From contig NC_015589.1 in NCBI RefSeq assembly GCF_000215085.1, positions 2,926,120-2,990,119 on the forward strand: a stretch of DNA of 64,000 nucleotides. Direction: 5' to 3'. The notes beneath the pieces are model-generated. The model was given only the letters and a program-made list of their open reading frames with translations, was not told the DNA's origin and made no database searches. Made by a program: the position numbers and the translations under genes. The DNA comes from Desulforamulus ruminis DSM 2154 (GTDB lineage: Bacteria; Bacillota; Desulfotomaculia; Desulfotomaculales; Desulfotomaculaceae). Position 1 is the first letter of the stretch. Each line of letters starts with the position of its first letter. Below, in pieces: positions 1 through 64,000 of this stretch.

Positions 1-564
1 CACCCGGCGAAAAACCTGCTGCCTGCCTTCTACATTGGCACCCGGCATCTTCATGCGGATGATTTCAAAGCCGGGAATTTCAAATACGACCTCGTCGTCC
101 TTTTCCACCCGCAGGGTCATGGTCACGGTACTGCCGTCGGGGAAAAGCATGTCGGGGCCCCTTTGATACCAGGGCATGATTCTGAAGTTATGCCATTTTT
201 CATTGGAGCCATATTCCTCAAAGGCCCCGTGATAATTGGTCCCGGCAAATACAGACCAGCGGTTTGCGGGCAGATCGTAAAGGTCTTTATGCACCCCGAT
301 CTCCAAACTATTGCCGTTGGCTGTTTCAATTCCCAGATAGTTGTAGGCCGCCCCGGCCTCCTGAATCCCGCTGACATCCTGCCCCTGAGGCAGGACCAGG
401 GTGGCGGTGACGGCGTTATAGCCAATTTGATTCTCATCCAGCTCGGTCTTTACCCGGTACCCGGGACTAAAAATGGTCTCTCCGGCAAAGCCATAAGGGC
501 AAGAAAGCAAACCTAATCCCAGGATCAGTCCCGCAATCCCAAGAATTCTTAGCAACCGCTTCAT
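1..564 (-). CDS. Secreted protein of unknown function (3' part outside window)
   Basis: An open frame runs from an ATG at 564 to the window edge without a stop, giving 188 residues of a longer protein. The first ~27 residues are a typical signal peptide (MKR, a hydrophobic stretch, then YGFAGE), so the product is exported. A GGAAAGG ribosome site lies about 10 bases upstream. The mature part has alternating polar and hydrophobic stretches suggesting a beta-rich domain, but I recognise no family motif. It is divergent from the MarR gene at 739. Function unknown; the reading frame and start are well supported. Confidence 0.75.
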   Translation of the reverse strand, partial: MKRLLRILGIAGLILGLGLLSCPYGFAGETIFSPGYRVKTELDENQIGYNAVTATLVLPQGQDVSGIQEAGAAYNYLGIETANGNSLEIGVHKDLYDLPANRWSVFAGTNYHGAFEEYGSNEKWHNFRIMPWYQRGPDMLFPDGSTVTMTLRVEKDDEVVFEIPGFEIIRMKMPGANVEGRQQVFRRV

Positions 565-673
565 CACCAACAACCTTTCCATAATTAACAAATCTTTCTA
601 TGGTAAGAAAATTCTATGGAGCAGGGCAAAACTCCTTTTTAACCCACTGCAAAAACGCTTAATCTTCCTTATC

Positions 674-712
674 TTGACAGTCAGTCAAATTTTCTATATA
701 CTTGTCGTGACA
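674..712 (+). promoter_or_regulatory. Promoter and overlapping operator of the marR gene
   Basis: TTGACA (674-679) and TATACT (697-702) are separated by 17 bases, a near-consensus sigma-A promoter. Directly after the -10 box lies TGTCGTGACA (703-712), a near-palindrome that recurs as the perfect palindrome TGTCATGACA at 1181-1190 in front of the next gene. A repressor bound here would cover the transcription start. The natural candidate is the MarR protein encoded 27 bases downstream (inference). Confidence 0.7.
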
Positions 713-738
713 TATAAACCAACTCAGGGAGTGTATGG

Positions 739-1158
739 ATGGATATTAGTAATTCCTTAGGCTTTATCCTCAACAAGACCAACAGCAAGTTAAAAAATGA
801 ACTGCTGCAGCATTTTAAGCAATATGACGTTACTCCCGAGCAGTGGGGCATTTTAAACCGGCTCTGGGATCAGGAAGGTCTCTCACCCAAGGAATTATCC
901 GAGTTGAATTATAAGGATTTCCCCAACACCATCCGTATTCTGGAGAAACTTGAAAAAAAGGAACTGATTATTAAGAAAGAAAATCCTTTGGATAAAAGAT
1001 CCTCCTTGATTTTTTTAACGGATAAAGGACGCAGCCTGGAACACATATTGCCCCCCCTGGCCACTCAGATTTTAAAAAGAGCTTTAAAAGGAATTGATAA
1101 GGAAAAAGAACAGGAACTGAAGTTTTTATTAAATAAGATCTACAGTAATTTAGAATAA
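739..1158 (+). CDS. MarR family transcriptional regulator
   Basis: A 139-residue protein of normal MarR length. Residues ~30-95 form the winged helix (QWGILNRLWDQEGLSPKEL, then a recognition helix and wing ending in DKRSSLIFLTDKG, the classic MarR wing pattern). MarR proteins bind palindromic operators as dimers and usually repress themselves and a neighbour. The palindrome in its promoter and the copy at 1181 before the membrane protein gene fit that scheme. The start at 739 follows a GGGAG-like site; the ATG at 735 is followed at once by a stop. The effector is unknown. Confidence 0.9.
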   Translation: MDISNSLGFILNKTNSKLKNELLQHFKQYDVTPEQWGILNRLWDQEGLSPKELSELNYKDFPNTIRILEKLEKKELIIKKENPLDKRSSLIFLTDKGRSLEHILPPLATQILKRALKGIDKEKEQELKFLLNKIYSNLE

Positions 1159-1180
1159 CAAATTTTTTTGCTTAATTAGC

Positions 1181-1190
1181 TGTCATGACA
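1181..1190 (+). promoter_or_regulatory. Second palindromic operator (TGTCATGACA)
   Basis: A perfect 10-bp palindrome in the 63-base gap between the MarR gene and the DUF2269-like gene. It differs at one base from the site at 703-712, so both are likely bound by the same MarR protein. Confidence 0.55.
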
Positions 1191-1221
1191 AGTTCTATTC
1201 AATAAAGGGAGGCTACAGACC

Positions 1222-1773
1222 ATGAAAAAGTTAAGTTTAAAAGGGAAAAACACCCTCAAGGGCCTGCACCTCTTCTTCACCTGTATCTGGGTCGGCGGAG
1301 CCACTTCCCTGGTGCTGCTGAATTTCCTTTCCCACCCGGCTACCGGAGATGAAATTTACGCTACCAACGCAGCCATTAAACTCATTGATGACTTTGTTAT
1401 CATTCCCGGCGCCCTAGGAAGCCTGTTTACGGGATTGCTGCTCTGTTGGCTGACCCACTGGGGATTTTTTAAGTTTAACTGGATCAATGTAAAGTGGGTG
1501 GTGACCATTCTTCAGATCCTGTTCGGCACCTTCGTGCTGGGTCCCTGGGTTAACGGCATGGAAGCCCTGTCCGAGGTAAAACGTTTTTTCGTGCTGCAGG
1601 ACGCCACTTACCTCCACTACAAACAAATGAATCTTTACTTTGGCTTGCTTCAGACACTGGTCCTCATCCTGGTGGTATTTATATCCGTATTTAAACCCTG
1701 GGGCAAACGGGGAAAAGAAAGCGGCAAAAAAGCAGCCGTTGCAAATGAACAGCCCCTTATTTACAAGAAATAA
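1222..1773 (+). CDS. DUF2269-like integral membrane protein
   Basis: A 183-residue protein with four predicted membrane segments (about residues 13-33, 58-78, 88-108 and 138-158) and a basic C-terminal tail. The first helix carries GLHLFFTCIWVGGA, a histidine plus W-x-GG pattern seen in the DUF2269 group of small membrane proteins; the later LHYKQMN histidine is also typical. The biochemical role of that family is not established. The start follows AAGGGAGG with good spacing. It shares an operator with the upstream MarR gene, so it is probably the regulator's target. Confidence 0.75.
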   Translation: MKKLSLKGKNTLKGLHLFFTCIWVGGATSLVLLNFLSHPATGDEIYATNAAIKLIDDFVIIPGALGSLFTGLLLCWLTHWGFFKFNWINVKWVVTILQILFGTFVLGPWVNGMEALSEVKRFFVLQDATYLHYKQMNLYFGLLQTLVLILVVFISVFKPWGKRGKESGKKAAVANEQPLIYKK

Positions 1774-1777
1774 AAAA

Positions 1778-1863
1778 GAATAGAACACGGATTATACGGA
1801 TTTACGCGGATTTTAAAATATAAATCATTAATCCGTGCAATCCGAAAAATCCGTGTTCTATTC
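1778..1863. repeat. CGGATT-type inverted repeat, copy A
   Basis: The ends are perfect 16-bp inverted arms (GAATAGAACACGGATT at 1778-1793 and its complement at 1848-1863). Between them CGGATT recurs at regular short spacing on both strands, so the whole unit can fold into a long imperfect hairpin. Related copies lie at 16551-16652 and 49245-49320. Like them it sits between two convergent genes. About 65 bases on its right side are also similar to the right flank of copy B. Confidence 0.85.
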
Positions 1864-1940
1864 TAATTGACCGGTTGTTGTGTTATCTTCCTATTCTATA
1901 ACCGCTATTAAAAATTAGTTTTGCCATACTTCCTTTTTAT

Positions 1941-2807
1941 TTAAGCTCGTCCTCGTTTTAAAACAATAATCTTCCCGGGTCCCTGGTGCGCCTCCAGGGA
2001 ATGTTCCAATATATGTCCCACCACAATATCGCCGGTTCCCTTTAACAGCAGTTCCGCCCGTTCTACGGTAACGCCGGCCACCAGGCTGCCGGACCCGGAA
2101 ACCTCGGCCTGCATTTCCTTAAAGCTGCCGGTCGTCACCGCCACGTCGCCGGTTCCGGCAACATTCACCTTTAAAGTCTGCCGGACCTGTTCGACATAAA
2201 CCCTGCCGCTGCCCTGCATGTGAATCTCCGCAGCCCCCGCCTCCTGACAGTCCAGCCGCATGCTCCCCCGGATAACGGCCTGCAGGCGATCCAGCGGCAC
2301 GCCAATAATCCCCCGGCCCCGGCCTGTGCTATCCAGGGTAAGGGATACCGGCCGAGGAACCTTAATCAACAATCTTCCCTCAATGGGTTCATGGCCCGGG
2401 CTACCCCAATGCCCACTGCTGCTCTCACAGGTTAAAGGCAGATGGATGCTGAGGCAGCCTTGTCCTTCCACCGTCACCCGGATAGCCCCATGAAACCCTT
2501 CCGTACCCATAACCTCCAGCAGGGCATAGGGTTGGGAATGGAGTTGTATTTCAAAGAAAAGGTGATTGCCGGAAAAAATCATCTCCCGGCAGTCCTCGAT
2601 CTTATATTCCCTGTTTTTCATTTCACCGCCTAATTCTTTATAAAAAACAGGCCGGAATTTGATTTCCCCCGGTCCGCAGTTTTTTACGCTTTTTAACTTT
2701 AAATCGGCAGTACTGCCGTCCTCAAACCAGGCCCTGCTGCCGGCCACAATGCTGACTTCCTTTTGACTTAAAACCATTAAGTCCTGGTATTGATGAACCT
2801 GCCTCAA
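1941..2807 (-). CDS. Putative GIN-domain (DUF2807-like) surface/beta-helix protein
   Basis: The C-terminal ~130 residues carry repeated short strands with G-x-G turns (GSGRVYVEQV, GTGDVAV, GSGSLVAGV, GTGDIVVG), the pattern of the head GIN / DUF2807 beta-helix fold. I chose the TTG at 2807 because GGAGGG lies exactly seven bases upstream; the in-frame ATGs at 2825/2822 would have that site inside the coding region. From the TTG the product is 288 residues with no obvious signal peptide. It could be a cytosolic or peripheral structural protein; no enzyme motif is visible. Confidence 0.7.
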   Translation of the reverse strand: MRQVHQYQDLMVLSQKEVSIVAGSRAWFEDGSTADLKLKSVKNCGPGEIKFRPVFYKELGGEMKNREYKIEDCREMIFSGNHLFFEIQLHSQPYALLEVMGTEGFHGAIRVTVEGQGCLSIHLPLTCESSSGHWGSPGHEPIEGRLLIKVPRPVSLTLDSTGRGRGIIGVPLDRLQAVIRGSMRLDCQEAGAAEIHMQGSGRVYVEQVRQTLKVNVAGTGDVAVTTGSFKEMQAEVSGSGSLVAGVTVERAELLLKGTGDIVVGHILEHSLEAHQGPGKIIVLKRGRA

Positions 2808-3074
2808 TGTTCTTCCCTCCATCATCCATCCGTAAGCCGGATGCCGCCGCGCTTTAAAAGAAGTGATTTGTCACTAAAAACTGTCTGTGCGTAATTGAAT
2901 TTCTATGGGTTAATCGCGCTGAAGTAATTCAGCAAATACCTAAATTATATTATAAAACCTTAGATTTTTATGGGCATTTTAGGGTAAAAAAGAGGCATCT
3001 TAAGAAGGTAATAAAGGAAATATGTAGAAATAGTTGAAAAATTATTATTTAAAATTGGGGTGGTGAACGTGTTT

Positions 3075-3569
3075 ATGGATAAAGTGCCGTTAATGGTCCT
3101 CATTTTTTATTCCATACCGGAAAGTTTGCTGATATTTACTTTCGGATACGTCATTTTGGGGTACCCAATAAAAACGCGTCCAATTATCTTAGCCACCCTG
3201 ATTTCTGTGCCCGCTAGTTATTTTGCAAGGCTTTTGCCCTTCCCATTTGGTGTTCACTCTGTAATAGGTTTATTTGTAATTTTTATGTTATTTATACTTA
3301 TTTGTAAATTTCCTGCTATACAAGGTCTAATCGCTTCTCTCCTTAGTTTAAGTACCTTGATAGCATTAGATAATTCAATCTATTCTATAGTACAGATATT
3401 GCTTGGCACAACAATAAGGGAACTTTGGGCAATGAAACCAATAGTAAGAACGCTCTCTGGATATTCACATTTACTGGCTTTCGCCTTGATTACAATCTTT
3501 ATTTACAAGAAAAAACTATTTCTAGGAGGATTTCAGAATGGGGCTGAGAATAGAAACCAAGATTCTTGA
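3075..3569 (+). CDS. Polytopic membrane protein of the agr locus (possible detached sensor half)
   Basis: About 164 residues with roughly five hydrophobic helices and almost no soluble part. ATG 3075 is chosen because GGTGGTGA (3059-3066) is placed eight bases before it; GTG codons at 3060, 3063 and 3069 are alternatives. Its end overlaps the start of the histidine kinase by 32 bases in another frame, with the kinase GGAGG site inside it, so the two are translationally linked. Typical AgrC-type sensors carry six to seven helices plus a kinase in one chain. Here the kinase has only about two helices, so this protein may supply the rest of the membrane sensor (inference). Confidence 0.75.
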   Translation: MDKVPLMVLIFYSIPESLLIFTFGYVILGYPIKTRPIILATLISVPASYFARLLPFPFGVHSVIGLFVIFMLFILICKFPAIQGLIASLLSLSTLIALDNSIYSIVQILLGTTIRELWAMKPIVRTLSGYSHLLAFALITIFIYKKKLFLGGFQNGAENRNQDS

Positions 3570-4392
3570 AAGGATGACTATATTCGTATTTATGGTAACC
3601 CTTTTTATTTCAATTGGTTCTAAAACAATAATGTTTTATTATCCATATAACTTTGTTATTTATTTTATTTTGTTAATGGCTTTTTGTAATTTCATTTTTG
3701 CTGTTTTTGTTATTAAATGGTTATCTACCGTTAAATATTTAGGTATGAAACTTGACACGCAGAAACATAGTTTAAATTATATGGAAGAAGCCGTGAAAAT
3801 TATGCGCTCCGAACGGCACGAATACCTCAACCACCTGCAGACCATTATGGGCTTAATTTTAAGCGGCGACCATAAGGAAGCCATGACTTACCTCAAGGAT
3901 ATGGGCGCCGAGTGCCGCTTCAACAGTCAGGTACTGTCGGTCTCCAATCCATCTTTGAGGGTACTGCTGCAAAATAAGCGGCAGTCCGCCCTAATCAAGG
4001 GTATTGAATTAAAACTGACCATCCAAAGCGATTTAAAACAATTGAAGCTAACACCCACCGACACCACCACCATCTTTGGCAATCTGCTGGACAATGCCAT
4101 GGACTGCATCGTAAACGCCAAGGACAACAGCAGTAGAAAATTAATTCACCTTAAAGTGACCGAGGTGGCGGATGATTACGTCTTTACCATTGAAGATTCC
4201 GGGCCGCCCATTGAACCCCACATTCTGGCGGAAATTTTCAAAATAGGATTTTCCACTAAAGGTACAGGACGGGGATTTGGCTTGGCCCTGGTAGAAAGTA
4301 CCATTCAAAGATACCAGGGTACCATCCATTACGGTGTGAACGGTGCCAAAGGTTTTACCGTTACCTTTCCCCAGCAGGGGGTTGCGGCATGA
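3538..4392 (+). CDS. AgrC-like GHKL sensor histidine kinase with short membrane part
   Basis: A 284-residue kinase. Residues ~12-62 hold two membrane helices, then a coiled linker, then the SERHEYLNHLQ dimerisation box with probable phospho-His94, typical of AgrC/CitA-type kinases. The N box (GNLLDNAMDCIVNA, ~180), the EDSGPPI box and GRGFGLALVES (~255) form the ATP-binding domain. The start has GGAGG eight bases upstream. It overlaps agrB by four bases. By family knowledge it would sense the secreted cyclic peptide and phosphorylate the LytTR regulator at 5191. The sensor region is much shorter than in AgrC, see the preceding gene. Confidence 0.88.
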   Translation: MGLRIETKILERMTIFVFMVTLFISIGSKTIMFYYPYNFVIYFILLMAFCNFIFAVFVIKWLSTVKYLGMKLDTQKHSLNYMEEAVKIMRSERHEYLNHLQTIMGLILSGDHKEAMTYLKDMGAECRFNSQVLSVSNPSLRVLLQNKRQSALIKGIELKLTIQSDLKQLKLTPTDTTTIFGNLLDNAMDCIVNAKDNSSRKLIHLKVTEVADDYVFTIEDSGPPIEPHILAEIFKIGFSTKGTGRGFGLALVESTIQRYQGTIHYGVNGAKGFTVTFPQQGVAA

Positions 4393-4985
4393 TTCACGGC
4401 TGGTCCGTCCATCTTGCTCAATACCTGGGAACTGAACTGAACCTGGACCACCGGAAGGTAGCGGTGGTTGCCTACGGTCTGGAAGTGATTATTGGCGCTC
4501 TTATAAAATTAGCAGTGTTTGTCCTTGTTCCTTCCATCCTTGGCGTTTTTAAATTGTTTGCCTTTGCACTAATCAGTTCCGCCATTCTGAGGCTGCCTTC
4601 CGGCGGGGTACATAACAACGCCTATTACAAATGTTTACTCAGCACATTAACGTTTTTTTTAATCATTGCTTTTACAGCCAAGGGGCTGGCCGTTTATCCT
4701 TTACCTTTAAATGTCTTCGCCTTCCTGATACTGCTCTTGGCTTTTCTGGTCTTTATAAAATTAGCGCCGGTGGATAACCAAGAAAAGCCTATTAAAAGTG
4801 AAGCCCGCAGAAAGCGTTTGAAGTTTATCTCCTGTTCCCTCCTGGTGGGCTACGGCGTCATTTTTTTTCTCTGGAGCCCGGAGCAGGATATTATGCTGGC
4901 CTTCCTGCTGGCTGTACTCTTCCACACCTTTACCCTGACGAAAATGGGCCATGCTCTATTTAAGGCCATTGACAATTTAATTTAA
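4389..4985 (+). CDS. agrB: AgrB-like autoinducer-peptide processing protease
   Basis: A 198-residue membrane protein of standard AgrB size. The catalytic pair is visible in LPSGGVHNNAYYKC: His75 and Cys82, seven apart as in staphylococcal AgrB. Four to five hydrophobic helices follow. AgrB is a membrane cysteine protease that cuts the C-terminal tail from the AgrD precursor and closes the (thio)lactone ring. The gene overlaps the kinase gene (ATGA) and is followed after 21 bases by a small AgrD-like frame, which makes the assignment firm. Confidence 0.93.
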   Translation: MIHGWSVHLAQYLGTELNLDHRKVAVVAYGLEVIIGALIKLAVFVLVPSILGVFKLFAFALISSAILRLPSGGVHNNAYYKCLLSTLTFFLIIAFTAKGLAVYPLPLNVFAFLILLLAFLVFIKLAPVDNQEKPIKSEARRKRLKFISCSLLVGYGVIFFLWSPEQDIMLAFLLAVLFHTFTLTKMGHALFKAIDNLI

Positions 4986-5006
4986 TAAAAGAAAGGAGGG
5001 TATACC

Positions 5007-5129
5007 GTGAAACGATTTTTGTTAAACCTGTGTGTTTCCCTGGCGCTGGTAATTTCCTATATTGGCATTTATCCTACCAGTTGGTTTACTTCGTACCAAC
5101 CAGAAGTACCCGAAGAACTGCTTAGATAA
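5007..5129 (+). CDS. agrD: AgrD-like autoinducer precursor peptide (40 aa)
   Basis: GTG start at 5007 behind GAAAGGAGGG (4991-5000). The 40-residue product has the three AgrD parts: an amphipathic/hydrophobic leader (residues 1-22), a core (about 23-29, PTSWFTS) and an acidic tail PEVPEELLR that matches the EVPKEL recognition tail of staphylococcal AgrD. The only cysteine is residue 9, in the leader. Aligning the tails puts the AgrB cut before Tyr30 and a serine (Ser25) at the ring position, so the signal would be a serine lactone with ring SWFTS rather than a thiolactone (inference). Similar Ser-lactone signals are known from Staphylococcus intermedius. Confidence 0.85.
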   Translation: MKRFLLNLCVSLALVISYIGIYPTSWFTSYQPEVPEELLR

Positions 5130-5141
5130 CACTAGAACATT

Positions 5142-5168
5142 ATGGACAAGGAACACCTCCTTGTCCAT
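5142..5168. repeat. Perfect 10-bp stem hairpin between agrD and agrA
   Basis: ATGGACAAGG (5142-5151) pairs perfectly with CCTTGTCCAT (5159-5168) around a 7-base loop. No T-run follows, so it is not a standard terminator. It could protect the agrBD mRNA or lower agrA expression. Confidence 0.65.
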
Positions 5169-5190
5169 GATCCATCCAAGGGGGATTCAG

Positions 5191-5877
5191 GTGAGAGCAT
5201 TCATTGTTGAGGATAACCCTGTGCAGAGGAAATATCTAAAAACACTCCTTTTTGAACAAAATGTGCGGGTGGTGGGAGAGGCCGCCACCGGCGAGGATGC
5301 GGTCAGGCAGATTGCCCGGCTGCAGCCGGAAGTAGTGTTTTTGGATATTGCCCTGCCGGAGAGCAGCGGCATGGAGGTAGGGTGGAAAATTGACAGCAAC
5401 ATCCACAAAGTTTTTGTAACGGGACACCACCACCACGCTCTCAAAGCCTTTGAGCTGGGCTCCCTGGATTATCTGCTGAAGCCGGTAAGCCCGGAGCGGC
5501 TGGAAATCACTCTGAAGCGCCTGCGCAAAATTATTAAACAAACGCACCAAAAACTGATTCTAAATTTGAAAAGCTCTACCATTGCCCTGGATATTCAGCA
5601 AATTCTGTTTATTGAAAAAATGCCTATTTTAAAAAAGGTGACCTTCCACACCCTGGACGGGGAATGCTCTATTTCCGGCACCCTGAATGAATATGAAGCA
5701 CGGTTAAAAAATCTAGGTTTTGCCCGCACTCATAATAGCTTTATTGTCAATGTGAATAAAATAAAAAGGCTGCTTCCCAGCGGGGATAAATCCTACATCA
5801 TTAAATTACATCATACGGCCAAAGAAGTGCCCCTCAGCCGCAAATACGCCCCCATGCTCAAGCCCCTGCTTTACTAA
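5191..5877 (+). CDS. AgrA-like LytTR response regulator
   Basis: The frame is open from 5062, but GTG 5191 is preferred: AAGGGGGA lies six bases upstream and the product starts exactly at the receiver domain (MRAFIVEDN). That gives 228 residues. The receiver (1-120) has the acidic pair Glu7/Asp8, phospho-acceptor Asp52 (VVFLDIALP) and the LKPVS lysine. The LytTR DNA-binding domain (~130-228) shows FIEKMPILKKV and THNSFIVNVNKI. It is the expected output regulator of the agr system upstream. No agr-type promoter repeat was recognised nearby. Confidence 0.93.
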   Translation: MRAFIVEDNPVQRKYLKTLLFEQNVRVVGEAATGEDAVRQIARLQPEVVFLDIALPESSGMEVGWKIDSNIHKVFVTGHHHHALKAFELGSLDYLLKPVSPERLEITLKRLRKIIKQTHQKLILNLKSSTIALDIQQILFIEKMPILKKVTFHTLDGECSISGTLNEYEARLKNLGFARTHNSFIVNVNKIKRLLPSGDKSYIIKLHHTAKEVPLSRKYAPMLKPLLY

Positions 5878-5903
5878 CCGGGCCGGAAGGATCGCGTCGG
5901 GTG

Positions 5904-6185
5904 TTAAAAATTAAGGTTGATGGTGGTCAGTTCCGCCATAAGGTTCTCAAGGGACCCTACAATTTCTGTGGTGGTCCCTTCTTTACTTTTTTCAATTAAA
6001 AGAACCTTTCTCTTTTTAATTTCCGCATAATAGCACACAGAACCTGTCCCCCTGCCCTTCAGTTCAACGATCATCATGCCCTGGTTGCGGTAGCCCAGGT
6101 TATAAACCTTTTGCAAAAAGGCCCGGGGGCAGTAGGGCTTGGGATCCTGACTTTTTATTTGAAAAAGCCTTTCAACGATGGTCAT
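5904..6185 (-). CDS. Hypothetical 93-residue protein
   Basis: A small cytosolic protein with two predicted strand-rich segments and no signal or membrane part. It is convergent with the agr response regulator. I recognise no family. No strong ribosome site is visible upstream of ATG 6185, but the frame is long for this A+T-rich stretch and its codon use looks like its neighbours. Confidence 0.5.
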   Translation of the reverse strand: MTIVERLFQIKSQDPKPYCPRAFLQKVYNLGYRNQGMMIVELKGRGTGSVCYYAEIKKRKVLLIEKSKEGTTTEIVGSLENLMAELTTINLNF

Positions 6186-6281
6186 AGAACCACATCCAAA
6201 CCAAATTTATATATTTTAAAAATTATATTATAAATGCTTCTTAAATTAAAGGAAAAAACAAATTGTCATTAAAAGGAGAAG

Positions 6282-6470
6282 CGATTTATCATAAATCGTT
6301 GCAAAAACGCCAGAACATCATAATGCATTATTTAAAATCATCTTGAGCAACGAGATTTGCAGCATCTGCCGGCAATTTACGAAAAAATGGCCCGGATTGG
6401 TGAAAAGACCGATCCCCCATAAGATGCAATATAAGCCTCCGTTTTCTCAGAACGGGGGCCTTTTTATTTT
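6282..6470 (+). ncRNA. Structured leader or small RNA of unknown class upstream of the EamA gene
   Basis: About 190 bases without a convincing gene but with ordered pairing. There is a near-perfect palindrome at 6282-6298 (CGATTTAT/ATAAATCG) and a pairing of GCATCT with AGATGC. Inside that is a strong 8-bp stem GGATTGGT/ACCGATCC around the loop GAAAAG. An intrinsic terminator at 6435-6470 ends it. This is how a riboswitch-type attenuator or a small RNA would look. I could not match it to a riboswitch class by eye. The genes behind it are a transporter and a basic amino acid decarboxylase. Confidence 0.45.
6435..6470 (+). terminator. Intrinsic terminator in the leader
   Basis: GCCTCCGTT and AACGGGGGC pair around TTCTCAG and are followed by TTTTTATTTT. 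It lies more than 100 bases before the transporter start with no coding gene ahead of it on this strand, which points to attenuation or to the end of a small RNA. Confidence 0.8.
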
Positions 6471-6576
6471 GTATAATACAAGGCCTAAAATTCTTGCCCC
6501 AATGCTTTTGGCAGTCTTTTTAAATAAATTTTGACATATAAAATATATTGGAAATATTTTATAAATGAGGTATAAA

Positions 6577-6996
6577 ATGGTCCTTTTATATGCAATATTC
6601 GGCATGTTTTGCTGGGGATTAGCCCCTTTATTTGGCAAGCTGGGAATGTACAACGTACATCCTCTCACGGCCCTTTCCTTAAGAACCATGATTGCCGCCA
6701 CACTGGTGCTGGGTTGGTTGGTGGGCTCCCGGGGCTTTTCACAAATTTTTCAGATCCCCCCGCTGTTGTGGGTTTTTATAGGCATTGAGGCGATTCTGGC
6801 CACCTTGGTGGGGGATTTAGCTTATTTTTTTGCCTTGAAAAAGGGCAACATCAACGAAGTAACCTTAATTATGGCTTGCTCCCCGCTGGTGACCATGCTT
6901 TTCAGCTTCTTTTTTCTCAGTGAGATTGTAACGGGATATCAACTTCTAGGGGCATTGTTTATCACTATTGGTCTGGTATTTATAAGTATTTCCTAA
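6577..6996 (+). CDS. Single-repeat EamA/DMT family transporter
   Basis: About 139 residues from ATG 6577, chosen over ATG 6565 because GAGG (6567-6570) is correctly spaced only for the former. Four to five membrane helices cover the chain, with a closing helix (TGYQLLGALFITIGLVFISIS) typical of one EamA repeat. Most EamA proteins have two repeats (about 300 residues), so this one must work as a dimer or is a half-size member, as in EmrE-like subgroups. It may be co-transcribed with the decarboxylase 70 bases downstream and could export an amine or amino acid (inference). Confidence 0.85.
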   Translation: MVLLYAIFGMFCWGLAPLFGKLGMYNVHPLTALSLRTMIAATLVLGWLVGSRGFSQIFQIPPLLWVFIGIEAILATLVGDLAYFFALKKGNINEVTLIMACSPLVTMLFSFFFLSEIVTGYQLLGALFITIGLVFISIS

Positions 6997-7066
6997 GTTT
7001 TATGTCTCTTCACTTTTTAATTCCCCATTGCATATAACATATTAATGAAATCTGGGGGAATTTAAA

Positions 7067-8539
7067 ATGAATACAACATTCACCACTCCCATCATCGACG
7101 CATTAAAGGGATATATCGAGGATCAAACGGTGCGATTTCACATGCCTGGTCATAAAGGATGCCAGGTTCTTAAAAATCCTGCTCTAGCGTTATTGGGAGA
7201 GAATGCCTATCGTACGGATGTCACCAATGTGCCCGGTATGGACGATTTACATCAGCCCCACGGTATTATCCGTGAGGCAGAGCGGTTGGCTGCCGAGTTA
7301 TTTGGGGCTGAACAGACCTATTTTCTCATCAACGGAAGTTCCTGCGGACTCCAGGCCCTGATCATGGCGGCTTGCAATCCCGGTGATAAAATACTGGTTC
7401 CCCGCAATATACACCGCTCTATTTTAAGCGGTATTATTTTAAGCGGAGCAATACCGGTTTTTTTTCTGCCGGAATACAGCCGGGAATATGGGATTCCCCT
7501 GGGAACGTCTCCAGAGACTGTTGACCGCTGTTTAGCAGGCAATCCGGACGCCAAAGCCGTTTTACTGGTTTACCCCACTTACCAGGGAGTTATTTCCGAT
7601 GTTAAAACCATTGCCCAAGTCGTACATAGGTATAACATTCCTCTATTAATTGATGAGGCACACGGCCCACACTTTTGTTTTCATGAGGATTTGCCCATAA
7701 CGGCTTTGGAGGCCGGGGCGGATGCTTCGGTTCAGGGGACTCATAAAATGCTGGCCTCCTTTACTCAGGCTTCCATGCTGCATGTAAAAGGAAATCGCCT
7801 GGACAGGCAAAGGCTGGAAGCATCCCTTAAGCTCTTGCAAAGCACCAGCACTTCTTATTTACTGCTGGCTTCCCTGGATGGAACCCGGGCTCAAATGTCC
7901 GGCTACGGCAGGGAACTGATGGGCAGTGCCCTGCAGTTATCCGGGTTTTTACGCAAAGAAATAAAAAAAATCCCCGATTATAATGTACTGGGGGAGGAAA
8001 TGATTGGCGGGCCGGGTGTTTTTGGGCTGGATCCTACCAAAATAAATATCTCCTTAAAAAATCTTAGAATCAGTGGTCTTTGGGCGGAACAATGGTTAAG
8101 GAAGCATCACCAAATTCAAGTGGAAATGTCTGATGTGTTTAATCTGCTTCTTTTAGTGACTTGCGGTAATTGGTTGAGTGATGCCAATAAAATGCTTTAT
8201 GCTTTAAGGGATATGATTCAGCATATTCGGCTACATCCGGAGGTAACCGGTCCGTACACGGAAATACAAGATGTAAATCCCTTTCCTTTCATCCCGGAAA
8301 TGATGGTCCCGCCCAGGGAGGCTTTTTTAGCCTCAACGACGCCCCTTTTATTGGAGGAAGCCATGGGGAGCATCAGTGCTGAAGTGATCACTTGTTATCC
8401 ACCCGGAATTCCCGTTATTTGTCCCGGGGAAAAATTTAGCCAAGAGATTATTGCTTATCTGTCCGTCATGAGAACTCTTGGCATTCATTTCCAAGGATGC
8501 TCGGATGCCGGCTTAAAAACCGTGCTTACTTTAAAATAA
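7067..8539 (+). CDS. Orn/Lys/Arg-type PLP-dependent decarboxylase
   Basis: A 490-residue fold-type I enzyme. The PLP site is clear: NGSSCGLQA (~90) binds the phosphate, LLIDEAHGPHF (Asp196, His199) contacts the ring, and GTHKMLASFTQ contains the Schiff-base Lys227. The N-terminal FHMPGHKGC motif is typical of the short Gram-positive branch that includes Bacillus SpeA/YaaO. A C-terminal domain starts near residue 390. The likely reaction is decarboxylation of arginine, lysine or ornithine to the polyamine precursor; the substrate cannot be fixed from sequence. GGGGGA precedes the start. It ends four bases from the convergent VanW gene. Confidence 0.9.
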   Translation: MNTTFTTPIIDALKGYIEDQTVRFHMPGHKGCQVLKNPALALLGENAYRTDVTNVPGMDDLHQPHGIIREAERLAAELFGAEQTYFLINGSSCGLQALIMAACNPGDKILVPRNIHRSILSGIILSGAIPVFFLPEYSREYGIPLGTSPETVDRCLAGNPDAKAVLLVYPTYQGVISDVKTIAQVVHRYNIPLLIDEAHGPHFCFHEDLPITALEAGADASVQGTHKMLASFTQASMLHVKGNRLDRQRLEASLKLLQSTSTSYLLLASLDGTRAQMSGYGRELMGSALQLSGFLRKEIKKIPDYNVLGEEMIGGPGVFGLDPTKINISLKNLRISGLWAEQWLRKHHQIQVEMSDVFNLLLLVTCGNWLSDANKMLYALRDMIQHIRLHPEVTGPYTEIQDVNPFPFIPEMMVPPREAFLASTTPLLLEEAMGSISAEVITCYPPGIPVICPGEKFSQEIIAYLSVMRTLGIHFQGCSDAGLKTVLTLK

Positions 8540-8542
8540 AGA

Positions 8543-9478
8543 TTATTTTTTCAGGGGTCCGTGCTCAATAATGCACGGACTTGCGCTATACCAGCTCATG
8601 CCGCGGTTTTTGGTTAACTTTGTTTTATCGGGGTATTCCACCGTTACCCAGGATCGTACAATCAATCCTTCTTGTCCCGGCAGTGCTATTTTTTCCTCTC
8701 CTGAGGGCAGATTAGGGTTTAGTTTTTCAGTGAACCAGTAGTTATGTCGTTTAAGAACCCGATGATGCCAGGTAACTTTCGGTGGTTTTTTCGTACCATA
8801 CAAAGCCATATAAACGGTATTGCCAACCTTCTGGGACCAGATCATCACGGATCCACCGGTGTCATTTAAAAACCGCAAATCTTTAACCCCGCAAAAAACC
8901 GTGGCGTCTTGTCCCGGAGGAACGTAGGGTACGGTCATGGAGTGGGGGTAGCGCATGATGATTTGCAAATCGCTTAGGGTAGCTACATTGTACAATAAAG
9001 AAGCAATCTTACAGACACCGCCGCCTACGGTGGTTGTCACTTTACTGCCGGCGTAAGTGGGCCCCGCCTGGTAGCCTTTACTTTGGGTGTAGGGACCCAA
9101 AGTCTGGTTCTGAGAAAATACCGCACCCGCTTTTATTACTGTGCCTGCCAACTTACTGGCCGCAAGACCAATATTATATTCTTCTCCCGGCAAAGGATCA
9201 TGCAGGGCAGCCTTATAAGCCGCCATCTTAATGGGCGTGTTGTTTTTTTGCATGCCCTCTAAAAATACTTGTTCATTCTCCCAGGGCAGCGGTCCTTCAT
9301 AAGTCTGATCCATTCCTTTAAATTGATTATAAATATCCTCTGCAAATACGCCTCTTTCCTCTTTTTCAATGGGGGAGGTTGTTTCTGCAAAAAGAGTTGT
9401 GGGCTGAAACAGACTAAAAGTAAACAAGAAGATTACACAGGTCATTTTAATTGGTCTGCTATGTAAAAGCTTTTTCAC
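8543..9478 (-). CDS. Secreted VanW family protein
   Basis: GTG 9478 is chosen because GGAGG lies seven bases before it; the product is 311 residues with a signal peptide. The VanW domain is at about 100-240 (SQNQTLGPYTQSKGY, then VGGGVCKIASLLYNV, a hallmark), followed by a short G5-like strand region near VRSWVTVEYPDKT. VanW-domain proteins are exported and cell-wall related, with no proven activity. A second, larger VanW-G5 protein is at 34680. The upstream 300 bases hold only a terminator-like hairpin. Confidence 0.88.
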   Translation of the reverse strand: MKKLLHSRPIKMTCVIFLFTFSLFQPTTLFAETTSPIEKEERGVFAEDIYNQFKGMDQTYEGPLPWENEQVFLEGMQKNNTPIKMAAYKAALHDPLPGEEYNIGLAASKLAGTVIKAGAVFSQNQTLGPYTQSKGYQAGPTYAGSKVTTTVGGGVCKIASLLYNVATLSDLQIIMRYPHSMTVPYVPPGQDATVFCGVKDLRFLNDTGGSVMIWSQKVGNTVYMALYGTKKPPKVTWHHRVLKRHNYWFTEKLNPNLPSGEEKIALPGQEGLIVRSWVTVEYPDKTKLTKNRGMSWYSASPCIIEHGPLKK

Positions 9479-9686
9479 CTGAATCCTCCATTGTATATCC
9501 AGCACGGATGTGTAAGAGAGGAATGATCCGCACCGGTTGTTATTGAAGTTTGATTTTACATGGATAAAATGCCCGGAACCAACTTACCCCATACATCATC
9601 AAATCAGGCAATAGGTTAAACCGCTTTTCTCTGGTTTCCATCGTTTTTCCGGGCTCATGTACTTAATTGATGGGTAGAATGGTTAT

Positions 9687-9742
9687 AAAAAAGAGGCTTC
9701 TCAAGATAGGTTCTAAGCCTATTGGAGAGACAGCCTCTTTTT
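9687..9742. terminator. Long bidirectional terminator hairpin
   Basis: AAAAAGAGGCT and its complement AGCCTCTTTTT bracket a second pairing (ATAGG/CCTAT), with A- and T-runs at both ends. The 9479-9796 gap holds nothing else except this hairpin. It would end transcription of the minus-strand gene at 9797. Confidence 0.7.
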
Positions 9743-9796
9743 CGCTAGCGTCTAATTATGTAAACAAGTTTTTATGGAATCAGCGGGCATTTGCCA

Positions 9797-10759
9797 TTAC
9801 CATTCTACCCCTACCCTCCCGGGGTTATTTTCTCTCTTTTTATATATCTCTTCAATTAATTCTTCCGCGTTAACATCTGTCCACCCTCCGGCTGCTGATT
9901 TTGAAATTTCAAGATCATCCTCGGTGATTTCCTCCGAAAGCAAAAACTCAACCTTCTGGGCTTGATACATTTTATCTTTAAAAGTATAGGTAATCTGTAC
10001 CTCCCCAAGGAATCCGCCGATGGACAGGGTGGCAGGAACAGCAGCCTTTAACTGCTGATTTTCGGTATCAAAAAAATACCGCACGCCTGTAAACCCAACC
10101 TCCGTATACCATTTCTCCCGCTCAATGGCAATGTTCTCTTGGGCAATCATCGTTTGTTTATCCCCGATGGAAATTTCCACTCCGGTGGGTAAAATTTGTG
10201 TTTTTACATTCTTTAAAACAATGGGCATGGCATCCTCCACATATACCTCGCTAAGATCCTCCGTTAATACATGAACCTCACTGTCGTATACCCCGGTTCC
10301 ATGGCCGGTGGTCAGGATCACCGTTAACTCTTTGCGTCCATCCCCGTTGAGATCACTAAAATAGATTTGGGGGAGAAAGTTGCTCTCATTATGCCAATAG
10401 GGAAAAGAACGAACGCAGTCCTTCATTTGCACTTTGAACTGTTCATAGTCCCCTTTATATTTCTTGGCATACAAGGTGACGTCTGCTCCCGGCAGGCTGG
10501 CAACCACCTGCTCCCGGGACTCTCCCGGATTGGCAATGGACAGGGTATGGTTCTGTTGATCCCACTGTACCTCCAGGTTTAAGGCAACATTTATGGATTC
10601 GATGGGCACCATGATCATGCCGCTAATGATTTGGGGGTGAAGATCCTGCTGGACTTCTTCTCCATTTACAATCAGCTTGATGGGTGTTTCAGCGAAGGCC
10701 GTACTGCCAAAAGTAACCAGCAGGCCAACCAGGCAAATAAAGATCCATCCTTTTTTCAT
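9797..10759 (-). CDS. Secreted protein with copper-amine-oxidase-type stalk domain
   Basis: ATG 10759 is preferred over 10783 because AGGGAGAG lies nine bases before it and it begins a normal signal peptide (MKKGWIFICLVGLLVTF...AFA). Residues ~28-75 are a Cu_amine_oxidN1-like domain (KLIVNGEEVQ, MVPIESINVALN, VQWDQQNHTLSI), common in exported Firmicute wall proteins. The remainder has a motif resembling a short FG-GAP-like strand (PQIYFSDLNGDGRKELTVI), suggesting a calcium-binding beta region. The function of the mature domain is unknown. Confidence 0.8.
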   Translation of the reverse strand: MKKGWIFICLVGLLVTFGSTAFAETPIKLIVNGEEVQQDLHPQIISGMIMVPIESINVALNLEVQWDQQNHTLSIANPGESREQVVASLPGADVTLYAKKYKGDYEQFKVQMKDCVRSFPYWHNESNFLPQIYFSDLNGDGRKELTVILTTGHGTGVYDSEVHVLTEDLSEVYVEDAMPIVLKNVKTQILPTGVEISIGDKQTMIAQENIAIEREKWYTEVGFTGVRYFFDTENQQLKAAVPATLSIGGFLGEVQITYTFKDKMYQAQKVEFLLSEEITEDDLEISKSAAGGWTDVNAEELIEEIYKKRENNPGRVGVEW

Positions 10760-10886
10760 GTAAAACAATCTCTCCCTATCCATTAAAATATAACTTTACT
10801 CTTTTTTGACGGTTAAAAAGGTAATCTGTAACAGCGTGTGTTTAAAAATATCTCGACTTCCGGCAGGTTGCGCTTTCCCCTGCTCA

Positions 10887-12767
10887 TCAGGCGCCCTTGC
10901 GGAAAGCTTTTCCTGTAAACTGGCTGTTGTAGAGATCCGCATAGAAGCCCCCTTCGGCCAGGAGATTCTCATGGCTGCCCTTCTCGATAATTTGGCCGTT
11001 ATTCATGACCAGGATTATATCTGCGTCCCGGATGGTGGAAAGCCGGTGGGCAATGACAAAGCTGGTTCTTCCTTTCATCAATTCCTGCATGGCCCTTTGT
11101 ACATAAACCTCGGTCCGGGTGTCCACGCTGCTGGTGGCCTCGTCCAGAATCAGGATGGCGGGATCCGCCAGGATGGCCCGGGCAATAGTCAAAAGCTGTT
11201 TTTGTCCCTGGGAGATATTGGATGCTTCTTCGTTTAAAATGGTGTCATAGCCCTGGGGCAGGGTGCGGATAAAGTGGTCCGCGTGGGCTGCCCGGGCTGC
11301 CTGTACAATTTCTTCTTCCGTGGCTCCCTCCCGTCCATAGGCGATATTGTCTCTGATGGTACCGTTAAAGAGCCAGGTGTCCTGGAGCACCATGCCAAAC
11401 AGTCTGCGCAAATTGCCGCGCTTTAGTTTGGTTATATCAACCCCGTCAATGGTTATTTTGCCGCCGTCCAGTTCATAGAAACGCATCAGCAGATTCACCA
11501 ACGTGGTTTTGCCTGCGCCGGTGGGACCGACAATGGCAATGGTCTGCCCCGGTTGAACATCCATATTTAAATTTTCCAGCAGCGGAGCCTCTTGCTTATA
11601 GCTGAATTTGACGTTCTGGAAATGAACCTCGCCCCTGGGGGAAGCGAGGATGGTTGCTTCCGGCGCTTCCGGCATTTCTTCCTGTTCGTCCAGAAGTTCA
11701 AAGACCCGTTCGGCGGAGGCAATGGTAGACTGAATAATATTGGCAATGTTGGCCAATTGGGTAATGGGCTGGGAGAACTGCTTGGAGTATTGAATAAAAG
11801 CCTGCACATCCCCGATTTCAATAGCCCTTCTGGTGACCAGCACACCGCCAATGACACTGATCAGGACATAGCCGATGTTGCTGATGAAGCTCATTAAGGG
11901 CATGATAATGCCGGAAATAAACTGGGCTTTCCGACCGGAGTGGTAGAGTTCTTCATTCATCTCGTTAAATCGGGCAATGGATTTTTCCTCGTGTCCGAAG
12001 GCTTTTATCACGGGATGACCGGTATACATTTCCTCCACATGTCCGCTCAGCTCCCCCAAGGCCTTTTGCTGGCCCACAAAGTGAACCTGGGAGCGGGAAG
12101 CGATGGCTTTAGTAACAATCAGGCTGAGGGGCAGGGTCAGGAGAACTACCAGGGTCATTAACGGGCTGATGGTCAGCATCATTACCACCACGCCCACCAG
12201 GGTGACCACCGATGTAATCAGTTGGGTCAGGCTTTGCTGCAGGGTGCTGCTGATATTATCCACATCGTTGACCACCCGGCTTAGGATTTCCCCATGGGGG
12301 TGGGCATCAAAAAATTTAAGAGGCAGGCGGGCCAGTTTCTCGTTTACCTCATTGCGCAGGTCATAAACGGTTTTCTGGGCCACCCCCGCCATAATATATT
12401 GCTGGATGTAACTGAACAAGGCGCTGAAAAGATAAAGCCCGGCCAAAATGAGAAGAATGTGCAGGATATAATTAAAGTCGATGGCCGCTCCCGGTACCCC
12501 TTGCATTTTCAACAGGCTGCCCTCAAATAGTTTGGTGGTTGCTTTGCCCATAAATTTGGGGCTGACAATGCTGAAAAGGGTGCTGAGAATAGCGGTGAAA
12601 AACACGGCCAGCAGTTGAAATTTACGGGGCTTTAAATAGGCCAGCAGCCTTTTCAGGGTGCCTTTAAAATCCTTTGCTTTTTGTACCGGCAGGCCCATTT
12701 GAGGTCCCATGCCGGGACCAAAATGCCGTTTTCTGCCAGGTCTCTGTTCTCTGCCTTCCTTACTCAC
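10887..12767 (-). CDS. ABC exporter subunit with canonical Walker B (heterodimer partner B)
   Basis: A 626-residue half-transporter: about 40 N-terminal basic residues, six membrane helices (~45-340), then the nucleotide-binding domain. Walker A is GPTGAGKTT, the signature is NISQGQKQLL (second residue of SGGQ replaced), Walker B is ILILDEATSSVD with the catalytic Glu, and the H-loop is IAHRLST. It overlaps its partner by four bases. In BmrCD/TM287-288-type exporters one subunit keeps the catalytic Glu and carries a deviant signature, exactly as here. Probably a multidrug or lipid exporter. Confidence 0.93.
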   Translation of the reverse strand: MSKEGREQRPGRKRHFGPGMGPQMGLPVQKAKDFKGTLKRLLAYLKPRKFQLLAVFFTAILSTLFSIVSPKFMGKATTKLFEGSLLKMQGVPGAAIDFNYILHILLILAGLYLFSALFSYIQQYIMAGVAQKTVYDLRNEVNEKLARLPLKFFDAHPHGEILSRVVNDVDNISSTLQQSLTQLITSVVTLVGVVVMMLTISPLMTLVVLLTLPLSLIVTKAIASRSQVHFVGQQKALGELSGHVEEMYTGHPVIKAFGHEEKSIARFNEMNEELYHSGRKAQFISGIIMPLMSFISNIGYVLISVIGGVLVTRRAIEIGDVQAFIQYSKQFSQPITQLANIANIIQSTIASAERVFELLDEQEEMPEAPEATILASPRGEVHFQNVKFSYKQEAPLLENLNMDVQPGQTIAIVGPTGAGKTTLVNLLMRFYELDGGKITIDGVDITKLKRGNLRRLFGMVLQDTWLFNGTIRDNIAYGREGATEEEIVQAARAAHADHFIRTLPQGYDTILNEEASNISQGQKQLLTIARAILADPAILILDEATSSVDTRTEVYVQRAMQELMKGRTSFVIAHRLSTIRDADIILVMNNGQIIEKGSHENLLAEGGFYADLYNSQFTGKAFRKGA

Positions 12768-14491
12768 GCAATTTCCTCCTCTGACAACTGTGAAGACACA
12801 ATTTCCCGGTATACCCCACAGGTATCCATCAGTTCCCGGTGACTGCCGATGCCCATGATTTTCCCCTCATCCAACACGATGATGCGGTCCGCATCCATGA
12901 CCGTGCTGACTCTCTGGGCCACCATGAGCACGGTGGAAGCCGTTATTTCCTGTTTTAGGGCTGCCCGCAGCTTGGCATCGGTTTTAAAGTCCAGGGCTGA
13001 AAAGCTATCGTCAAAAACATAAATCTCCGGTCTTCTTACCAGGGCCCGGGCAATGGAGAGGCGCTGCTTCTGCCCGCCGGAAACGTTGGTGCCTCCCTGG
13101 GCAATCAAGGATTGGAAACCTTCTTTCATGGAGGAAATAAATTCCGTGGCCTGAGCAACGGTCGCGGCTTGTTGTATCTCTTCATCCGAAGCCGTTTCTT
13201 TACCGTAGCGGATATTTTCTGCAATGGTGCCGGTAAACAGCACCGCTTTCTGGGGCACAAAACCAATTTTTGCCCGCAGGCTTTCCTGTGACATTTGACG
13301 CACATCCACGCCGTCTATCAGGATACTGCCGCTGTCAACATCATAGAACCTTGGAATCAGGCTGATCAGCGTGGATTTGCCCGATCCGGTGCCGCCGATA
13401 ATGGCGGTAATTTCCCCGGGCTTGGCGCTGAAGGAAATGTTGGAGACAGCCGGTTTTTCCGCCCCGGGATAACTGAAGGTTACATTTTGAAATTCCACGT
13501 AGCCTTGTTTCCCTTGAGCCGGCTGCACCGCTGCCTCATCTCGGATAACGGGTTCCATGTCCAACACCTCGTTAATCCGGATAGCGGAAGCCGAGGCCCT
13601 GGGAATCATGACAAACATAATGGAAACCATGATGAGCGAAAACATGATTTGCATGGCATATTGAAAAAATGCCATTAAGGCTCCCACTTGCATGTCTCCG
13701 TTGTCAATACGGATGCTGCCGAACCAAAGGATGGCGATGGTTGAAAAGTTAAGAACCAGCATCATCACCGGCATGAGAGCCGCCATAATCTTATTGACTT
13801 TGATGGCGGTATCGGTTAAATCCAGGTTCGCTTGATTAAAACGCTTCTGCTCATGATCAATCCGGTGAAAGGACCGGATGACGCGAATCCCCACCAGGTT
13901 TTCCCGCAGAACCAGATTTAAGCGATCTAATTTAATTTGCAGAATTTTAAAAAGCGGTATACCTCTGCTGATCACGGCATAAATGAGACCGGCCAGGATT
14001 GGCAAGGCTCCTACAAAGATTAGTGACAGCTTGGCATCTTTGGAAACAGCCATAATAATGCCGCCCACACACATCAACGGCGCGCTGATCATCATCCGCA
14101 GCATAACCGTCAATACCTGCTGAACTTGTGTAATGTCGTTGGTGGTCCGGGTAATGAGAGACGCCGTGCCAAATTGATCAAACTCCTGCAGGGAAAAATT
14201 TTCCACATGGGAGAAGATTCTTGCCCGAAGATTCCTGCCGAAACCCGCTGCCACTTTGGAGGATAAAAAGCTTGCAGTAATGGAACAAGTGACCCCTCCG
14301 GCAGCCACCAGCAGCATAAAGCCACCAATTTTTAAAATATAGGCCGTATCCCCTTGAACAATCCCGATATCCACAATATCCGCCAGCAGAGTCGGCAGAT
14401 ACAGATCGGCAAGGGACTGTAAAAAGATTAGGGTTAAAACAAACACCACCGGAATTCGGAAGGGCTTTAAGAATTTCAGCAATTTAATCAT
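12764..14491 (-). CDS. ABC exporter subunit with degenerate Walker B (heterodimer partner A)
   Basis: The frame opens at 14566, but ATG 14491 follows GGAGATG and starts right before the first helix; product 575 residues. It has six membrane helices (~1-310) and a nucleotide-binding domain with GGTGSGKST and a full NVSGGQKQR signature. Walker B is VFDDSFSALD, with Asp in place of the catalytic Glu, and the H-loop is AQRVST, with Gln in place of His. These losses mark the non-hydrolysing site of asymmetric heterodimeric exporters, paired with the downstream subunit. Confidence 0.93.
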   Translation of the reverse strand: MIKLLKFLKPFRIPVVFVLTLIFLQSLADLYLPTLLADIVDIGIVQGDTAYILKIGGFMLLVAAGGVTCSITASFLSSKVAAGFGRNLRARIFSHVENFSLQEFDQFGTASLITRTTNDITQVQQVLTVMLRMMISAPLMCVGGIIMAVSKDAKLSLIFVGALPILAGLIYAVISRGIPLFKILQIKLDRLNLVLRENLVGIRVIRSFHRIDHEQKRFNQANLDLTDTAIKVNKIMAALMPVMMLVLNFSTIAILWFGSIRIDNGDMQVGALMAFFQYAMQIMFSLIMVSIMFVMIPRASASAIRINEVLDMEPVIRDEAAVQPAQGKQGYVEFQNVTFSYPGAEKPAVSNISFSAKPGEITAIIGGTGSGKSTLISLIPRFYDVDSGSILIDGVDVRQMSQESLRAKIGFVPQKAVLFTGTIAENIRYGKETASDEEIQQAATVAQATEFISSMKEGFQSLIAQGGTNVSGGQKQRLSIARALVRRPEIYVFDDSFSALDFKTDAKLRAALKQEITASTVLMVAQRVSTVMDADRIIVLDEGKIMGIGSHRELMDTCGVYREIVSSQLSEEEIA

Positions 14492-14589
14492 CGTTTCATC
14501 TCCGTTTACTTGGGCTGCTTTAAGCTTACATCGTTCTTCAAGTAAATATACACCCGCTTCATCCACCTGACAATGGGTCCTTTTAGAGA

Positions 14590-14634
14590 TTGACAGACAG
14601 ATTATTCTAGTGTACTATTTATCTATAACACTAG
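14590..14634 (+). promoter_or_regulatory. Promoter with GntR/YtrA-type operator
   Basis: TTGACA (14590-14595) and TACTAT (14613-14618) are 17 bases apart. A perfect inverted repeat, CTAGTGT (14607-14613) and ACACTAG (14628-14634), straddles the -10 box. It precedes a three-gene operon containing a YtrA-type GntR regulator, so autorepression is likely. Confidence 0.75.
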
Positions 14635-14663
14635 TACATTATTACACACGAAGGAGGTCCCCT

Positions 14664-15443
14664 ATGAATGCATGGTGGAATCTGGTGAAAAAGGAACACC
14701 GGATGATTCGCAACTCGGCCTTGATTCAGTTTGCTTTCCTTTTCCTAGCAGGTTTATGGCTTATCTACCGCGCCCCCAATCAGAGCCATATGGTGGTGCT
14801 GGTAATCCCGGTATTTTTTTTCTTCTCCCTTTTTTACCTTTCTCTTTACATGTTTAAAAACCTGAATTACGAATTTAAGTACGCACCGCATCTCTGGCTG
14901 CACTGCCCGCAGCCAACCTGGATGCTGCTTGGCGCAAAATTTTTCACCGGTTTGCTTCAAATGCTGGTCATCCTTTTACTGCTGGGCGGAATTATTTTAC
15001 TGGCCGGGATGAATAGTTTCCTGCCTCAATCCCTGGGAATAGACTCTCTTCCAACCGCCGCTTTGGTTACGGAACTGGGGGCCTACATGGCACTGCTGGC
15101 TCTGGCCCTGGGCATTTATTTTTCCGCCTGGGTGACTTTAATCGTGGTGGTCAGTGCTGCAGTCCGTAATATTTTAGGCCGGTTTCGCTGGCTGGCCGGT
15201 ATTGGAACCTTATGGGCCGGTACCTGGGGCATGGACCAATTGCGCAGTACCTGGGTTTATGATCAATTAACCCACTGGGGCGCTTTAAACATCCCTTTAA
15301 CCACCCTGAAGTATGTGCCCCAGATTAGCGATTCCATTCACCTCGGTCCGGTTTATGGCGGCGAAATTTTGTTTTATATTATTCTTACGCTGGCTTTATA
15401 CTTTTTGTCCACCTGGCTGATTGACAACAAAGTTGAGGTGTAG
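14664..15443 (+). CDS. ABC-2-like membrane protein of a GntR-controlled ABC operon
   Basis: ATG 14664 has AAGGAGG (14651-14657) ahead of it; the product is 259 residues. There are six predicted membrane helices, beginning after a short basic N-terminus (WNLVKKEHRMIRNSALIQF). I see no named motif. Position makes it the permease partner of the ATPase at 15834, with the GntR regulator between them; the three are tightly spaced. Operons with this content (ytr-like) respond to wall-active antibiotics in Bacillus, but the substrate here is unknown. Confidence 0.8.
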   Translation: MNAWWNLVKKEHRMIRNSALIQFAFLFLAGLWLIYRAPNQSHMVVLVIPVFFFFSLFYLSLYMFKNLNYEFKYAPHLWLHCPQPTWMLLGAKFFTGLLQMLVILLLLGGIILLAGMNSFLPQSLGIDSLPTAALVTELGAYMALLALALGIYFSAWVTLIVVVSAAVRNILGRFRWLAGIGTLWAGTWGMDQLRSTWVYDQLTHWGALNIPLTTLKYVPQISDSIHLGPVYGGEILFYIILTLALYFLSTWLIDNKVEV

Positions 15444-15445
15444 TG

Positions 15446-15811
15446 ATGAATCAAAGCTATAACAACACCCAACCCATCTATTTGCAAATTGTGCAGCGCA
15501 TCTCCCGCCAGGTGATCCGGGGAGAACTGAAGGCCGGGGACAAGATGCTCTCGGTCCGGGAAATGGCCCTGCAGTGCGGAGTTAATCCCAATACCGTACA
15601 GCGGGTCTATAACGAATTGGAGCAGTTGGGCATTGCCGAAACCCGGCGGGGGCTGGGTACCTTTATTACTGAAAATGAAAAACGGCTCCTGCAGTTGCGG
15701 GAAGACCTAAAGCGGGAGCAGATGGAGGATTTTATTAAGGATATGAAGGAAATGGGATTTTCAGCCGAAGAGATATTGGACGGCTTGCGAGAGACATTAT
15801 TCCCAAACTGA
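15446..15811 (+). CDS. GntR family regulator, YtrA subfamily
   Basis: A 121-residue protein of the short YtrA class: winged helix at 10-75 (PIYLQIVQRISRQVIRGEL, SVREMALQCGVNPNTVQRVYNEL, RRGLGTFI) and a short helical C-terminal dimerisation tail instead of an effector domain. The stop of the upstream gene abuts its start. It most likely binds the CTAGTGT/ACACTAG repeat in the operon promoter. Confidence 0.92.
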   Translation: MNQSYNNTQPIYLQIVQRISRQVIRGELKAGDKMLSVREMALQCGVNPNTVQRVYNELEQLGIAETRRGLGTFITENEKRLLQLREDLKREQMEDFIKDMKEMGFSAEEILDGLRETLFPN

Positions 15812-15833
15812 GAAATTGGAAAGGAAGAAAAGA

Positions 15834-16532
15834 ATGAATTCCATTGTGGCGTTTTCCAACGTAACCAAAAAATATCCGGGCCGGACGGCCTTAAACAACA
15901 TCAGTTTCACGCTGCCCCAGGGAAAGGTTATCGGTCTGGTTGGCCCCAACGGCAGCGGAAAATCCACCCTTTTAAAATTAATATCGGGCTTAGCGCGTCC
16001 CAGCAGCGGTTTGGTAGAGGTGAACGGAAAAGCAGCTCATCGCCGCATTGCCGGAGAGGTGGCTTATCTGTCGGAGCTGGATGTGCTCTATCCCTTTTTT
16101 ACCGTGCTGGAAACCATTCGGTTCAACGCCGGCCTGTTTAAAGATTTCGACCAGGCCAAAGCCATGGAAATGCTGACTTTTATGCAGTTGGAACCGGATC
16201 AAAAGGTACGAAGTTTATCCAAGGGAAACCGGGGCAGGTTAAAAATCATCCTCGCCCTCTCCCGTCAAGTTCCGCTGGTCTTAATGGATGAACCCCTGTC
16301 GGGGTTGGACCCCCTGGTAAGGGATTCCATTATTCGGTCTCTGATTTCTTTTCTGGATCTGGAAAGCCAGACCGTCATCATGAGCACCCACGAGGTGGCG
16401 GAAGTAGAACCGATTCTGGATATGGTGGTGGCCATCCAAAAGGGACAGATCCGGAATATTGACGAAGTGGAAAACATCCGCAGCCAACATGGCCAAAGCC
16501 TCATCCAATGGATGAAAGAAACCCTGACCTAA
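15834..16532 (+). CDS. ABC transporter ATP-binding protein
   Basis: ATG 15834 has AAAGGAAG seven bases upstream; TTG 15816 would place that site inside the gene. The product is 232 residues. Walker A GPNGSGKST, signature-like LSKGNRGRL (deviant, as in many ABC-2 drug/bacitracin ATPases), Walker B LVLMDEPLSGLD and H-loop STHEVAEVE are all present. It powers the membrane protein at 14664. The gene ends just before repeat copy B. Confidence 0.92.
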   Translation: MNSIVAFSNVTKKYPGRTALNNISFTLPQGKVIGLVGPNGSGKSTLLKLISGLARPSSGLVEVNGKAAHRRIAGEVAYLSELDVLYPFFTVLETIRFNAGLFKDFDQAKAMEMLTFMQLEPDQKVRSLSKGNRGRLKIILALSRQVPLVLMDEPLSGLDPLVRDSIIRSLISFLDLESQTVIMSTHEVAEVEPILDMVVAIQKGQIRNIDEVENIRSQHGQSLIQWMKETLT

Positions 16533-16550
16533 TAGAAGCTTCTAAAAAAT

Positions 16551-16652
16551 AATAGAACACGGATTTTACGGATTCCACGGATTTACACGGATTAATCATT
16601 TATATTTTAAATCCACGTAAATCCGTATTATCCGTTGAATCCGTGTTCTATT
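16551..16652. repeat. CGGATT-type inverted repeat, copy B
   Basis: Perfect 15-bp terminal arms (AATAGAACACGGATT at 16551-16565 and complement at 16638-16652) enclose several CGGATT units in both orientations. The ~80 bases to its right (16653-16735) align with the right flank of copy A, including CCGGTT and AGTTTTGCCA blocks. So the mobile or duplicated unit is longer than the hairpin alone. Confidence 0.85.
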
Positions 16653-16729
16653 CCTACTAGCCGGTTATCCGTAGCGTTACCTGCCTATTTTTGGCCCGCT
16701 ATTTAAAAGTAGTTTTGCCAAACTCTCTT

Positions 16730-17443
16730 TTATCTCGCCTTTCTGAGAAGCTGAATATCCGCTTCCTGCCGGATGGACCGTACCGCCAGAAGGTCCAAAA
16801 GTTCCGAATGTCCGGCCTGTACAGCCATTCCTTTTTCCAGGCTGATTCCCAGTTTATCCGTTTCTAATTCTAGACGGTCAAATTTTAGATGGATTTGGTC
16901 TACCTTTTCCACCGTATCTACAAACTTTTCTTCATGCTCGGTCCAGCCGTCAAACAGAGCCCGGACTTTATCAACAACCTGATTTTCCATGTGGATTGTC
17001 AGTCTATCAACACGTTTGTCCAACTCATCCACCTTAAACTCCAGATTGTCAAATTTAGACTCAAGCACTGCTTGTCTTTGTTCTAGCTTATCAAATTTAG
17101 ACTCGAGTACCGCTTGCCTTTGCTCTAATTTATCAAACTTAGATTCGAGTACTGCTTGCCTTTGCTCTAACTTATCAAACTTAGATTCGAGTACCGCTTG
17201 TCTTTGCTCTAACTTATCAAATTTAGATTCGAGTACCGCTTGCCTTTGCTCTAACTTATCAAACTTAGATTCGAGTACCGCTTGTCTTTGCTCTAACTTA
17301 TCAAACTTAGATTCGAGTACTGCTTGCCTTTGCTCTAACTTATCAAATCTAAAACCAAGAAGCGCTTGTCCCTCTTCTAGATGATCAATTTTTTGGTTAA
17401 GGGTTTTTAACTGCAAAAGAATATTATTTAATAATTCTTCCAT
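16730..17443 (-). CDS. Coiled-coil protein with seven identical 14-residue repeats
   Basis: ATG 17443 is chosen because GGGAGGGGAG precedes it; the product is 237 residues. After a short helical N-terminus come seven identical copies of FDKLEQRQAVLESK (two heptads each), then more degenerate coiled coil (FDNLEFKVDELDKRVDRL). Hydrophobic residues at a/d positions make a long parallel coiled coil almost certain. No signal peptide or membrane segment is present. It resembles phage-tail-fibre-like or structural coiled-coil proteins widespread in Firmicutes, with no known role. The repeat number may vary between strains. Confidence 0.85.
   Translation of the reverse strand: MEELLNNILLQLKTLNQKIDHLEEGQALLGFRFDKLEQRQAVLESKFDKLEQRQAVLESKFDKLEQRQAVLESKFDKLEQRQAVLESKFDKLEQRQAVLESKFDKLEQRQAVLESKFDKLEQRQAVLESKFDNLEFKVDELDKRVDRLTIHMENQVVDKVRALFDGWTEHEEKFVDTVEKVDQIHLKFDRLELETDKLGISLEKGMAVQAGHSELLDLLAVRSIRQEADIQLLRKAR
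17054..17347 (-). repeat. 42-bp tandem repeat, seven units, inside the coiled-coil gene
   Basis: Seven in-phase 42-bp units encode identical peptides. The units differ only at silent third positions (for example GTACT/GTACC and GCTTGT/GCTTGC). Silent divergence with perfect amino acid identity implies selection on the protein or recent gene conversion. Confidence 0.95.
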
Positions 17444-17563
17444 CGTCCATAACTCCCCTCCCAAGGATCCTGCCAATTTATTCTATAGGCACACAATCAA
17501 TCCCTTCAGGCTGTGGAAATAAATTTGTCGTTAGAAGAGTTGGATGAAATAAATCCATAAAAG

Positions 17564-17594
17564 AAGAAGCAAGGGCACGCGTCCCTTGCTTCTT
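17564..17594 (-). terminator. Terminator of the amino acid permease gene
   Basis: AAGAAGCAAGGG and CCCTTGCTTCTT pair around a 7-base loop, 20 bases after the permease stop. On the minus strand the stem is followed by CTTTT. Confidence 0.8.
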
Positions 17595-17613
17595 ACTAGT
17601 GTTTCAAGTCATA

Positions 17614-19002
17614 TCAGGCTTTCTGTTTTCTAACCGCATCATCTTTATTAAAACCAAAGGAATAGTAACTCAAAAGCAGCAGTCCAAACCAGACCGGGCC
17701 CACATACAGAGCGATTCTGGTGCCTTCACTAAAGGCCATCATTATAACCACCAGGGCTAAGAAGGCCAGGGTCAGGTAAGAAGTCAGCGGCCACAGGGGC
17801 GTGGGAAACTTAAGCTGGGATACTTGTTCCGGGGATAAGGATTTGCGGTAATTGATTTGCGCAACCAATATGATTCCCCATACCCAAACCGCGCCGATGG
17901 TAGTTACGCTGGTAACATATTCAAAAACTTTCGCCGGAACCAAATAGTTTAAAACCACGCCGATGCAAAGAAAAGCTGCGGATATGAAAATACCGTTCAC
18001 AGGTACGCCGCTTCCGCTGAGCTTGCCAAAGAAAGCGGGGGCCTTCTTTTGCAGGGCCAGGGTGTACAACATACGACCGGTACTAAAGATACCGCTGTTG
18101 CAAGAAGACAGGGCGGCCGTAAGCACTACGAAGTTGATAATGCCGGCGGCGGCCGGAATCCCGACCTTGCTGAAGGTAAGAACAAAGGGACTTCCTTTGG
18201 AGGGATCAATTTCGTTCCAGGGGAATAAGCATAAAATGATGAATAAGGCACCCACATAGAAAATTAAAATACGCCATAAGACTTTATTGATGGCCGAGGG
18301 AAGGGTTTTTTGGGGGTTCTCTGCTTCACCGGCAGTTACACCAATCAATTCCATGCCCAGGTAAGCAAAGGCCACCATGACCAAGGCCAGTGCCGGTCCG
18401 GTAAAGCCCTTGGCAAAAAAGCCGCCGTGAGCTGTCAAATTGGATATGCCAATGGGCACGCCGTTGTTGCCGATACCAAAGAAAATCATGGCTCCACCGA
18501 TAAGAATCATGGCGATAATGGTCACGACTTTAATCAGAGCAAACCAGAATTCAAACTCACCATAGTGTTTTACGCTAATTAAATTGACTACCGTCATAAT
18601 AACCAGGGCGGCCAGAGCCCAGGCCCATTGCGGGGTATCCGGGAACCAGAAGGTCATGTAAATTCCGGCAGCGGTAATCTCCGCCATGCAAGTAACCACC
18701 CACATAAACCAGTAGGTCCAACTGGTCAGATAGCCGTATACCGGACCGATAAACATATTCGCATAGGCACCAAAGGAACCGGATAGCGGGTAGGTTACAG
18801 CCATCTCTCCCAGAGCGCGTAATACAATAAAAATTGCTAAACCTGCGATCAGATAAGAAAGCATGAGAGACGGTCCGGCGGTTTTAATGGCTGTTGAGGA
18901 ACCCAGGAAAAGACCTACACCGATGGCACCGCCAATGGCTATCAGTTGAATATGTCTTTCTTTTAGACCACGATGCAGGCCTTCATTTTCGGGGGTTTTC
19001 AT
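17614..19002 (-). CDS. Amino acid permease, APC superfamily
   Basis: 462 residues with twelve membrane helices. The first helix has the APC signature IGGAIGVGLFLGSS, and PLSGSFGAYANMF and AYLGMELIGVTAGEAENPQK are typical of the AAT family (AroP/ProY/AlaP/CycA group). It is a proton- or sodium-coupled importer of amino acids. It lies 99 bases downstream of alanine dehydrogenase on the same strand, so alanine or a related small amino acid is a sensible substrate (inference). The start has a GGAGG site at its 5' side. Confidence 0.92.
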   Translation of the reverse strand: MKTPENEGLHRGLKERHIQLIAIGGAIGVGLFLGSSTAIKTAGPSLMLSYLIAGLAIFIVLRALGEMAVTYPLSGSFGAYANMFIGPVYGYLTSWTYWFMWVVTCMAEITAAGIYMTFWFPDTPQWAWALAALVIMTVVNLISVKHYGEFEFWFALIKVVTIIAMILIGGAMIFFGIGNNGVPIGISNLTAHGGFFAKGFTGPALALVMVAFAYLGMELIGVTAGEAENPQKTLPSAINKVLWRILIFYVGALFIILCLFPWNEIDPSKGSPFVLTFSKVGIPAAAGIINFVVLTAALSSCNSGIFSTGRMLYTLALQKKAPAFFGKLSGSGVPVNGIFISAAFLCIGVVLNYLVPAKVFEYVTSVTTIGAVWVWGIILVAQINYRKSLSPEQVSQLKFPTPLWPLTSYLTLAFLALVVIMMAFSEGTRIALYVGPVWFGLLLLSYYSFGFNKDDAVRKQKA

Positions 19003-19101
19003 ACTATTCCAACCTCCAGTATTCTTTGTATTTTGGTTCAGTTTGTTGAAAAAGTCATCCTTTTTAAAAGAAGGTTGCTAGATTTCAGTACCCTTTGGTG
19101 A

Positions 19102-20220
19102 TTAAGCAAGTACCTGTTCCAGCGGAGTGTATGCCAGGTTGAGGGCCTTGGCTACGGCTTCATAGGTGCACTGCCCGGCGGCTACGTTGACACCCTTGGC
19201 CAGGGCACGGTTTTCCTGCACTGCCTTTACCCAACCTTTATCGGCAAGCTGAAGCGCATAGGGCAAAGTAACATTGGTTAAAGCAAAGGTAGAAGTCCGG
19301 GCCACTGCTCCAGGCATGTTTGCCACCGAATAGTGAATGACGCCGTATTTTTCATAGGTGGGCTCACTATGAGTGGTTACCCGGTCAATGGTCTCAATGG
19401 ATCCACCCTGGTCAATGGCCACATCCACAATAACGGATCCGGGTTTCATCCCTTTAACCATTTCTTCTTTTACCAGCTTGGGAGCCTTGGCCCCGGGAAT
19501 CAGTACCGCGCCTACCAGCAGGTCGGCCTTTTTAACTGCCTGGGCAATGTTATAGCTGTTGGAGGCAACGGTATGAATACGACCGCCAAACAAGTCATCC
19601 AGGTAGCGTAAACGATCCACGTTTAAATCCAAAATGGTTACGTTCGCCCCCAGGCCCATAGCCATTTTAGCCGCATTGGTTCCTACAATTCCACCTCCCA
19701 CAATAACCACTTCTGCGGCAGGCACCCCGGGCACCCCAGCCAGTAGTACACCGGAACCGCCATAAGTTTTTTCCAGGTACCGGGCGCCAATTTGAATGGA
19801 CATGCGTCCAGCTACTTCGGACATGGGGGTTAACAGGGGTAAAGAACCGTTGTCCAATTGAATGGTTTCATAAGCAATACCGGCAACCTTTTTCTTTAAC
19901 AAGGCTGCAGTCAGTTCTGGTTCCGGAGCCAGGTGCAAATAGGTAAACAGCATCTGCTCCTCTTTAAATAAGTCGTATTCCGCTGCCAGCGGTTCTTTTA
20001 CCTTCATGATCATATCGGCCCGGTCGAAAACCTCTTTGGCGGTTTCAACAATTTCTGCCCCGGCAGCCAGATAATCATCATTGCTGATGCCACTGCCTAC
20101 ACCAGCCTTATTTTCAATAATTACCCGGTGGCCATGGTTAAGCATAGCCTCTACTCCGGCAGGAGTAATAGCAACACGGTTCTCGTTGTTTTTAATTTCC
20201 TTTGGTACTCCTACAATCAT
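19102..20220 (-). CDS. ald: Alanine dehydrogenase
   Basis: ATG 20220 follows GGGAGGT; the upstream in-frame ATG at 20289 has no such site. The 372-residue product has the family N-terminus [20 protein letters not shown], the catalytic Lys/His region ([16 protein letters not shown]) and the NAD-binding Rossmann motif [22 protein letters not shown]. It interconverts L-alanine and pyruvate with NAD, hexameric in known cases. Its neighbours (permease downstream, LysA-type enzyme and TrmB regulator upstream) suggest an amino acid use module. Confidence 0.96.
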
Positions 20221-20412
20221 TTTGATACCTCCCTTAAGATTTAATGTTAGACGATGAGGAATACAATATAATGTTAAAGCAAAATCCATGCCATAAAATG
20301 AAAATCGACATTATAAAATTAGATGAGTCCGTAAATAGCAAAGATTCTAAATAATTTAAATTTTATTTTGTCCATTTTTTTCTAAAACAAAGTATTTCTT
20401 TTAGTAAAAATG

Positions 20413-20465
20413 ATAAAAAAAAGTGGCAAATTATTTTATCAGTCGGTAAAATAACTTGTCACTTT
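20413..20465 (-). terminator. Terminator after the LysA-type gene
   Basis: Read on the minus strand, AAGTGACAAGTTATTTTA pairs with TAAAATAATTTGCCACTT and is followed by a run of eight T. The rest of 20221-20527 shows no gene; it must also hold the ald promoter, which I could not pin down. Confidence 0.85.
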
Positions 20466-20527
20466 GGCAAAAGCTGTACGATATTGTGTTTGAAATCTGA
20501 AATTAATATAATTTATCGTTTACTTCC

Positions 20528-21739
20528 TTATACATAATGCCTTACAAGGTCCTCAAAACAATCCCGCCTTCGGATCATACGGTGGCTGCCATCTGCGTTC
20601 ATCAATACTTCACCGGGCCGCAGCCGGCAATTATAATTGGATGACATAACATAGCCGTAGGCTCCGGCATTCAGAACCGCCAACAAATCACCTTCACGTA
20701 TTTCCGGTAAAAGTCTGTCCTTTGCAATAAAGTCTCCGCTTTCACAAATATTTCCCACCACAGTGACTGGTTTTAACGGACCGCTTCTTTCCTTTTTACC
20801 GATGACTTCTATTTGATGATAGGAATCATACAGGACCGGGCGAACCAAAACATTCATGCCGAGATCGGTTCCTATGTAGGTCTTCTCATAATTTTCTTTG
20901 ATTGAATAGACTTGGCCCAATAAAATTCCACATTCAGCAACCAGGTATCGGCCCGGTTCAATCTTGAAAACCACTTCTTTGTTATCATAATTCTGAAGAA
21001 ACTCCTTTAAAAGGGCAGAAAGCTTTATGGCCAGCATTGAAAGATCCAGCCGGGCCTCTCCTTCTCCATAGGGTACGCCCAAACCACCGCCAAGATCAAT
21101 AAATTGCAGATTGGGAAATTGCTTAGCAATCTGCAAGAGTCCTTTTACACCCTGAATATATTTGTCTTCATTTAAAATAAGAGAACCAATATGCTGATTA
21201 ATCCCCACTAGTTTTAATTGATATTTCTTTACAATCTCTTTGACCTGATCTGCAAAATCTGCCTGTACACCAAATTTTGTGTTTCTTCCTGCAGTAATAA
21301 CCTTTTCATGATGTCCTGCTCCCACTCCCGGATTAAAACGAACGGCAACGGCTCCACCGGCATTGATTTTTCCGTACAGTTCCAGTTGGGAAAGGCTATC
21401 CACGCTGACTAAAATCTCCCGCTCTATGGCGTATTTCATTTCTTCTGCCGAAACGTTGTTGCCAATATAAAAGATTCTATGGACTGGAAACCCGGCCAAT
21501 TGTTCAATATAGATTTCCCCAGGAGACATGGCATCCACGTCTAACCCTTCATTCAGTATAATCTTCAAAATTTCCAGGTTGCTATTGGCCTTGGCGGAGT
21601 AATTAACGGTGCAATTGATACCCGGTAAAAGATTTTTTAATTCCCTGCATCGGTTCCGCAAAATACTTTCATCGTATACATATAATGGGCTGCCATAATG
21701 TTCAATTAATTCATAGGCGGTATTATGATTAATAAACAC
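20528..21739 (-). CDS. lysA: Diaminopimelate decarboxylase-type PLP enzyme (LysA)
   Basis: 403 residues, fold-type III PLP decarboxylase. Lys50 in NYSAKANSN is the Schiff-base lysine; NPGVGAGHHEKVITAGRNTKFGV, QHIGS, FIDLGGGLGVPYG, EPGRYLVAE and the CESGDF cysteine of the partner active site are all LysA hallmarks. The reaction is meso-diaminopimelate to L-lysine. Its stop side is single; its start overlaps the TrmB-like regulator gene by 11 bases, so they are co-transcribed. A LysA under a TrmB regulator is uncommon; a related D-amino acid decarboxylase cannot be excluded. Confidence 0.88.
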   Translation of the reverse strand: MFINHNTAYELIEHYGSPLYVYDESILRNRCRELKNLLPGINCTVNYSAKANSNLEILKIILNEGLDVDAMSPGEIYIEQLAGFPVHRIFYIGNNVSAEEMKYAIEREILVSVDSLSQLELYGKINAGGAVAVRFNPGVGAGHHEKVITAGRNTKFGVQADFADQVKEIVKKYQLKLVGINQHIGSLILNEDKYIQGVKGLLQIAKQFPNLQFIDLGGGLGVPYGEGEARLDLSMLAIKLSALLKEFLQNYDNKEVVFKIEPGRYLVAECGILLGQVYSIKENYEKTYIGTDLGMNVLVRPVLYDSYHQIEVIGKKERSGPLKPVTVVGNICESGDFIAKDRLLPEIREGDLLAVLNAGAYGYVMSSNYNCRLRPGEVLMNADGSHRMIRRRDCFEDLVRHYV

Positions 21740-22442
21740 TGGTCCTTTTTCCTTTCTTCATTGTAATAAGGTCTATTTCATTCCTGAGCGCCTCTTTGAA
21801 AAGAGTAATCAGGGTTTTGTTTTGAGTGAATAAACAGGTGGCCATGTTTTTTTCGTTTTTCATATTGCCCGTTAATATGAAGGATGAGTCGGCAATTAAG
21901 CGAATTTGATAGGCCTCTTTGTCCGCATAATAAATCTCCGCCCCTTCCATATGAAAGGGTTGTGAAGTTATGATGACAATTTTTATTCCGCGCTTGGCCG
22001 CAGAAACAAGCTCACTTTTTATTATTTGACATTCTCTTGCCGCCATGGATAGATACAGGCGTTCTTTAGCATTTTCAAGCAGGGTTTTCATCTTATCAAT
22101 AATTCTGCCATCACCGGAGATGGTGATATAGGCCTCCGGGGGTTCCAGCTTTTGAGGTGCATTTTCTTTTATATAGGAAAGCACCTGATCAAAGGCACGC
22201 TTCTTATTCTGACAATATTCGTCGACGGGCACAGCGGTATATTGAATGCTTTCGGCGTCAATCTTGTAGGCCGCCCCTTTTTCTATAAGTCCTTCCAGGG
22301 CAATATAAACATTTGAACGGGATATCCCGGAAAACTTGGCCGCCTCATAGCCACTTAAGGGTCCTTCTGAAAGCAAAGCAATATAAACCCTTGCTTCATA
22401 GGACGTTAACCCGGTTACCATCAGACAATTTACTAAATCCAT
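21729..22442 (-). CDS. TrmB family transcriptional regulator
   Basis: ATG 22442 is preferred (GGGGGTGG just upstream); 237 residues. The N-terminus has the TrmB winged helix (GLTSYEARVYIALLSEGPLSGYEAAKFSGISRSNVY), followed by a C-terminal domain resembling the PLD-like effector part of the family (ISGDGRIIDKMKTLLENAKERLYLS). TrmB proteins respond to sugars or other small molecules. It is the first gene of the operon with lysA. A 30-bp perfect palindrome begins 14 bases upstream of its start and is the obvious operator. Confidence 0.9.
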   Translation of the reverse strand: MDLVNCLMVTGLTSYEARVYIALLSEGPLSGYEAAKFSGISRSNVYIALEGLIEKGAAYKIDAESIQYTAVPVDEYCQNKKRAFDQVLSYIKENAPQKLEPPEAYITISGDGRIIDKMKTLLENAKERLYLSMAARECQIIKSELVSAAKRGIKIVIITSQPFHMEGAEIYYADKEAYQIRLIADSSFILTGNMKNEKNMATCLFTQNKTLITLFKEALRNEIDLITMKKGKRTSVY

Positions 22443-22455
22443 AGGCCACCCCCGC

Positions 22456-22485
22456 ATATAGTATTACTAATTAGTAATACTATAT
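22456..22485. promoter_or_regulatory. 30-bp perfect palindrome upstream of the TrmB gene
   Basis: ATATAGTATTACTAA is followed directly by its exact reverse complement. It lies at the predicted promoter of the TrmB-lysA operon, so autoregulation is the simplest reading. Confidence 0.8.
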
Positions 22486-22707
22486 TAAAAAAATAATTTT
22501 GTAAATTGGCAAGTATATTTTTCCCAAAACTTTTTTAAATTGTTATGAAGCAGAGACCAAGCATCATCTAGTCTTATTGCAGATTGGTAAAAATATATTT
22601 AACTAAGGTCTATGATATAATGTGGACGAAGGGCATCTTTAGTCACTTCTTCGTATGTTATTTAGTCAGAGAACATCCATGATTTATTTTAAATCCAGGA
22701 AGAACCT

Positions 22708-22874
22708 ATGTTTAAATATTCATTATCCTTCAAAAGTTATATTCTATTCGGTATTGTTCTTGGTACTATGTTTGGGATCATAACTCATATTTCTGTGGGA
22801 TGATCGCGGGAAAGGTCGTGGAAGGTTTATTTGCATCTGGCTATTATAAAACAAAGAGTAAAAACAAAAGGTAA
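22708..22874 (+). pseudogene. Possible remnant of a cation:dicarboxylate/amino acid symporter
   Basis: Two short frames: ATG 22708 behind AGGAAG gives 31 residues (membrane-like FKSYILFGIVLGTMFGIITH), stopped by TGA at 22801. It overlaps an ATG at 22800 giving a 24-residue basic tail (GKVVEGLFASGYYKTKS). The first resembles the start of GltP/DctA-type symporters. It may be a heavily deleted gene or a small membrane protein. The rest of 22486-23080 shows no gene. Confidence 0.3.
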
Positions 22875-23080
22875 ATGGCATACGTAATATTGAATTCCTC
22901 AGGAATTTCTACCTTTCTTTTCTTTCCCTATATACCGTGCGTATATATAACATAAGTAATAATTTAAAGAGAATAATATATTATCGAACTAAAGGATGAA
23001 TGTGTTAATAATAATTCATCAAGATTAATTAATCTATACGATTATCCTTTTATATCTCTTTTTGAAAGGGACGTAACCTG

Positions 23081-24142
23081 TTGATCAAACAAACTCAAAT
23101 ATACTATATGTCCGGTACAGGCAATACCCGCAGAGTAGCTCACTGGTTTGCTGATGTGGCCCGGGAAAAGGGGATTCCCAGTAAGATTTATCAAATAACC
23201 AAACATGGCCGCCAACCTAAAGTCAATACCTGTTCTACAAATCTCTTAGGCATTTTGTTTCCTACACATGGATTCACGGCTCCCTGGCTAATCATACGAT
23301 TTGTATTGAGCTTACCTCGGGGTAAGGGGACACAGGCCTTTGCCGTTGCCACAAGAGCCGGTCTAAAAATAGGACCCGTTTTTACTCCGGGTTTTGAGGG
23401 AACTGCCGTTTATCTTGTTGCCTTACTGCTTTTATTAAAAGGCTACAACATCAGACTGCTGAGCGGCATTGATATGGTAAGCAACTGGCTGGCCCTTCAC
23501 TGGGGCCTAAGTCCTGCAAACTCTAGAGCCATCATTGACAGGAACAAGCCCCGGGCCTTAAAGATGGCCAATATCTTATATTCCGGCGGAAGGTACATTC
23601 GGGGTCAGGTGCAGCTTGTTTTAGGTATTTTGCTATTCCAGATCTCCCTTGGTTACTTGCTGATGGGAAGATTTATGCTGGCAAAGTTATTTTACGCCAA
23701 TGAAAACTGCAACGGTTGTGGGCTTTGCGAAAAAAACTGTCCCACAGGTTCTGTTAAAATGAGAGGCTGGAAAAAGAAACGACCTTTTTGGTCCTTAACC
23801 TGTGAATCTTGTATGCGGTGCATGGGATTTTGTCCAAAAAAAGCGGTGGAAGCAAGTCATCCCCTTTTTGCGGTAATGATTTATTTAATTTCCATTCCTT
23901 TGTCTGCTTATATATTGTACTTATTTGGTCAACAAGTAACCTGGCTGACCAACCTTAGCGGCTGGGCTCGTGTAATTGTAAACTATGTTTATTCTCTTTC
24001 GGTTATAACAGCCGCCTATTTTATATTTATGCTACTAATGCGTATACCCTTGATAAATAGATTATTGACCTATTTGACTCCGGTTCATTACTACCGAAGA
24101 TATCATGAACCGGATACAAAGTTAAAAGATTTTTTAGAGTAA
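23081..24142 (+). CDS. EFR1-type flavodoxin/ferredoxin membrane protein
   Basis: 353 residues from TTG 23081 (AAAGGG ten bases upstream). Residues 1-150 are a flavodoxin-like domain (YYMSGTGNTRRVAHWFADVA). A membrane helix follows near 185-205, then two 4Fe-4S motifs (CNGCGLCEKNCPTGS at ~222 and CESCMRCMGFCPKKA at ~253), then two further helices near 265-325. It belongs to the EFR1 group common in anaerobes, presumably an electron-transfer protein at the membrane. It stands alone; partners are not visible. Confidence 0.9.
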   Translation: MIKQTQIYYMSGTGNTRRVAHWFADVAREKGIPSKIYQITKHGRQPKVNTCSTNLLGILFPTHGFTAPWLIIRFVLSLPRGKGTQAFAVATRAGLKIGPVFTPGFEGTAVYLVALLLLLKGYNIRLLSGIDMVSNWLALHWGLSPANSRAIIDRNKPRALKMANILYSGGRYIRGQVQLVLGILLFQISLGYLLMGRFMLAKLFYANENCNGCGLCEKNCPTGSVKMRGWKKKRPFWSLTCESCMRCMGFCPKKAVEASHPLFAVMIYLISIPLSAYILYLFGQQVTWLTNLSGWARVIVNYVYSLSVITAAYFIFMLLMRIPLINRLLTYLTPVHYYRRYHEPDTKLKDFLE

Positions 24143-24419
24143 TTCATATTTTTAACCAATATCAAGTATCCCATTGGCAAAGCAATTGACCCAAGGTGAA
24201 ATGTATTATAATCACACCTATAATAAACCACATTGCTACTTTTTATTGACCTGCCGGTCTATAATATTTTGCTATTTTTTCTTGTTCAAATTAACAATTA
24301 TTTTAGTAAAGTTCCATAATTTATTTTATCAGCCAATATCAGGAAGAATTAATAAAGAACTTTAAAGCAAATGAAAACATACACTACTTCAGAGCAAAGA
24401 TTGAAGGAGTGGAAACTGA

Positions 24420-25079
24420 GTGAACATTTTAGGCATAATCCTTATTTCCTTAGCTTTAAATTTAGATGCTTTAGGGGTGGGATTTTCCTATGGAATTCGC
24501 AAAATAAAACTTCCTCTGTTGTCCATGATCTTTATTTGCCTTATATCCATAGCCAGTCTAGGTTTATCCATGCTGGCAGGCTGTGCCATAAATCATTACT
24601 TATCCGCCGCCATTGCTAAACATATGGGAGGCGGCATTTTAGTCTTTATGGGAGCCTGGGCAATCTTCCAATACTTTCATTCTAAAACCCTTATGCCCGT
24701 TAGAGATATAGCGGAATCCCATACCACCACCGTACCGGATATTACCACTTTATTTCAATTGCGGCTATTTGGTATACTGATACAAGTTTTAAAAGATCCA
24801 CAGGTGGCGGATGCCGACCAGTCAGGTACAATTTCTATACAGGAATCACTTTTATTGGGTATGGCCTTAGCCCTGGACTCCATTGGAGCGGGAGTAGCCA
24901 TTTCTTTGCTGGGGTACAATATTTTAACCATGGCCCTCTGCGTGGGCGCATGTCAGTTTATCTTTACCTATTGTGGAACACTGGCTGGTGCAAAATTAAG
25001 CAAAACATCTATGGGCAGGCAAATGGCCCTTCTGCCCGGATTTATTTTAGTAATTATCGGTATCAGCAGATTTTTTTAG
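24420..25079 (+). CDS. YtaF/MntP-like membrane protein
   Basis: GTG 24420 behind AAGGAGTGG. 219 residues, six membrane helices in two similar halves. The motifs ALNLDALGVGFSYGIR (~12) and GMALALDSIGAGVAISLLG (~145) place conserved aspartates in helices 1 and 4, as in the MntP manganese exporter superfamily; the central loop KDPQVADADQSGTISI is typical of sporulation protein YtaF. No yybP-ykoY manganese riboswitch is apparent upstream. The 24143-24419 gap contains only A+T-rich sequence with possible weak promoters. Confidence 0.82.
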   Translation: MNILGIILISLALNLDALGVGFSYGIRKIKLPLLSMIFICLISIASLGLSMLAGCAINHYLSAAIAKHMGGGILVFMGAWAIFQYFHSKTLMPVRDIAESHTTTVPDITTLFQLRLFGILIQVLKDPQVADADQSGTISIQESLLLGMALALDSIGAGVAISLLGYNILTMALCVGACQFIFTYCGTLAGAKLSKTSMGRQMALLPGFILVIIGISRFF

Positions 25080-25219
25080 TGGGTGTGAAGCCATATTCTA
25101 TCAGAGTTTTTTTCGATTGAAATATTGTGGGTAAATATTTCCACTATTATTATTAGTCGACATTTTATATAATTTAAACCAGCTACCAATCAATTATACG
25201 AAAGGTGGTCCTCTGTTTC

Positions 25220-25576
25220 ATGAAAAAGATTCTTGTACTCGGAACCTTGGCTATCTCTTTACTAACGTTTACCGTTCCCGCTTTAGCAGCTACCTCCACT
25301 TGCAACGTCTCTTATGGGACAAGCCTGAGTCAATTGGCAAAGCAGTGCTTCACTCAGAAATCATCCAGCAACTGCTCAACCCAATTACAATCTATTCTTG
25401 GGAATGTCAAAACTCAGAAGTCGTCCAGCAACTGCTCGACTCAATTACAATCTGTTCTTGGGAATGCCAACACTCAAAAGCAATTAAGCAATCTATTAAC
25501 ACAAATTAAAAATAATTGCCCAACTACCCCATCTTCATCTTCATCCAGTAATTGCAACTACACCTTATATCGTTAG
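25220..25576 (+). CDS. Small secreted Ser/Cys/Asn-rich repeat protein
   Basis: ATG 25220 follows AAAGGTGG; 118 residues with a clear signal peptide ending ALAATS. The mature part contains a 20-residue tandem repeat (KSSSNCSTQLQSILGN and KSSSNCSTQLQSVLGN) and a Ser-rich tail. There are seven cysteines in all, suggesting disulfides or metal binding after export. DNA of the repeat is a near-identical 60-bp duplication (25356-25475). No known family. A strong terminator follows. Confidence 0.8.
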   Translation: MKKILVLGTLAISLLTFTVPALAATSTCNVSYGTSLSQLAKQCFTQKSSSNCSTQLQSILGNVKTQKSSSNCSTQLQSVLGNANTQKQLSNLLTQIKNNCPTTPSSSSSSNCNYTLYR

Positions 25577-25580
25577 TAAA

Positions 25581-25608
25581 AAATACCCCGGTGAAAACCG
25601 GGGTATTT
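25581..25608 (+). terminator. Terminator of the secreted repeat gene
   Basis: Perfect 12-bp stem AAATACCCCGGT / ACCGGGGTATTT with a GAAA loop, immediately after the stop codon. Confidence 0.9.
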
Positions 25609-25660
25609 CCATTGATACTAGCAATAGCAGGTCTCATCTCTCTTAAATGGAGTGATCGGT

Positions 25661-25882
25661 TTAGTTTTGATTCATTACTAAATTCTGGGCTTTTGAACCC
25701 AGAATTTGTTTAACGGGTTTTTTATCTCTAATTACACACCTTACATTGGTATCTCCTGGACATATTTCAATGATTTCCATTTCCTCAATCTCTAAACCTG
25801 CGGATTCGTATATTCTTTTTTCCTTAGCAATTATTTCTGCGATCTCTTTCTCATCTAAGCAACACCGGACACTTAGCTTCAT
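25661..25882 (-). CDS. Small acidic protein, paralogue of the one at 26071
   Basis: 73 residues; ATG 25882 behind GGAGG. The N-terminus (LDEKEIAEIIAKEKRIYESAGLEIEEMEIIEI) aligns with the protein encoded at 26071, so they form a local family: a strand, a helix, then an acidic strand with a G-D-T-N turn. It has three cysteines. Function unknown. An internal inverted repeat (25679-25706) lies in its last codons. Confidence 0.7.
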   Translation of the reverse strand: MKLSVRCCLDEKEIAEIIAKEKRIYESAGLEIEEMEIIEICPGDTNVRCVIRDKKPVKQILGSKAQNLVMNQN

Positions 25883-26037
25883 TTTGTCTCCTCCCTTGCG
25901 TTGTTACATTAAGCATATATCAGAATTATTACAAAATGATTTCATTGCGTTAGAGTTAAGAGTATCGTCAGAAAAGAGTTAGTATTGTTTGAATATTTTA
26001 AAATATGTTATTTTAAACTCTGTTACGGCAGGAAATT

Positions 26038-26066
26038 ATAAAACCCCCACCTCCCGGCAGGGGTAT
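26038..26066 (-). terminator. Terminator of the small paralogue at 26071
   Basis: On the minus strand ACCCC and GGGGGT pair around TGCC/GGGAGG and are followed by TTTTAT. Confidence 0.65.
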
Positions 26067-26070
26067 CCAC

Positions 26071-26331
26071 CTACAAATGCACGACCCTTTCCTTTAATTC
26101 TTCCCTTTTTGCATCATTAAACCGGTCTACCGTACTCAAATACCCTGTGATACGCCTAACCCGGCGAATATCCGATTGGGCCCAGGTTTTCACTTCTAAC
26201 TCCTCACGGTTAATCTCCGATATTTCAATCTCAGCGATTTCTTTCTGCCGCGAAGCAAATCGTCCTTTCTCTTCGGTGATGATGCTTTCAATCTCTTTCT
26301 CGGTTAGGTTGCCATGAACTGTTATTTTCAT
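26071..26331 (-). CDS. Small acidic/basic protein, paralogue of 25661
   Basis: 86 residues from ATG 26331, six bases behind GAGGTG; ATG 26334 is the alternative. The first half (MKITVHGNLTEKEIESIITEEKGRF...EIAEIEISEI) aligns with the protein at 25661 over ~50 residues; the second half is basic. No membrane segment or known domain. The two genes are separated by ~190 bases and face the same way, so they look like an old tandem duplication. Confidence 0.7.
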   Translation of the reverse strand: MKITVHGNLTEKEIESIITEEKGRFASRQKEIAEIEISEINREELEVKTWAQSDIRRVRRITGYLSTVDRFNDAKREELKERVVHL

Positions 26332-26401
26332 CATTTACACCTCACTTTTCATATGATTTTATTGTAGCATGGGAATATTACAAAAACATGACAAAAAAAG
26401 G

Positions 26402-26428
26402 AAACCTGTGAGAATCCCCCAGGTTTTT
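26402..26428 (-). terminator. Terminator of the Bax inhibitor-1 family gene
   Basis: AAACCTG pairs with CAGGTTT; on the minus strand a seven-T run follows two bases later. Confidence 0.7.
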
Positions 26429-26477
26429 CAAAAATGCTTTTTGGTCAAAACAATGTTTATCATCTTTTTATTTATGG

Positions 26478-27119
26478 TTAATCATCGCTCAAAATTCTCA
26501 AAATAGAGAGGAACAGGTTAATAATATCAAGATACAGGGAGACACAGACATCAACGGCATTGTCCATGGTAAAGGGTATATTTTGAGCTCTGTACCAATC
26601 ATAGCCGATATACAGAGAAAATAAGACTGCACTGATCCAGCTTAAGATCGTAGGATGAATGCCCATAACCCACGTGATGACATTGGCCACAACTAAACCA
26701 ATTAAGCCAATAAGCAAAACTCTTCCTAAGCCAGCAAAAAAACTGGGGAAAGCGGTGCTGAAGATTAACATTGTACCGGTTATTGCTCCCGTTATCACAG
26801 CAGCTTGGTGAATTAGGCCCGGAGCCAAGGGGTTTAAGGCAGGGCCTAAAATCACTCCAAAAGGAACCACCACCATCATATAACCAAGGAATGAGACAAC
26901 TGCACTTTTGGACTTGGACGAAATAATAATTCCAGCAATGGAACTCACTAAATAACCCACATAATGAAGGATGGTTAATTGCAAATCAGCAAAGGTAAAG
27001 GCTGTAAATGCCGTAACGGCAAAGCCCAGTAATAGGCAGGCGCCAATTACAAAATTGTACATTGAAGCGGATAAAGTGTCATCCCCGGTCCGTTCATATA
27101 CACTGGCGGATAATCTCAT
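26478..27119 (-). CDS. Bax inhibitor-1/YccA family membrane protein
   Basis: 213 residues with seven membrane helices covering the chain after an 18-residue N-terminus. The family signature is near the end: LFSLYIGYDWYRAQNI and ...VCVSLYLDIINLFLSILRI. Bacterial members such as BsYetJ are pH-sensitive calcium leak channels with a di-aspartyl latch; Asp residues in these last two motifs match that site. Single gene with its own terminator. ATG 27119 follows a GGGAGGG site. Confidence 0.9.
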   Translation of the reverse strand: MRLSASVYERTGDDTLSASMYNFVIGACLLLGFAVTAFTAFTFADLQLTILHYVGYLVSSIAGIIISSKSKSAVVSFLGYMMVVVPFGVILGPALNPLAPGLIHQAAVITGAITGTMLIFSTAFPSFFAGLGRVLLIGLIGLVVANVITWVMGIHPTILSWISAVLFSLYIGYDWYRAQNIPFTMDNAVDVCVSLYLDIINLFLSILRILSDD

Positions 27120-27239
27120 AAATCCCCCTCCCTTTAAATGGTTCTATATATAATTTTATACTACAATCTTAAAATGTACACCAGTTTAATAAACCCACCT
27201 GAATTGGGGATTGAACATTAGAATGTTCCCCTGAGCGCT

Positions 27240-27563
27240 TTATCTGGCGGCCAATCGAACAAAAACCCATAAATTCCACATCACCACAAACCCGTAGCCC
27301 CCTACCAGCCATTTGGCCAGCTTCAGAACGGTTTCGTTGCGCCTGTGCCAGAGCCACGCAACCACCGCCAAGGAACCGATCAACTTGAGCATGATTCCTT
27401 GGGGCGTATGAATGATTTCAGCCATGACCGGATTTATCTCCATTGCTCCCAAGGGCAGTGCCGCAAAGGTAATCAGCAGATCAGCAGCACACAGGACGAA
27501 TAATAAGGTTAGATATCCCTTCAAAGTACCCTCATATTTAAACGCACTTTTACCAAACCGCAT
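27240..27563 (-). CDS. DUF5658-like small membrane protein
   Basis: The frame opens at GTG 27641 without a ribosome site; ATG 27563 has AGGGGG eleven bases upstream and gives 107 residues. Three membrane helices with the pattern ADLLITFAALPLGAMEINPVM, in which the E-x-NP motif between helices one and two is typical of DUF5658 proteins. Role unknown. No partner genes. Confidence 0.75.
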   Translation of the reverse strand: MRFGKSAFKYEGTLKGYLTLLFVLCAADLLITFAALPLGAMEINPVMAEIIHTPQGIMLKLIGSLAVVAWLWHRRNETVLKLAKWLVGGYGFVVMWNLWVFVRLAAR

Positions 27564-27690
27564 TTTGGAAGCAGCCCCCTGACGATTTTCATTTGCCGCC
27601 TTGCAATAAGATTCCTGCACGGTCAGTCTTAAATATTCCACATTATAGTGTAGTTCACCCTTTAGATATAGGTTCCCCTTGGGTTAAATT

Positions 27691-27765
27691 TTAATATTTA
27701 TCAGCACCGGGAAACTCCGGCGCATCCTTTGAACAGGCTGCAAAGAGAAGAAAATCTAAAGGCAT
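27691..27765 (-). CDS. Possible 24-residue peptide
   Basis: ATG 27765 with AGGTGGGGA close upstream encodes a short peptide starting MPLDFLLFAAC. No homology is claimed; the ribosome site is the only support. The remainder of 27642-27952 contains a GTAAACC/GAGGTTTAC hairpin but no other candidate gene. Confidence 0.25.
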   Translation of the reverse strand: MPLDFLLFAACSKDAPEFPGADKY

Positions 27766-27952
27766 GATCCCCACCTATACGTAACATTTCAGACCAAATA
27801 ACCATATAATATCGAACAGATGTGGCCACTACGCGAGTACTACTCTCACCTTGAGTAAACCCTTAGCAGCAAGTAGAGGTTTACTTCTCTTTGTAACACT
27901 CCAGCAATGCCTCCCATATTATGGAGTATCTTTTAAGAAAGGAGAATGAACA

Positions 27953-28072
27953 ATGGGTTATGGTTTTGGCGGTTGCGGCGGTTATGATAGCTGTGCTTTC
28001 ATCATCTTTTTAATCCTTATCCTTCTTCTGTTAGGCAGTTGCGGTTGTGGTTCCTATAGTGTAGAGAAGTAA
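27953..28072 (+). CDS. YjcZ-like Gly-rich small membrane protein
   Basis: A 39-residue protein starting at ATG 27953 behind AAAGGAG. The sequence is a Gly/Tyr-rich start (MGYGFGGCGGYD), one hydrophobic helix (FIIFLILILLLLG) and a Cys/Gly tail. This is the layout of the YjcZ family of small spore-associated proteins in Bacilli and Clostridia, although the four cysteines are unusual. A terminator follows at once, so it is an independent transcript. Confidence 0.75.
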   Translation: MGYGFGGCGGYDSCAFIIFLILILLLLGSCGCGSYSVEK

Positions 28073-28084
28073 GAAGGATGAAGG

Positions 28085-28108
28085 CCCCCGGAAGATATTC
28101 GGGGGTTT
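28085..28108 (+). terminator. Terminator of the YjcZ-like gene
   Basis: CCCCCG and CGGGGG pair around a short loop and are followed by TTT. Confidence 0.75.
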
Positions 28109-28160
28109 CCCACCGTGAATTAGGGGTAATATTCCGTGATTTGTCCTACCCGCAAAATAG

Positions 28161-28197
28161 AACCCCGTAAAGGCTTGAATACAACCTTCACGGGGTT
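28161..28197 (-). terminator. Terminator of the TetR gene at 28207
   Basis: AACCCCGT and ACGGGGTT pair, extended by AAGG/CCTT after one mismatch; on the minus strand TCTATTTT follows. Confidence 0.7.
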
Positions 28198-28206
28198 CAA
28201 TCCCAT

Positions 28207-28833
28207 TCATTGGGAAGAAGCATCTTCCTGTTGCTTATAAAAGCAATTTCTGAAAAGTTCTAAATACCGATCCATTTCTGCCATGATCTCATCACAATTA
28301 AACTCGCTAAAAGAGGGAAGCTTTGTCTTTTCCTGCTGTCTTACTCCAAAACCTTCAATGGTCCAGTTAATAATATCCATGGCTCTTTTAATGTCAATAT
28401 CGTTACGCCATTTAGAATGGTCGATATTGTCATAAATCATGGCGTAGCTGCTTGTAATAAAATCTTTATTTCTATTCTGCAATTCATTTTTCACTTTACC
28501 ATCGTTTTCAAAATTGGCTGCCATGATAAAGCGAAACATTTCAGGATACTTGGCTATAACATCAATTTTTAGTAATGCTAATTGCCGCCATCTTTTTAAA
28601 AGATCCCTTTCCTGCAAGTCTATTTTTCCAAAAAACTCCTCCTCAAGAGCCTCTAAGCTATAATCATACAAAAATAAAAACAAATCCTTTTTATTATTGA
28701 AATAATGAAAAAGCATTCCTTTGGCAATATCCGCCTCTTTTACTATTTCATTGGTAGAGGCATTTTTAAAACCTTTTTGGGCGAATTCTTTCATGGACGC
28801 ATTTAAAATACGCTCCTGCTTTTCAAGCTCCAA
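28207..28833 (-). CDS. TetR family transcriptional regulator
   Basis: 208 residues. Helix-turn-helix at 8-50 (RILNASMKEFAQKGFKNASTNEIVKEADIAKGMLFHYFNNKKDLFLFLYDY), then an all-helical ligand domain. It is of the same subtype as the two TetR proteins in the 57-61 kb island (KG.LFHYF..KK.LF), and its upstream GACC-N5-GGTC dyad matches the island operators in form. No obvious target gene is adjacent. Confidence 0.92.
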   Translation of the reverse strand: MELEKQERILNASMKEFAQKGFKNASTNEIVKEADIAKGMLFHYFNNKKDLFLFLYDYSLEALEEEFFGKIDLQERDLLKRWRQLALLKIDVIAKYPEMFRFIMAANFENDGKVKNELQNRNKDFITSSYAMIYDNIDHSKWRNDIDIKRAMDIINWTIEGFGVRQQEKTKLPSFSEFNCDEIMAEMDRYLELFRNCFYKQQEDASSQ

Positions 28834-28887
28834 GTTAAAAAACTTTGAAAATATACTATTCGCCTTCTTTCTAAAATAAATAGTCTT

Positions 28888-29079
28888 TTAAATTATAGAC
28901 CATTTCGGTCGATAAAACCAGCGTAACACTTTCCACAAATATGGCCAATTGCTCGAATTAGTATTTGCTAAAAATAGATCCATTAGAGTTGGCTTTGAAT
29001 ACCTATAAAAACTAAGCACCTCTCTATCCTGCCGATAGAAAAGGAGGACGGTATAGATTAAACATTCCGTTTCATGCAT
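28888..29079 (-). CDS. Doubtful 63-residue frame upstream of tetR
   Basis: ATG 29079 is preceded by GAGGGGA at short spacing, and the frame runs on the tetR strand, ending 54 bases before it. The composition (many aromatic residues) resembles no family and its last codons contain the tetR operator-like dyad. It may be a leader frame or chance. The rest of 28834-29375 shows no gene, only the dyads. Confidence 0.25.
   Translation of the reverse strand: MHETECLIYTVLLFYRQDREVLSFYRYSKPTLMDLFLANTNSSNWPYLWKVLRWFYRPKWSII
28898..28910. promoter_or_regulatory. GACC-N5-GGTC operator-like dyad before tetR
   Basis: GACCATTTCGGTC lies 65 bases before the TetR start and shares its half-sites with the island TetR operators at 57756 and 57793. 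Confidence 0.5.
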
Positions 29080-29375
29080 TTATCCCCTCACATTTTTCAA
29101 AAATGAATCCCCCAGCTATATCTAAAGGGAAAATTGTTAATATAATGTTTTAGTTAGGTATAATAAGAATATATATAAGCATACTCATAACTAACTGAAA
29201 TAGAGTAAACTATCCTTTTTATACAGGAATTTCAGTTTTGTTTCAATGCTGTAAAAACCAGTCCATTTGAGTAAACGACCGTTTATTTAAGCTGGTTTTT
29301 CTGTTGACTTTTCTTAACGTATTAGCTATAATAACATTTGTCGGCAAGGCAAGCTGGCAAAAAAGTTAAAAGAAT

Positions 29376-29452
29376 CGGGGCGTAGCTCAGTTTGGGAGAG
29401 CGCTACCTTGGGGTGGTAGAGGTCGCAGGTTCAACTCCTGTCGCTCCGACCA
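29376..29452 (+). tRNA. tRNA-Pro (anticodon GGG)
   Basis: A full cloverleaf: acceptor stem CGGGGCG/CGCTCCG, D arm GCTC/GAGC, anticodon stem CTACC/GGTAG with loop TTGGGGT (anticodon GGG), and T arm around GGTTCAACTCC. The CCA end is encoded. A terminator follows 15 bases later. Confidence 0.96.
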
Positions 29453-29467
29453 GTTTTATAAAAAATG

Positions 29468-29507
29468 AAACCCGTGAAACCTTAAATAAAAGGTTGCACG
29501 GGTTTTT
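29468..29507 (+). terminator. Terminator of tRNA-Pro
   Basis: AAACCCGTG pairs with CACGGGTTT, with a second internal pairing AACCTT/AAGGTT; a T-run follows. Confidence 0.9.
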
Positions 29508-29565
29508 ATTTTTGCAGGTAAGGCAGTAAAGTTCTGAAAATCTCCGTAGTGCCGCCCAGCTATAA

Positions 29566-30363
29566 TCAGCCCTTAAAAGCATCCGGCAGGTCAAATTCCG
29601 CCAGTATAAAAGTATGATCGGAAGGTTTTTCCCGCTTTCTCGGTTCAATATCAATCCAAGCCCTGGTTGAACAGTTGGCCAGGGGGGCGGTGGCCCAGAT
29701 ATGGTCAATGCGCCAGCCCAGATTTTTTTCCACTCCCTTGGGCACCCGGTAGTCCCAGAAGGTAAAGTGGCCGCCTTCCGGCTGATGCAGGCGGAAAACA
29801 TCTTGAAAACCCCATTCTCTTACATAATCCAGCACCTTATGCTCTTCCGGGTGAAACCCCACATGTCCCAGCAGCCTCTTAGGATTGTGTACATCAATGG
29901 TTTCCGGGGCCACATTGAAGTCCCCGGTCCAGAGCAGTGGTTCATCCGGCTTGAAGTTGCGCTCAAAGTAGTGCCTTAATTCTCTGATCCAGGCAAGCTT
30001 ATAGGAAAATTTAGCACTATCCGGTGCAAACCCTTGGGGAATATAAGTATTGACAATAGGAATGTTTTGTATAAGGGCGGCGATCATCCGGGCTTCTCCC
30101 GGTTCTGTAAAAGCTCCCAGTTCTGTGGCCAGGGGTTTCATGGGGTGAAGGCTTAAAATAGCAACCCCATTATAAGATTTTTGTCCTTTATATAAACACT
30201 GATATCCGGCCTGCTCAAAGTCTGCAGCCGGGAAATCATGGTCCATCACTTTGGTCTCCTGAAGGCAGATTACATCCGGCCGGTTTATGGATAACCAATC
30301 CAGCAGGGCCTCTTTTCTGGCACGGATGGAATTCACATTAAAGCTGGCCACTTTAAAAAGCAT
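29566..30363 (-). CDS. xth: Exodeoxyribonuclease III / AP endonuclease
   Basis: 265 residues of the EEP nuclease superfamily, full length. Motifs in order: SFNVNSIRAR (Asn7), VICLQETKV (catalytic Glu), NTYIPQG, WTGDFNVAPETIDVHNP (Asp/Asn), GWRIDHIWAT and SDHTFILAEF (catalytic Asp-His). It cleaves DNA at abasic sites and degrades 3' ends in base excision repair. ATG 30363 follows AAAGGA. Single gene. Confidence 0.95.
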   Translation of the reverse strand: MLFKVASFNVNSIRARKEALLDWLSINRPDVICLQETKVMDHDFPAADFEQAGYQCLYKGQKSYNGVAILSLHPMKPLATELGAFTEPGEARMIAALIQNIPIVNTYIPQGFAPDSAKFSYKLAWIRELRHYFERNFKPDEPLLWTGDFNVAPETIDVHNPKRLLGHVGFHPEEHKVLDYVREWGFQDVFRLHQPEGGHFTFWDYRVPKGVEKNLGWRIDHIWATAPLANCSTRAWIDIEPRKREKPSDHTFILAEFDLPDAFKG

Positions 30364-30502
30364 GTTTCATCAGTCCTTTAGTAAAAAAATAGTTACAAAT
30401 ATAAATTTCTCTCTGTTTTATCTTTTCCCTTCCTCTACCCTTTACCGCTCCGGCAGAAAAAGTCCCTTATTTAGATCCGTCTCTCTCTAGCTCTTTTGTC
30501 AC

Positions 30503-30527
30503 AAAAAAATTGCGGCATGGCCGCAAT
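30503..30527 (-). terminator. Strong terminator after the microprotein at 30539
   Basis: ATTGCGGC/GCCGCAAT with a three-base loop, followed on the minus strand by seven T. It lies 11 bases after the stop of the small frame. Confidence 0.85.
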
Positions 30528-30538
30528 GTTTCTTTATC

Positions 30539-30610
30539 CTATTTAATTTCTGCCAACACTATTTTTAAACAACCCACCAGGACCAGGAATAAACCCAGGA
30601 CCAACCACAT
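30539..30610 (-). CDS. 23-residue single-helix membrane microprotein
   Basis: ATG 30610 follows AGGAGTGG with nine-base spacing. The peptide is one hydrophobic helix (WLVLGLFLVLVGCLKIVLA) with a short charged tail. A textbook terminator directly follows, so a real short transcript is likely. No family recognised. Confidence 0.5.
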   Translation of the reverse strand: MWLVLGLFLVLVGCLKIVLAEIK

Positions 30611-30673
30611 GTAAAGGCTTCCACTCCTCTCGTTGCTGAACCTCTACACTCTTACTCCCCGCCAATAACATTT

Positions 30674-31462
30674 TTAGACCTTTGCAACGGGTTTTTCTGT
30701 AAGGATCTCTTGCTCTTCTGCCGGTTGGAAATGGTGCTCCAAATTCTCTTTGTCGTCGTCTTCCGTCCCTTGCTCTGTTCCAGCGGTGGTTTCATCATGT
30801 AGTTCTATGCTATCACCATCATATTCCGTTGGTTGATCTTCTATATCTAATTCCTTAAAAAAATTTAACGGTTCTCCGTGCGGAGCATCGGCACTGGCAA
30901 ATACCGGATTTAATCCAAACACTTCTCTAAAATAAGCGCTTTTCTTACCAAGCTGTTCTCCCAGGGTATTTAGATTTACCCCTTCCACCGTAAAGATGCA
31001 ATTTTCGCCTTGCATTCTAACATCCTTCACGATGGTTTGGCCCCGGTGGAAATAATCCAAAGCATCGGCAATCCGCAAGAGGGCAATTAATTTTTTTAAA
31101 ATCGGTTTGGAGAAACGAGATAGATTGGAAGCTTCGATCTTTACATTTTTGCGGTGGTTTCTAACCAGCAGGGCTAAAAGCGTTCTCTCCTTCTGGGGAT
31201 AGCCATCCAGTCCCCGGTCGTGCAGCACCAGATAAGCCGAGTGTTTATGATGTCTTTTCTTGGAAATAAAGATGCCGATATCGTGCAGCAGGGCGGCATG
31301 CCGGAGCAAGGTTAATTCGGACTCCCCCAAATGATGAATGTTCCTTAGCTGTTCAAAAAGGGACACGGACAACCGTTCAACGGCAGCGGCATGCAGTTGG
31401 TCATATTGAAACTTGTTGCCAAGGGTCAGGACCATTTCAAGGTAAATAGCGTTATTTGACAT
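30674..31462 (-). CDS. HD-domain protein related to the Ppx/GppA C-terminal domain
   Basis: ATG 31462 follows GGAG; 262 residues. The HD phosphohydrolase motif is H-x-A-A-L-L-HD-I-G (RHAALLHDIGIFIS), followed by HHKHSAYLVL and RNHRK. The same sequence order occurs in the C-terminal third of the Ppx protein at 32890 (AALLHDVGN...HHKHSMYILL), so this is a free-standing relative. The last ~70 residues are acidic and low-complexity. It overlaps the upstream kinase gene by 11 bases. Its substrate is unknown; nucleotide or (p)ppGpp-type phosphates are plausible. Confidence 0.85.
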   Translation of the reverse strand: MSNNAIYLEMVLTLGNKFQYDQLHAAAVERLSVSLFEQLRNIHHLGESELTLLRHAALLHDIGIFISKKRHHKHSAYLVLHDRGLDGYPQKERTLLALLVRNHRKNVKIEASNLSRFSKPILKKLIALLRIADALDYFHRGQTIVKDVRMQGENCIFTVEGVNLNTLGEQLGKKSAYFREVFGLNPVFASADAPHGEPLNFFKELDIEDQPTEYDGDSIELHDETTAGTEQGTEDDDKENLEHHFQPAEEQEILTEKPVAKV

Positions 31463-32168
31463 CAGTCTCCAGCCTTCTTTCTTCAAGGAAACGTTGAATG
31501 TCTCTGCGGATATTTTTTTGAATGATTAAGGGGCTTTCCTGGCCGTCTAGCACGGTAAAGTTAAATTCTTCGGCCATTTGGTCATATTGGCGGGCCAATA
31601 GGCTTTGATAGATTTGAAAGCTCTCAAAGATGTCTCCGGAGAGGCAGATATCCATACCGGACTCCCAGTAATCCAGAAAGCCATATTTTTCGAAGGAGCG
31701 GTACAATAGAACCTGGGGGTCCACCTGAAGGTAAAAGATCAGGTGGGGAATGGGAGCGAAGCCGAAGAGTTTGCGCAGCCAGTCCTTGGAGGCCCCGCGA
31801 ACCAAATCCCTGGCCATGAGAGTAAAGATATACCGGTCTGCCAATACGACGAAACCGGCCCTTAGGGCGGGTAATATTTTATTTTCCAGTTGATCAGCAA
31901 AATCGGTGGCATACAGCATGCCCAGAGTCCTTTTGCCCAGGGTATTCCCCTGCTTGGCTTCCAGGATGGCATCCCCAATTAAGCCCGAACGCCTTAAACC
32001 GGTGTCCAGGACCGCATGTCCACTCCGTTCCAGCCAGGTGCGGAGTTCTTTTACCTGCCAGGATCTGCCTGAGCAGTCGGCCCCTTCGATAACAATCAGG
32101 ATGCCGGAATATTCATGTCCCTTTAAGTAGGGGAGCCCCTGTCCGTAAAAGGTAAGTTGTTTCTCCAT
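31452..32168 (-). CDS. Thymidylate-kinase-like protein with altered P-loop
   Basis: ATG 32168 behind GGGGGA; 238 residues. Homologous to its neighbour at 32171: IVIEGADCSGRSWQVKELRTWLE, VVLADRYIFTLMARDLVRGA, LIFYLQVDPQVLLYRSF. The Walker A lysine and following Ser/Thr are replaced (SGRSW instead of SGKST), which would weaken or abolish normal nucleotide-phosphate binding. It may be a regulatory subunit or use a different donor (inference). Second kinase of a four-gene operon with ppx and the HD protein. Confidence 0.82.
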   Translation of the reverse strand: MEKQLTFYGQGLPYLKGHEYSGILIVIEGADCSGRSWQVKELRTWLERSGHAVLDTGLRRSGLIGDAILEAKQGNTLGKRTLGMLYATDFADQLENKILPALRAGFVVLADRYIFTLMARDLVRGASKDWLRKLFGFAPIPHLIFYLQVDPQVLLYRSFEKYGFLDYWESGMDICLSGDIFESFQIYQSLLARQYDQMAEEFNFTVLDGQESPLIIQKNIRRDIQRFLEERRLETDVK

Positions 32169-32170
32169 GG

Positions 32171-32893
32171 TTATTCCCCCTGCACCAAACAACTGAGGTA
32201 TTTTCCATAGGTGGGCGGATGAAAGTCTCTCAGCACCAGGCGGCTGACCATTTCCCTCATCCTGCTCTGTTGCTCTTCAATACTCAAGGTAGCATCCATC
32301 ACGGTCAGGCCTTCAGCTTCAATCATTTCATCATACTGTTGCTTGATAATGCCTTGAAACAATTTAAAGCTCTCCACCGGATCGCTGCTCAATCCCAGGT
32401 CCATACCGGATTCATGATATTTTAATTCCGGCCGGCCGGAAAGAATCCGCTGTACGGAAACCTCCAGCGGCGCCTGAAAATAAAAGGCAATGTCCGGTCG
32501 AAGGGCAAAACTATACAGGTTGCGAACCCACTCCGGATCGCAGCCCCGGGCAATATCCCGGGCAAAGGCCGTGTAAACATACCGGTCTGCCAGAACCAGA
32601 TAACCGGCCCTGAGGTGTGGCAAAATCAATTTTTCGTAACGGTCGGCAAAGTCGCTGGCATGGATCAGGCTAAAAGTAGTGGGGGTTAGCAGGTTGAGCT
32701 TCTTTGCTTTTTTAGTTGATTTCTTTACCAGTTCTGAAGAATTCCATTCCGTAAAAAATACAGGGTATTGCTGTTCCTCCAACCAACGTTTAAGAAGGTA
32801 CAGTTGGGTGCTTTTACCGGAACCGTCGCACCCCTCCACAATAATGAGCCTGCCGTTATATCCCGCCAGTGCGCCATTTCTTGCTTTAATCAT
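32171..32893 (-). CDS. Thymidylate-kinase-like P-loop kinase
   Basis: 240 residues; ATG 32893 follows GGAGGA and overlaps the ppx stop. Canonical P-loop IIVEGCDGSGKSTQLYLLKRW, then LVLADRYVYTAFARDIARG (the DR motif of TMK) and a C-terminal domain unlike housekeeping Tmk. Tmk makes dTDP from dTMP; this pair is longer than usual at the C-terminus and linked to ppx, so it may act on another nucleotide or on polyphosphate-derived phosphate (inference). Confidence 0.85.
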   Translation of the reverse strand: MIKARNGALAGYNGRLIIVEGCDGSGKSTQLYLLKRWLEEQQYPVFFTEWNSSELVKKSTKKAKKLNLLTPTTFSLIHASDFADRYEKLILPHLRAGYLVLADRYVYTAFARDIARGCDPEWVRNLYSFALRPDIAFYFQAPLEVSVQRILSGRPELKYHESGMDLGLSSDPVESFKLFQGIIKQQYDEMIEAEGLTVMDATLSIEEQQSRMREMVSRLVLRDFHPPTYGKYLSCLVQGE

Positions 32894-34413
32894 TGTTCCT
32901 CCTTGGGAAATTTAAATCTTTTACCAAAAACCTTATTAAAATTGGTTACTTTTTTATAAAGCTCCCGAATTTCCAGGTCCGCATTATCGGTCACTTTACA
33001 ATCAATTTGCACCTCATTTTCCTTTATGGTACAAATCACATCCTCCACCACGCCGGCCTCACTGCGGTCCAGGTTTTCACCCATCCGCAGCAGCACGCCC
33101 AGCCGGCGTACCAGCATGCCGTCCTGAGGATACAACACATCGGAATGCTGTTGTAATTTGAACTTCAGGTCGATCTTGCCATGGGAAGCGGCTACCAGGG
33201 CCACCAGAACCATTTCCCGATGGGAAAGGCCGTTGATCCTGGCGTTTAACAAAATATACATGCTGTGCTTGTGGTGGTTATAGTAGCTTACGGCATTTCC
33301 AACATCGTGCAGCAGCGCTGCAATCCGCAAAATCCTGCGCTCCCAGAATCCATAACCATGCAAGGACTCCAATTGATCAAACAGGGACAGGGATAATTTG
33401 GCCACATGTTCCGAATGATGGCGCCTTACCCGGTACAAATCCATGAAATTCTGCACGCTGTGTTCAACCACATCATTTAAAACATACCGGGATTGATTGC
33501 GGAAATAGTGTTCATAAAAAATGCCTTCCCGCAGCCCGGATCCACTGACCCGAATGCCCGGCGCCCCGGTATGCTCCAGCAGCTTTGCAATGGCCGCCAC
33601 CCCGCCGAGGATAATGTCCGCCCTTTCTTTAGACAGTCCGGGGATGGCTTTACGCTCATCAATGGTGGTATCCTGTAAATACAGATACGTTTGTTTAACC
33701 CGTTCCGTATGAATACGGTAATTATGCAGGATATTCAGGCTAAACCGGGTTTTCTTGCGATCCATTCGTCCAAGATTGCGAACGGTTCCCCCTACCCCCA
33801 GCACCTCCAGTCCTTTGGCTGATTCCAGCCAAGGGATGGTGGAATATTGGGACCGCAGGAACTTTTCCAATCTTTCAATCTGATCGGGAAAAATTTCGGG
33901 TGTGGGAAGAAAACCTTCTGTCAGGTCCACAACACCAAAGGGAAGGCTGGCCCATTGAACCATCCGGCGTTCCTTACATAATATAAGCTCCGTGCTGCCT
34001 CCACCGATGTCTATGATTAAAGCATCATTAAACTCCAGGCTGTTCACAACGCCAAAGTATACATATCGGGCCTCTTCCTCTCCTGAAAGGATACGAAACG
34101 ATACTCCGGTTTCTTTCATGACGGTTTCCAGAACTTCACCGCCGTTTACAGCATTGCGGATAGCAGCGGTAGCCACGCCAACCACACTGTCAACCTTATT
34201 GGCCCGGCAGAATTTTTGCAGCAGCTTGATGGTTTGTACCGCCCGGGCGATGGCCGGCGCTTTGATCACCCTCTCCGGACCCATGTTCTCGCTAATTCTG
34301 GCAGTTTCCTTAATCTCGTCCAGTAATTTATAGGCTCCGTTATTCACTATGGTCATAAGAATAAGCCGGATGGAATTTGAACCTAGGTCAATAATCCCGA
34401 TGTTTTTGGACAT
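32890..34413 (-). CDS. ppx: Ppx/GppA family exopolyphosphatase / guanosine pentaphosphatase
   Basis: 507 residues, full two-part Ppx. N-terminal ASKHA phosphatase: IIDLGSNSIRLILM, GVATAAIRNA, RILSGEEEARYVYFGV (catalytic Glu) and DIGGGSTEL. C-terminal HD-like domain: HSEHVAKLSLSLFDQL, AALLHDVGN, HHKHSMYIL. The family hydrolyses long-chain polyphosphate or pppGpp. It is the first gene of an overlapping operon with two kinase-like proteins and a separate HD protein. No polyphosphate kinase lies in the window. Confidence 0.92.
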   Translation of the reverse strand: MSKNIGIIDLGSNSIRLILMTIVNNGAYKLLDEIKETARISENMGPERVIKAPAIARAVQTIKLLQKFCRANKVDSVVGVATAAIRNAVNGGEVLETVMKETGVSFRILSGEEEARYVYFGVVNSLEFNDALIIDIGGGSTELILCKERRMVQWASLPFGVVDLTEGFLPTPEIFPDQIERLEKFLRSQYSTIPWLESAKGLEVLGVGGTVRNLGRMDRKKTRFSLNILHNYRIHTERVKQTYLYLQDTTIDERKAIPGLSKERADIILGGVAAIAKLLEHTGAPGIRVSGSGLREGIFYEHYFRNQSRYVLNDVVEHSVQNFMDLYRVRRHHSEHVAKLSLSLFDQLESLHGYGFWERRILRIAALLHDVGNAVSYYNHHKHSMYILLNARINGLSHREMVLVALVAASHGKIDLKFKLQQHSDVLYPQDGMLVRRLGVLLRMGENLDRSEAGVVEDVICTIKENEVQIDCKVTDNADLEIRELYKKVTNFNKVFGKRFKFPKEEQ

Positions 34414-34655
34414 TTTTTCCTCCCATTTGACAAAATTGTATCATTTATTGTAAAAAACCACATTAAGGTCTTGTTAAATTTAGGAAATATTCTTTTAATC
34501 TTTAACTGACAAAAAAAAGGATTCCGGATTTCTTGAAATAGAGTCTACGAAAAATAAAATTCCCCGGGAGATTACTATTTATTTTAACAGAATAATGATC
34601 TTGCCGCCACTCATGACCCGTTTCTCTCCTAGGCACCGGGGTATTAAGGCAAGAA

Positions 34656-34677
34656 AAGGGACCCTTCCGGGTCCCTT
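34656..34677 (-). terminator. Terminator of the VanW-G5 gene
   Basis: AAGGGACCC/GGGTCCCTT with a TTCC loop, just after the stop at 34680; TTTTCTT follows on the minus strand. The stretch 34440-34650 shows no gene. Confidence 0.85.
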
Positions 34678-34679
34678 CA

Positions 34680-36167
34680 TTAAAACTCTGTTTGTACATA
34701 TTCTTCCTGTTTCTGCTCTTGCTCTTTTTTTGAATGATCCGGTTTTTCTTCTATAGAGGAATTAACCTCTTCCTTAGACATTGCTTTTTCCTCGGAGGGC
34801 CCTACATGGATTATTTTTGCCTTAGGATAATAGCGGCTGGCCGGTAAGGCCTCCCGCCCGACGATCTCCCCGTTATCACGGATAATTCTCTCGGCTTGCG
34901 CTTTAAATCCTTTATAGCCGGCATCCACCACCGTTTCTTCACCCGGAGCCAGACTGGAGTCTTCCTTTATAATTGGATCGGCTTCCACGGTTTCGGTTAC
35001 CCAGCTCCGGATGGTGACATCCTGTTTCGTCTTGGTTTCGCCATAAACTTGAACGGTGATGTAATTCCTGCCGGTATTGGTTCGCAGGTAAGCATGACCG
35101 GGCAGTGTGTTTTTAAATTTAAAATCCAGCAAATCCCACGCCACCGCGGCATCCCGCCCCAGGGGCACATAACTGACGGCCAGGGAGTGGTTGTGTCTTT
35201 CCACAAGGGTTAAATTGGCCAGCAGGATGGCGTTATACAAGGTGGTGGATACCTGACAAATGCCCCCGCCCAAAGCTTCGTCGAATTCATTGCCCACAAT
35301 AACCCTGGCCGGACGGAAACCCGCCGCAGCGGTACGGGCCCCAACGGTTTGGTTAAAAGAAAATTCCTGGCCGGGCTTTAACATCAGGTTGTTGATTTTA
35401 TCGGCCGCTAGTTTTATGTTCATGCGGCGGTTTGTATTCTCACCGTCAAAATAGGTTGTAAACTCACCAATTTTGCCGTTAATCTTCAAGGCCTCAATCT
35501 CCTGCAGGGTTGTACCGGCCTCCAATTCATCCGTCTTCAAAGCAATCTTCAGTTCTTTTCCATTACGGATGGCTTGAACCAGATCATTGTAAATCTGCTC
35601 GTAATTTACCTTCCTTCCCTTTTGATCCGGGATAAGCAGGACCTCTCCATCTTCAATTTTAAAGGAAGCATCCGTGGCCGGGCGTTCAATAGAATTCAGC
35701 ATGGGGTTTAAGATCAGGGCTAATTTATCTTTGTCCAGCCATACGGAAAGAGCAATCTCCCTATTGGCAGGTTGAAAATAGGCTTTCCACTGCTGCAGCA
35801 GGGAGTGATCCCTGGGCGTAAAGACCTGATCCAGGGTATCGTTCACATTCACCGTAAAACCCAACTCCTCGAGAGAAACCGTCCGGGTTTGATCCTCAAA
35901 GACCACCGAAACCTCTTGGGTCGAAAGATCCTGGGCCAATTCTTCAAGCTTTTCCTCTACCTGTTCCCTTTCCCAATTGGACATATCCAGCCCCCGAACA
36001 GAAACACCCGGTGGAACCTTATTGGCCTCGGCTTGTTCCAGGCGCAGTAAAAAACCAGAAACCACCGCTCCCACTAACAAGACGCTAATACCCAAATAAA
36101 CCAGCCACTTCGTTTTTGTACCTGCCCCTGCTTCGGACAATGATAAAACCTTCCTTCTGGCCAACAA
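34680..36167 (-). CDS. Membrane-anchored VanW/YoaR-type protein with G5 domain
   Basis: 495 residues: cytoplasmic start, one membrane helix (~22-45), two YoaR-like peptidoglycan-binding repeats (~55-240), a VanW domain (~245-385, FSFNQTVGARTAAAGF and ALGGGICQVSTTLYNA) and a G5 domain (~400-460, RSWVTETVEADP). The tail is rich in Glu/Lys/Gln. It is exported to the wall side. Start choice is uncertain: TTG 36167 has a weak site, while TTG 36140 has AAGGAAGG eight bases upstream. Role in wall metabolism inferred from domains only. Confidence 0.88.
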   Translation of the reverse strand: MLARRKVLSLSEAGAGTKTKWLVYLGISVLLVGAVVSGFLLRLEQAEANKVPPGVSVRGLDMSNWEREQVEEKLEELAQDLSTQEVSVVFEDQTRTVSLEELGFTVNVNDTLDQVFTPRDHSLLQQWKAYFQPANREIALSVWLDKDKLALILNPMLNSIERPATDASFKIEDGEVLLIPDQKGRKVNYEQIYNDLVQAIRNGKELKIALKTDELEAGTTLQEIEALKINGKIGEFTTYFDGENTNRRMNIKLAADKINNLMLKPGQEFSFNQTVGARTAAAGFRPARVIVGNEFDEALGGGICQVSTTLYNAILLANLTLVERHNHSLAVSYVPLGRDAAVAWDLLDFKFKNTLPGHAYLRTNTGRNYITVQVYGETKTKQDVTIRSWVTETVEADPIIKEDSSLAPGEETVVDAGYKGFKAQAERIIRDNGEIVGREALPASRYYPKAKIIHVGPSEEKAMSKEEVNSSIEEKPDHSKKEQEQKQEEYVQTEF

Positions 36168-36274
36168 AATTATCTACACCCTAAAGACGTTTTTGCCAGA
36201 CAAAATGTTGCTCAAAATTTGAAATTACCAGCTTTATCTTTTTAAAATAAATAGTTATGTCGTCTATTGCGACA

Positions 36275-36304
36275 AAAAAGCAGCCGGCTTTTTCCTGCTG
36301 CTTT
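36275..36304 (-). terminator. Terminator of the chemoreceptor gene
   Basis: AAAAGCAGC pairs with GCTGCTTTT around a 12-base loop, seven bases after the receptor stop on its strand. Confidence 0.8.
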
Positions 36305-36310
36305 TCTTCT

Positions 36311-38062
36311 CTAACGGCTCTCTTCTGTTTTTAGTGCTTCCGTCTGCTCTGCCTTTGTTTGGGGTTCTATTTCTTCTGTACAGGGTTCCGGTTTTTCCTC
36401 TACCATTTGGGGCTGAAAATCTTCTATGATTTCTTCCTTACTTGCTTCCGGGTACTCTTCCAGTTGAAAAGCGCCGGACATTTTCTCCAGTTCTGCCGCC
36501 ATGGATGCAAAGTCCTCGGCCATGGAGGAAATCTCCTGCATAATGGCGGTTTGCTCTTGGATGGTGGCAACCGTCCCGGATACTCCGCCGGACATCTGCT
36601 CCGATCCCACCGCCACTTCGCGGATTTGTTCATCCAAGTACTGCACCGATGCAATAATCTGACCCAGGGCGCTTCCCACCTGCAATACAACCTGATTGCC
36701 GATTTCCACTTCTTGCGCTCCTTTGTCCATGGCATGGACAGCCCGGTCGGACTCTTCCTGGACGGAGGAAATCAAGCTCTTAATCTCACCGGCGGCCCTG
36801 GCGGAGCGTTCGGCCAAATTTCTTACTTCATCCGCCACCACCGCAAAACCCCGGCCCTGCTCTCCGGCTCTGGCGGCTTCAATGGCGGCATTCAGCGCCA
36901 GCAGATTGGTTTGTTCAGCAATTTCAGTAATCAGGTCGATGATTTGAAAAACCTGTACGGCGGTTTCATTCAGGTTATGAATGGCCTGTCCCACCATTTG
37001 GGTGGAATCTGAAATGTTGTTCATCTGACCTCGAATATTATCTACAGCGGACTGTCCTTCTTTGGCATGCCGGGCGGTTGTATCCGCCACCTGAGAAACA
37101 TTCTGGGTGTTGTCCGCCACCTGTTGAACCATACTGGCCATCTGGTGCATGGAAGAAGCTGAAGCGGCGATTCCGGAAGAGGTCTGCTGAATGGTTGAGG
37201 TAAGCTGCTGGGCTACCGCCGCTACCTTGGCAGACTTACTCTTTAATTCCATTAGAATGTTTCTAAGATGATCCGTCATTTTATTAAAGGCTTTGGCCAA
37301 GACCATTAATTCATCCCGGCTGTGAACCATGATTTTCTCGGAAGACAGGTTCCCCTCGGCAATTTGAGCGGCCTGCTTGGTCAGCGCCTTTACCGGGCGG
37401 CAGATTATATTGACAATATAAATGGCTACGATTAGACCGCCGGCAATGGATAGCAAGATGCCAATCAAAGTAAACTGCTTCACCTGGGAGGCTGTTTGGT
37501 TATTTCTTACCTTTCCTTTATTTAATTGATCTTCCATGAACAAAACAATGGCGTTGCCTGACTGAACAACCCGTTCAACAGAACCTTTTCCCTGGTTAAG
37601 ATAATCCTCCACTTTCTGATTGGAGGAGTCCTCCGCCGCTAAGCTTTCCTGTTTTATTTTAATGGCCCCGTCGGCATACACCTTAAATTCCTGAAAAGAA
37701 TTGATTAGGGTATTGTAATAATTTTTTCCCTCGGCGGATTGAATGGATTGACCCAGTCCGTTGATGGATCCTTCCACACCCTTAATGCCGTCCTGGTATC
37801 TCAGCACATAATTCGGGTCTCCATTGAGCATATATCCCCGCAGGTCCAAAGCAGCCTGTTCAAACCGCACTAAGGCGGCATGGGTTTGATTCATCACCTG
37901 GACTTCCGATTCAATTAATTGATTATATGAATGATTCATCTGATTTAACATGGCAAGAATACCAAAGCCTGCCGCTGTGGTTATAATCAAGATAACGGCA
38001 AAACCGGTCAATAGCTTGGTCCGAATGGTAAATAATTTATCTTTTTTGCCATTTGGAATCAT
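36311..38062 (-). CDS. Methyl-accepting chemotaxis protein
   Basis: 583 residues; ATG 38062 behind GGAGGG. Layout: helix 1 (~15-35), four-helix-bundle ligand domain (~40-190), helix 2 (~195-220), HAMP (~222-275), signalling domain (~290-560) with the hairpin tip [37 protein letters not shown]. The C-terminal 40 residues are acidic and lack an obvious CheR-binding pentapeptide. It reports an external signal to CheA/CheW. It is divergent from the unusual soluble receptor at 38322. Confidence 0.95.
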
Positions 38063-38321
38063 TTTCTTTTCCCTCCAGACATTAACACTTTGATAAAATT
38101 ATATTGGAATGTGTATCATTCGACAACCGGAAATAGTAAAACTTTTAAAATATACTGAACCATTAAGATGTTTAATTTTTGTACAATACCATTAAAATAA
38201 ACAAAATTTTGTTATTTTTCAGACGAAAATATTCAAAATTTTTTGTTACCATAGTAGGAAATACCATTTGGATAGAGAATAATCATAGTGAACTGAACGA
38301 ACCAGCGTAGAGCAGGAGGTT

Positions 38322-39179
38322 ATGAACTTGACAAGGGTAGGAATTGTAGGGGGTGGTCGTGGCGGTCTAGCCATGCTGCGCCTGTTATCATCACTCTCTG
38401 AAGTATCCGTTGTGGGTATTGCCGATGTTAACTCGGATGCTCCCGGGTTGGTGGCGGCTAGAGAGTTAGGCATCCAAACTTTCCTGGATTTTACCCAGTT
38501 ATTAAAAGTACCCAATCTGGATGTTGTGGTGGACGTTACAGGGAATGCCTCCGTTAATGCTGCCATTATGAGTAATAAAGCAGAAAATACACACCTAGCC
38601 GATGCCATGATATCCAAATTAATGTACACCATTGCCCGCAGTCAGGAAGAAACCGCCCAGGAATTGCGGGCACAGGCCCAGCAATTGGCTGGTATGGCGG
38701 AGGAGTTAAATACAACCGTTCAAAGTGTTCCCGAAGCCATCGACACCGTTACAAAAATTCTTGGCTCTCACAGTCACAAGTTAAATGAAGCTGTAAGCCA
38801 GGCAGAAAAACATATTAAGGATACCGATGAAGTCATTGATTTTATTAAAAAGGTTGCCGACCAAACCAAGCTCCTGGGTCTCAACGCAGCCATTGAGGCA
38901 GCCAGGGCAGGGGATCATGGCCGGGGCTTCGGAGTGGTGGCCAATGAGGTTCGTAAATTGGCCGAAGACAGTGTTGTTTCCGCCAAAAAAATCAGCACCA
39001 TCTTGTCCAACATCGAGGCATCCATGCATACCATCATTACCGGTATTGAGGAAACGGCCGGCATTGCTGAAATGCAGACCAACACCACCGAACAGGTGGG
39101 TATGGCGGTTGAACAATTAGGGAAAATGGCCGATGAAATGAAAGAATTTGCCGGCAAGCTTGCCGAATTTGCCAGTTAA
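38322..39179 (+). CDS. Soluble Rossmann-domain/chemoreceptor fusion protein
   Basis: 285 residues without membrane helices. Residues 1-~100 look like an NAD(P)-binding Rossmann domain of the oxidoreductase/homoserine-dehydrogenase type ([51 protein letters not shown]). Residues ~110-285 are a methyl-accepting signalling domain with the conserved tip [38 protein letters not shown]. It would link a dinucleotide or redox signal inside the cell to chemotaxis output (inference). The Rossmann part is truncated relative to an enzyme and probably only binds. Confidence 0.88.
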
Positions 39180-39238
39180 AAAGCTCTTTTCTTTGTGTAA
39201 AAGTAATAAGAGCTTATTTTTTTGGCATAATAAGGATT

Positions 39239-39991
39239 ATGAAAAGGAACCGATTTTTTTCAATTCCCTGCCGGACATTAAAAATGCCGCTTTCTCCCTT
39301 GGTTTTACTGCTCCTGGGTCTTTTCATTTTCTTACCGGCCGTCGCGGCAGATGCAGCTCCCAAGGACAAAACCAATATTATTTGCTTCTGGGTCGACGGA
39401 AGTAAAATCAAAGCCGTAACCCTCCTGCGTTTTGACAGTGGTAACGGTAAAGTGGGTGTTTTAAGCGTCCCTTTATACACCAATGTGGAAGTGGACGGAC
39501 AATTAAGCACCATTGAAACATTGTGGAACAAAGGTGGAAAAAAGCCTCTCATCAACCGCCTGGAAACTTTGATGAGAATTAAGATTCATGGGGAACTTAC
39601 TTTTGATCAGCCGGTTTTAGAAAAAGCCAGTGCACTGATTGGCACCTTTCATCTCAAAGGACGCGCCTTGACCATGGCCCAAGCCTTCGAGGAAACTCGG
39701 TTGGAGCTCCGCAGGGATGATGAAGCGGTTCTGCGGGCTATGGCCGCCAATATTATTTCTCCCGGTGATCTGCATAACATTCCCAGGCTGTTGTGGCTGT
39801 TTACAACCCAGGTTGAGAGCAATATCAGCCCGGATCTAATGGTGGGAATTTATAAGGTCGTCTGCCACCGGGGACCGGCCATCGTAACCAAAAGATCCCT
39901 TCAAGGCCGGGATTATTACCATGGAGGGTCCCGCTACCGCTATGTTGATCCCGACACTTGGAAAAATATTATGAGTGAAATAAGCGCCTGA
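39239..39991 (+). CDS. Secreted LCP-like (LytR-CpsA-Psr related) protein, shortened
   Basis: 250 residues with a long signal region (hydrophobic ~20-38). The first 110 mature residues follow the LCP pattern (NIICFWVDGSKIKAVTLLRFD, KVGVLSVPLYTNVEVDGQ, INRLETLMRIKI), where a real LCP has SIPRDT and catalytic arginines; here the arginine in that motif is replaced (SVPLYT). It may therefore bind rather than transfer wall polymers. The start follows AAGGATT. A perfect terminator includes the stop codon. Confidence 0.65.
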   Translation: MKRNRFFSIPCRTLKMPLSPLVLLLLGLFIFLPAVAADAAPKDKTNIICFWVDGSKIKAVTLLRFDSGNGKVGVLSVPLYTNVEVDGQLSTIETLWNKGGKKPLINRLETLMRIKIHGELTFDQPVLEKASALIGTFHLKGRALTMAQAFEETRLELRRDDEAVLRAMAANIISPGDLHNIPRLLWLFTTQVESNISPDLMVGIYKVVCHRGPAIVTKRSLQGRDYYHGGSRYRYVDPDTWKNIMSEISA

Positions 39992-40018
39992 CCCTTGAAG
40001 GGTCAGGCGCTTATTTTT
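39982..40018. terminator. Long perfect terminator, shared by convergent genes
   Basis: Thirteen-bp stem AAGCGCCTGACCC / GGGTCAGGCGCTT with a short TTGAA-type loop, followed by ATTTTTT. It covers the stop of the LCP-like gene and ends one base before the convergent gene at 40019. Confidence 0.92.
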
Positions 40019-40210
40019 TCAGGTCATGGCCATGAGCAATCCCAGCATCAGCCCTAAGAATCCTGCGGCGGAAATTCCCAGCCACTTCCGAACCGGTTTA
40101 CTGCCCAGGTCTATACCCCCGGAAAACAAGAGCTGTAAAAATACCCCGATAATGCCGGCAGAAAACAAAATCCCTCCTGCCAAAACAAAGAAAAAACCAA
40201 CGGCTAACAT
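40019..40210 (-). CDS. Two-helix small membrane protein
   Basis: 63 residues; ATG 40210 follows AAAGGAG. Two hydrophobic helices (~2-28 and ~45-62) joined by a basic loop (GSKPVRKW). Family unknown. Confidence 0.65.
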   Translation of the reverse strand: MLAVGFFFVLAGGILFSAGIIGVFLQLLFSGGIDLGSKPVRKWLGISAAGFLGLMLGLLMAMT

Positions 40211-40283
40211 AGCAATCTCCTTTTAAACGATGTCTCAACAAACTCCTCTCCTCATCATATCAAAAGAAGCTGTATTATAAAGA

Positions 40284-40313
40284 AAAAATCCTCACCTTTC
40301 GGTGAAGATTTTT
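40284..40313 (-). terminator. Terminator of the 71-residue gene
   Basis: AAAATC-TCACC and GGTGA-GATTTTT pair around TTTC. Confidence 0.85.
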
Positions 40314-40315
40314 GG

Positions 40316-40531
40316 TTATCTCGCAGAAGCCTGCAGGCGTTCATAAATCTCCTTGCGGGTTTGACCCTGGAGACTGCAAGCCATTTCAAGGAACACCTTT
40401 TCCTTTAACAGGGTGGAGTGACCTTCTGGGAAAGAAACACAGTATTTACTTGTTCCCGGAACGGGAAAAACCGATAAGTTTATTTCCCTGAATCTTTTCA
40501 TGGCCTCAATAAGATTGATTTGGTATTTCAT
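40316..40531 (-). CDS. Hypothetical 71-residue protein
   Basis: ATG 40531 behind GGGGGAG. A small soluble alpha/beta protein ending in a helix (GQTRKEIYERLQASAR). No family recognised; it lies 66 bases downstream of bshC on the same strand in reverse order of transcription and has its own terminator. Confidence 0.65.
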   Translation of the reverse strand: MKYQINLIEAMKRFREINLSVFPVPGTSKYCVSFPEGHSTLLKEKVFLEMACSLQGQTRKEIYERLQASAR

Positions 40532-40596
40532 TTTGCACTCCCCCTACCTGCCTTTTGATTATTTTATTCCATTTCTCAGGGAAAGTGAATACTTTC

Positions 40597-42252
40597 TCAA
40601 TCAAAAAATAAAATTTTTTGTTGCCAATTCTCCACATCCATTAAAGAAATCATCTCCCCTATGCAATCCGGGCCATATTTCATCAAATAGGGAAAAACAT
40701 TATAAACTCTCTCCTGCCATTGTCCCAGGGGGTGAAGCATGTGGTTTATTTTGGCCAATTGCCGGAGAGCCGCTTCATGATTCCTGCGATGATGCTGGTT
40801 TACCTTCGCTTCAAAGGCCCTGAGGTTCCCCGTCATGCGCCGCAGGCAGTCTTGACCCAAGCCTTGAATGACCGGATTAATTATCGCTACCTTTTTCACA
40901 AGTCCTTTATGGTGTTTTTTCAACATTTCATTAAATTCATTAAACAGGGCGGCGATTCCCACCTCATCGGACTGCTCCAGGTAGACTGCGATAAAATCCT
41001 CCAGCCCCCGGGGAATCTGCTCCAGAGGAACGTGATATTTTTGCATTAACTTATGGATCAGCGGTTCCACCAGGGTCACATTGGGACGAGGGTAGATCAC
41101 CGGCATCCTCTCGTTAAAAAGTTCAAAGATCCTTTTAAACTGCGCAAAATAACCCATTTCTCCAGGCCCCGCCACATAAGCCAGGACAGGAAACAGCTTA
41201 TTTTGCAGCACCGGTCGCAGGACAACATCCGGACTGAAAGAATCCGGCTGGGTCAAGGCTTGTTCAGCCAACTGCTCCCGCTCCCAGGTTGTCCGTTTTT
41301 CCCGGTTATAAAAAGTCTGTTTATCTGCAAACAAGGTCTGCCTTTGTCCCTGGATATAAAGGAATAAATGGGCCTTGTTTCCCTCACTTTGCACCTGGGG
41401 AGAAAAACCAAGGCTGCGGATTTCCCGGCAGGCCGAGTCCAGCAACTGATCCGCCCGGGGTGCGGACATAACGGCCTGATAAAACAGACCTGCGGATCTT
41501 TGACGCAGAGGCTTGAGCAGGGGGTTTACCATCACCAGCCCGTAATCTTTAAATAAGAAGGTCATTAAACGCCCAAACCAATCGGCAACATTTAGGGAAT
41601 TCCGGGCTGTTTTACGGAGCAGTTCAATTCCTTCCTGCTGCCATCCCATGGGGGGCGTTAGTTCCTTGATTTGATCCAACAGCCTGCCCGCTTCCTCCGG
41701 TACCGGAAGATGTCCAAGGGAGAATCTGACGCCGGGTTTCTCCTCCAGCCCCACCCTCTGGGGACCTTGGGAGGTGGGGAGATAAATATGATTAACTTCT
41801 GCAAAGTCGTGATCGTCGGCGCCAATCCAAAAAACCGGAACCACCGGATGCCCCAGTTCCCGGGTTAGTTTACGGGCCAGCACAATGGTCCCCATAGCCT
41901 TATAAATGGTATACAAAGGCCCGGTAAGAAAACCCGGCTGCTGCCCGGTAACAACCGCTACCGCCCTGTTCTTTTCTATAAGCTCAATGTTTGCCGTAGT
42001 TTGAGAACCGCAGCCAAGGGAGAGGTTGTACTCTTTTAAACATTCTGCGGGTAAATCCAGCGGTTCTTGCCGTTGGGTAAGCAGGTATTCAAGGTGGTCC
42101 CGAAAAGCTTCCTGCCGCCTGGGATCATATTGAAAAAGCCTTATGACGCCGGGTTCCCCTTGCAAATAAGACCGGGCCAGGGCCGGGGGATAAAGACCCT
42201 CAATTTCTTCAACGCGCAAAAGTATCTCTCCTAATTTCATTTTAACGGTCAT
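40597..42252 (-). CDS. bshC: Bacillithiol biosynthesis cysteine-adding enzyme BshC
   Basis: 551 residues, near the usual ~540. The nucleotide-fold core is visible: VAVVTGQQPGFLTGPLYTIYKAMGTIVLARKL, PVVPVFWIGADDHDFAEVNHIYLP and DVVLRPVLQNKLFPVLAYVAGPGEMGYFAQ, followed by the C-terminal coiled coil. BshC adds cysteine to GlcN-malate in the last step of bacillithiol synthesis. No bshA/bshB lie in the window. ATG 42252 and ATG 42240 are both possible starts. Confidence 0.95.
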   Translation of the reverse strand: MTVKMKLGEILLRVEEIEGLYPPALARSYLQGEPGVIRLFQYDPRRQEAFRDHLEYLLTQRQEPLDLPAECLKEYNLSLGCGSQTTANIELIEKNRAVAVVTGQQPGFLTGPLYTIYKAMGTIVLARKLTRELGHPVVPVFWIGADDHDFAEVNHIYLPTSQGPQRVGLEEKPGVRFSLGHLPVPEEAGRLLDQIKELTPPMGWQQEGIELLRKTARNSLNVADWFGRLMTFLFKDYGLVMVNPLLKPLRQRSAGLFYQAVMSAPRADQLLDSACREIRSLGFSPQVQSEGNKAHLFLYIQGQRQTLFADKQTFYNREKRTTWEREQLAEQALTQPDSFSPDVVLRPVLQNKLFPVLAYVAGPGEMGYFAQFKRIFELFNERMPVIYPRPNVTLVEPLIHKLMQKYHVPLEQIPRGLEDFIAVYLEQSDEVGIAALFNEFNEMLKKHHKGLVKKVAIINPVIQGLGQDCLRRMTGNLRAFEAKVNQHHRRNHEAALRQLAKINHMLHPLGQWQERVYNVFPYLMKYGPDCIGEMISLMDVENWQQKILFFD

Positions 42253-42310
42253 AAAAATCTCAAGAAAAAAGTTCTACCGCTCTTTCTTATTATCCTGCCC
42301 GCTGCCCAAT

Positions 42311-43213
42311 CTATTCCCTTCTGCCGGCTGTAAAAGCCGCCAGTATGCTTCCTACAAAAAGGGCGGAATACAAAAAGCCTGTAACAGCCACAACCAGGGT
42401 GATTAAAACTGCCAAGCTTCCCCTGGGAATAATATCGCCGTAACCAACGCTGGTAAAGGTGATAATGGTAAAATACAACAGCTTTAAAGGTTCCGTCACC
42501 GGTCCGGAATTGTTCACAAAGGCATAGGGATCGGTATTGGAAACCAGGAGAATCAAGGTATATAAATTAAAGATGATGATCAGCAGCCAGGATACAATGA
42601 GTGAAATGGGGGCAAACCGGTCGCCCCAGCGATGGATGGTGGCGATGCCGGGAGATCTCAAACAAAGAATGATGCCCCTGAAAATTTGATAAAAGTTTAA
42701 AGCCATGCCGGCCAGCATAATTCCTTCTACCAGGGGGCCAGGCGTCAAATCCTGGATGACAAAAATATAAATGAAGGGTACAAAAACGGAATAAATGGCA
42801 ATTCTAAAAATCTGCGATTCAATGATGTAATCAAATAAAATTCTTTGGGTGATAAAAATTACCGGCGCCAGCATTAAGGCCAGTCCGGCTAAAGACAGCA
42901 CCGTGGTTAAAATGCTGAGACCCAAAGTCACTGCCAGACTTAATTCAGTCTGGCGCTGCCAATAGTAAAAGGAAAGGACAATACCGTAAACCAGCAAGAA
43001 AAACAGCAGGAACAGCGGCATTCGGGCAATGGAGATCAGACAATAGCAAAGCATGTTTCTCAGTTTGCCGAAGAATTGCCATAATCCCACCAGGCCAAAA
43101 GGCTGCTTATCCGGTGTTTTTAATACCGGCACCAGCGTCTGAGCCAGCAGCAGCAAGGTGGCCAGCAGGACAAACAATATAATAAAATTGTGCAAAAATT
43201 CCATTTGGTTCAT
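42311..43213 (-). CDS. Potassium channel family protein
   Basis: 300 residues; ATG 43213 behind GGGGAG. Seven or so hydrophobic helices, ending in a pore module: helix LIIIFNLYTLILLV, pore loop with selectivity filter TSVGYGD, then helix LITLVVAVTGFLYSALFVGSI. No RCK/TrkA domain follows, so gating is not by that route. Single gene. Confidence 0.9.
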   Translation of the reverse strand: MNQMEFLHNFIILFVLLATLLLLAQTLVPVLKTPDKQPFGLVGLWQFFGKLRNMLCYCLISIARMPLFLLFFLLVYGIVLSFYYWQRQTELSLAVTLGLSILTTVLSLAGLALMLAPVIFITQRILFDYIIESQIFRIAIYSVFVPFIYIFVIQDLTPGPLVEGIMLAGMALNFYQIFRGIILCLRSPGIATIHRWGDRFAPISLIVSWLLIIIFNLYTLILLVSNTDPYAFVNNSGPVTEPLKLLYFTIITFTSVGYGDIIPRGSLAVLITLVVAVTGFLYSALFVGSILAAFTAGRRE

Positions 43214-43282
43214 CGGTAACTCCCCGCCTGTTTTCCCTTTACTAAAACTATATTCAGGAGGGGCAACCCATTAGAAAAGCAA

Positions 43283-43305
43283 AAACCGGGGAATTTCCCC
43301 GGTTT
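43283..43305 (-). terminator. Terminator of the zinc-ribbon gene
   Basis: AAACCGGGGAA/TTCCCCGGTTT, a perfect stem 28 bases after the stop. Confidence 0.85.
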
Positions 43306-43333
43306 AATCATCCATTCCTTTACGGACTGTAAC

Positions 43334-43570
43334 TTACATACCGCAACTGCCGGTGGGACACCCGGAATTACCCGGTGCCTTGGCACAACAGGCACTGCGA
43401 TCCTCATTGGCCGGTTTGCCAACGGAAGCAGGCAGGAAAGGGGCGGAGACTTTTTTTTCCACCTTTTCTTGACCGCAGGCTGTACAGGTTACCGTTTCTT
43501 CACGCCCGGCCAGTTGTAATTTCTCAAAAGTTTTACCACAGGTTTTACAGACGTATTCAAAAATGGGCAT
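43334..43570 (-). CDS. FmdB-like zinc ribbon protein
   Basis: 78 residues. MPIFEYVCKTCGKTFEKLQ and VTCTACGQEKVEKKVS give the two CxxC knuckles of the FmdB/regulatory-protein family; the C-terminal tail adds CC and C-x5-C cysteines. Role of the family is not settled. Start at 43570. Confidence 0.9.
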   Translation of the reverse strand: MPIFEYVCKTCGKTFEKLQLAGREETVTCTACGQEKVEKKVSAPFLPASVGKPANEDRSACCAKAPGNSGCPTGSCGM

Positions 43571-43738
43571 GAAATCATCATCTCCTATGTGTAGAGTTTT
43601 GGACTTTTTAAAGTTCGACGAAATTCGCTAAATTCCTTCTGTCGTCTCCTTTGTTTATTTTAATATATTTCCAGATATAAAAAAAACAAATGGGGCCATT
43701 TTAATGCAAGAAGACTTATTCGTCATGGAGGTGATTTC

Positions 43739-43960
43739 TTGTCTGAGCAGGTAATCTTCCGAGTGTGGGAGATGGACACCGACACCCAGAAACTGGAGGT
43801 TATAAACGCCATGGAAAAGTATTCCGGTGTCTTGGAGGTGGAGGCAGATATGGAGACGCAGTTGGTAAAGGTTTTGTTTGAGCCCTCCAATATCCTGGCC
43901 GGAGATTTAATGGACAGTGTAGAAGCCGCCGGCTACCAGGTATCAATCATCCAAAGATAA
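43739..43960 (+). CDS. HMA-fold protein lacking the metal-binding CxxC
   Basis: TTG 43739 behind GGAGGTGA at four to five bases. 73 residues with the beta-alpha-beta-beta-alpha-beta pattern of heavy-metal-associated domains (GVLEVEADMETQLVKVLFEPSNILAGDLMDSVEAAGYQV). The M-x-C-x-x-C loop is absent, so it is not a copper chaperone in the usual sense. It is alone, with its own terminator. Confidence 0.8.
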   Translation: MSEQVIFRVWEMDTDTQKLEVINAMEKYSGVLEVEADMETQLVKVLFEPSNILAGDLMDSVEAAGYQVSIIQR

Positions 43961-43965
43961 TGTAA

Positions 43966-43998
43966 AAAACCACAGTGGATGCTTCCCTGTGGCTTTTT
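43966..43998 (+). terminator. Terminator of the HMA-like gene
   Basis: AAACCACAG pairs with CTGTGG plus a following T-run around a short loop. Confidence 0.75.
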
Positions 43999-44011
43999 AC
44001 ATAACCCATTA

Positions 44012-44473
44012 TTATTGCCCGGTATATTCATCAATCAGTCTCTGCAAATCCCTTAAAAAGCTTTGCAGTTGATCGGAGCTTTCATTCTTTTTCTCTACCG
44101 CGGGTTCAACAGCCATGGTTGTAACGGGCTGTTCAAAGGCATATGAAGCGGGGTACTGGGTCAACACATTCCCCTGTGGATTTACCGGAGGCGGAGCATA
44201 ACTCTGGCTGGGGTTACAGTCCGCTTCTTCCTGATCCGGAATTTCTACCGGTTTATTGGAATATTGCTGCTTGGGCGGAAGCATTAAAGAATGCATGGTG
44301 GTTTCAAAATTTTTCATCTCGGTGCGAATAATGGACAAAGATTTACGCGTTGTCTCCAGTATATTAGCAAAATTCTCCAACTTATCCTCTATCCCGGGAC
44401 TCTGATTGCTAAAAAAGGTCAGTCCAAATAGCGCAGCCCTCGGATCCCTTAGGGGAGGAAAAAATCTAAACAT
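44012..44473 (-). CDS. Hypothetical Pro/Gln-rich protein with helical ends
   Basis: ATG 44473 behind AAAGGAGTAAG gives 153 residues; the frame extends to 44530 without a ribosome site. A predicted coiled-coil segment near 25-60, a Pro/Gln-rich middle and a C-terminal amphipathic helix (LQSFLRDLQRLIDEY). No membrane segment. The layout resembles small spore-coat-associated or phasin-like proteins, but no family is claimed. Confidence 0.65.
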   Translation of the reverse strand: MFRFFPPLRDPRAALFGLTFFSNQSPGIEDKLENFANILETTRKSLSIIRTEMKNFETTMHSLMLPPKQQYSNKPVEIPDQEEADCNPSQSYAPPPVNPQGNVLTQYPASYAFEQPVTTMAVEPAVEKKNESSDQLQSFLRDLQRLIDEYTGQ

Positions 44474-44553
44474 CTTCTTACTCCTTTCAGGCTTTTTTTT
44501 ATAATACGTATCAAGGAGTTCGAACGTCACAGGATTTCCAAATAATTACAGAC

Positions 44554-45645
44554 CTATTTTATCTCCTTGGTATAGACCCGGAAAACTTTATTTACTTTAC
44601 TTCCTACACTACCGGTGATAATACTGTTCATCTGAAAGTTTGAATCCATTACCAGAGATAATTCCGCCTGTTTATAGCCTTTCCGGTTCATGACACGAAT
44701 GGCGTGGTCAATGAATAAAGCCACCACACCACGACTTCTGTATTCGGGTACCACCGCTAAAATGCCCACACGAACAGAAGTGGGTCTGCCTATTCTCCTG
44801 CCTGGAGAATTTTTTGCAGCCCGCAGTTGCGGACCCAGATCGGGCAGTATGATGAAGACGCCAATGGCTTTCTGATCCACTTCGCAAAAGACTAACAGCT
44901 CCGGATCAGCAAAGGACCGAATACCGGTGAGAAAGGCGGCTCCCTCTTCCTGATTCATGGGTACAAATCCCCACTGATTGGTCATGCTGCGGTTATGCAT
45001 CTCCGCCACTCTGCCGCCTTCACCCCAGGGGTCCCGGAGGTTTATGGGGCGCAACCGGATGCCGGGAATTTTGGCGGCCCTCTTGGCTACTGCCCCGAGC
45101 TTGGTATTGGACTCGGTATGCTCCGGTTGCCAAACGTAAGAAAATAAATCCAGCTTTTTGGAACATCCCAGTTCCTCCAATAGGGGACCGTAATAAGGAG
45201 GATTATAGGGCATCAAAAACATGGGGGGAGACTCAAAACCGTCCACCAGCAGTCCCACCTGTTGGTTTGTATTGATGGTTGCCGGTCCTTGCATTTCCCT
45301 TTTTCCTCTGGCGGCCAGACTTTCGGTTGCCGCGTTTAACAAGGCCCGGGCCACTTCAATATCGTCAATGGTCTCAAAGCAGCCAAATAAACCGACCTTT
45401 TGATCCTGTAAAAGATCATCAGTAATGGCGGCAATCCGTCCCACCGGTTGTTGTTGTTCATCCAATGCCAGATAGAGCTCGCAGTCAAGGTGCCTCAGTA
45501 CAGGATTGGCCTGGACGTTAAATATCTGCCGCTGGCTGGCATCCGATACCGGTGTCCAGAAAGGGTCCTGCCGGTACATTTTCCGGGGAAGCTGTATAAA
45601 AGAGTTAAAATGTTTTTCTCCTCTAACTTTCATTACCGTTATCAA
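44554..45645 (-). CDS. GNAT-fold N-acetyltransferase-like protein
   Basis: TTG 45645 is preferred because GGAGGA lies six to seven bases before it; ATG 45666 would precede the site. 363 residues. The C-terminal half carries a GNAT core (FVPMNQEEGAAFLTG, VGILAVVPEYRSRGVVALFIDHAIRVMNRKGYKQAELSLVMDSN) with the acetyl-CoA loop Y-R-S-R-G-V. The N-terminal half resembles the YghO-type larger acyltransferase family. Substrate unknown. Confidence 0.82.
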   Translation of the reverse strand: MITVMKVRGEKHFNSFIQLPRKMYRQDPFWTPVSDASQRQIFNVQANPVLRHLDCELYLALDEQQQPVGRIAAITDDLLQDQKVGLFGCFETIDDIEVARALLNAATESLAARGKREMQGPATINTNQQVGLLVDGFESPPMFLMPYNPPYYGPLLEELGCSKKLDLFSYVWQPEHTESNTKLGAVAKRAAKIPGIRLRPINLRDPWGEGGRVAEMHNRSMTNQWGFVPMNQEEGAAFLTGIRSFADPELLVFCEVDQKAIGVFIILPDLGPQLRAAKNSPGRRIGRPTSVRVGILAVVPEYRSRGVVALFIDHAIRVMNRKGYKQAELSLVMDSNFQMNSIITGSVGSKVNKVFRVYTKEIK

Positions 45646-45758
45646 GCCCATTCCTCCAAAAGTCATCGTTAACCTATCTTATGAAAGAATGCCGGTAATG
45701 GTGAAGGGATCTGGAAATCGGCCTAAGGGATGTATACATAATATTAATAGACCTTTTC

Positions 45759-45788
45759 TTGACATTGTTGTTTGAGAATAGTTATAAT
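45759..45788 (+). promoter_or_regulatory. Promoter of the proBAC leader
   Basis: TTGACA (45759-45764) and TATAAT (45783-45788), spaced 18 bases. Predicted start near 45795, just before the T-box leader. Confidence 0.8.
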
Positions 45789-45805
45789 AAACTCAATTAA
45801 ACAAA

Positions 45806-46038
45806 GAGGCGATGAAAGAGAACAGTAAAAATCCTCTGCCTGTTAGAGAGTGGGATTCGACGGCTGCAAGATCCCTCGGGCAAAGATTTTGAAATCCCAC
45901 TCCGGAGCCGTTCGGGAAAACCGAACCGGATGCCCCCGATACCGGGCTAAGAGTGAATGCACCCTTTGTGCATTAATTAAGGTGGTACCGCGAAAGTATG
46001 CCCTTTCGTCCTTTTAGGACGAAAGGGCTTTTTATTTT
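45806..46038 (+). ncRNA. T-box riboswitch, probably proline-specific
   Basis: The T-box sequence AAGGTGGTACCGCG (45979-45992) is followed by the terminator GCCCTTTCGTCC/GGACGAAAGGGC with a long T-run (46000-46038). Stem I starts at GAGAACAGTAAAAATCC, with upper stem AGTGGGATT/AATCCCACT; directly after it comes CCG, a proline codon in the specifier position (tentative). Uncharged tRNA-Pro would pair with specifier and T-box and allow read-through into proBAC. The amino acid identity rests mainly on the downstream genes. Confidence 0.93.
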
Positions 46039-46056
46039 TTGAGGTGGTGTTGCACC

Positions 46057-47157
46057 GTGGAAATTCATAAGCGGATTGTTATTAAAATTGGCAGCAGCAG
46101 TCTTACCAATCCTTCCGGTCAATTAGACGGGGGACGCATGCAGCAACTGGCCGAGGCCGTTATTCAACTTTATCAAAACAACTGGCAGCCGGTTCTGGTT
46201 TCTTCCGGGGCGGTGGCAGCCGGTTTGGGCCACCTGGGATGGAACCGGGCCAGCTTGACCATGCCTGAAAGGCAGGCGGCTGCGGCAGTAGGCCAGGGCC
46301 TTTTAATGGAAAAATACAATGAATTCTTTTTAGCCCGTGGAATCAGGGTGGGGCAAGTCCTCTTAACCAAAGAGGATTTGGCGGACCGCCGCCGTTATAT
46401 TAACGCCCGCAACACGCTAAACGCTTTGCTGGGCAATCAGGTCTTACCCATTGTGAATGAGAACGATACCGTCGCTTTTGCGGAAATCCGCTTCGGCGAC
46501 AACGATACCTTAAGCGCTCTGGTAGCCGGACTGGTGGAGGCCGAACTGCTGATTATCCTGACGGATATTGACGGTCTGTACAGCAGTGATCCCCGAAAAG
46601 ACCCGAAGGCCCAATTGATTCCTGTGGTTCAGCAGGTGGATGAAAAAATTGCCCGGGCAGCCGGCGGCAGCGGCAGTCCGGTGGGCACCGGAGGAATGCG
46701 CACCAAGCTGGCGGCCGCGCGCATCGCCGCCAGGAGCGGCATCCGTACCGTGGTTACCAGTGGCAAAAACCCGGAAATTCTGGTATCCATTGCAGCGGGG
46801 AAACCCCGGGGCACTTCCTTTGAACCCTCTGTCAACTGCCTAAAAAGCCGGAAGCAATGGATTGCCTTTGGCAGTGTACCCCGGGGGACCGTCACGGTTG
46901 ACGGCGGGGCTGCCAAAGCGCTGCTGGCCGGGAATAAAAGCTTGCTGGCAGTGGGCGTCATGGATGTAGCGGGAAATTTCAGTGCGGGGAATGTGGTGGC
47001 TGTGGCTGACGCCAACGGCGTCGAGCTGGCCAGGGGTATTTCCAATCTTTCTGCCGAAGACTTGCGCCTGATCATCAAAAACCCGCAAAGGGGCTTGGAA
47101 GTCATCAACCGGGACTGGTTGGTTTGTGAAAGGAGTTTTTCAGGATGTCCTATGTAA
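46057..47157 (+). CDS. proB: Glutamate 5-kinase
   Basis: GTG 46057 behind GAGGTGG gives 366 residues starting at VEIHKRIVIKIGSSSL. Kinase domain 1-260 (VLVSSGAVAAGLG, PIVNENDTVAFAEIRFGDNDTLSALVAG, ILTDIDGLY, GTGGMRTKLAAARIA) and a C-terminal PUA domain (~275-360). It phosphorylates glutamate in the first step of proline synthesis and is feedback-inhibited by proline. Overlaps proA by 13 bases. Confidence 0.97.
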   Translation: MEIHKRIVIKIGSSSLTNPSGQLDGGRMQQLAEAVIQLYQNNWQPVLVSSGAVAAGLGHLGWNRASLTMPERQAAAAVGQGLLMEKYNEFFLARGIRVGQVLLTKEDLADRRRYINARNTLNALLGNQVLPIVNENDTVAFAEIRFGDNDTLSALVAGLVEAELLIILTDIDGLYSSDPRKDPKAQLIPVVQQVDEKIARAAGGSGSPVGTGGMRTKLAAARIAARSGIRTVVTSGKNPEILVSIAAGKPRGTSFEPSVNCLKSRKQWIAFGSVPRGTVTVDGGAAKALLAGNKSLLAVGVMDVAGNFSAGNVVAVADANGVELARGISNLSAEDLRLIIKNPQRGLEVINRDWLVCERSFSGCPM

Positions 47158-48392
47158 AAGAGCTTGCCCTTAAGGCCAAAGAAGCCGCCAAAACCCTCTC
47201 CCTGTTAAGCAGCGAAGAAAAAAACCAAGGTCTGCTGGGTATTGCCCGGCAGTTGCTGATGGATGCGGAAGACATTTTAAGGGCCAACGAAATGGACCTG
47301 ACCAAAGGAGAACAAGAGGGGATGCAGCCTTCCCTGCTGGATCGCCTGGCTCTTACTCCAGCCCGCATCGGCGATATGGTGGAAGGGATTCGGCAAGTGA
47401 TGGATCTGGATGACCCGGTGGGCAGAGTGATGGAATCTCGGGTTTTACCCAACGGTTTAGCCATCGACAAAGTCCGGGTGCCTATGGGTGTGCTGGGTAT
47501 GATTTATGAGGCCCGGCCCAATGTAACGGTGGATGCCTGTGCCCTGGGTCTGAAGGCCGGCAGTTCCGTACTGTTAAGGGGCGGCTCCAGCGCCCTTAAC
47601 AGCAACCGGGCCTTAGTTCAAACCATTAAAAAAGGCTTATCCGGGACGCCCATCCCGGAAGAAGCGGTGCAGTTTGTAGATACCGACGAGCGGGGAGCAG
47701 TGGATGAAATGCTTCGGCTCAACGGCTTTTTGGATCTGATCATACCCCGAGGCGGCGCCGGCCTAATCCGCAGAGTGGTGGAAACAGCCACAGTGCCTGT
47801 GATTGAAACCGGAGTGGGAAACTGTCATCTTTATGTGGATCAGGACGCCCGGGGAACCATGGCTCTGGATATTCTTTTAAACGCCAAATGCCAGCGTTAC
47901 GGGGTTTGCAATGCGGCCGAAACCCTGCTGGTGCACCGGGCCATAGCTCCTTCCTGGCTGCCGGGAGCCATCAAGGAACTGGCTGACCGGGGAGTTGAAG
48001 TTCGCGGGTGTCCGGCAACGGTTCAGTTGGTTCCGGGAATAAAACCGGCTGAAGAAAGCGACTGGGCCACGGAATTTCTGGCCCCCATCCTGGCGGTCAA
48101 AGTGGTGGAAGACTTGAACGAAGCCATCCTGCATATACAAAAATATGGCACCGGACATTCGGAAAGCATCATTACCGATAATGTCGGTGCCGCAGAAGAA
48201 TTTTTAAAGAGAGTGGATGCCGCCGCTGTCTATCACAATGCTTCCACCCGTTTTACCGACGGCTTTCAATTTGGTTTTGGCGCTGAGATCGGCATCAGTA
48301 CCCAAAAACTTCACGCCCGAGGTCCCATGGGACTGGCGGAGTTGACCAGTTACAAATATGTCATCAGGGGAACAGGCCAAATTCGCCTGTAA
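47145..48392 (+). CDS. proA: Glutamate-5-semialdehyde dehydrogenase
   Basis: 415 residues, full length. VRVPMGVLGMIYEARPNVTVDA, GSSVLLRGGSSALNSN, the catalytic cysteine in QRYGVCNAAETLLVH and the FGFGAEIGISTQKLHARGPMGL C-terminal motif are all ProA markers. NADPH-dependent reduction of glutamyl phosphate. Second gene of proBAC. Confidence 0.97.
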   Translation: MSYVKELALKAKEAAKTLSLLSSEEKNQGLLGIARQLLMDAEDILRANEMDLTKGEQEGMQPSLLDRLALTPARIGDMVEGIRQVMDLDDPVGRVMESRVLPNGLAIDKVRVPMGVLGMIYEARPNVTVDACALGLKAGSSVLLRGGSSALNSNRALVQTIKKGLSGTPIPEEAVQFVDTDERGAVDEMLRLNGFLDLIIPRGGAGLIRRVVETATVPVIETGVGNCHLYVDQDARGTMALDILLNAKCQRYGVCNAAETLLVHRAIAPSWLPGAIKELADRGVEVRGCPATVQLVPGIKPAEESDWATEFLAPILAVKVVEDLNEAILHIQKYGTGHSESIITDNVGAAEEFLKRVDAAAVYHNASTRFTDGFQFGFGAEIGISTQKLHARGPMGLAELTSYKYVIRGTGQIRL

Positions 48393-48408
48393 GTAAGGAG
48401 GCAATATT

Positions 48409-49239
48409 ATGCTGGCAGGAAAAAGTTTCTTTTTTATCGGAGCAGGAAATATTTGTGAGTCCATGGTTCGGGGCTTGCTGTCTACGGGAATTGTCCGTCC
48501 GGGGGAAATATGGGTATCCAATCGAAATAATGAAGCACGGTTAAACTACCTGCGCAGTTATTACGGAATTGTTCCGGTAACCGATAAGTGTCAGGCTGCC
48601 AGCCAATCCGATGTCATTATTTTTGCCATGAAGCCCCAGGATGTTTTTACGGCACTGGAGGAAGTCAGAGGGTGCATCTCCAACAACCAACTGGTCATTT
48701 CTGTGCTGGCCGGCATTTCAACCCCCATCATTGAAGAGGGTTTAAATGCTGAAGTGGCCGTGGTCCGGGCCATGCCCAACACTTCCTGTGCAGTGCTGGA
48801 GTCCGCCACCGGCCTTAGCGCCGGAAAATATACCTCTCCGGAACAACTGGCCCTGGCCGGGGAAATTTTCCGCATGGTGGGAGAAGTGGTGGTTTTCGAC
48901 GAACCCCTGCTGGATGCCGTAACGGGCTTATCCGGCAGCGGGCCGGCCTACATCTACTATCTGGTGGAGGCCATGGAAAAGGCCGGGGAAGCCGCCGGAA
49001 TACCCAGAGAAACGGCCCGCCCCCTGGTATTAAAAACACTTTTGGGCGCCGCCAAAATGCTGATGGAAACCGGTGAAAAACCGGAAGTTCTTAGACGGCA
49101 GGTAACCTCCCCCAACGGCACCACCATGGCGGGCATTCAGCAACTGGACCAGGGACATTTTCAAGATACCATTTTAAAGGCCGTTCTCCGGGCCACCAGC
49201 CGTTCCCAGGAGCTGGGCCAGGCCATGCAGAATTACTAA
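48409..49239 (+). CDS. proC: Pyrroline-5-carboxylate reductase
   Basis: 276 residues; ATG 48409 behind AAGGAGG. Rossmann start FFIGAGNICESMVRGLL, RAMPNTSC and GSGPAYIYYLVEAMEKAGEAAGI, then RRQVTSPNGTTMAGI are family signatures. Last step of proline synthesis. Completes a T-box-controlled operon; repeat copy C follows six bases after the stop. Confidence 0.97.
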   Translation: MLAGKSFFFIGAGNICESMVRGLLSTGIVRPGEIWVSNRNNEARLNYLRSYYGIVPVTDKCQAASQSDVIIFAMKPQDVFTALEEVRGCISNNQLVISVLAGISTPIIEEGLNAEVAVVRAMPNTSCAVLESATGLSAGKYTSPEQLALAGEIFRMVGEVVVFDEPLLDAVTGLSGSGPAYIYYLVEAMEKAGEAAGIPRETARPLVLKTLLGAAKMLMETGEKPEVLRRQVTSPNGTTMAGIQQLDQGHFQDTILKAVLRATSRSQELGQAMQNY

Positions 49240-49244
49240 GTTTT

Positions 49245-49320
49245 AATAGAATGCGGATTGTACGGATTTCCGCGGATTTTTTATCTTGTTTAATATCATC
49301 CGTTAAATCCGTGTTCTATT
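49245..49320. repeat. CGGATT-type inverted repeat, copy C
   Basis: Left arm AATAGAATGCGGATT (49245-49259) and right arm AATCCGTGTTCTATT (49306-49320) pair with two mismatches. Shorter than copies A and B and without their shared right flank, but with the same CGGATT units and convergent-gene position. Confidence 0.8.
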
Positions 49321-49374
49321 AGTTTCTTTATAATTAAATTGCTTTTACCGTACCCGGTGTTTAGACCAATGCTA

Positions 49375-49803
49375 CTAACGGCTTAATAGAGTGACGGGGA
49401 CTTTTACATTGGCCAGAACTTTGGAACTGATGCTGCCCAGTAAAAATCCTCGTAAGGCCGAAAGTCCCCGGCGACCCATGACAATATGATCAATCCCTTG
49501 GTTCTTAACCGTGTTAATAATGATTTCTGCCGCGTCTCCGGCTTCTAAAATGGTGTTTACCGGAATGCCGGCGTTGCTGAACCGCTCTTCGGCCTTTTCC
49601 AGGTGGGATCTTAAGAATTCCCTGCAGGATTCCATAATGGCAATGGGGTTGGTCATAAAGTCTCTGGAAAAGTAAACAAAATCCGTACAGGCCACGGAAA
49701 TAATGGTTACTTCAACGGAACTGTCTCTCTTGGCCATTTTATAAGCAAAATCCAGAGCATTTTGAGAAGCATCCGAACCATCGTAAGGAACTAGGATTTT
49801 CAT
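49375..49803 (-). CDS. Universal stress protein (UspA family)
   Basis: ATG 49803 behind GGGGGG; 142 residues. MKILVPYDGSDASQNALDFA at the start and VMGRRGLSALRGFLLGSISSKVLANVKVPVTLL at the end give the ATP-binding G-2x-G-9x-G(S/T) motif of the ATP-binding Usp class. Close paralogue of the next gene, so a tandem duplication. Confidence 0.93.
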   Translation of the reverse strand: MKILVPYDGSDASQNALDFAYKMAKRDSSVEVTIISVACTDFVYFSRDFMTNPIAIMESCREFLRSHLEKAEERFSNAGIPVNTILEAGDAAEIIINTVKNQGIDHIVMGRRGLSALRGFLLGSISSKVLANVKVPVTLLSR

Positions 49804-49908
49804 TTCGTATCCCCCCTTCAATTTTGCTCATTATAGAACATTTGCCAAAATTTTTTCTACCCTTTTGTGAAAAAAATCATAATTAATATTGCTTCTTTTG
49901 ACAACAAA

Positions 49909-49929
49909 GCTCCCTACTTGGTAGGGAGC
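49909..49929 (-). terminator. Terminator of the second uspA gene
   Basis: GCTCCCTAC/GTAGGGAGC with a three-base loop, 14 bases after the stop; TTGTTGTC follows on the minus strand. Confidence 0.75.
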
Positions 49930-49943
49930 CGATGCAAAGAAGA

Positions 49944-50366
49944 CTATTTGGTTAATGTTACCGGCACATCCACATTGGCCAGAACCTTGGAACTGACGCT
50001 GCCCAGCACCAAACCGGTTAAAGCGGACAGTCCTCTCCTGCCCATAATCACTTTGTCATAGCCTTCGTTTTTTACCATGTCGATAATCACTTCGGCTACA
50101 TCACCGGTTTGTAAAACGGATTTTACTTCAACCCCTTCGGCAGCAAACATGCCCTTGGCTTTCTCCAAACTACCTTTAAAATAGTCCTGGCAGGCTTGTA
50201 AAACTTCCATGGGATTGGCTACAAAGTCCCGGGCAAAAGGAGCATCGTTGCAAGCCACTGTTAACAAGGTAACTTCTCCCGTTTTGTGGTTTTTGGCGAA
50301 ATTCAATGCGTAATTCACTGCGCTTTGAGCTGCATTTGATCCATCGTAAGGAACTAAAATTTTCAT
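49944..50366 (-). CDS. Universal stress protein (UspA family), paralogue
   Basis: 140 residues; ATG 50366 behind GGAGT. MKILVPYDGSNAAQSAVNYALNFA and IMGRRGLSALTGLVLGSVSSKVLANVDVPVTL match the neighbour closely. Separate terminator, so the two are likely separately expressed. The gap 50367-50630 shows no gene. Confidence 0.93.
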   Translation of the reverse strand: MKILVPYDGSNAAQSAVNYALNFAKNHKTGEVTLLTVACNDAPFARDFVANPMEVLQACQDYFKGSLEKAKGMFAAEGVEVKSVLQTGDVAEVIIDMVKNEGYDKVIMGRRGLSALTGLVLGSVSSKVLANVDVPVTLTK

Positions 50367-50634
50367 GTTTTTACTCCTTTACCGTTAAATTTTATAGTCT
50401 TATTATAAAAGATTCTTGTCCACCAGGCCACAATTTGCAAAAATATTTAGTAAATAATTTATTTTTTTGTCATCTCTTTTGTCATCTGTTACTGTTTGAA
50501 TTATGCTGGAGGCGTATATTGTAAAAATTCTGCGTAATCAAGGGACAGGTGCTTTGGGCAGGCGGGATATTGCACATAATCAAAAGTATAAGAAATATTT
50601 TTCAAAAACTACTGGAATAAGTATTGATCTGCAG

Positions 50635-50680
50635 GTCTATTTCTTATAGACTTAAAGCGGGAAGTCTATAAAGAATAGAC
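50635..50680. promoter_or_regulatory. Two BlaI-type operator dyads
   Basis: GTCTAT-N5-ATAGAC occurs twice, at 50635-50651 and 50664-50680, each a perfect 6-bp-arm dyad, 29 bases centre to centre. The spacing near three helical turns favours cooperative binding. They end 15 bases before the BlaI-like start. Confidence 0.75.
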
Positions 50681-50695
50681 CCGGGAGGAATTGAC

Positions 50696-51055
50696 TTGAA
50701 AGATAAACTTGCGCAAAGCGAAAGGAGATTTGCCGAATTAATCTGGCGGCTTGAACCAATCGGTTCCGGTGAACTGGTGAAACTATGCTCAAGAGAAATG
50801 GGCTGGAAAAAGTCCACCACCTATACTGTTTTAAAAAATCTATGTGAAAAGGGTATTTTTCAAAACCAAAATGCGGTTGTTACATCTTTGCTAAAAAAGG
50901 ATGAATTTTACGCCAGGCAAAGCAGACGGTTTGTAGAGGATGCTTTTGGCGGGTCACTGCCTAAATTTCTGGCAGCTTTTATTGGTGGCAGAAAACTAAG
51001 CGACACTCAGGCTGCTGAATTGAAAAAGCTCATTGATGAACACAAGGAGAGCTGA
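50696..51055 (+). CDS. BlaI/MecI/CopY family repressor
   Basis: TTG 50696 behind GGAGG; 119 residues. Winged helix 10-75 (AELIWRLEPIGSGELVKLCSREMGWKKSTTYTVLKNLCEKGIF) and a C-terminal dimerisation helix pair. By family precedent it is released from DNA by proteolysis triggered by a membrane M56 protease, which is encoded next door with an ATGA-type overlap. Confidence 0.93.
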   Translation: MKDKLAQSERRFAELIWRLEPIGSGELVKLCSREMGWKKSTTYTVLKNLCEKGIFQNQNAVVTSLLKKDEFYARQSRRFVEDAFGGSLPKFLAAFIGGRKLSDTQAAELKKLIDEHKES

Positions 51056-52530
51056 TGATGGAAAAATTTTTTCTTGCCATTTTGAATATGAGCCTGACCG
51101 CAAGTTATGTCATCCTTTTTATTATGCTCATACGGTTACCGCTGAAAAAAGCACCCAAGGTCATTTCTTATGCGCTGTGGAGCGTTGCCGCCTTTCGGCT
51201 GCTTTGCCCCTTTTCCTTTGAAAGCGCGTTTAGCCTACTTCCCAAAAATACTCCGTCCATTTCAACCGATGTTCTTTATCAACCACCTCTTCAAATCAAC
51301 CGTGACATAACAGGCATTGATCCCATTATAAACGGAGCACTGCCCGTACCCACTGCGGAAGCCGTTGTAAATCCCTTGCAGCTTTACACACAAATCGGCG
51401 CGTATATCTGGATTGCGGGTATTATGGTCATGCTTGTTTACAGCATCCTATCTGTTTTCATCCTAAATAAGCGGCTTAAAAACGCAACGTTGTCCGAGCC
51501 GGGCATTTATGAAGCCGACAATCTGAAAACCCCCTTTGTACTTGGTGTTTTCAAACCAAGCATCTATATCCCCGCCGGACTGACGGCGGAGGAAAAAAGC
51601 TATATCATCCGGCATGAACAGGCGCATATCAGTCGGTTTGACCATATTGTAAAGCCCTTTGCCTTTTTGGTATTAAGCATTCATTGGTTTAATCCGCTGG
51701 TATGGGTCGCTTTTTTGTTGATGAGTACGGATATGGAGCTTTCCTGTGATGAGAAGGTTATCCGGGAAATGGGCTATGATATTAAGAAGGCTTATTCCGC
51801 TTCGCTGCTGTCCCTTGCTTCGGGTCGGCGTATCCTCAACGGAAACCCCCTGGCCTTCGGCGAGGGAGATGTGAAAGGCAGAATAAAAAACATTCTCCAT
51901 TACCATAAGCCTGTCTTTTGGGTGATGGCTGTGACAGTAATTGCCGTAATTGCTGTGGGAATCGGCCTTCTTTCGAATCCCAGACAGCCGGTTCCATCCG
52001 ATGAAACCCGGCAGACTACGCTCGAACCCACTTCTCCGGAATGGTCACCGGAGCAAACAGTAGGCGCCGATATGGCAAAGCTCGACTACGCTTCCGACGA
52101 TATGGTGATTTTTCACGGCTATTTCGGATTGTTTGTGTACGACCTTAATTCGCTCCAGATCATCCGCAGTTTGGACTTGAAACCTCTGAATTGTCATCAA
52201 ACGCAAGGAGACAACTACTGCGAGGTTTCGGTCAGCACGGACGGAAACACGGTGCAGTTACACCCCATGAGCAGCGAAAATATGTATGTATACACGGTTT
52301 CAAGCCATACCTTGCAGGAAACAACCTATCGGCCGATGGAGGATGAGTTCGACGGCCGCTTTGTCCCCATAGAAGATGCGATTGGTTCTGAAAAAACTGG
52401 AAACTACAGTTATAACGCGGTCCGGTTTGATACGGGCGACTATGGGTTCCTTCGTACTATTGACTGGACGCTTGGCGCGTTATCTTATGTCCGTGGAGAT
52501 AGGAAGTATTCCCTGTTCAATTCAGAATAA
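51055..52530 (+). CDS. BlaR1-like M56 membrane metallopeptidase with novel C-terminal domain
   Basis: 491 residues. Three membrane helices before the protease loop, then His187-Glu-Gln-Ala-His191 (RHEQAHISR) as the zinc site, ELSCDEKVIREM as the third ligand region and a fourth helix near 310. Residues ~335-491 outside the membrane are not a penicillin-binding domain: they look like a beta-propeller-like repeat (DMVIFHGYFGLFVYDLNSLQIIRSLDL). So the signal is probably not a beta-lactam bound covalently. Operon with the repressor. Confidence 0.9.
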   Translation: MMEKFFLAILNMSLTASYVILFIMLIRLPLKKAPKVISYALWSVAAFRLLCPFSFESAFSLLPKNTPSISTDVLYQPPLQINRDITGIDPIINGALPVPTAEAVVNPLQLYTQIGAYIWIAGIMVMLVYSILSVFILNKRLKNATLSEPGIYEADNLKTPFVLGVFKPSIYIPAGLTAEEKSYIIRHEQAHISRFDHIVKPFAFLVLSIHWFNPLVWVAFLLMSTDMELSCDEKVIREMGYDIKKAYSASLLSLASGRRILNGNPLAFGEGDVKGRIKNILHYHKPVFWVMAVTVIAVIAVGIGLLSNPRQPVPSDETRQTTLEPTSPEWSPEQTVGADMAKLDYASDDMVIFHGYFGLFVYDLNSLQIIRSLDLKPLNCHQTQGDNYCEVSVSTDGNTVQLHPMSSENMYVYTVSSHTLQETTYRPMEDEFDGRFVPIEDAIGSEKTGNYSYNAVRFDTGDYGFLRTIDWTLGALSYVRGDRKYSLFNSE

Positions 52531-52674
52531 AACGAAATCATCCAGTGATTTTTACTTGGTTCAAGCTATGAGCGGTTTTCCTCTGCATAAAAATAAAGCC
52601 CCGTAAAGGGGCCAAAATAGAACAAAAATTTTAATATAATATTGTTAACGCAGCAACGGGTGGGAGGACAGGCC

Positions 52675-53148
52675 ATGAACAAAGAAGAACAGGTCATCAT
52701 GGGGTTCAGGGACTTATTAAACAAACTGGTTTGGCTTAACAAGCCTAAGATGGAAGACAGCCTTAAGGGTTATAAGTCTTCTGAAGTACATTGTATTGAA
52801 TACATTGGAAGAAATGTAGATTCCAACGTGGCAAAACTTGCGGAGTCCTTTTATATGACTACCGGTGCCATCAGTAAAATAACTAAGAAGCTTATAAAAA
52901 AAGGCGTTATCGAAAGCTACCAGAAGCCGGATAACAAGAAAGAAATCTATTTTCGCTTGACTCCGCAAGGGAAAGTAATTTATAAAATCCATGAGGAACT
53001 GCACAAAGAATTTCAAGAGCGGGATAAAGCCGTATTTGAGCAGGTAACTGAGGAACAATTTGACAGTATGCTTAGCTTCGTGGAAAAGTATAGCAGGCAT
53101 TTGGATGCAGAAATAAAGAAACTGGGTGGAGATACTAAGTCGGAATAA
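52675..53148 (+). CDS. MarR family transcriptional regulator
   Basis: ATG 52675 behind GGGAGGA; 157 residues. Winged helix ~45-110 (SNVAKLAESFYMTTGAISKITKKLIKKGVIESYQKPDNKKEIYFRLTPQGK), then a long C-terminal helix. Followed by a terminator and an MFS transporter whose promoter contains a 32-bp perfect dyad, the obvious target. Confidence 0.92.
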   Translation: MNKEEQVIMGFRDLLNKLVWLNKPKMEDSLKGYKSSEVHCIEYIGRNVDSNVAKLAESFYMTTGAISKITKKLIKKGVIESYQKPDNKKEIYFRLTPQGKVIYKIHEELHKEFQERDKAVFEQVTEEQFDSMLSFVEKYSRHLDAEIKKLGGDTKSE

Positions 53149-53173
53149 ATTTGAATATGAAAATGAAACCAAG

Positions 53174-53206
53174 GCAGCCCAACTCTATTGAGAACCGGCT
53201 GCATTT
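53174..53206 (+). terminator. Terminator of the MarR gene
   Basis: GCAGCC and GGCTGC pair and are followed by ATTTTTATTG. Confidence 0.75.
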
Positions 53207-53227
53207 TTATTGATATTTTTTTGCTGA

Positions 53228-53281
53228 CAAGGAAGCAAAATCATGATACGATAGTTTTGCTTCCAAGGAAGCAAAACTATC
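53228..53281. promoter_or_regulatory. MarR operator region of the MFS gene
   Basis: GATAGTTTTGCTTCC (53250-53264) is followed after AA by its exact complement (to 53281). A third half-site, AAGGAAGCAAAATC, lies at 53229-53242. A TTGCTG/TGATAC promoter with 17-base spacing overlaps these sites, so binding would block transcription. Confidence 0.8.
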
Positions 53282-53302
53282 ACTTTTGAGGGGAGAATTT
53301 AA

Positions 53303-54538
53303 GTGTTCATATTTAGATCACACAATGAACAGAACACAGAACAAACCGTAGATAAAAAGGCTTTAATATTCGGTCTTATGTCTGTGTTTCTTTGCGGAAT
53401 AGGTTTTACTATCATAACACCTGTCGTCCCATTCTTAGTGCAGCCTTATACAAGCAATCCGGGAGAACAAGCTATCGTTGTTACGCTGCTGACCTCTGTT
53501 TATGCCATCTGCGTATTTTTTGCGGCTCCCGTACTTGGAGCATTGAGCGACAGATATGGGCGTCGTCCATTGCTCTTAGTATGCCTTTTGGGTTCCGCAA
53601 TCGGGTACTTAGTTTTTGGCCTAGGAGGAGCTCTATGGGTACTATTTGCCGGGCGCATAATAGAAGGCATAACAGGCGGGAGCATAAGCACGATCTTTGC
53701 ATATTTTGCAGATATTATTCCTCCGGAACAGAGAACCAAATACTTTGGATGGTTGAGTGCGGTTGTAGGTGTAGGCACCGTCATTGGCCCAACTTTAGGC
53801 GGATTACTGACCAAGTTTGGTTATTCTGTACCCATGTATTTTGGAGCAATCATCACTTTATTGAATGTTGTTTATGGAATCTTATATATGCCTGAGAGTC
53901 TTGACAAGAATAACCGGCTGAAAAAGATTACCTTTGTAAGATTGAATCCATTTATACAGCTCGCAAACTTACTTTCCATGAAAAACTTAAAAAGGCTACT
54001 TGTCTCAGCGTTCTTACTTTGGATACCCAACGGATCTTTACAGGCAGTTTTTTCACAATTTACAATGGATACTTTCAGTTGGAAGCCTGCCCTCATCGGG
54101 CTTGTGCTTTCAATTATGGGCTTCCAAGACATCATTTCACAAGGTTTCATAATGCCAAAGCTTTTGTTAAAACTTAGTGATGCACAGATAGCAATTCTTG
54201 GAATGGTTTCGGAGATTATAGGCTACAGTCTTATTGCAGCATCGGCTTTGTTCTCATTCTATCCTCTTTTTATCGCTGGAGTGTTTATATTTGGTTTTGG
54301 TGATTCGATCTTTGGGCCTTCATTCAATGGGATGCTTTCTAAGTCTGTCGATTCCAGTGAACAAGGAAGGATTCAAGGAGGCAGCCAATCTATTCAGGCT
54401 TTGGCAAGAATGATTGGTCCTATCATTGGAGGTCAAATCTATGTATCACTGGGTCATGCCGCACCCGCTTTTATGGGTATGATCCTTATAGCAGCGGCAA
54501 TACCCGTTTTGTATAAGGGTGCGCATGTAAATATGTAA
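53303..54538 (+). CDS. MFS drug transporter (TetA/Bmr-like)
   Basis: GTG 53303 behind GGGGAG; 411 residues, twelve helices. The MFS loop motif GALSDRYGRRPLLLVCLLGSAIGY (~75) and GRIIEGITGGSISTIFAYFADIIPPEQRTKYFG (motif C of drug/H+ antiporters) are clear. Related to tetracycline exporters, but substrate unknown. Controlled by the MarR operator above. Confidence 0.92.
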   Translation: MFIFRSHNEQNTEQTVDKKALIFGLMSVFLCGIGFTIITPVVPFLVQPYTSNPGEQAIVVTLLTSVYAICVFFAAPVLGALSDRYGRRPLLLVCLLGSAIGYLVFGLGGALWVLFAGRIIEGITGGSISTIFAYFADIIPPEQRTKYFGWLSAVVGVGTVIGPTLGGLLTKFGYSVPMYFGAIITLLNVVYGILYMPESLDKNNRLKKITFVRLNPFIQLANLLSMKNLKRLLVSAFLLWIPNGSLQAVFSQFTMDTFSWKPALIGLVLSIMGFQDIISQGFIMPKLLLKLSDAQIAILGMVSEIIGYSLIAASALFSFYPLFIAGVFIFGFGDSIFGPSFNGMLSKSVDSSEQGRIQGGSQSIQALARMIGPIIGGQIYVSLGHAAPAFMGMILIAAAIPVLYKGAHVNM

Positions 54539-54644
54539 ACTACCTACTTTATTTAGGCAAATATCCACCTTCATTTTCGATTGAGGGGGTCCGCGCAAAA
54601 GAAAACAGACATCCACTCACCAGTATGTGGGTGAATGTTTAATT

Positions 54645-54703
54645 GCAGAGCAGCTTACTCGTGGTGCGCAGGTCGTCGGTTCAACTGCGACCGGTAGCTT
54701 CCA
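54645..54703 (+). pseudogene. Decayed tRNA-like sequence (3' two thirds)
   Basis: The stretch from GCAGAGCAGC to GGTAGCTTCCA contains a recognisable T-arm region (GGTCGTCGGTTCAA) and an acceptor-like 3' end with CCA. The 5' acceptor half, a proper anticodon stem and a matching T-stem (CGTCGG versus CTGCGACC) are lost. It resembles a degraded tRNA-Thr. It sits at the left edge of the G+C-rich block, as attachment-site remnants of islands often do. Confidence 0.55.
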
Positions 54704-54707
54704 GGCA

Positions 54708-54743
54708 GGGATGACAATTTTCAATGCAGAAAATTGTCATCCC
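54708..54743. terminator. Hairpin with 15-bp perfect arms
   Basis: GGGATGACAATTTTC and GAAAATTGTCATCCC around a six-base loop, followed by TGTTTT. It lies 30 bases beyond the stop of the island permease, so it may terminate it on the minus strand or mark the junction. Confidence 0.7.
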
Positions 54744-54773
54744 TGTTTTGCGGTTTCTATTCCGTAGTCTGTA

Positions 54774-56357
54774 TTAATGCATGGCTGCATCTCTGCGCCC
54801 AAACAAGGCGATGCCCAAAGCAGCCAACAGCACTGATATGGCGCATAACAGCACAAGCGCCGATGGCGGCTGCGCGACTTTGAGCGGCGTCACCCAGGAG
54901 AAGGGAGAGAGGGCATACACGGCATCGCTCACCGACTGCTGTTCCCAGAGGATTTCCAGTAGCACAAATAGCACCAGTAATCCATAGCTGAGCCCGGACA
55001 TCCAGCGGGGCAGTGCGCCAAACAGCAGCATCGAAATCCCGCCGAAAGCCCAGATCGCCGGTATCTTCCCTGCCATCTCGAAAAACAAACGGGAAACAGC
55101 ACTTTGATCCCCAGTACCGATCATCGCGCCCAGTCCCACACAAAGGCCGGAAACCAGAGCGAGAGCTGCGGATCCGCCGAAGATATACGCCAGATGCCCG
55201 GTGGCAAAACGGCTTCGCCGGACAGGCAGGGACAGCAACAGTTCTCCCTTGGCCGTCTCCTCCCGGCGCAGGATACCCGCCGACATCAGCACATAGACTG
55301 AAATAAGCATTGAAAAAATATACAACATCAGTGACATGAAGGCACGGTCCACGCCGCCAAGGCGCGCGATCAGCTCAGCCAGCGCCTCGGCCGAACTGAC
55401 TGCGTTTACCATCAGGTAGCTGGCACAGCCCAGAGCGAAGGAGAACACTGCGTAAAAAATCAGCCAGGAGAGGAACAGTCCCTTTTGGGTACGCCATGCC
55501 AAAGCGGACAACGTGCAGAATCCGGGCTTGGCGAAGGCGCGTCCCTCCCGCTGGGGGATGAGCCCCGCTCCCACGTCCCGCCTGTGGGTCATCCACAAAG
55601 AAAGCGCCGCCAGAAGGATCGTTATGGCCAGGGAAATCAGAAGGACGCTAAACCTCTCCCCCGCAAAGGGCCGGATCAGAAGCGGCCATTCCAAAGGGTT
55701 GAAATACGCCGCGAGGCTGTTTCCCCCGCTCACGTTCCAGAGGATATGCAGGGCAAATAGCAGCCCCAAAAATCCGAAAGAGGTTCCCCGCGCCGCCGAA
55801 GCGCCCACGAAGAACTGAGCGACCAATCCCGCCATTAGGCCCAAAACACAGGCGGCGGCAAAAAATCCGAGGCAGTGGGCCAGCGATCCTGTGAAACCAA
55901 GCCCCAGAGCCGTCATCCCAAGCAGGGCAAAGACAGCCGCCGCTGCGTTGATCAGCAGCATGTTCAGCAGCGCTGCCGCCAAGGTCGCAAGACTGCCGGT
56001 CACATTGGCGCCAAGCAGTTCGCGCCTGCCCTGCTCCTCGGCCAGCCGGGTGTGCCGCACCACGTAAATCATGCTGAAAATCCCGCTTACCAGAACCAGA
56101 AAAACCTTGGTGCGCCAAGTGACAAATCCGGCCACCGAAACGTCCAGCAGTGGGCCGTGTATAGCCACGGTGAGCGGGTCGATCAGCGTGACGCCCATCT
56201 TGACGAGGGCCTCCTGGGTGGGGAAGAGCACCAATGAAGATAGGGTGTTGATGGCGACCCACAGCCCCGGCAGCAGCAGCCAAACCAGCGTGAAAACCCG
56301 ATTCTGCCGCATAGACAGTGTCATGATGGCAGTCGTACCATGAAAGTAACGTTTCAT
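54774..56357 (-). CDS. ABC exporter permease, polyketide-antibiotic exporter (TnrB3-like) type
   Basis: 527 residues with about twelve helices in two similar halves, the layout of the large permease family annotated as exporters of polyketide antibiotics (ABC-2 superfamily). The N-terminus MKRYFHGTTAIMTLSMRQNRVFTLVW and mid-protein HTRLAEEQGRRELLGA are typical. Starts two bases after the stop of its ATPase. High G+C. Function in antibiotic export is inferred from family and the neighbouring genes. Confidence 0.85.
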   Translation of the reverse strand: MKRYFHGTTAIMTLSMRQNRVFTLVWLLLPGLWVAINTLSSLVLFPTQEALVKMGVTLIDPLTVAIHGPLLDVSVAGFVTWRTKVFLVLVSGIFSMIYVVRHTRLAEEQGRRELLGANVTGSLATLAAALLNMLLINAAAAVFALLGMTALGLGFTGSLAHCLGFFAAACVLGLMAGLVAQFFVGASAARGTSFGFLGLLFALHILWNVSGGNSLAAYFNPLEWPLLIRPFAGERFSVLLISLAITILLAALSLWMTHRRDVGAGLIPQREGRAFAKPGFCTLSALAWRTQKGLFLSWLIFYAVFSFALGCASYLMVNAVSSAEALAELIARLGGVDRAFMSLMLYIFSMLISVYVLMSAGILRREETAKGELLLSLPVRRSRFATGHLAYIFGGSAALALVSGLCVGLGAMIGTGDQSAVSRLFFEMAGKIPAIWAFGGISMLLFGALPRWMSGLSYGLLVLFVLLEILWEQQSVSDAVYALSPFSWVTPLKVAQPPSALVLLCAISVLLAALGIALFGRRDAAMH

Positions 56358-56359
56358 GC

Positions 56360-57094
56360 TCAGGTCCCCCTTTCGTCATCCTTCCGGTAGTAATTCATGA
56401 ACAGGGTTTCCAGGGTAGGGGGGTCCTGTTGGCTGATAAGAGCCCTCAGATCCTCCATACTGCCTTGCTCAATGATCCTGCCCGCCCGGATAACGCCGAT
56501 GGTGTCGCAAACCGCCTCCACCTCCGAGAGAATGTGGCTGGACAGAAACACCGTCTTACCGGCATCCTTTGCCTCGCGGACGCACTGCTGGAAGACCGTT
56601 TCCATCAGCGGGTCCAGGCCGGTGGTGGGTTCGTCGAGGATGTGCAGCTCCACATCCGACACAAAGGCGGAGATCAGCAGCACTTTCTGCCGGTTGCCTT
56701 TGGAGTAGGTTTTGCATTTCTTTGTCGGATCCAGATCAAAGCGTTCAATCAGCTCGGCCCGGCGCTTTTTTGTATAGCTTCCCCGCAGCCGGCCCAGAAA
56801 GTCAATCACCTCGCCGCCGGTCATGTTGTCCCAGAGCTGTACGTCGCTGGGGACATAGGCGAGCCGCTTATGCAGTTCCACCGCGTCCCGCCAGGGGTCG
56901 CCCTCCAGCAGGCGCACATCGCCCTCATCCTTTTTCAGGAGCCCCAGCAGCATACGGATGGTGGTGGATTTCCCCGCGCCGTTGGGTCCGATGAAACCAT
57001 ATATTCCCCCTCCGGGTACGGACAGTTCCAAACCGTCCAGCGCCACGGTCTTGCCGAAGCGTTTTTTAAGGCCGCGAATTTCTATGGCAGACAT
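56360..57094 (-). CDS. ABC exporter ATP-binding protein
   Basis: 244 residues. Walker [13 protein letters not shown]-loop region, signature-like YSKGNRQKV, Walker [13 protein letters not shown] and H-loop [10 protein letters not shown]. It belongs with the permease two bases downstream and the TetR gene 12 bases upstream: one operon. Antibiotic-type exporter by family. Confidence 0.92.
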
Positions 57095-57106
57095 AGAATC
57101 CCTCCT

Positions 57107-57733
57107 CTACTGTGTATAGAAGCATTTGCGCAGGACATCGAGATAATCGTCAAAGTCCGCGTTAAGCACCTCTATATCGATCTCTTCCAGTAATTGGTCT
57201 TGAACCAGCTCCATCGTGCGATAGCCGTAGTTTTCCAGTGCCCAGACGATCAGATCCCGGATCTTGTCTATAGGCACATCCTGTCGGAAGAGGGATTCAT
57301 CCAAATTCCCCAGTAAATGATTGTAGCCCGCCTCCGTGATTTGAGAAAGCTTTTTTGCAAGCTCCCCGGCGATCTCGGCAGATTTTTCCTGTGTCAGCCT
57401 CTTAACAAATTCAAACAGCGGAGGATAGCGCAGGTAGACGGATGCCTTGAGCCGCGCCGCCCTGCCGTACCGGGTAAGCAGATCGCCTTCGCAATGACCG
57501 ATTTGTTTATAAAACTCCCGGTTGACCACCTCGTACACATAATCGCAGAGAAAGAAAAACAGCTCCCTTTTGCTGGTAAAATAGTGGAACAGCGCCCCCT
57601 TGGAAATGCCGGCCGCCCGGACAATCTCATTGGTGGAGGCGAGATCGTATCCCTTGGCAGCAAATTCCGCCAGCGCTGCGTTGATGATGGCATCCCGCTT
57701 TTCCGCTTTGAGACCGACAAAGTTTTCATGCAT
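57107..57733 (-). CDS. TetR family regulator of the ABC exporter
   Basis: About 208 residues; ATG 57733, ATG 57739 or GTG 57742 are all possible behind AGGACGTG. HTH region: KRDAIINAALAEFAAKGYDLASTNEIVRAAGISKGALFHYFTSKRELFFFL. Head gene of the exporter operon. Two matching dyads lie in its upstream region. Confidence 0.93.
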   Translation of the reverse strand: MHENFVGLKAEKRDAIINAALAEFAAKGYDLASTNEIVRAAGISKGALFHYFTSKRELFFFLCDYVYEVVNREFYKQIGHCEGDLLTRYGRAARLKASVYLRYPPLFEFVKRLTQEKSAEIAGELAKKLSQITEAGYNHLLGNLDESLFRQDVPIDKIRDLIVWALENYGYRTMELVQDQLLEEIDIEVLNADFDDYLDVLRKCFYTQ

Positions 57734-57755
57734 GAGCATCACGTCCTAATCAAAA

Positions 57756-57809
57756 TTGACCATATTGGTCGGTAATTGCATTGTAGCATAAACCGACCAG
57801 CATGGTCAA
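57756..57809. promoter_or_regulatory. Paired TetR operators before the exporter operon
   Basis: TTGACCATATTGGTCGG (57756-57772) and, inverted, CCGACCAGCATGGTCAA (57793-57809) share the consensus TTGACCAT-NN-TGGTCGG. Two inverted copies 37 bases apart fit two TetR dimers. Confidence 0.75.
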
Positions 57810-57843
57810 TATCCAAACGGAACTATCTGGTTGCATTTATTAA

Positions 57844-60357
57844 TCAAAGAATTTCCACATAGCCCTCGTCGCCGTTTACCCGAATGCGCTCACCGTCCCG
57901 GATACGTCTGGTCGCGCCGACAACGCCAACCACGGCAGGCAGACCGTATTCCCGGGTGATGACCGCGCCGTGGGTCATCATGCCGCCCACCTCGGTGACC
58001 AGCCCCGCGATGGAGACGAACACCGGCGTCCAACTGGGATCGGTGAAGGAGGTCACCAGAATATCGCCTTTTTCCATGACCGCGTCCTCAATGGACCGGA
58101 TCACACGGGCCCGGCCTTCCACCACGCCGGAAGACACCCCCAAACCGGGCAGCGCCCCGGTGGGGATATTCTTTTGGTAAGCCATCTCCGGCACCTCGCC
58201 GTCCGAAAAAATGACCCGCGGCGGGGTGAGATTGGCAAAGTGGGTATAGTCTTTTTTGCGGCGGTCGATGTCCGTGTAATCCACCTGGCCTGTTTGGACT
58301 GCCTCCTGCAGCTCTTCCAGGTACAGGTAGAAGATGTCGCCGGGCTCCTGCAAGATACCTCGCTCCGCCAGGCGCTTTGCCTCTCGCATAATCGCTCGTT
58401 TGTAGACATCGTAACGGCAGATCCAGAAGTACTTGGGATACTCCCGTGTGCCCACATAATTGCGGAAAAAGGAGATATAGCGGCGCAGCTTTTTGGCTTG
58501 GCGGGAACCCAGTTTTTGTTCCGCCAGGGCTGCCAGTTCTTCCGTGAGTCTTGCCATCTCCAGTCGACCCTGTTCAAAGGACGACTTGCCGTGTCCCTTG
58601 GGTAAGGTGTGGATGTTGGTGAGAATGGCGCCCACCAGTTCGGCGGGATTTTCCCGGAAGCGGGTCTTAGCGATGTCGATCTCGCCGGTGGCCCGCATGC
58701 CGTAGTGCCGCAGGAAATTCTCAAAAGCGTCCGCCACCGCGCCGCCGCCCTCCACTTGGCGCAAATCATCCATGCGAAAGGCTTCGCCGGCTGCTTCGAG
58801 ATACCTCACCACCGGCGGATACTCCCGGGCCAGATCCGCGACTTCGCTGAGGACAAGCCCCATCTCGGAGGTGGGGTTGTGCTCCACCGATTTGGACAGG
58901 CGGTTGCTGATGTTCTCCTCACCTGTGAGTGTTTTGCCCATGGCATCGATTTTTTGGATGATAAACTGGGTGGCCAGCACCATCCCAAAGCCGGAGGCAT
59001 CGTAAATGATTGCGGAAAGCTGCTTTTGATCCTCCAGAATGGCCTCGATGGCCGCTATTCCCGAAAGAGGCTCCAGCCGCTCCTCCAGCCGGGCAATGAC
59101 GCGCTCCATCCGGTCGATATAGAGGTCGATGTCGGCGGGGTTGTTGCGCCGGTAGAGTCGGATGGCTTCCCGGATGATAGGCAGCCAGCCGCTGAAGGTG
59201 GAGAAGCTGCCGGGGCCTTTGGGGATACCGCGGATATAGTCTTTACGCGCCAGCACTTGTTCTATGGCTTGGTGAGTCAGCGGGTCGGTGGCGGCAAGCT
59301 TGGTGCGGATCATCTTTTTGCCGTAGGCGGTCTTCAGGTCGTGGGTGATATCAATAAATAGCCGCCCGCCCACCTCCACCATCCGGAAAAGGGCGATCAG
59401 TTTCATGAAGGACATGCCCAGCGGCAGCATCACGTCGGTCATCATCTGCATGTGTCCAGCCGATACAAAGACGCGCTTAAGGCTGTCCCTGCTTTCCGGA
59501 ACGGGATACAGCGTGGTGATCGCCCGGGACTGCACGATGGAAAATCGTCCGTCCACACAACACCACTCGATGTCCTGGGGCGCGCCGAAGGCAGCCTCGA
59601 TCTCCTTGCCGATGGCGGCAAGTTCTCGCAATTGACTGTCTGTGAGGGGCGGGGCGGCCTTGATGTCCGTTTTGGTTTTCCCGTTGCGCAGCCGCCAGGT
59701 GAAGGGCGTTTTGCGTCCGGACACCAGTTCCTCGCCCAGTCCCACCACTGCCTCGATGACACAGGTGAGCCGGTCGGAGGTCATGGGGTCGGCGGTAAAC
59801 AGCACGCCGGAAACCTGGGAGGGGACCATCTCCTGCACCACCACGGCGATGGCCACATCCTCGTGGCGGAAGCCGTTTTTCATGCGGTACGCAACCGCCC
59901 GGTCGTTGTACAGCGAGGCGAAACAATCCATCACAGCGCGGGGGACGTCGGCGGCCCGTACGTTCAGGTAGCTGTCCTGCTGCCCCGCAAAGGAGGCGTC
60001 GGGCAGGTCCTCCGCCGTGGCCGAAGAACGCACGGCAAAGAGGATGTCCGGGGAATAGGACGCCAGAGCCGCCTCAAGCTCCCGCAAAAATTCCTCCGGG
60101 ATGAGGATATTCCGGATCGCCTGCCGGATTTCGGCGCCCGCCCGGGCAAGCTCCGCCGGGGAGGAGGCCTGCAGGGCTTCCCTGCGGGACGCAACCACAC
60201 TGGTGCAAAGCTCCCGGAAGGCGTCGGTGGTGACGACAAAGCCGCCGGGCACATGGATATCATCCATGGCTGCAAGCCTGACCAGATTCGCAGCCTTGCC
60301 GCCGGTCAGGGAGATATCCCCGGCAGCACTGTCGGTCAGATTCAACAGCCTCTTCAT
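57844..60357 (-). CDS. Rifampin phosphotransferase-like PEP-utilising dikinase
   Basis: 837 residues: PPDK-type ATP-grasp domain (~1-320: LTGGKAANLVRL, FAVRSSATAEDLPDASFAGQQDSYL, CVIEAVVGLGEELVSG), a large middle domain (~330-740) and a C-terminal swivelling His domain (~750-837) with catalytic His796 in EVGGMMTHGAVITREYGLPAVV. There is no PEP-binding TIM barrel, so it is not a PEP synthase but matches the RPH order, in which ATP phosphorylates rifampin via the histidine. Related enzymes of unknown substrate exist. High G+C; overlaps its TetR gene by four bases or fewer. Confidence 0.85.
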   Translation of the reverse strand: MKRLLNLTDSAAGDISLTGGKAANLVRLAAMDDIHVPGGFVVTTDAFRELCTSVVASRREALQASSPAELARAGAEIRQAIRNILIPEEFLRELEAALASYSPDILFAVRSSATAEDLPDASFAGQQDSYLNVRAADVPRAVMDCFASLYNDRAVAYRMKNGFRHEDVAIAVVVQEMVPSQVSGVLFTADPMTSDRLTCVIEAVVGLGEELVSGRKTPFTWRLRNGKTKTDIKAAPPLTDSQLRELAAIGKEIEAAFGAPQDIEWCCVDGRFSIVQSRAITTLYPVPESRDSLKRVFVSAGHMQMMTDVMLPLGMSFMKLIALFRMVEVGGRLFIDITHDLKTAYGKKMIRTKLAATDPLTHQAIEQVLARKDYIRGIPKGPGSFSTFSGWLPIIREAIRLYRRNNPADIDLYIDRMERVIARLEERLEPLSGIAAIEAILEDQKQLSAIIYDASGFGMVLATQFIIQKIDAMGKTLTGEENISNRLSKSVEHNPTSEMGLVLSEVADLAREYPPVVRYLEAAGEAFRMDDLRQVEGGGAVADAFENFLRHYGMRATGEIDIAKTRFRENPAELVGAILTNIHTLPKGHGKSSFEQGRLEMARLTEELAALAEQKLGSRQAKKLRRYISFFRNYVGTREYPKYFWICRYDVYKRAIMREAKRLAERGILQEPGDIFYLYLEELQEAVQTGQVDYTDIDRRKKDYTHFANLTPPRVIFSDGEVPEMAYQKNIPTGALPGLGVSSGVVEGRARVIRSIEDAVMEKGDILVTSFTDPSWTPVFVSIAGLVTEVGGMMTHGAVITREYGLPAVVGVVGATRRIRDGERIRVNGDEGYVEIL

Positions 60358-60953
60358 TGATACCCCTCCTTGTAAAATGCTTTGCGCATCAGATTAAGGT
60401 ATTCATCCATTTCCGCAAAGACATCCTCCAGCACGAAGTCGTCCTTGTGCTCGGACAGAAGCCCATTGGTGGTCCACGAAATAATTTTGATCACTTTCTC
60501 CAGATCGATGCCCTCCCGCAATTTGGATGCGTCAAGTCCCGGCAGAAAGGTTTCCTTCCACGGCGGAAAGCTCTCCACTTTGACTCTGGAAATTTCCTCT
60601 CGCAAGGATTCGTCCGTTTCCCTGCGGACCGAGAGGAGAAAGTCCAACACATAAGGGTACTCGCTCACCACAGCCAGTTTAATCTGCTCTGATTCGCGGA
60701 TGCGCTCAAACAGGTCTTCCCGCTCGAAGGACTTCACTACGCGGTCATACACAAGGCCGTAGGCAAATTCATAGAGATAGAGGTACAACTTTTTCTTGCT
60801 ACCAAAATAGTGGAAAATCAGGCCCTTGGAGATATCCGCCGCCGCGACGATTTCGTCCATGGTTGCCTTTTTGTAGCCGTTTTTGGCGAAGTGCTCCATG
60901 GCTGCGCGGATGATCCGCTGCTTTTTATCCTCGGGAATATGAAACTCCTGCAT
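60354..60953 (-). CDS. TetR family regulator of the RPH-like gene
   Basis: About 199 residues from ATG 60953 (AGGTG seven bases upstream; GTG 60962 and two ATGs are alternatives). HTH: KKQRIIRAAMEHFAKNGYKKATMDEIVAAADISKGLIFHYFGSKKKLYLYLYEF. Directly overlaps the dikinase gene, so they form a two-gene autoregulated unit. Two dyads lie upstream. Confidence 0.93.
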   Translation of the reverse strand: MQEFHIPEDKKQRIIRAAMEHFAKNGYKKATMDEIVAAADISKGLIFHYFGSKKKLYLYLYEFAYGLVYDRVVKSFEREDLFERIRESEQIKLAVVSEYPYVLDFLLSVRRETDESLREEISRVKVESFPPWKETFLPGLDASKLREGIDLEKVIKIISWTTNGLLSEHKDDFVLEDVFAEMDEYLNLMRKAFYKEGYQ

Positions 60954-60967
60954 CATCATCACCTATT

Positions 60968-61018
60968 TTGACTGTTTTGGTCAATTTTTATTCTAATTCT
61001 ATTGACTAAATTAGTCAA
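60968..61018. promoter_or_regulatory. Paired TetR operators before the RPH-like operon
   Basis: TTGACTGTTTTGGTCAA (60968-60984) and the perfect dyad TTGACTAAATTAGTCAA (61002-61018) lie 34 bases apart centre to centre. Both share TTGAC/GTCAA half-sites, related to but distinct from the 57.8 kb operators. Confidence 0.72.
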
Positions 61019-61161
61019 TAGAAAAATGTAATGCCCTCGTACTCATCAAAGATATCATCTAAATATCGTTTTACTGCTTTTAATTTCTCTTCAACTGTAA
61101 ATTTAGCCAGAAGAAAAGTACCCCATCGTTCGTTGTGTCTAACAATTAGGGTGCCGTTCAT
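61015..61161 (-). pseudogene. Transposase remnant (IS3-type N-terminus)
   Basis: A 48-codon frame containing AKFTVEEKLKAVKRYLDD, the start of the helix-turn-helix OrfA of IS3/IS150-type transposases. The flanking residues are unrelated and a stop follows after ~13 residues, so the element is cut down. It overlaps the TetR operator at its end and marks the right edge of the island. Confidence 0.5.
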
Positions 61162-61176
61162 AGCAAGTGGTTTTAA

Positions 61177-61240
61177 GAACATAGAATAATAGGGTTTCAG
61201 AACTTGTCCCTAAGTTCTGAAACCCTATTATTCTATGTTC
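61177..61240. repeat. 29-bp perfect inverted repeat
   Basis: Arms 61177-61205 and 61212-61240 (starting GAACATAGAATAATAG and its complement) are perfectly complementary around a six-base loop. There are no mismatches, which suggests recent origin or strong selection. It stands between the transposase remnant and the lysC terminator. Confidence 0.9.
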
Positions 61241-61241
61241 T

Positions 61242-61268
61242 GAAGCCCCGTAAAGGGGCTTCATTTTT
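61242..61268. terminator. Bidirectional terminator downstream of lysC
   Basis: GAAGCCCC and GGGGCTTC with a GTAAA loop, then ATTTTTA on the plus strand. It is 17 bases after the lysC stop. Confidence 0.7.
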
Positions 61269-61284
61269 ACGCAGGTTTTTCAGT

Positions 61285-62499
61285 TTATTGCCATTCCGTT
61301 ACAAATTTTTTATGCAGGGCCTTAACGGCTTTCTCGGTATCCGCTCTCTTTATAACACAGGAAACCTTGATCTCGGAGGTGGTGATCATTTCCAGATTAA
61401 TTCCCTCATCCGCCAGCGCTTCAAACATATCCGCAGCCACGCCGGGATGAGAGATCATACCCGCACCCACAATGGATACCTTGGCCACGTCTTCGTCGTG
61501 GGTGTAACCTTTAAAGCCTACCTCGTCCTGGATGGCCTCAATAATCTGCAGGGCTTTGCGCAGGTCGTCAATGGTAGTAGTAAAGCCGATGTCGTTCATA
61601 TTGTTGCGCATGGCGCTCTGGATGATCATATCTACGTTGATGCTCTGCTTAGACAAGGCTTTAAAAATGGTCTTGGCTACTCCCGGCTTATCCGGTACAT
61701 CAAACAAACCAATCTTCGCCACATTATAATCGTGGGCCACGCCACTGACCACCGGTGCATTTTCCATATCGGGTGCCTCCTCAACAATAGTTCCTTCCAT
61801 GTGATTAAAGCTTGTGCGAACATGCAGCGGTATCCCATACTGCTTGGCTAATTCCACCGAACGGGGATGCAGCACCTGGGCTCCCAGGCTGGCCAGTTCC
61901 AGCATTTCATCATAAGAAATATGGGAAAGTTTGCGGGCTTCCGGAACAACCCGGGGATCGGTGGTATAGACTCCGTCCACGTCGGTGAAAATCTCACAGA
62001 CATCCGCCCGGAGAGCTGCCGCCAGGGCCACCGCCGTTGTATCGGAACCTCCCCGGCCCAGGGTGGTAATATCTCCATCGGGATTAACCCCCTGAAAGCC
62101 TGCCACTACTACCACCCGTCCCTGGTTCAGTTCTTCCCGAACCCTGCCGGTCTCGATGCGTAATATTTTGGCTTTGGTATGTACATCATCGGTATAGATA
62201 CCAACCTGACCGCCGGTCAGGGAAACCACATCGGATCCCAAATCCCGGATGGCCATGGCTAGAAGAGCAATGGATATTTGTTCTCCGGTGGAAAGGAGCA
62301 TGTCCATTTCCCGCTCAGGAGGATTGTTGGTAACCTGCTTCATTAAACTAATTAAATCGTCGGTGGTATCTCCCATGGCAGAAACCGCAACAACCACTTG
62401 GTTTCCCTTCTGGTGCTCCTCCACAACCCGCCGGGCTACTCTCTTGATCCGCTCCGGGTCGCCCACCGAGCTTCCACCAAACTTTTTTACTACCAGCAT
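61285..62499 (-). CDS. lysC: Aspartate kinase
   Basis: 404 residues. N-terminal VVKKFGGSSVGDPERIKRVA, GRGGSDTTAVALAAALRADVCEIFTDVDGVYTTDPRVV, then two ACT domains (~265-335 and ~345-404) for feedback control. It phosphorylates aspartate at the head of lysine, threonine and methionine synthesis. Last gene of a hom-thrB-lysC order. The internal start for a beta subunit was not examined further. Confidence 0.97.
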   Translation of the reverse strand: MLVVKKFGGSSVGDPERIKRVARRVVEEHQKGNQVVVAVSAMGDTTDDLISLMKQVTNNPPEREMDMLLSTGEQISIALLAMAIRDLGSDVVSLTGGQVGIYTDDVHTKAKILRIETGRVREELNQGRVVVVAGFQGVNPDGDITTLGRGGSDTTAVALAAALRADVCEIFTDVDGVYTTDPRVVPEARKLSHISYDEMLELASLGAQVLHPRSVELAKQYGIPLHVRTSFNHMEGTIVEEAPDMENAPVVSGVAHDYNVAKIGLFDVPDKPGVAKTIFKALSKQSINVDMIIQSAMRNNMNDIGFTTTIDDLRKALQIIEAIQDEVGFKGYTHDEDVAKVSIVGAGMISHPGVAADMFEALADEGINLEMITTSEIKVSCVIKRADTEKAVKALHKKFVTEWQ

Positions 62500-62555
62500 T
62501 CTGTTAACCTGCCTCTCTGGTTTAGTCCTATGCTTTTCTACAAAAAATTATTAAA

Positions 62556-63458
62556 TCATATTATTTCAGCCCCGGCAACCGTGGGTTCCAGCACTTTTAC
62601 CAGGCATTTTACACCAGCCGCGGCAAAGGAATTCTCCATGACCTGAGCCACCTGGGGATTGGGACCGTCCGTTAAGGCGATGACCGCCGGCCCGGCCCCG
62701 CTAAGGGTTACATTCAGAGCCCCGGCCCGACGGGCATTGCTGATGACCTCCGTCATTCCCGGAACCAATTGGGAGCGGTAGGGCTGGTGCAGCAGATCCT
62801 CCCCGGCCACTTGCAAAAGATCCAGCCTTTTTCCACACAGCGCTCCCACCAGCAGCGCAGAGCGGCTCAGATTAAAAACCGCGTCCTGTAAAGACACCGT
62901 TTTAGGCAATACTTCTCTGGCCGCACGGGTAGACAACTTAAAATCCGGTACAGCCACAACGGTCGACAATCCATCCGGCGGGGTTATTTTTAACCAGTGT
63001 ACCTTCCCCTCCTGGACCACCGAGATAATAATTCCTCCCAGCAGGGCCGGGGCAACATTGTCCGGATGCCCCTCCAGTTCGGTGGCCAGGGCCAGCAACT
63101 TCTCCGGAGTAAAAGGATCCCCGGCCAAACGGTTGGCCGCCACCAGCCCTCCGACAATGGCCGAGGCGCTGCTGCCCAGCCCCCGGGCTGCGGGAATATG
63201 GTTGGTTAATTTGATGACTAAACCGGGGCAGGGCCGGCCCGCTTCCTGAAATAGTCTTTCCACTGCCTTGAAGACAATATTTCCCTCGTCTTTTCGGATA
63301 TCACCGGCCCCCTCGCCTTGAATCTCAATGGCCAGGCCTCCATCCGTCGGCGAGATTTCAACTTGGTTATAAAGTTTGAGAGCCATACCCAAACAATCAA
63401 AACCCGGGCCCATATTCGCCGTGGTGGCGGGTACGGTCACTTTTACGCTGTTATTCAT
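62556..63458 (-). CDS. thrB: Homoserine kinase
   Basis: 300 residues, GHMP family. VTVPATTANMGPGFDCLGMAL at the start, P-loop-like IPAARGLGSSASAIVGGLVAAN near 90 and the C-terminal GAGPAVIAL loop. Phosphorylates homoserine for threonine. Starts nine bases after the hom stop. Confidence 0.97.
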   Translation of the reverse strand: MNNSVKVTVPATTANMGPGFDCLGMALKLYNQVEISPTDGGLAIEIQGEGAGDIRKDEGNIVFKAVERLFQEAGRPCPGLVIKLTNHIPAARGLGSSASAIVGGLVAANRLAGDPFTPEKLLALATELEGHPDNVAPALLGGIIISVVQEGKVHWLKITPPDGLSTVVAVPDFKLSTRAAREVLPKTVSLQDAVFNLSRSALLVGALCGKRLDLLQVAGEDLLHQPYRSQLVPGMTEVISNARRAGALNVTLSGAGPAVIALTDGPNPQVAQVMENSFAAAGVKCLVKVLEPTVAGAEII

Positions 63459-63467
63459 GGGGTTTTT

Positions 63468-64000
63468 TTATTCTTCTCCTTCTACCCGGATCATATTGGC
63501 GATTTCCAGCACCGATGAAAGTTGTTTTATATCCATCAAGGCGTCCTGTACATTTTGCTCCTGAACCCGGTGCGTAATCAATACCAGTTCCGCCGTATTG
63601 TCGGTGGCCTTCTGCAGAACCGACTTCAGGCTCACTTCTTTATTGCCGAATACCAGGGCAATGGAAGCTAAAACCCCTGGTTTATCCGCCACTTTCAAGC
63701 GAATATAATATTTGCTGAAGGTTTCTCCGATATCCAGCACCGGTTTCTTCTCAAAACAAGTGCAGCCGATAATTCCGGGTACATTCCGCACAATATCCCT
63801 GGCAGCGTCCATGATATCCGCCACCACCGCGCTGGCGGTTGGCAGTTCGCCGGCGCCCTTCCCGTAAAACATGGTGTCGCCAACGGCATTGCCACGGACG
63901 AAAACGGCATTAAATACATCCCCCACTGCGGCCAAGGGATGATCCTTGGGAATAAAGGTGGGGTGCACCCGGACCTCAACACCCTCCGACCGGGCTTTGG
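63468..64000 (-). CDS. hom: Homoserine dehydrogenase, C-terminal part (5' part outside window)
   Basis: The frame runs off the window at 64000; about 177 residues are visible. VHPTFIPKDHPLAAVGDVFNAVFVRG and FYGKGAGELPTASAVVADI are typical of the catalytic domain end, followed by an ACT domain (KVADKPGVLASIALVFGNKEVSLKSVLQ) and a hydrophilic tail. Reduces aspartate semialdehyde to homoserine. First visible gene of the hom-thrB-lysC group. Confidence 0.96.
   Translation of the reverse strand, partial: KARSEGVEVRVHPTFIPKDHPLAAVGDVFNAVFVRGNAVGDTMFYGKGAGELPTASAVVADIMDAARDIVRNVPGIIGCTCFEKKPVLDIGETFSKYYIRLKVADKPGVLASIALVFGNKEVSLKSVLQKATDNTAELVLITHRVQEQNVQDALMDIKQLSSVLEIANMIRVEGEE

Follow-up and report, generated by a model that had tools for sequence, protein, structure and literature searches.

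Textbook agr receptors are single chains, and the locus described here raises the question of whether the receptor of an agr-type system can also be divided between two. The window (the whole stretch of 64,000 nucleotides analyzed) comes from Desulfotomaculum (Desulforamulus) ruminis, a sheep-rumen bacterium, and carries between positions 3075 and 5877 the genes of SENS, KIN, AgrB, AgrD and a LytTR response regulator, in this order (Table 1). An initial annotation, made from the letters alone, had proposed that the helices of an AgrC-like sensor are shared between the first two genes. We consider it likely that this is an agr-type operon encoding its receptor as two separate chains, SENS binding the AgrD peptide and packing against KIN, and KIN signaling to the LytTR regulator.

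Organization of the locus

Coordinates and Pfam/NCBIfam domains place all five genes where the initial annotation had put them; the 32-base overlap and the GGAGG ahead of KIN are likewise present, and AlphaFold2 bears out a five-helix protein followed by a two-helix kinase. KIN contains a SPOB_a dimerization/phospho-acceptor domain (Pfam, 5.6e-11) and HATPase_c (2e-16), and in its AlphaFold2 model (pLDDT 76.1, pTM 0.57) two N-terminal helices continue into the dimerization helices. Three components that mark an agr system are found: AgrB scores 137.7 bits against PF04647 (cut-off 23), AgrD 42 bits against TIGR04223 (cut-off 19), and the regulator, whose GTG start was picked by eye, joins Pfam Response_reg and LytTR domains. 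The fourth, a one-chain kinase with a multi-helix sensor, is absent: KIN has two helices, and the other five are on SENS.

Table 1. Features of the agr-type locus, in window coordinates.
Feature	Position	Strand	Description
SENS	3075..3569	+	Free-standing 5-helix membrane protein, 164 aa from ATG 3075
SENS, alternative start	GTG 3060	+	Possible
GGAGG, Shine-Dalgarno-like	3525..3529	+	Within SENS gene, 8 bases 5′ of KIN ATG
SENS/KIN gene overlap	3538..3569	+	32 bases, different frames
KIN, histidine kinase	3538..4392	+	284 aa; two N-terminal membrane helices, SPOB_a, HATPase_c (Pfam, NCBIfam, AlphaFold2)
AgrB-type peptide-processing membrane protease	4389..4985	+	198 aa; PF04647, 3.6e-40
AgrD propeptide	5007..5129	+	40 aa; TIGR04223, 7e-11, above cut-off
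Response regulator, REC + LytTR	5191..5877	+	228 aa from GTG 5191; Pfam, 3.7e-19 and 6.8e-21

At the ring position of AgrD, set by comparison with other AgrD sequences, the window has Ser instead of Cys, and because of this replacement the ring is probably a lactone, predicted as S25-W-F-T-S29 ahead of YQPEVPEELLR. The same substitution is found in the S. intermedius lactone, according to the part of a 2023 review consulted (PMC10482373). Staphylococcal agr shares with the window AgrB, AgrD, a membrane histidine kinase and a LytTR regulator in one operon, whereas here the receptor is two-chain and the gene order is SENS-kinase-B-D-regulator; KIN reaches 38.3 bits against the staphylococcal AgrC equivalog NF046015, below its cut-off of 500. 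Repeats 5′ of the operon that could form a LytTR site were sought and nothing convincing was found, and a promoter and terminator scan of the operon was uninformative.

SENS is an unnamed family of membrane proteins

SENS belongs to an unnamed family with the signature P15 E16 ... R52 ... G59. H61. A proline near position 130, present in most members, is Ser in the window protein. Neither Pfam nor NCBIfam gave a match to the window protein at E≤1, and none of 39 members tested had a Pfam match. The AlphaFold2 model (mean pLDDT 84.2, pTM 0.79) has five long helices at 6-28, 34-53, 58-75, 81-110 and 122-145; the count of five is taken from this model; in a hydropathy scan of 160 SENS frames of 145-260 aa, 81 were given five helices and 60 were given four. 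Lys and Arg are enriched in loops 1 and 3 and in the C-terminal tail, whereas the N-terminus and loops 2 and 4 have fewer. The predicted topology is N-out/C-in, and the following helix of a fused protein would therefore begin on the correct side.

Foldseek returned no PDB match to SENS at E≤0.001, which does not demonstrate a new fold; a second structural comparison with the PDB gave a best Z of 4.8 (rmsd 6.4 Å over 122 residues), and sequence comparison with solved structures gave one match, to an antiporter subunit (E 0.24). Scanning the named genome collection with one SENS protein yielded no match, and a narrower SENS profile found 5 loci there. A weak SENS match in this genome (L003/L024, E 0.129) was dropped.

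Split and fused receptors in relatives

We compared 154 clusters from 150 loci, a sample biased by its construction (class loci were the best-scoring 100 of a longer match list, and 40 loci outside the class were hand-picked to cover free-standing frames from a range of families) and therefore giving no population estimate of split-to-fused ratios: SENS lies directly 5′ of an AgrC-type kinase in 43 clusters, both are present with other genes between them in 6, and in 19, one of them in D. ruminis, the two form one fused protein with the same order of parts. Both the gene order and the fused versions that the initial annotation had suggested looking for are thus found in relatives. In the 43 adjacent pairs the genes overlap in 19, and overlap or lie within 25 bases of each other in 41. 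Besides the window, 42 clusters have the SENS-kinase order, and in 35 of these the kinase frame is at least 260 aa long; the 7 of 43 lacking such a frame comprise two at contig ends and others that are short or broken. Of 42 free kinases in AgrC-type loci, 7 are predicted to have three helices and the others two.

The fused proteins correspond to the split pair part for part. The second agr locus of D. ruminis, with its own AgrB, AgrD and LytTR regulator, encodes a fused AgrC-like kinase with 7 predicted helices (L023, 5724-7085), and this protein and the 18 others consist, like SENS plus KIN, of a SENS domain, two helices and a Spo0B/GHKL-type kinase; what sets them apart from the window is that one chain carries all parts and that a short linker is added. 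In all 19 the N-terminal part is matched by the SENS profile; a second profile, built from 42 free kinases, aligns beyond the linker in 17, starting at position 12 or lower and reaching at least position 252. As the split recurs and the fused forms keep the order of parts, a two-chain AgrC-like receptor is well supported by these comparisons, with peptide binding as a prediction.

Trees of the families, both from quick searches under a simple model with long-branch warnings, have fused forms nested among split ones, free-standing SENS being the commoner in the sample; they do not favor a broken AgrC as origin, and the direction is not proven. The SENS tree, drawn with preliminary labels (L090 and the first L094 cluster mislabeled; L129, L132, L176 and L190 misfiled by a loose GGDEF pattern), has one starred branch of 77 rows that holds all 70 AgrC-type or fused-locus rows and 7 others; SENS subfamily tracks output type.

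Sequence searches gave no convincing link of SENS to the classical sensor, using hhalign and the staphylococcal AgrC model. With hhalign, the SENS family aligned weakly with the N-terminus of another D. ruminis AgrC-like kinase (probability 5%, E 0.0075 in that comparison). The AgrC model does not align with the D. ruminis fused protein before model position 135, and NF046015 aligns with the fused protein of L088 from residue 141, within its SENS domain (61-210). An AgrC-model match at 2929351 was disregarded, as it crosses stops upstream of the kinase. The six to seven sensor helices that the initial annotation ascribed to AgrC agree at the lower figure with the review cited above, which in the part consulted speaks of six transmembrane helices (PMC10482373).

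SENS with other outputs

SENS also lies near a non-AgrC output in 77 further sampled clusters, 68 of which contain AgrB and AgrD. Such outputs are either GGDEF-HD-GYP proteins or HisKA kinases, and many of the latter have Spo0F-type specificity residues. SENS stands alone in L073, L090 and L113, each with kilobases of flanking sequence. The initial annotation had held that orthologues far from any agr kinase would count against its proposal; the other-output clusters and the few solitary copies are partly of this kind, and they widen the claim rather than overturn it. The shared-helix receptor thus stands as regards its match to the fused kinase and its recurrence, and was drawn too narrowly in that SENS extends beyond AgrC-type kinases. 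Since detached SENS adjoins several kinds of signaling protein in many relatives, these arrangements suggest a plug-in sensor, and the same kind of subunit may serve other outputs across a wider family.

In D. acetoxidans, a HisKA kinase follows each of two SENS-AgrB-AgrD loci, one with the residues TTGFQL and the other with TTGFQF. A study of sporulation kinases lists Dtox_3426 and Dtox_3081 with these sets, and Dtox_1918, the kinase tested there, also with TTGFQL; its main text does not contain the term ‘AgrB’ (PMC6136694, consulted in part). The two SENS-locus kinases are presumably Dtox_3426 and Dtox_3081.

Among 113 genomes of the class (one of them, missing from the match list, presumably being G110), SENS and AgrB occur together in 90, SENS only in 2, AgrB only in 3 and neither in 18, so that both are present or both absent in 108. 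In a phylum sample of 398 genomes the corresponding counts are 144, 12, 20 and 222. Both AgrB genes of D. ruminis adjoin a SENS copy. Four clusters have SENS with AgrB/AgrD and no labeled output; three of these end at most 52 bases from a contig end, and the fourth contains an 811-aa hybrid-kinase-like protein. The second L094 cluster has SENS and an output without AgrB/AgrD, beside a divergent agr cluster.

One tentative extension, which we regard as possible rather than probable, is that SENS is a modular receptor subunit found phylum-wide and acting in trans with outputs of at least three kinds: cyclic di-GMP proteins of the GGDEF-HD-GYP type, HisKA kinases that feed the sporulation relay through Spo0F, and Spo0B/GHKL-type kinases paired with LytTR regulators. 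On this view the two-gene system would be the older one and the one-chain forms would have arisen from it by fusion; through tandem SENS copies a single cell could read several peptides.

Alternative explanations

SENS could instead be an auxiliary modulator that does not bind the peptide, the kinase sensing it with its own helices. A precedent is Bacillus subtilis KinB, a kinase that works with a separate membrane protein, KbaA, as KIN may with SENS; KbaA and KapB act upstream of KinB, and AgrB and AgrD are absent from the abstract of the report (PMC6011975, consulted in part). Outputs in the 77 other-output clusters do have membrane helices of their own (by hydropathy scan, 4-7 in 78 of 85 labeled frames, 2 in 5 and 0 in 2). 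Against this, the AgrC-type kinases mostly have just two predicted helices, and in-line SENS-kinase fusions exist in 19 clusters; we find the explanation unlikely.

More doubtful still is a role for SENS in peptide production (AgrD processing, export or self-protection) rather than reception. The tight co-occurrence with AgrB fits such a role, as does the position of SENS directly 5′ of, and overlapping, AgrB in many other-output loci. A mirror-tree comparison over 33 loci also has SENS distances tracking those of AgrB slightly better than those of the kinase (Spearman 0.71 versus 0.65), and on co-evolution the kinase therefore does not stand out as the partner. Yet the fusions join SENS to the kinase, and only one of 190 SENS-bearing frames matches AgrB (in L140, running SENS, shortened kinase, AgrB); L055, L068, L069 and L183 have SENS and an output without AgrB/AgrD, and AgrB occurs without SENS in 20 of the 398 genomes.

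A sequencing error or decaying AgrC pseudogene, which the window alone might allow since upstream of base 3526 the KIN frame is closed and a single indel might merge the two overlapping frames, and of which broken copies in L020, L147, L158 and the second L194 cluster are reminders, is rejected as highly improbable because relatives share the arrangement (42 further clusters, 35 with the long kinase frame, gaps and frames varying), 6 clusters separate SENS and kinase by other genes, GGAGG precedes KIN, and the genome is complete in a single contig.

Proposed mechanism and implications

On the best reading, SENS senses the AgrD ring peptide as a detachable subunit, and the window holds its AgrC-like version. 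AgrB would cut and cyclize AgrD into a short ring peptide, and the outer face of SENS, with its N-terminus outside and C-terminus inside, would bind it. SENS would pack against the two membrane helices of KIN, for a total of seven as in the fused version; peptide binding may then alter the state of KIN, which would phosphorylate the LytTR regulator and so reach target promoters.

A literature search covering listings and abstracts turned up no description of a split or two-chain AgrC; subscription papers lie mostly outside that scope, and a prior description is possible. A sensing half encoded by a separate gene, in a family without a Pfam entry among the members tested, would alter the annotation of agr systems, and SENS proteins are candidate receptors for agrBD genes without a neighboring AgrC. 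Elsewhere agrBD genes adjoin HisKA kinases with Spo0F-type residues or GGDEF-HD-GYP proteins, which makes a direct route from peptide to sporulation or from peptide to cyclic di-GMP testable in species that are harmless.

Two minor observations concern the output genes. Two long open reading frames, in L087 and L089, lack a HisKA motif, and the GGDEF-HD-GYP outputs share their membrane part with the HisKA-labeled ones.

Anatomy of the putative split sensor

The agr-type locus of the window holds five co-directional genes (see table), of which the first two encode SENS, a five-helix membrane protein, and a separate kinase. The junction between them is as the initial annotation described it, with a 32-base gene overlap and a GGAGG motif upstream of the kinase gene. 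The D. ruminis genome, of which the window spans positions 2926120-2990119, is one contig of 3,969,014 bases; Desulfotomaculum ruminis is described in one published report as a non-pathogenic sulfate reducer of the rumen, of biosafety level 1 (PMC3569383). Window SENS has no Pfam or NCBIfam match at E<=1 and none of 39 family members has a Pfam match at 0.01; by these sequence searches, SENS is a family without a name. The convergent gene just 3′ of the regulator gene encodes a 93-aa protein, also with no Pfam match.

Features of the agr-type locus in the window
Feature	Window position	Direction
SENS	3075-3569	same as other four agr genes
GGAGG motif	3525-3529	
Kinase	3538-4392	same as SENS
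AgrB	4389-4985	same as SENS
AgrD	5007-5129	same as SENS
LytTR regulator	5191-5877	same as SENS
93-aa protein	5904-6185	- strand

AlphaFold2, given six aligned sequences, predicts five long helices for SENS (pLDDT 84.2, pTM 0.79), and models the kinase with two N-terminal helices running into the dimerisation helices (pLDDT 76.1). Averaged over 39 SENS members, and for stretches of unequal length, Lys plus Arg are most numerous in the C-tail (4.1), the loop 1 region (2.2) and the loop 3 region (2.1); the averages are lower in the loop 2 region (1.0), the loop 4 region (0.7) and the five N-terminal residues (0.5). Under the positive-inside rule, this distribution predicts an outside N-terminus and an inside C-terminus. 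Conservation is highest at P15, E16, R52, G59 and H61; a proline near 130, conserved in most members, is absent from window SENS. Comparison of SENS with the PDB gave no clear match.

Distribution and gene arrangement

Within the class, SENS occurs in 92 of 113 genomes (45/55 genera; 11-sequence profile, E<=1e-4), and in a sample from across the phylum it occurs in 156 of 398 (115/266 genera; 39-sequence profile, E<=1e-5), both counts taking in fused proteins. We sampled 100 loci in the class, 40 outside it and ten from a first look, and annotated them with profiles built in this analysis; L024, a first-look locus, was dropped as a chance match. Counted over 150 loci, there are 154 clusters. 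The window's type, a SENS gene immediately followed by that of a Spo0B/GHKL-type kinase, accounts for 43 clusters; Desulforadius tongensis DSM 29799 offers a named example. These pairs, 19 overlapping, 41 either overlapping or at most 25 bases apart, and with all three frame relations represented, exclude sequencing error as a general cause of the split. AgrB and AgrD accompany 35 of the 43, with a LytTR regulator in 20 of those 35; seven of the 43 lack a kinase frame of at least 260 aa.

Among the other clusters, six have SENS and kinase non-adjacent, ordered SENS-regulator-kinase (L075, L095) or SENS-SENS-AgrB-AgrD-kinase-regulator (L081, L087, L088, L089), 19 are fused and 77 have SENS near another kind of output. 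Four contain AgrB/AgrD but carry no labelled output, three of them stopping 52 bases or less from a contig end and the fourth being L162, and SENS is solitary in five, two of which (L077, L098) stop at contig ends. More than one SENS frame is present in 28 of the 154 clusters, some frames being fragments. Two genomes of the window's genus carry SENS genes in tandem, some of the genes truncated, around one agrBD pair (L018 1-2849, L021 3737-6719), and L020 3494-4809 has the window's gene order with SENS and kinase in pieces, a decaying copy.

Fused counterparts and their origin

The search for fused versions found one in D. ruminis itself. Its second agr locus encodes a 453-residue protein, SENS-like in its N-terminal part and kinase-like in the remainder, with AgrB, AgrD and a LytTR regulator encoded after it. 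At E<=1e-5 there are two AgrB genes in the genome, each adjoined by a SENS copy. All 19 fused proteins among the sampled loci match the SENS profile in their N-terminal region, and 17 are covered almost completely by a profile built from 42 free kinases (of the other two, the L120 protein is matched from position 91 and the L130 protein is shortened). SENS plus kinase thus corresponds to a fused protein cut between helices 5 and 6. A single frame at a contig end (L140 106-1686) matches first SENS, then a shortened kinase and then AgrB. The D. ruminis genome also has a further AgrC/LytS-like kinase adjoining a regulator-like gene, as read by eye (L203 1405-3479), with no AgrB nearby and no SENS match.

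In an unrooted tree of 179 SENS domains out of 190 frames, short ones excluded, fused rows nest among split rows, with three changes by parsimony, of which starred branches alone force one; the window falls into a group that also contains nine type I rows and L073 (support 98). The kinase tree has 63 rows and one outgroup, and its starred branches require three split/fused changes. Both trees come from quick searches and carry long-branch warnings. They fit two genes first and fusions later, a tentative direction given the unrooted SENS tree and the long branch of the kinase outgroup.

Association with AgrB and AgrD

Of the 113 class genomes, 90 have SENS and AgrB, 18 have neither, 2 have SENS only and 3 have AgrB only, so that the two agree in presence or absence in 108 (Fisher p 7e-16). 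In the phylum sample they agree in 366 of 398 genomes (144 with both, 222 with neither, 12 with SENS only and 20 with AgrB only; p 5e-70). Both p values are inflated by shared ancestry. One genome, G459, gives no SENS match despite its six AgrB genes, and presumably uses a different receptor. The AgrD ring residue is Ser in 42 and Cys in 10 cases with AgrC-type or fused receptors, and Ser in 2 and Cys in 71 with other outputs, one being unreadable (Fisher p 3e-21, ignoring kinship and omitting one Lys and one Met on the AgrC-type/fused side). Since the ring residue tracks receptor type, with Ser beside AgrC-type or fused receptors, the window peptide is probably a lactone.

Possible role in peptide reception

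Beyond the observed anatomy, recurrence, fused counterpart and association with AgrB, we propose that SENS would bind the peptide and pair with the kinase, from which phosphotransfer would reach the LytTR regulator. A role in reception is argued most strongly by the kinase fusions and by clusters in which SENS accompanies an output without AgrB or AgrD (L055, L068, L069, L183). The strongest points against it are a distance correlation over 33 loci that is slightly better for SENS-AgrB (0.71) than for SENS-kinase (0.65), and the membrane helices that most of the other outputs have of their own. In staphylococcal agr, the outer loops of AgrC are regarded as the site of peptide action, and no full structure of AgrC was available in 2023, according to passages of one article (PMC10482373). 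Literature listings, abstracts and some passages yielded no description of an AgrC made as two chains or of its sensor as a free-standing protein.

Other outputs beside SENS

AgrB and AgrD are present in 68 of the 77 other-output clusters. By motif, 48 of the 77 have HisKA kinases, 21 have GGDEF/HD-GYP proteins, 5 have both and 3 are unclear. Pfam, applied to 72 of the 88 other-output frames, found HisKA in 46, GGDEF in 25 and HD_5 in 25. Most of these proteins have four to seven predicted membrane helices of their own, and SENS may therefore modulate them instead of binding peptide. A bolder reading, slightly less likely than not, is that SENS serves several outputs as a plug-in receptor subunit.

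The specificity set T.GFQ[L/M/I/F] occurs in 43 of 55 frames with a readable HisKA motif, 31 of the 43 having TTGFQL, at six positions assigned in this analysis and checked only against the form of published sets. One study gives TTGFQL for Dtox_3426 and for Dtox_1918, a D. acetoxidans kinase shown to phosphorylate Spo0F, and TTGFQF for Dtox_3081 (PMC6136694). D. acetoxidans has two SENS-AgrB-AgrD-HisKA kinase loci, one with TTGFQL and one with TTGFQF (L208 3831-6801, L209 4133-7106), and from residues and approximate position we infer their kinases to be Dtox_3426 and Dtox_3081, candidate sporulation kinases.

SENS and agrB-agrD lie directly beside GGDEF-HD-GYP membrane proteins in L131, L136, L141, L142, L149, L151, L153, L157, L164, L166, L168, L172, L173, L178, L195, L196 and others, an arrangement that suggests peptide signalling to cyclic di-GMP. 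At L162 (1141-3576), SENS-agrBD adjoins yet another output, an 811-aa hybrid-kinase-like protein. Inspection by eye divides it into a membrane part, a histidine-kinase core and a receiver domain, with a profile match for the receiver only.
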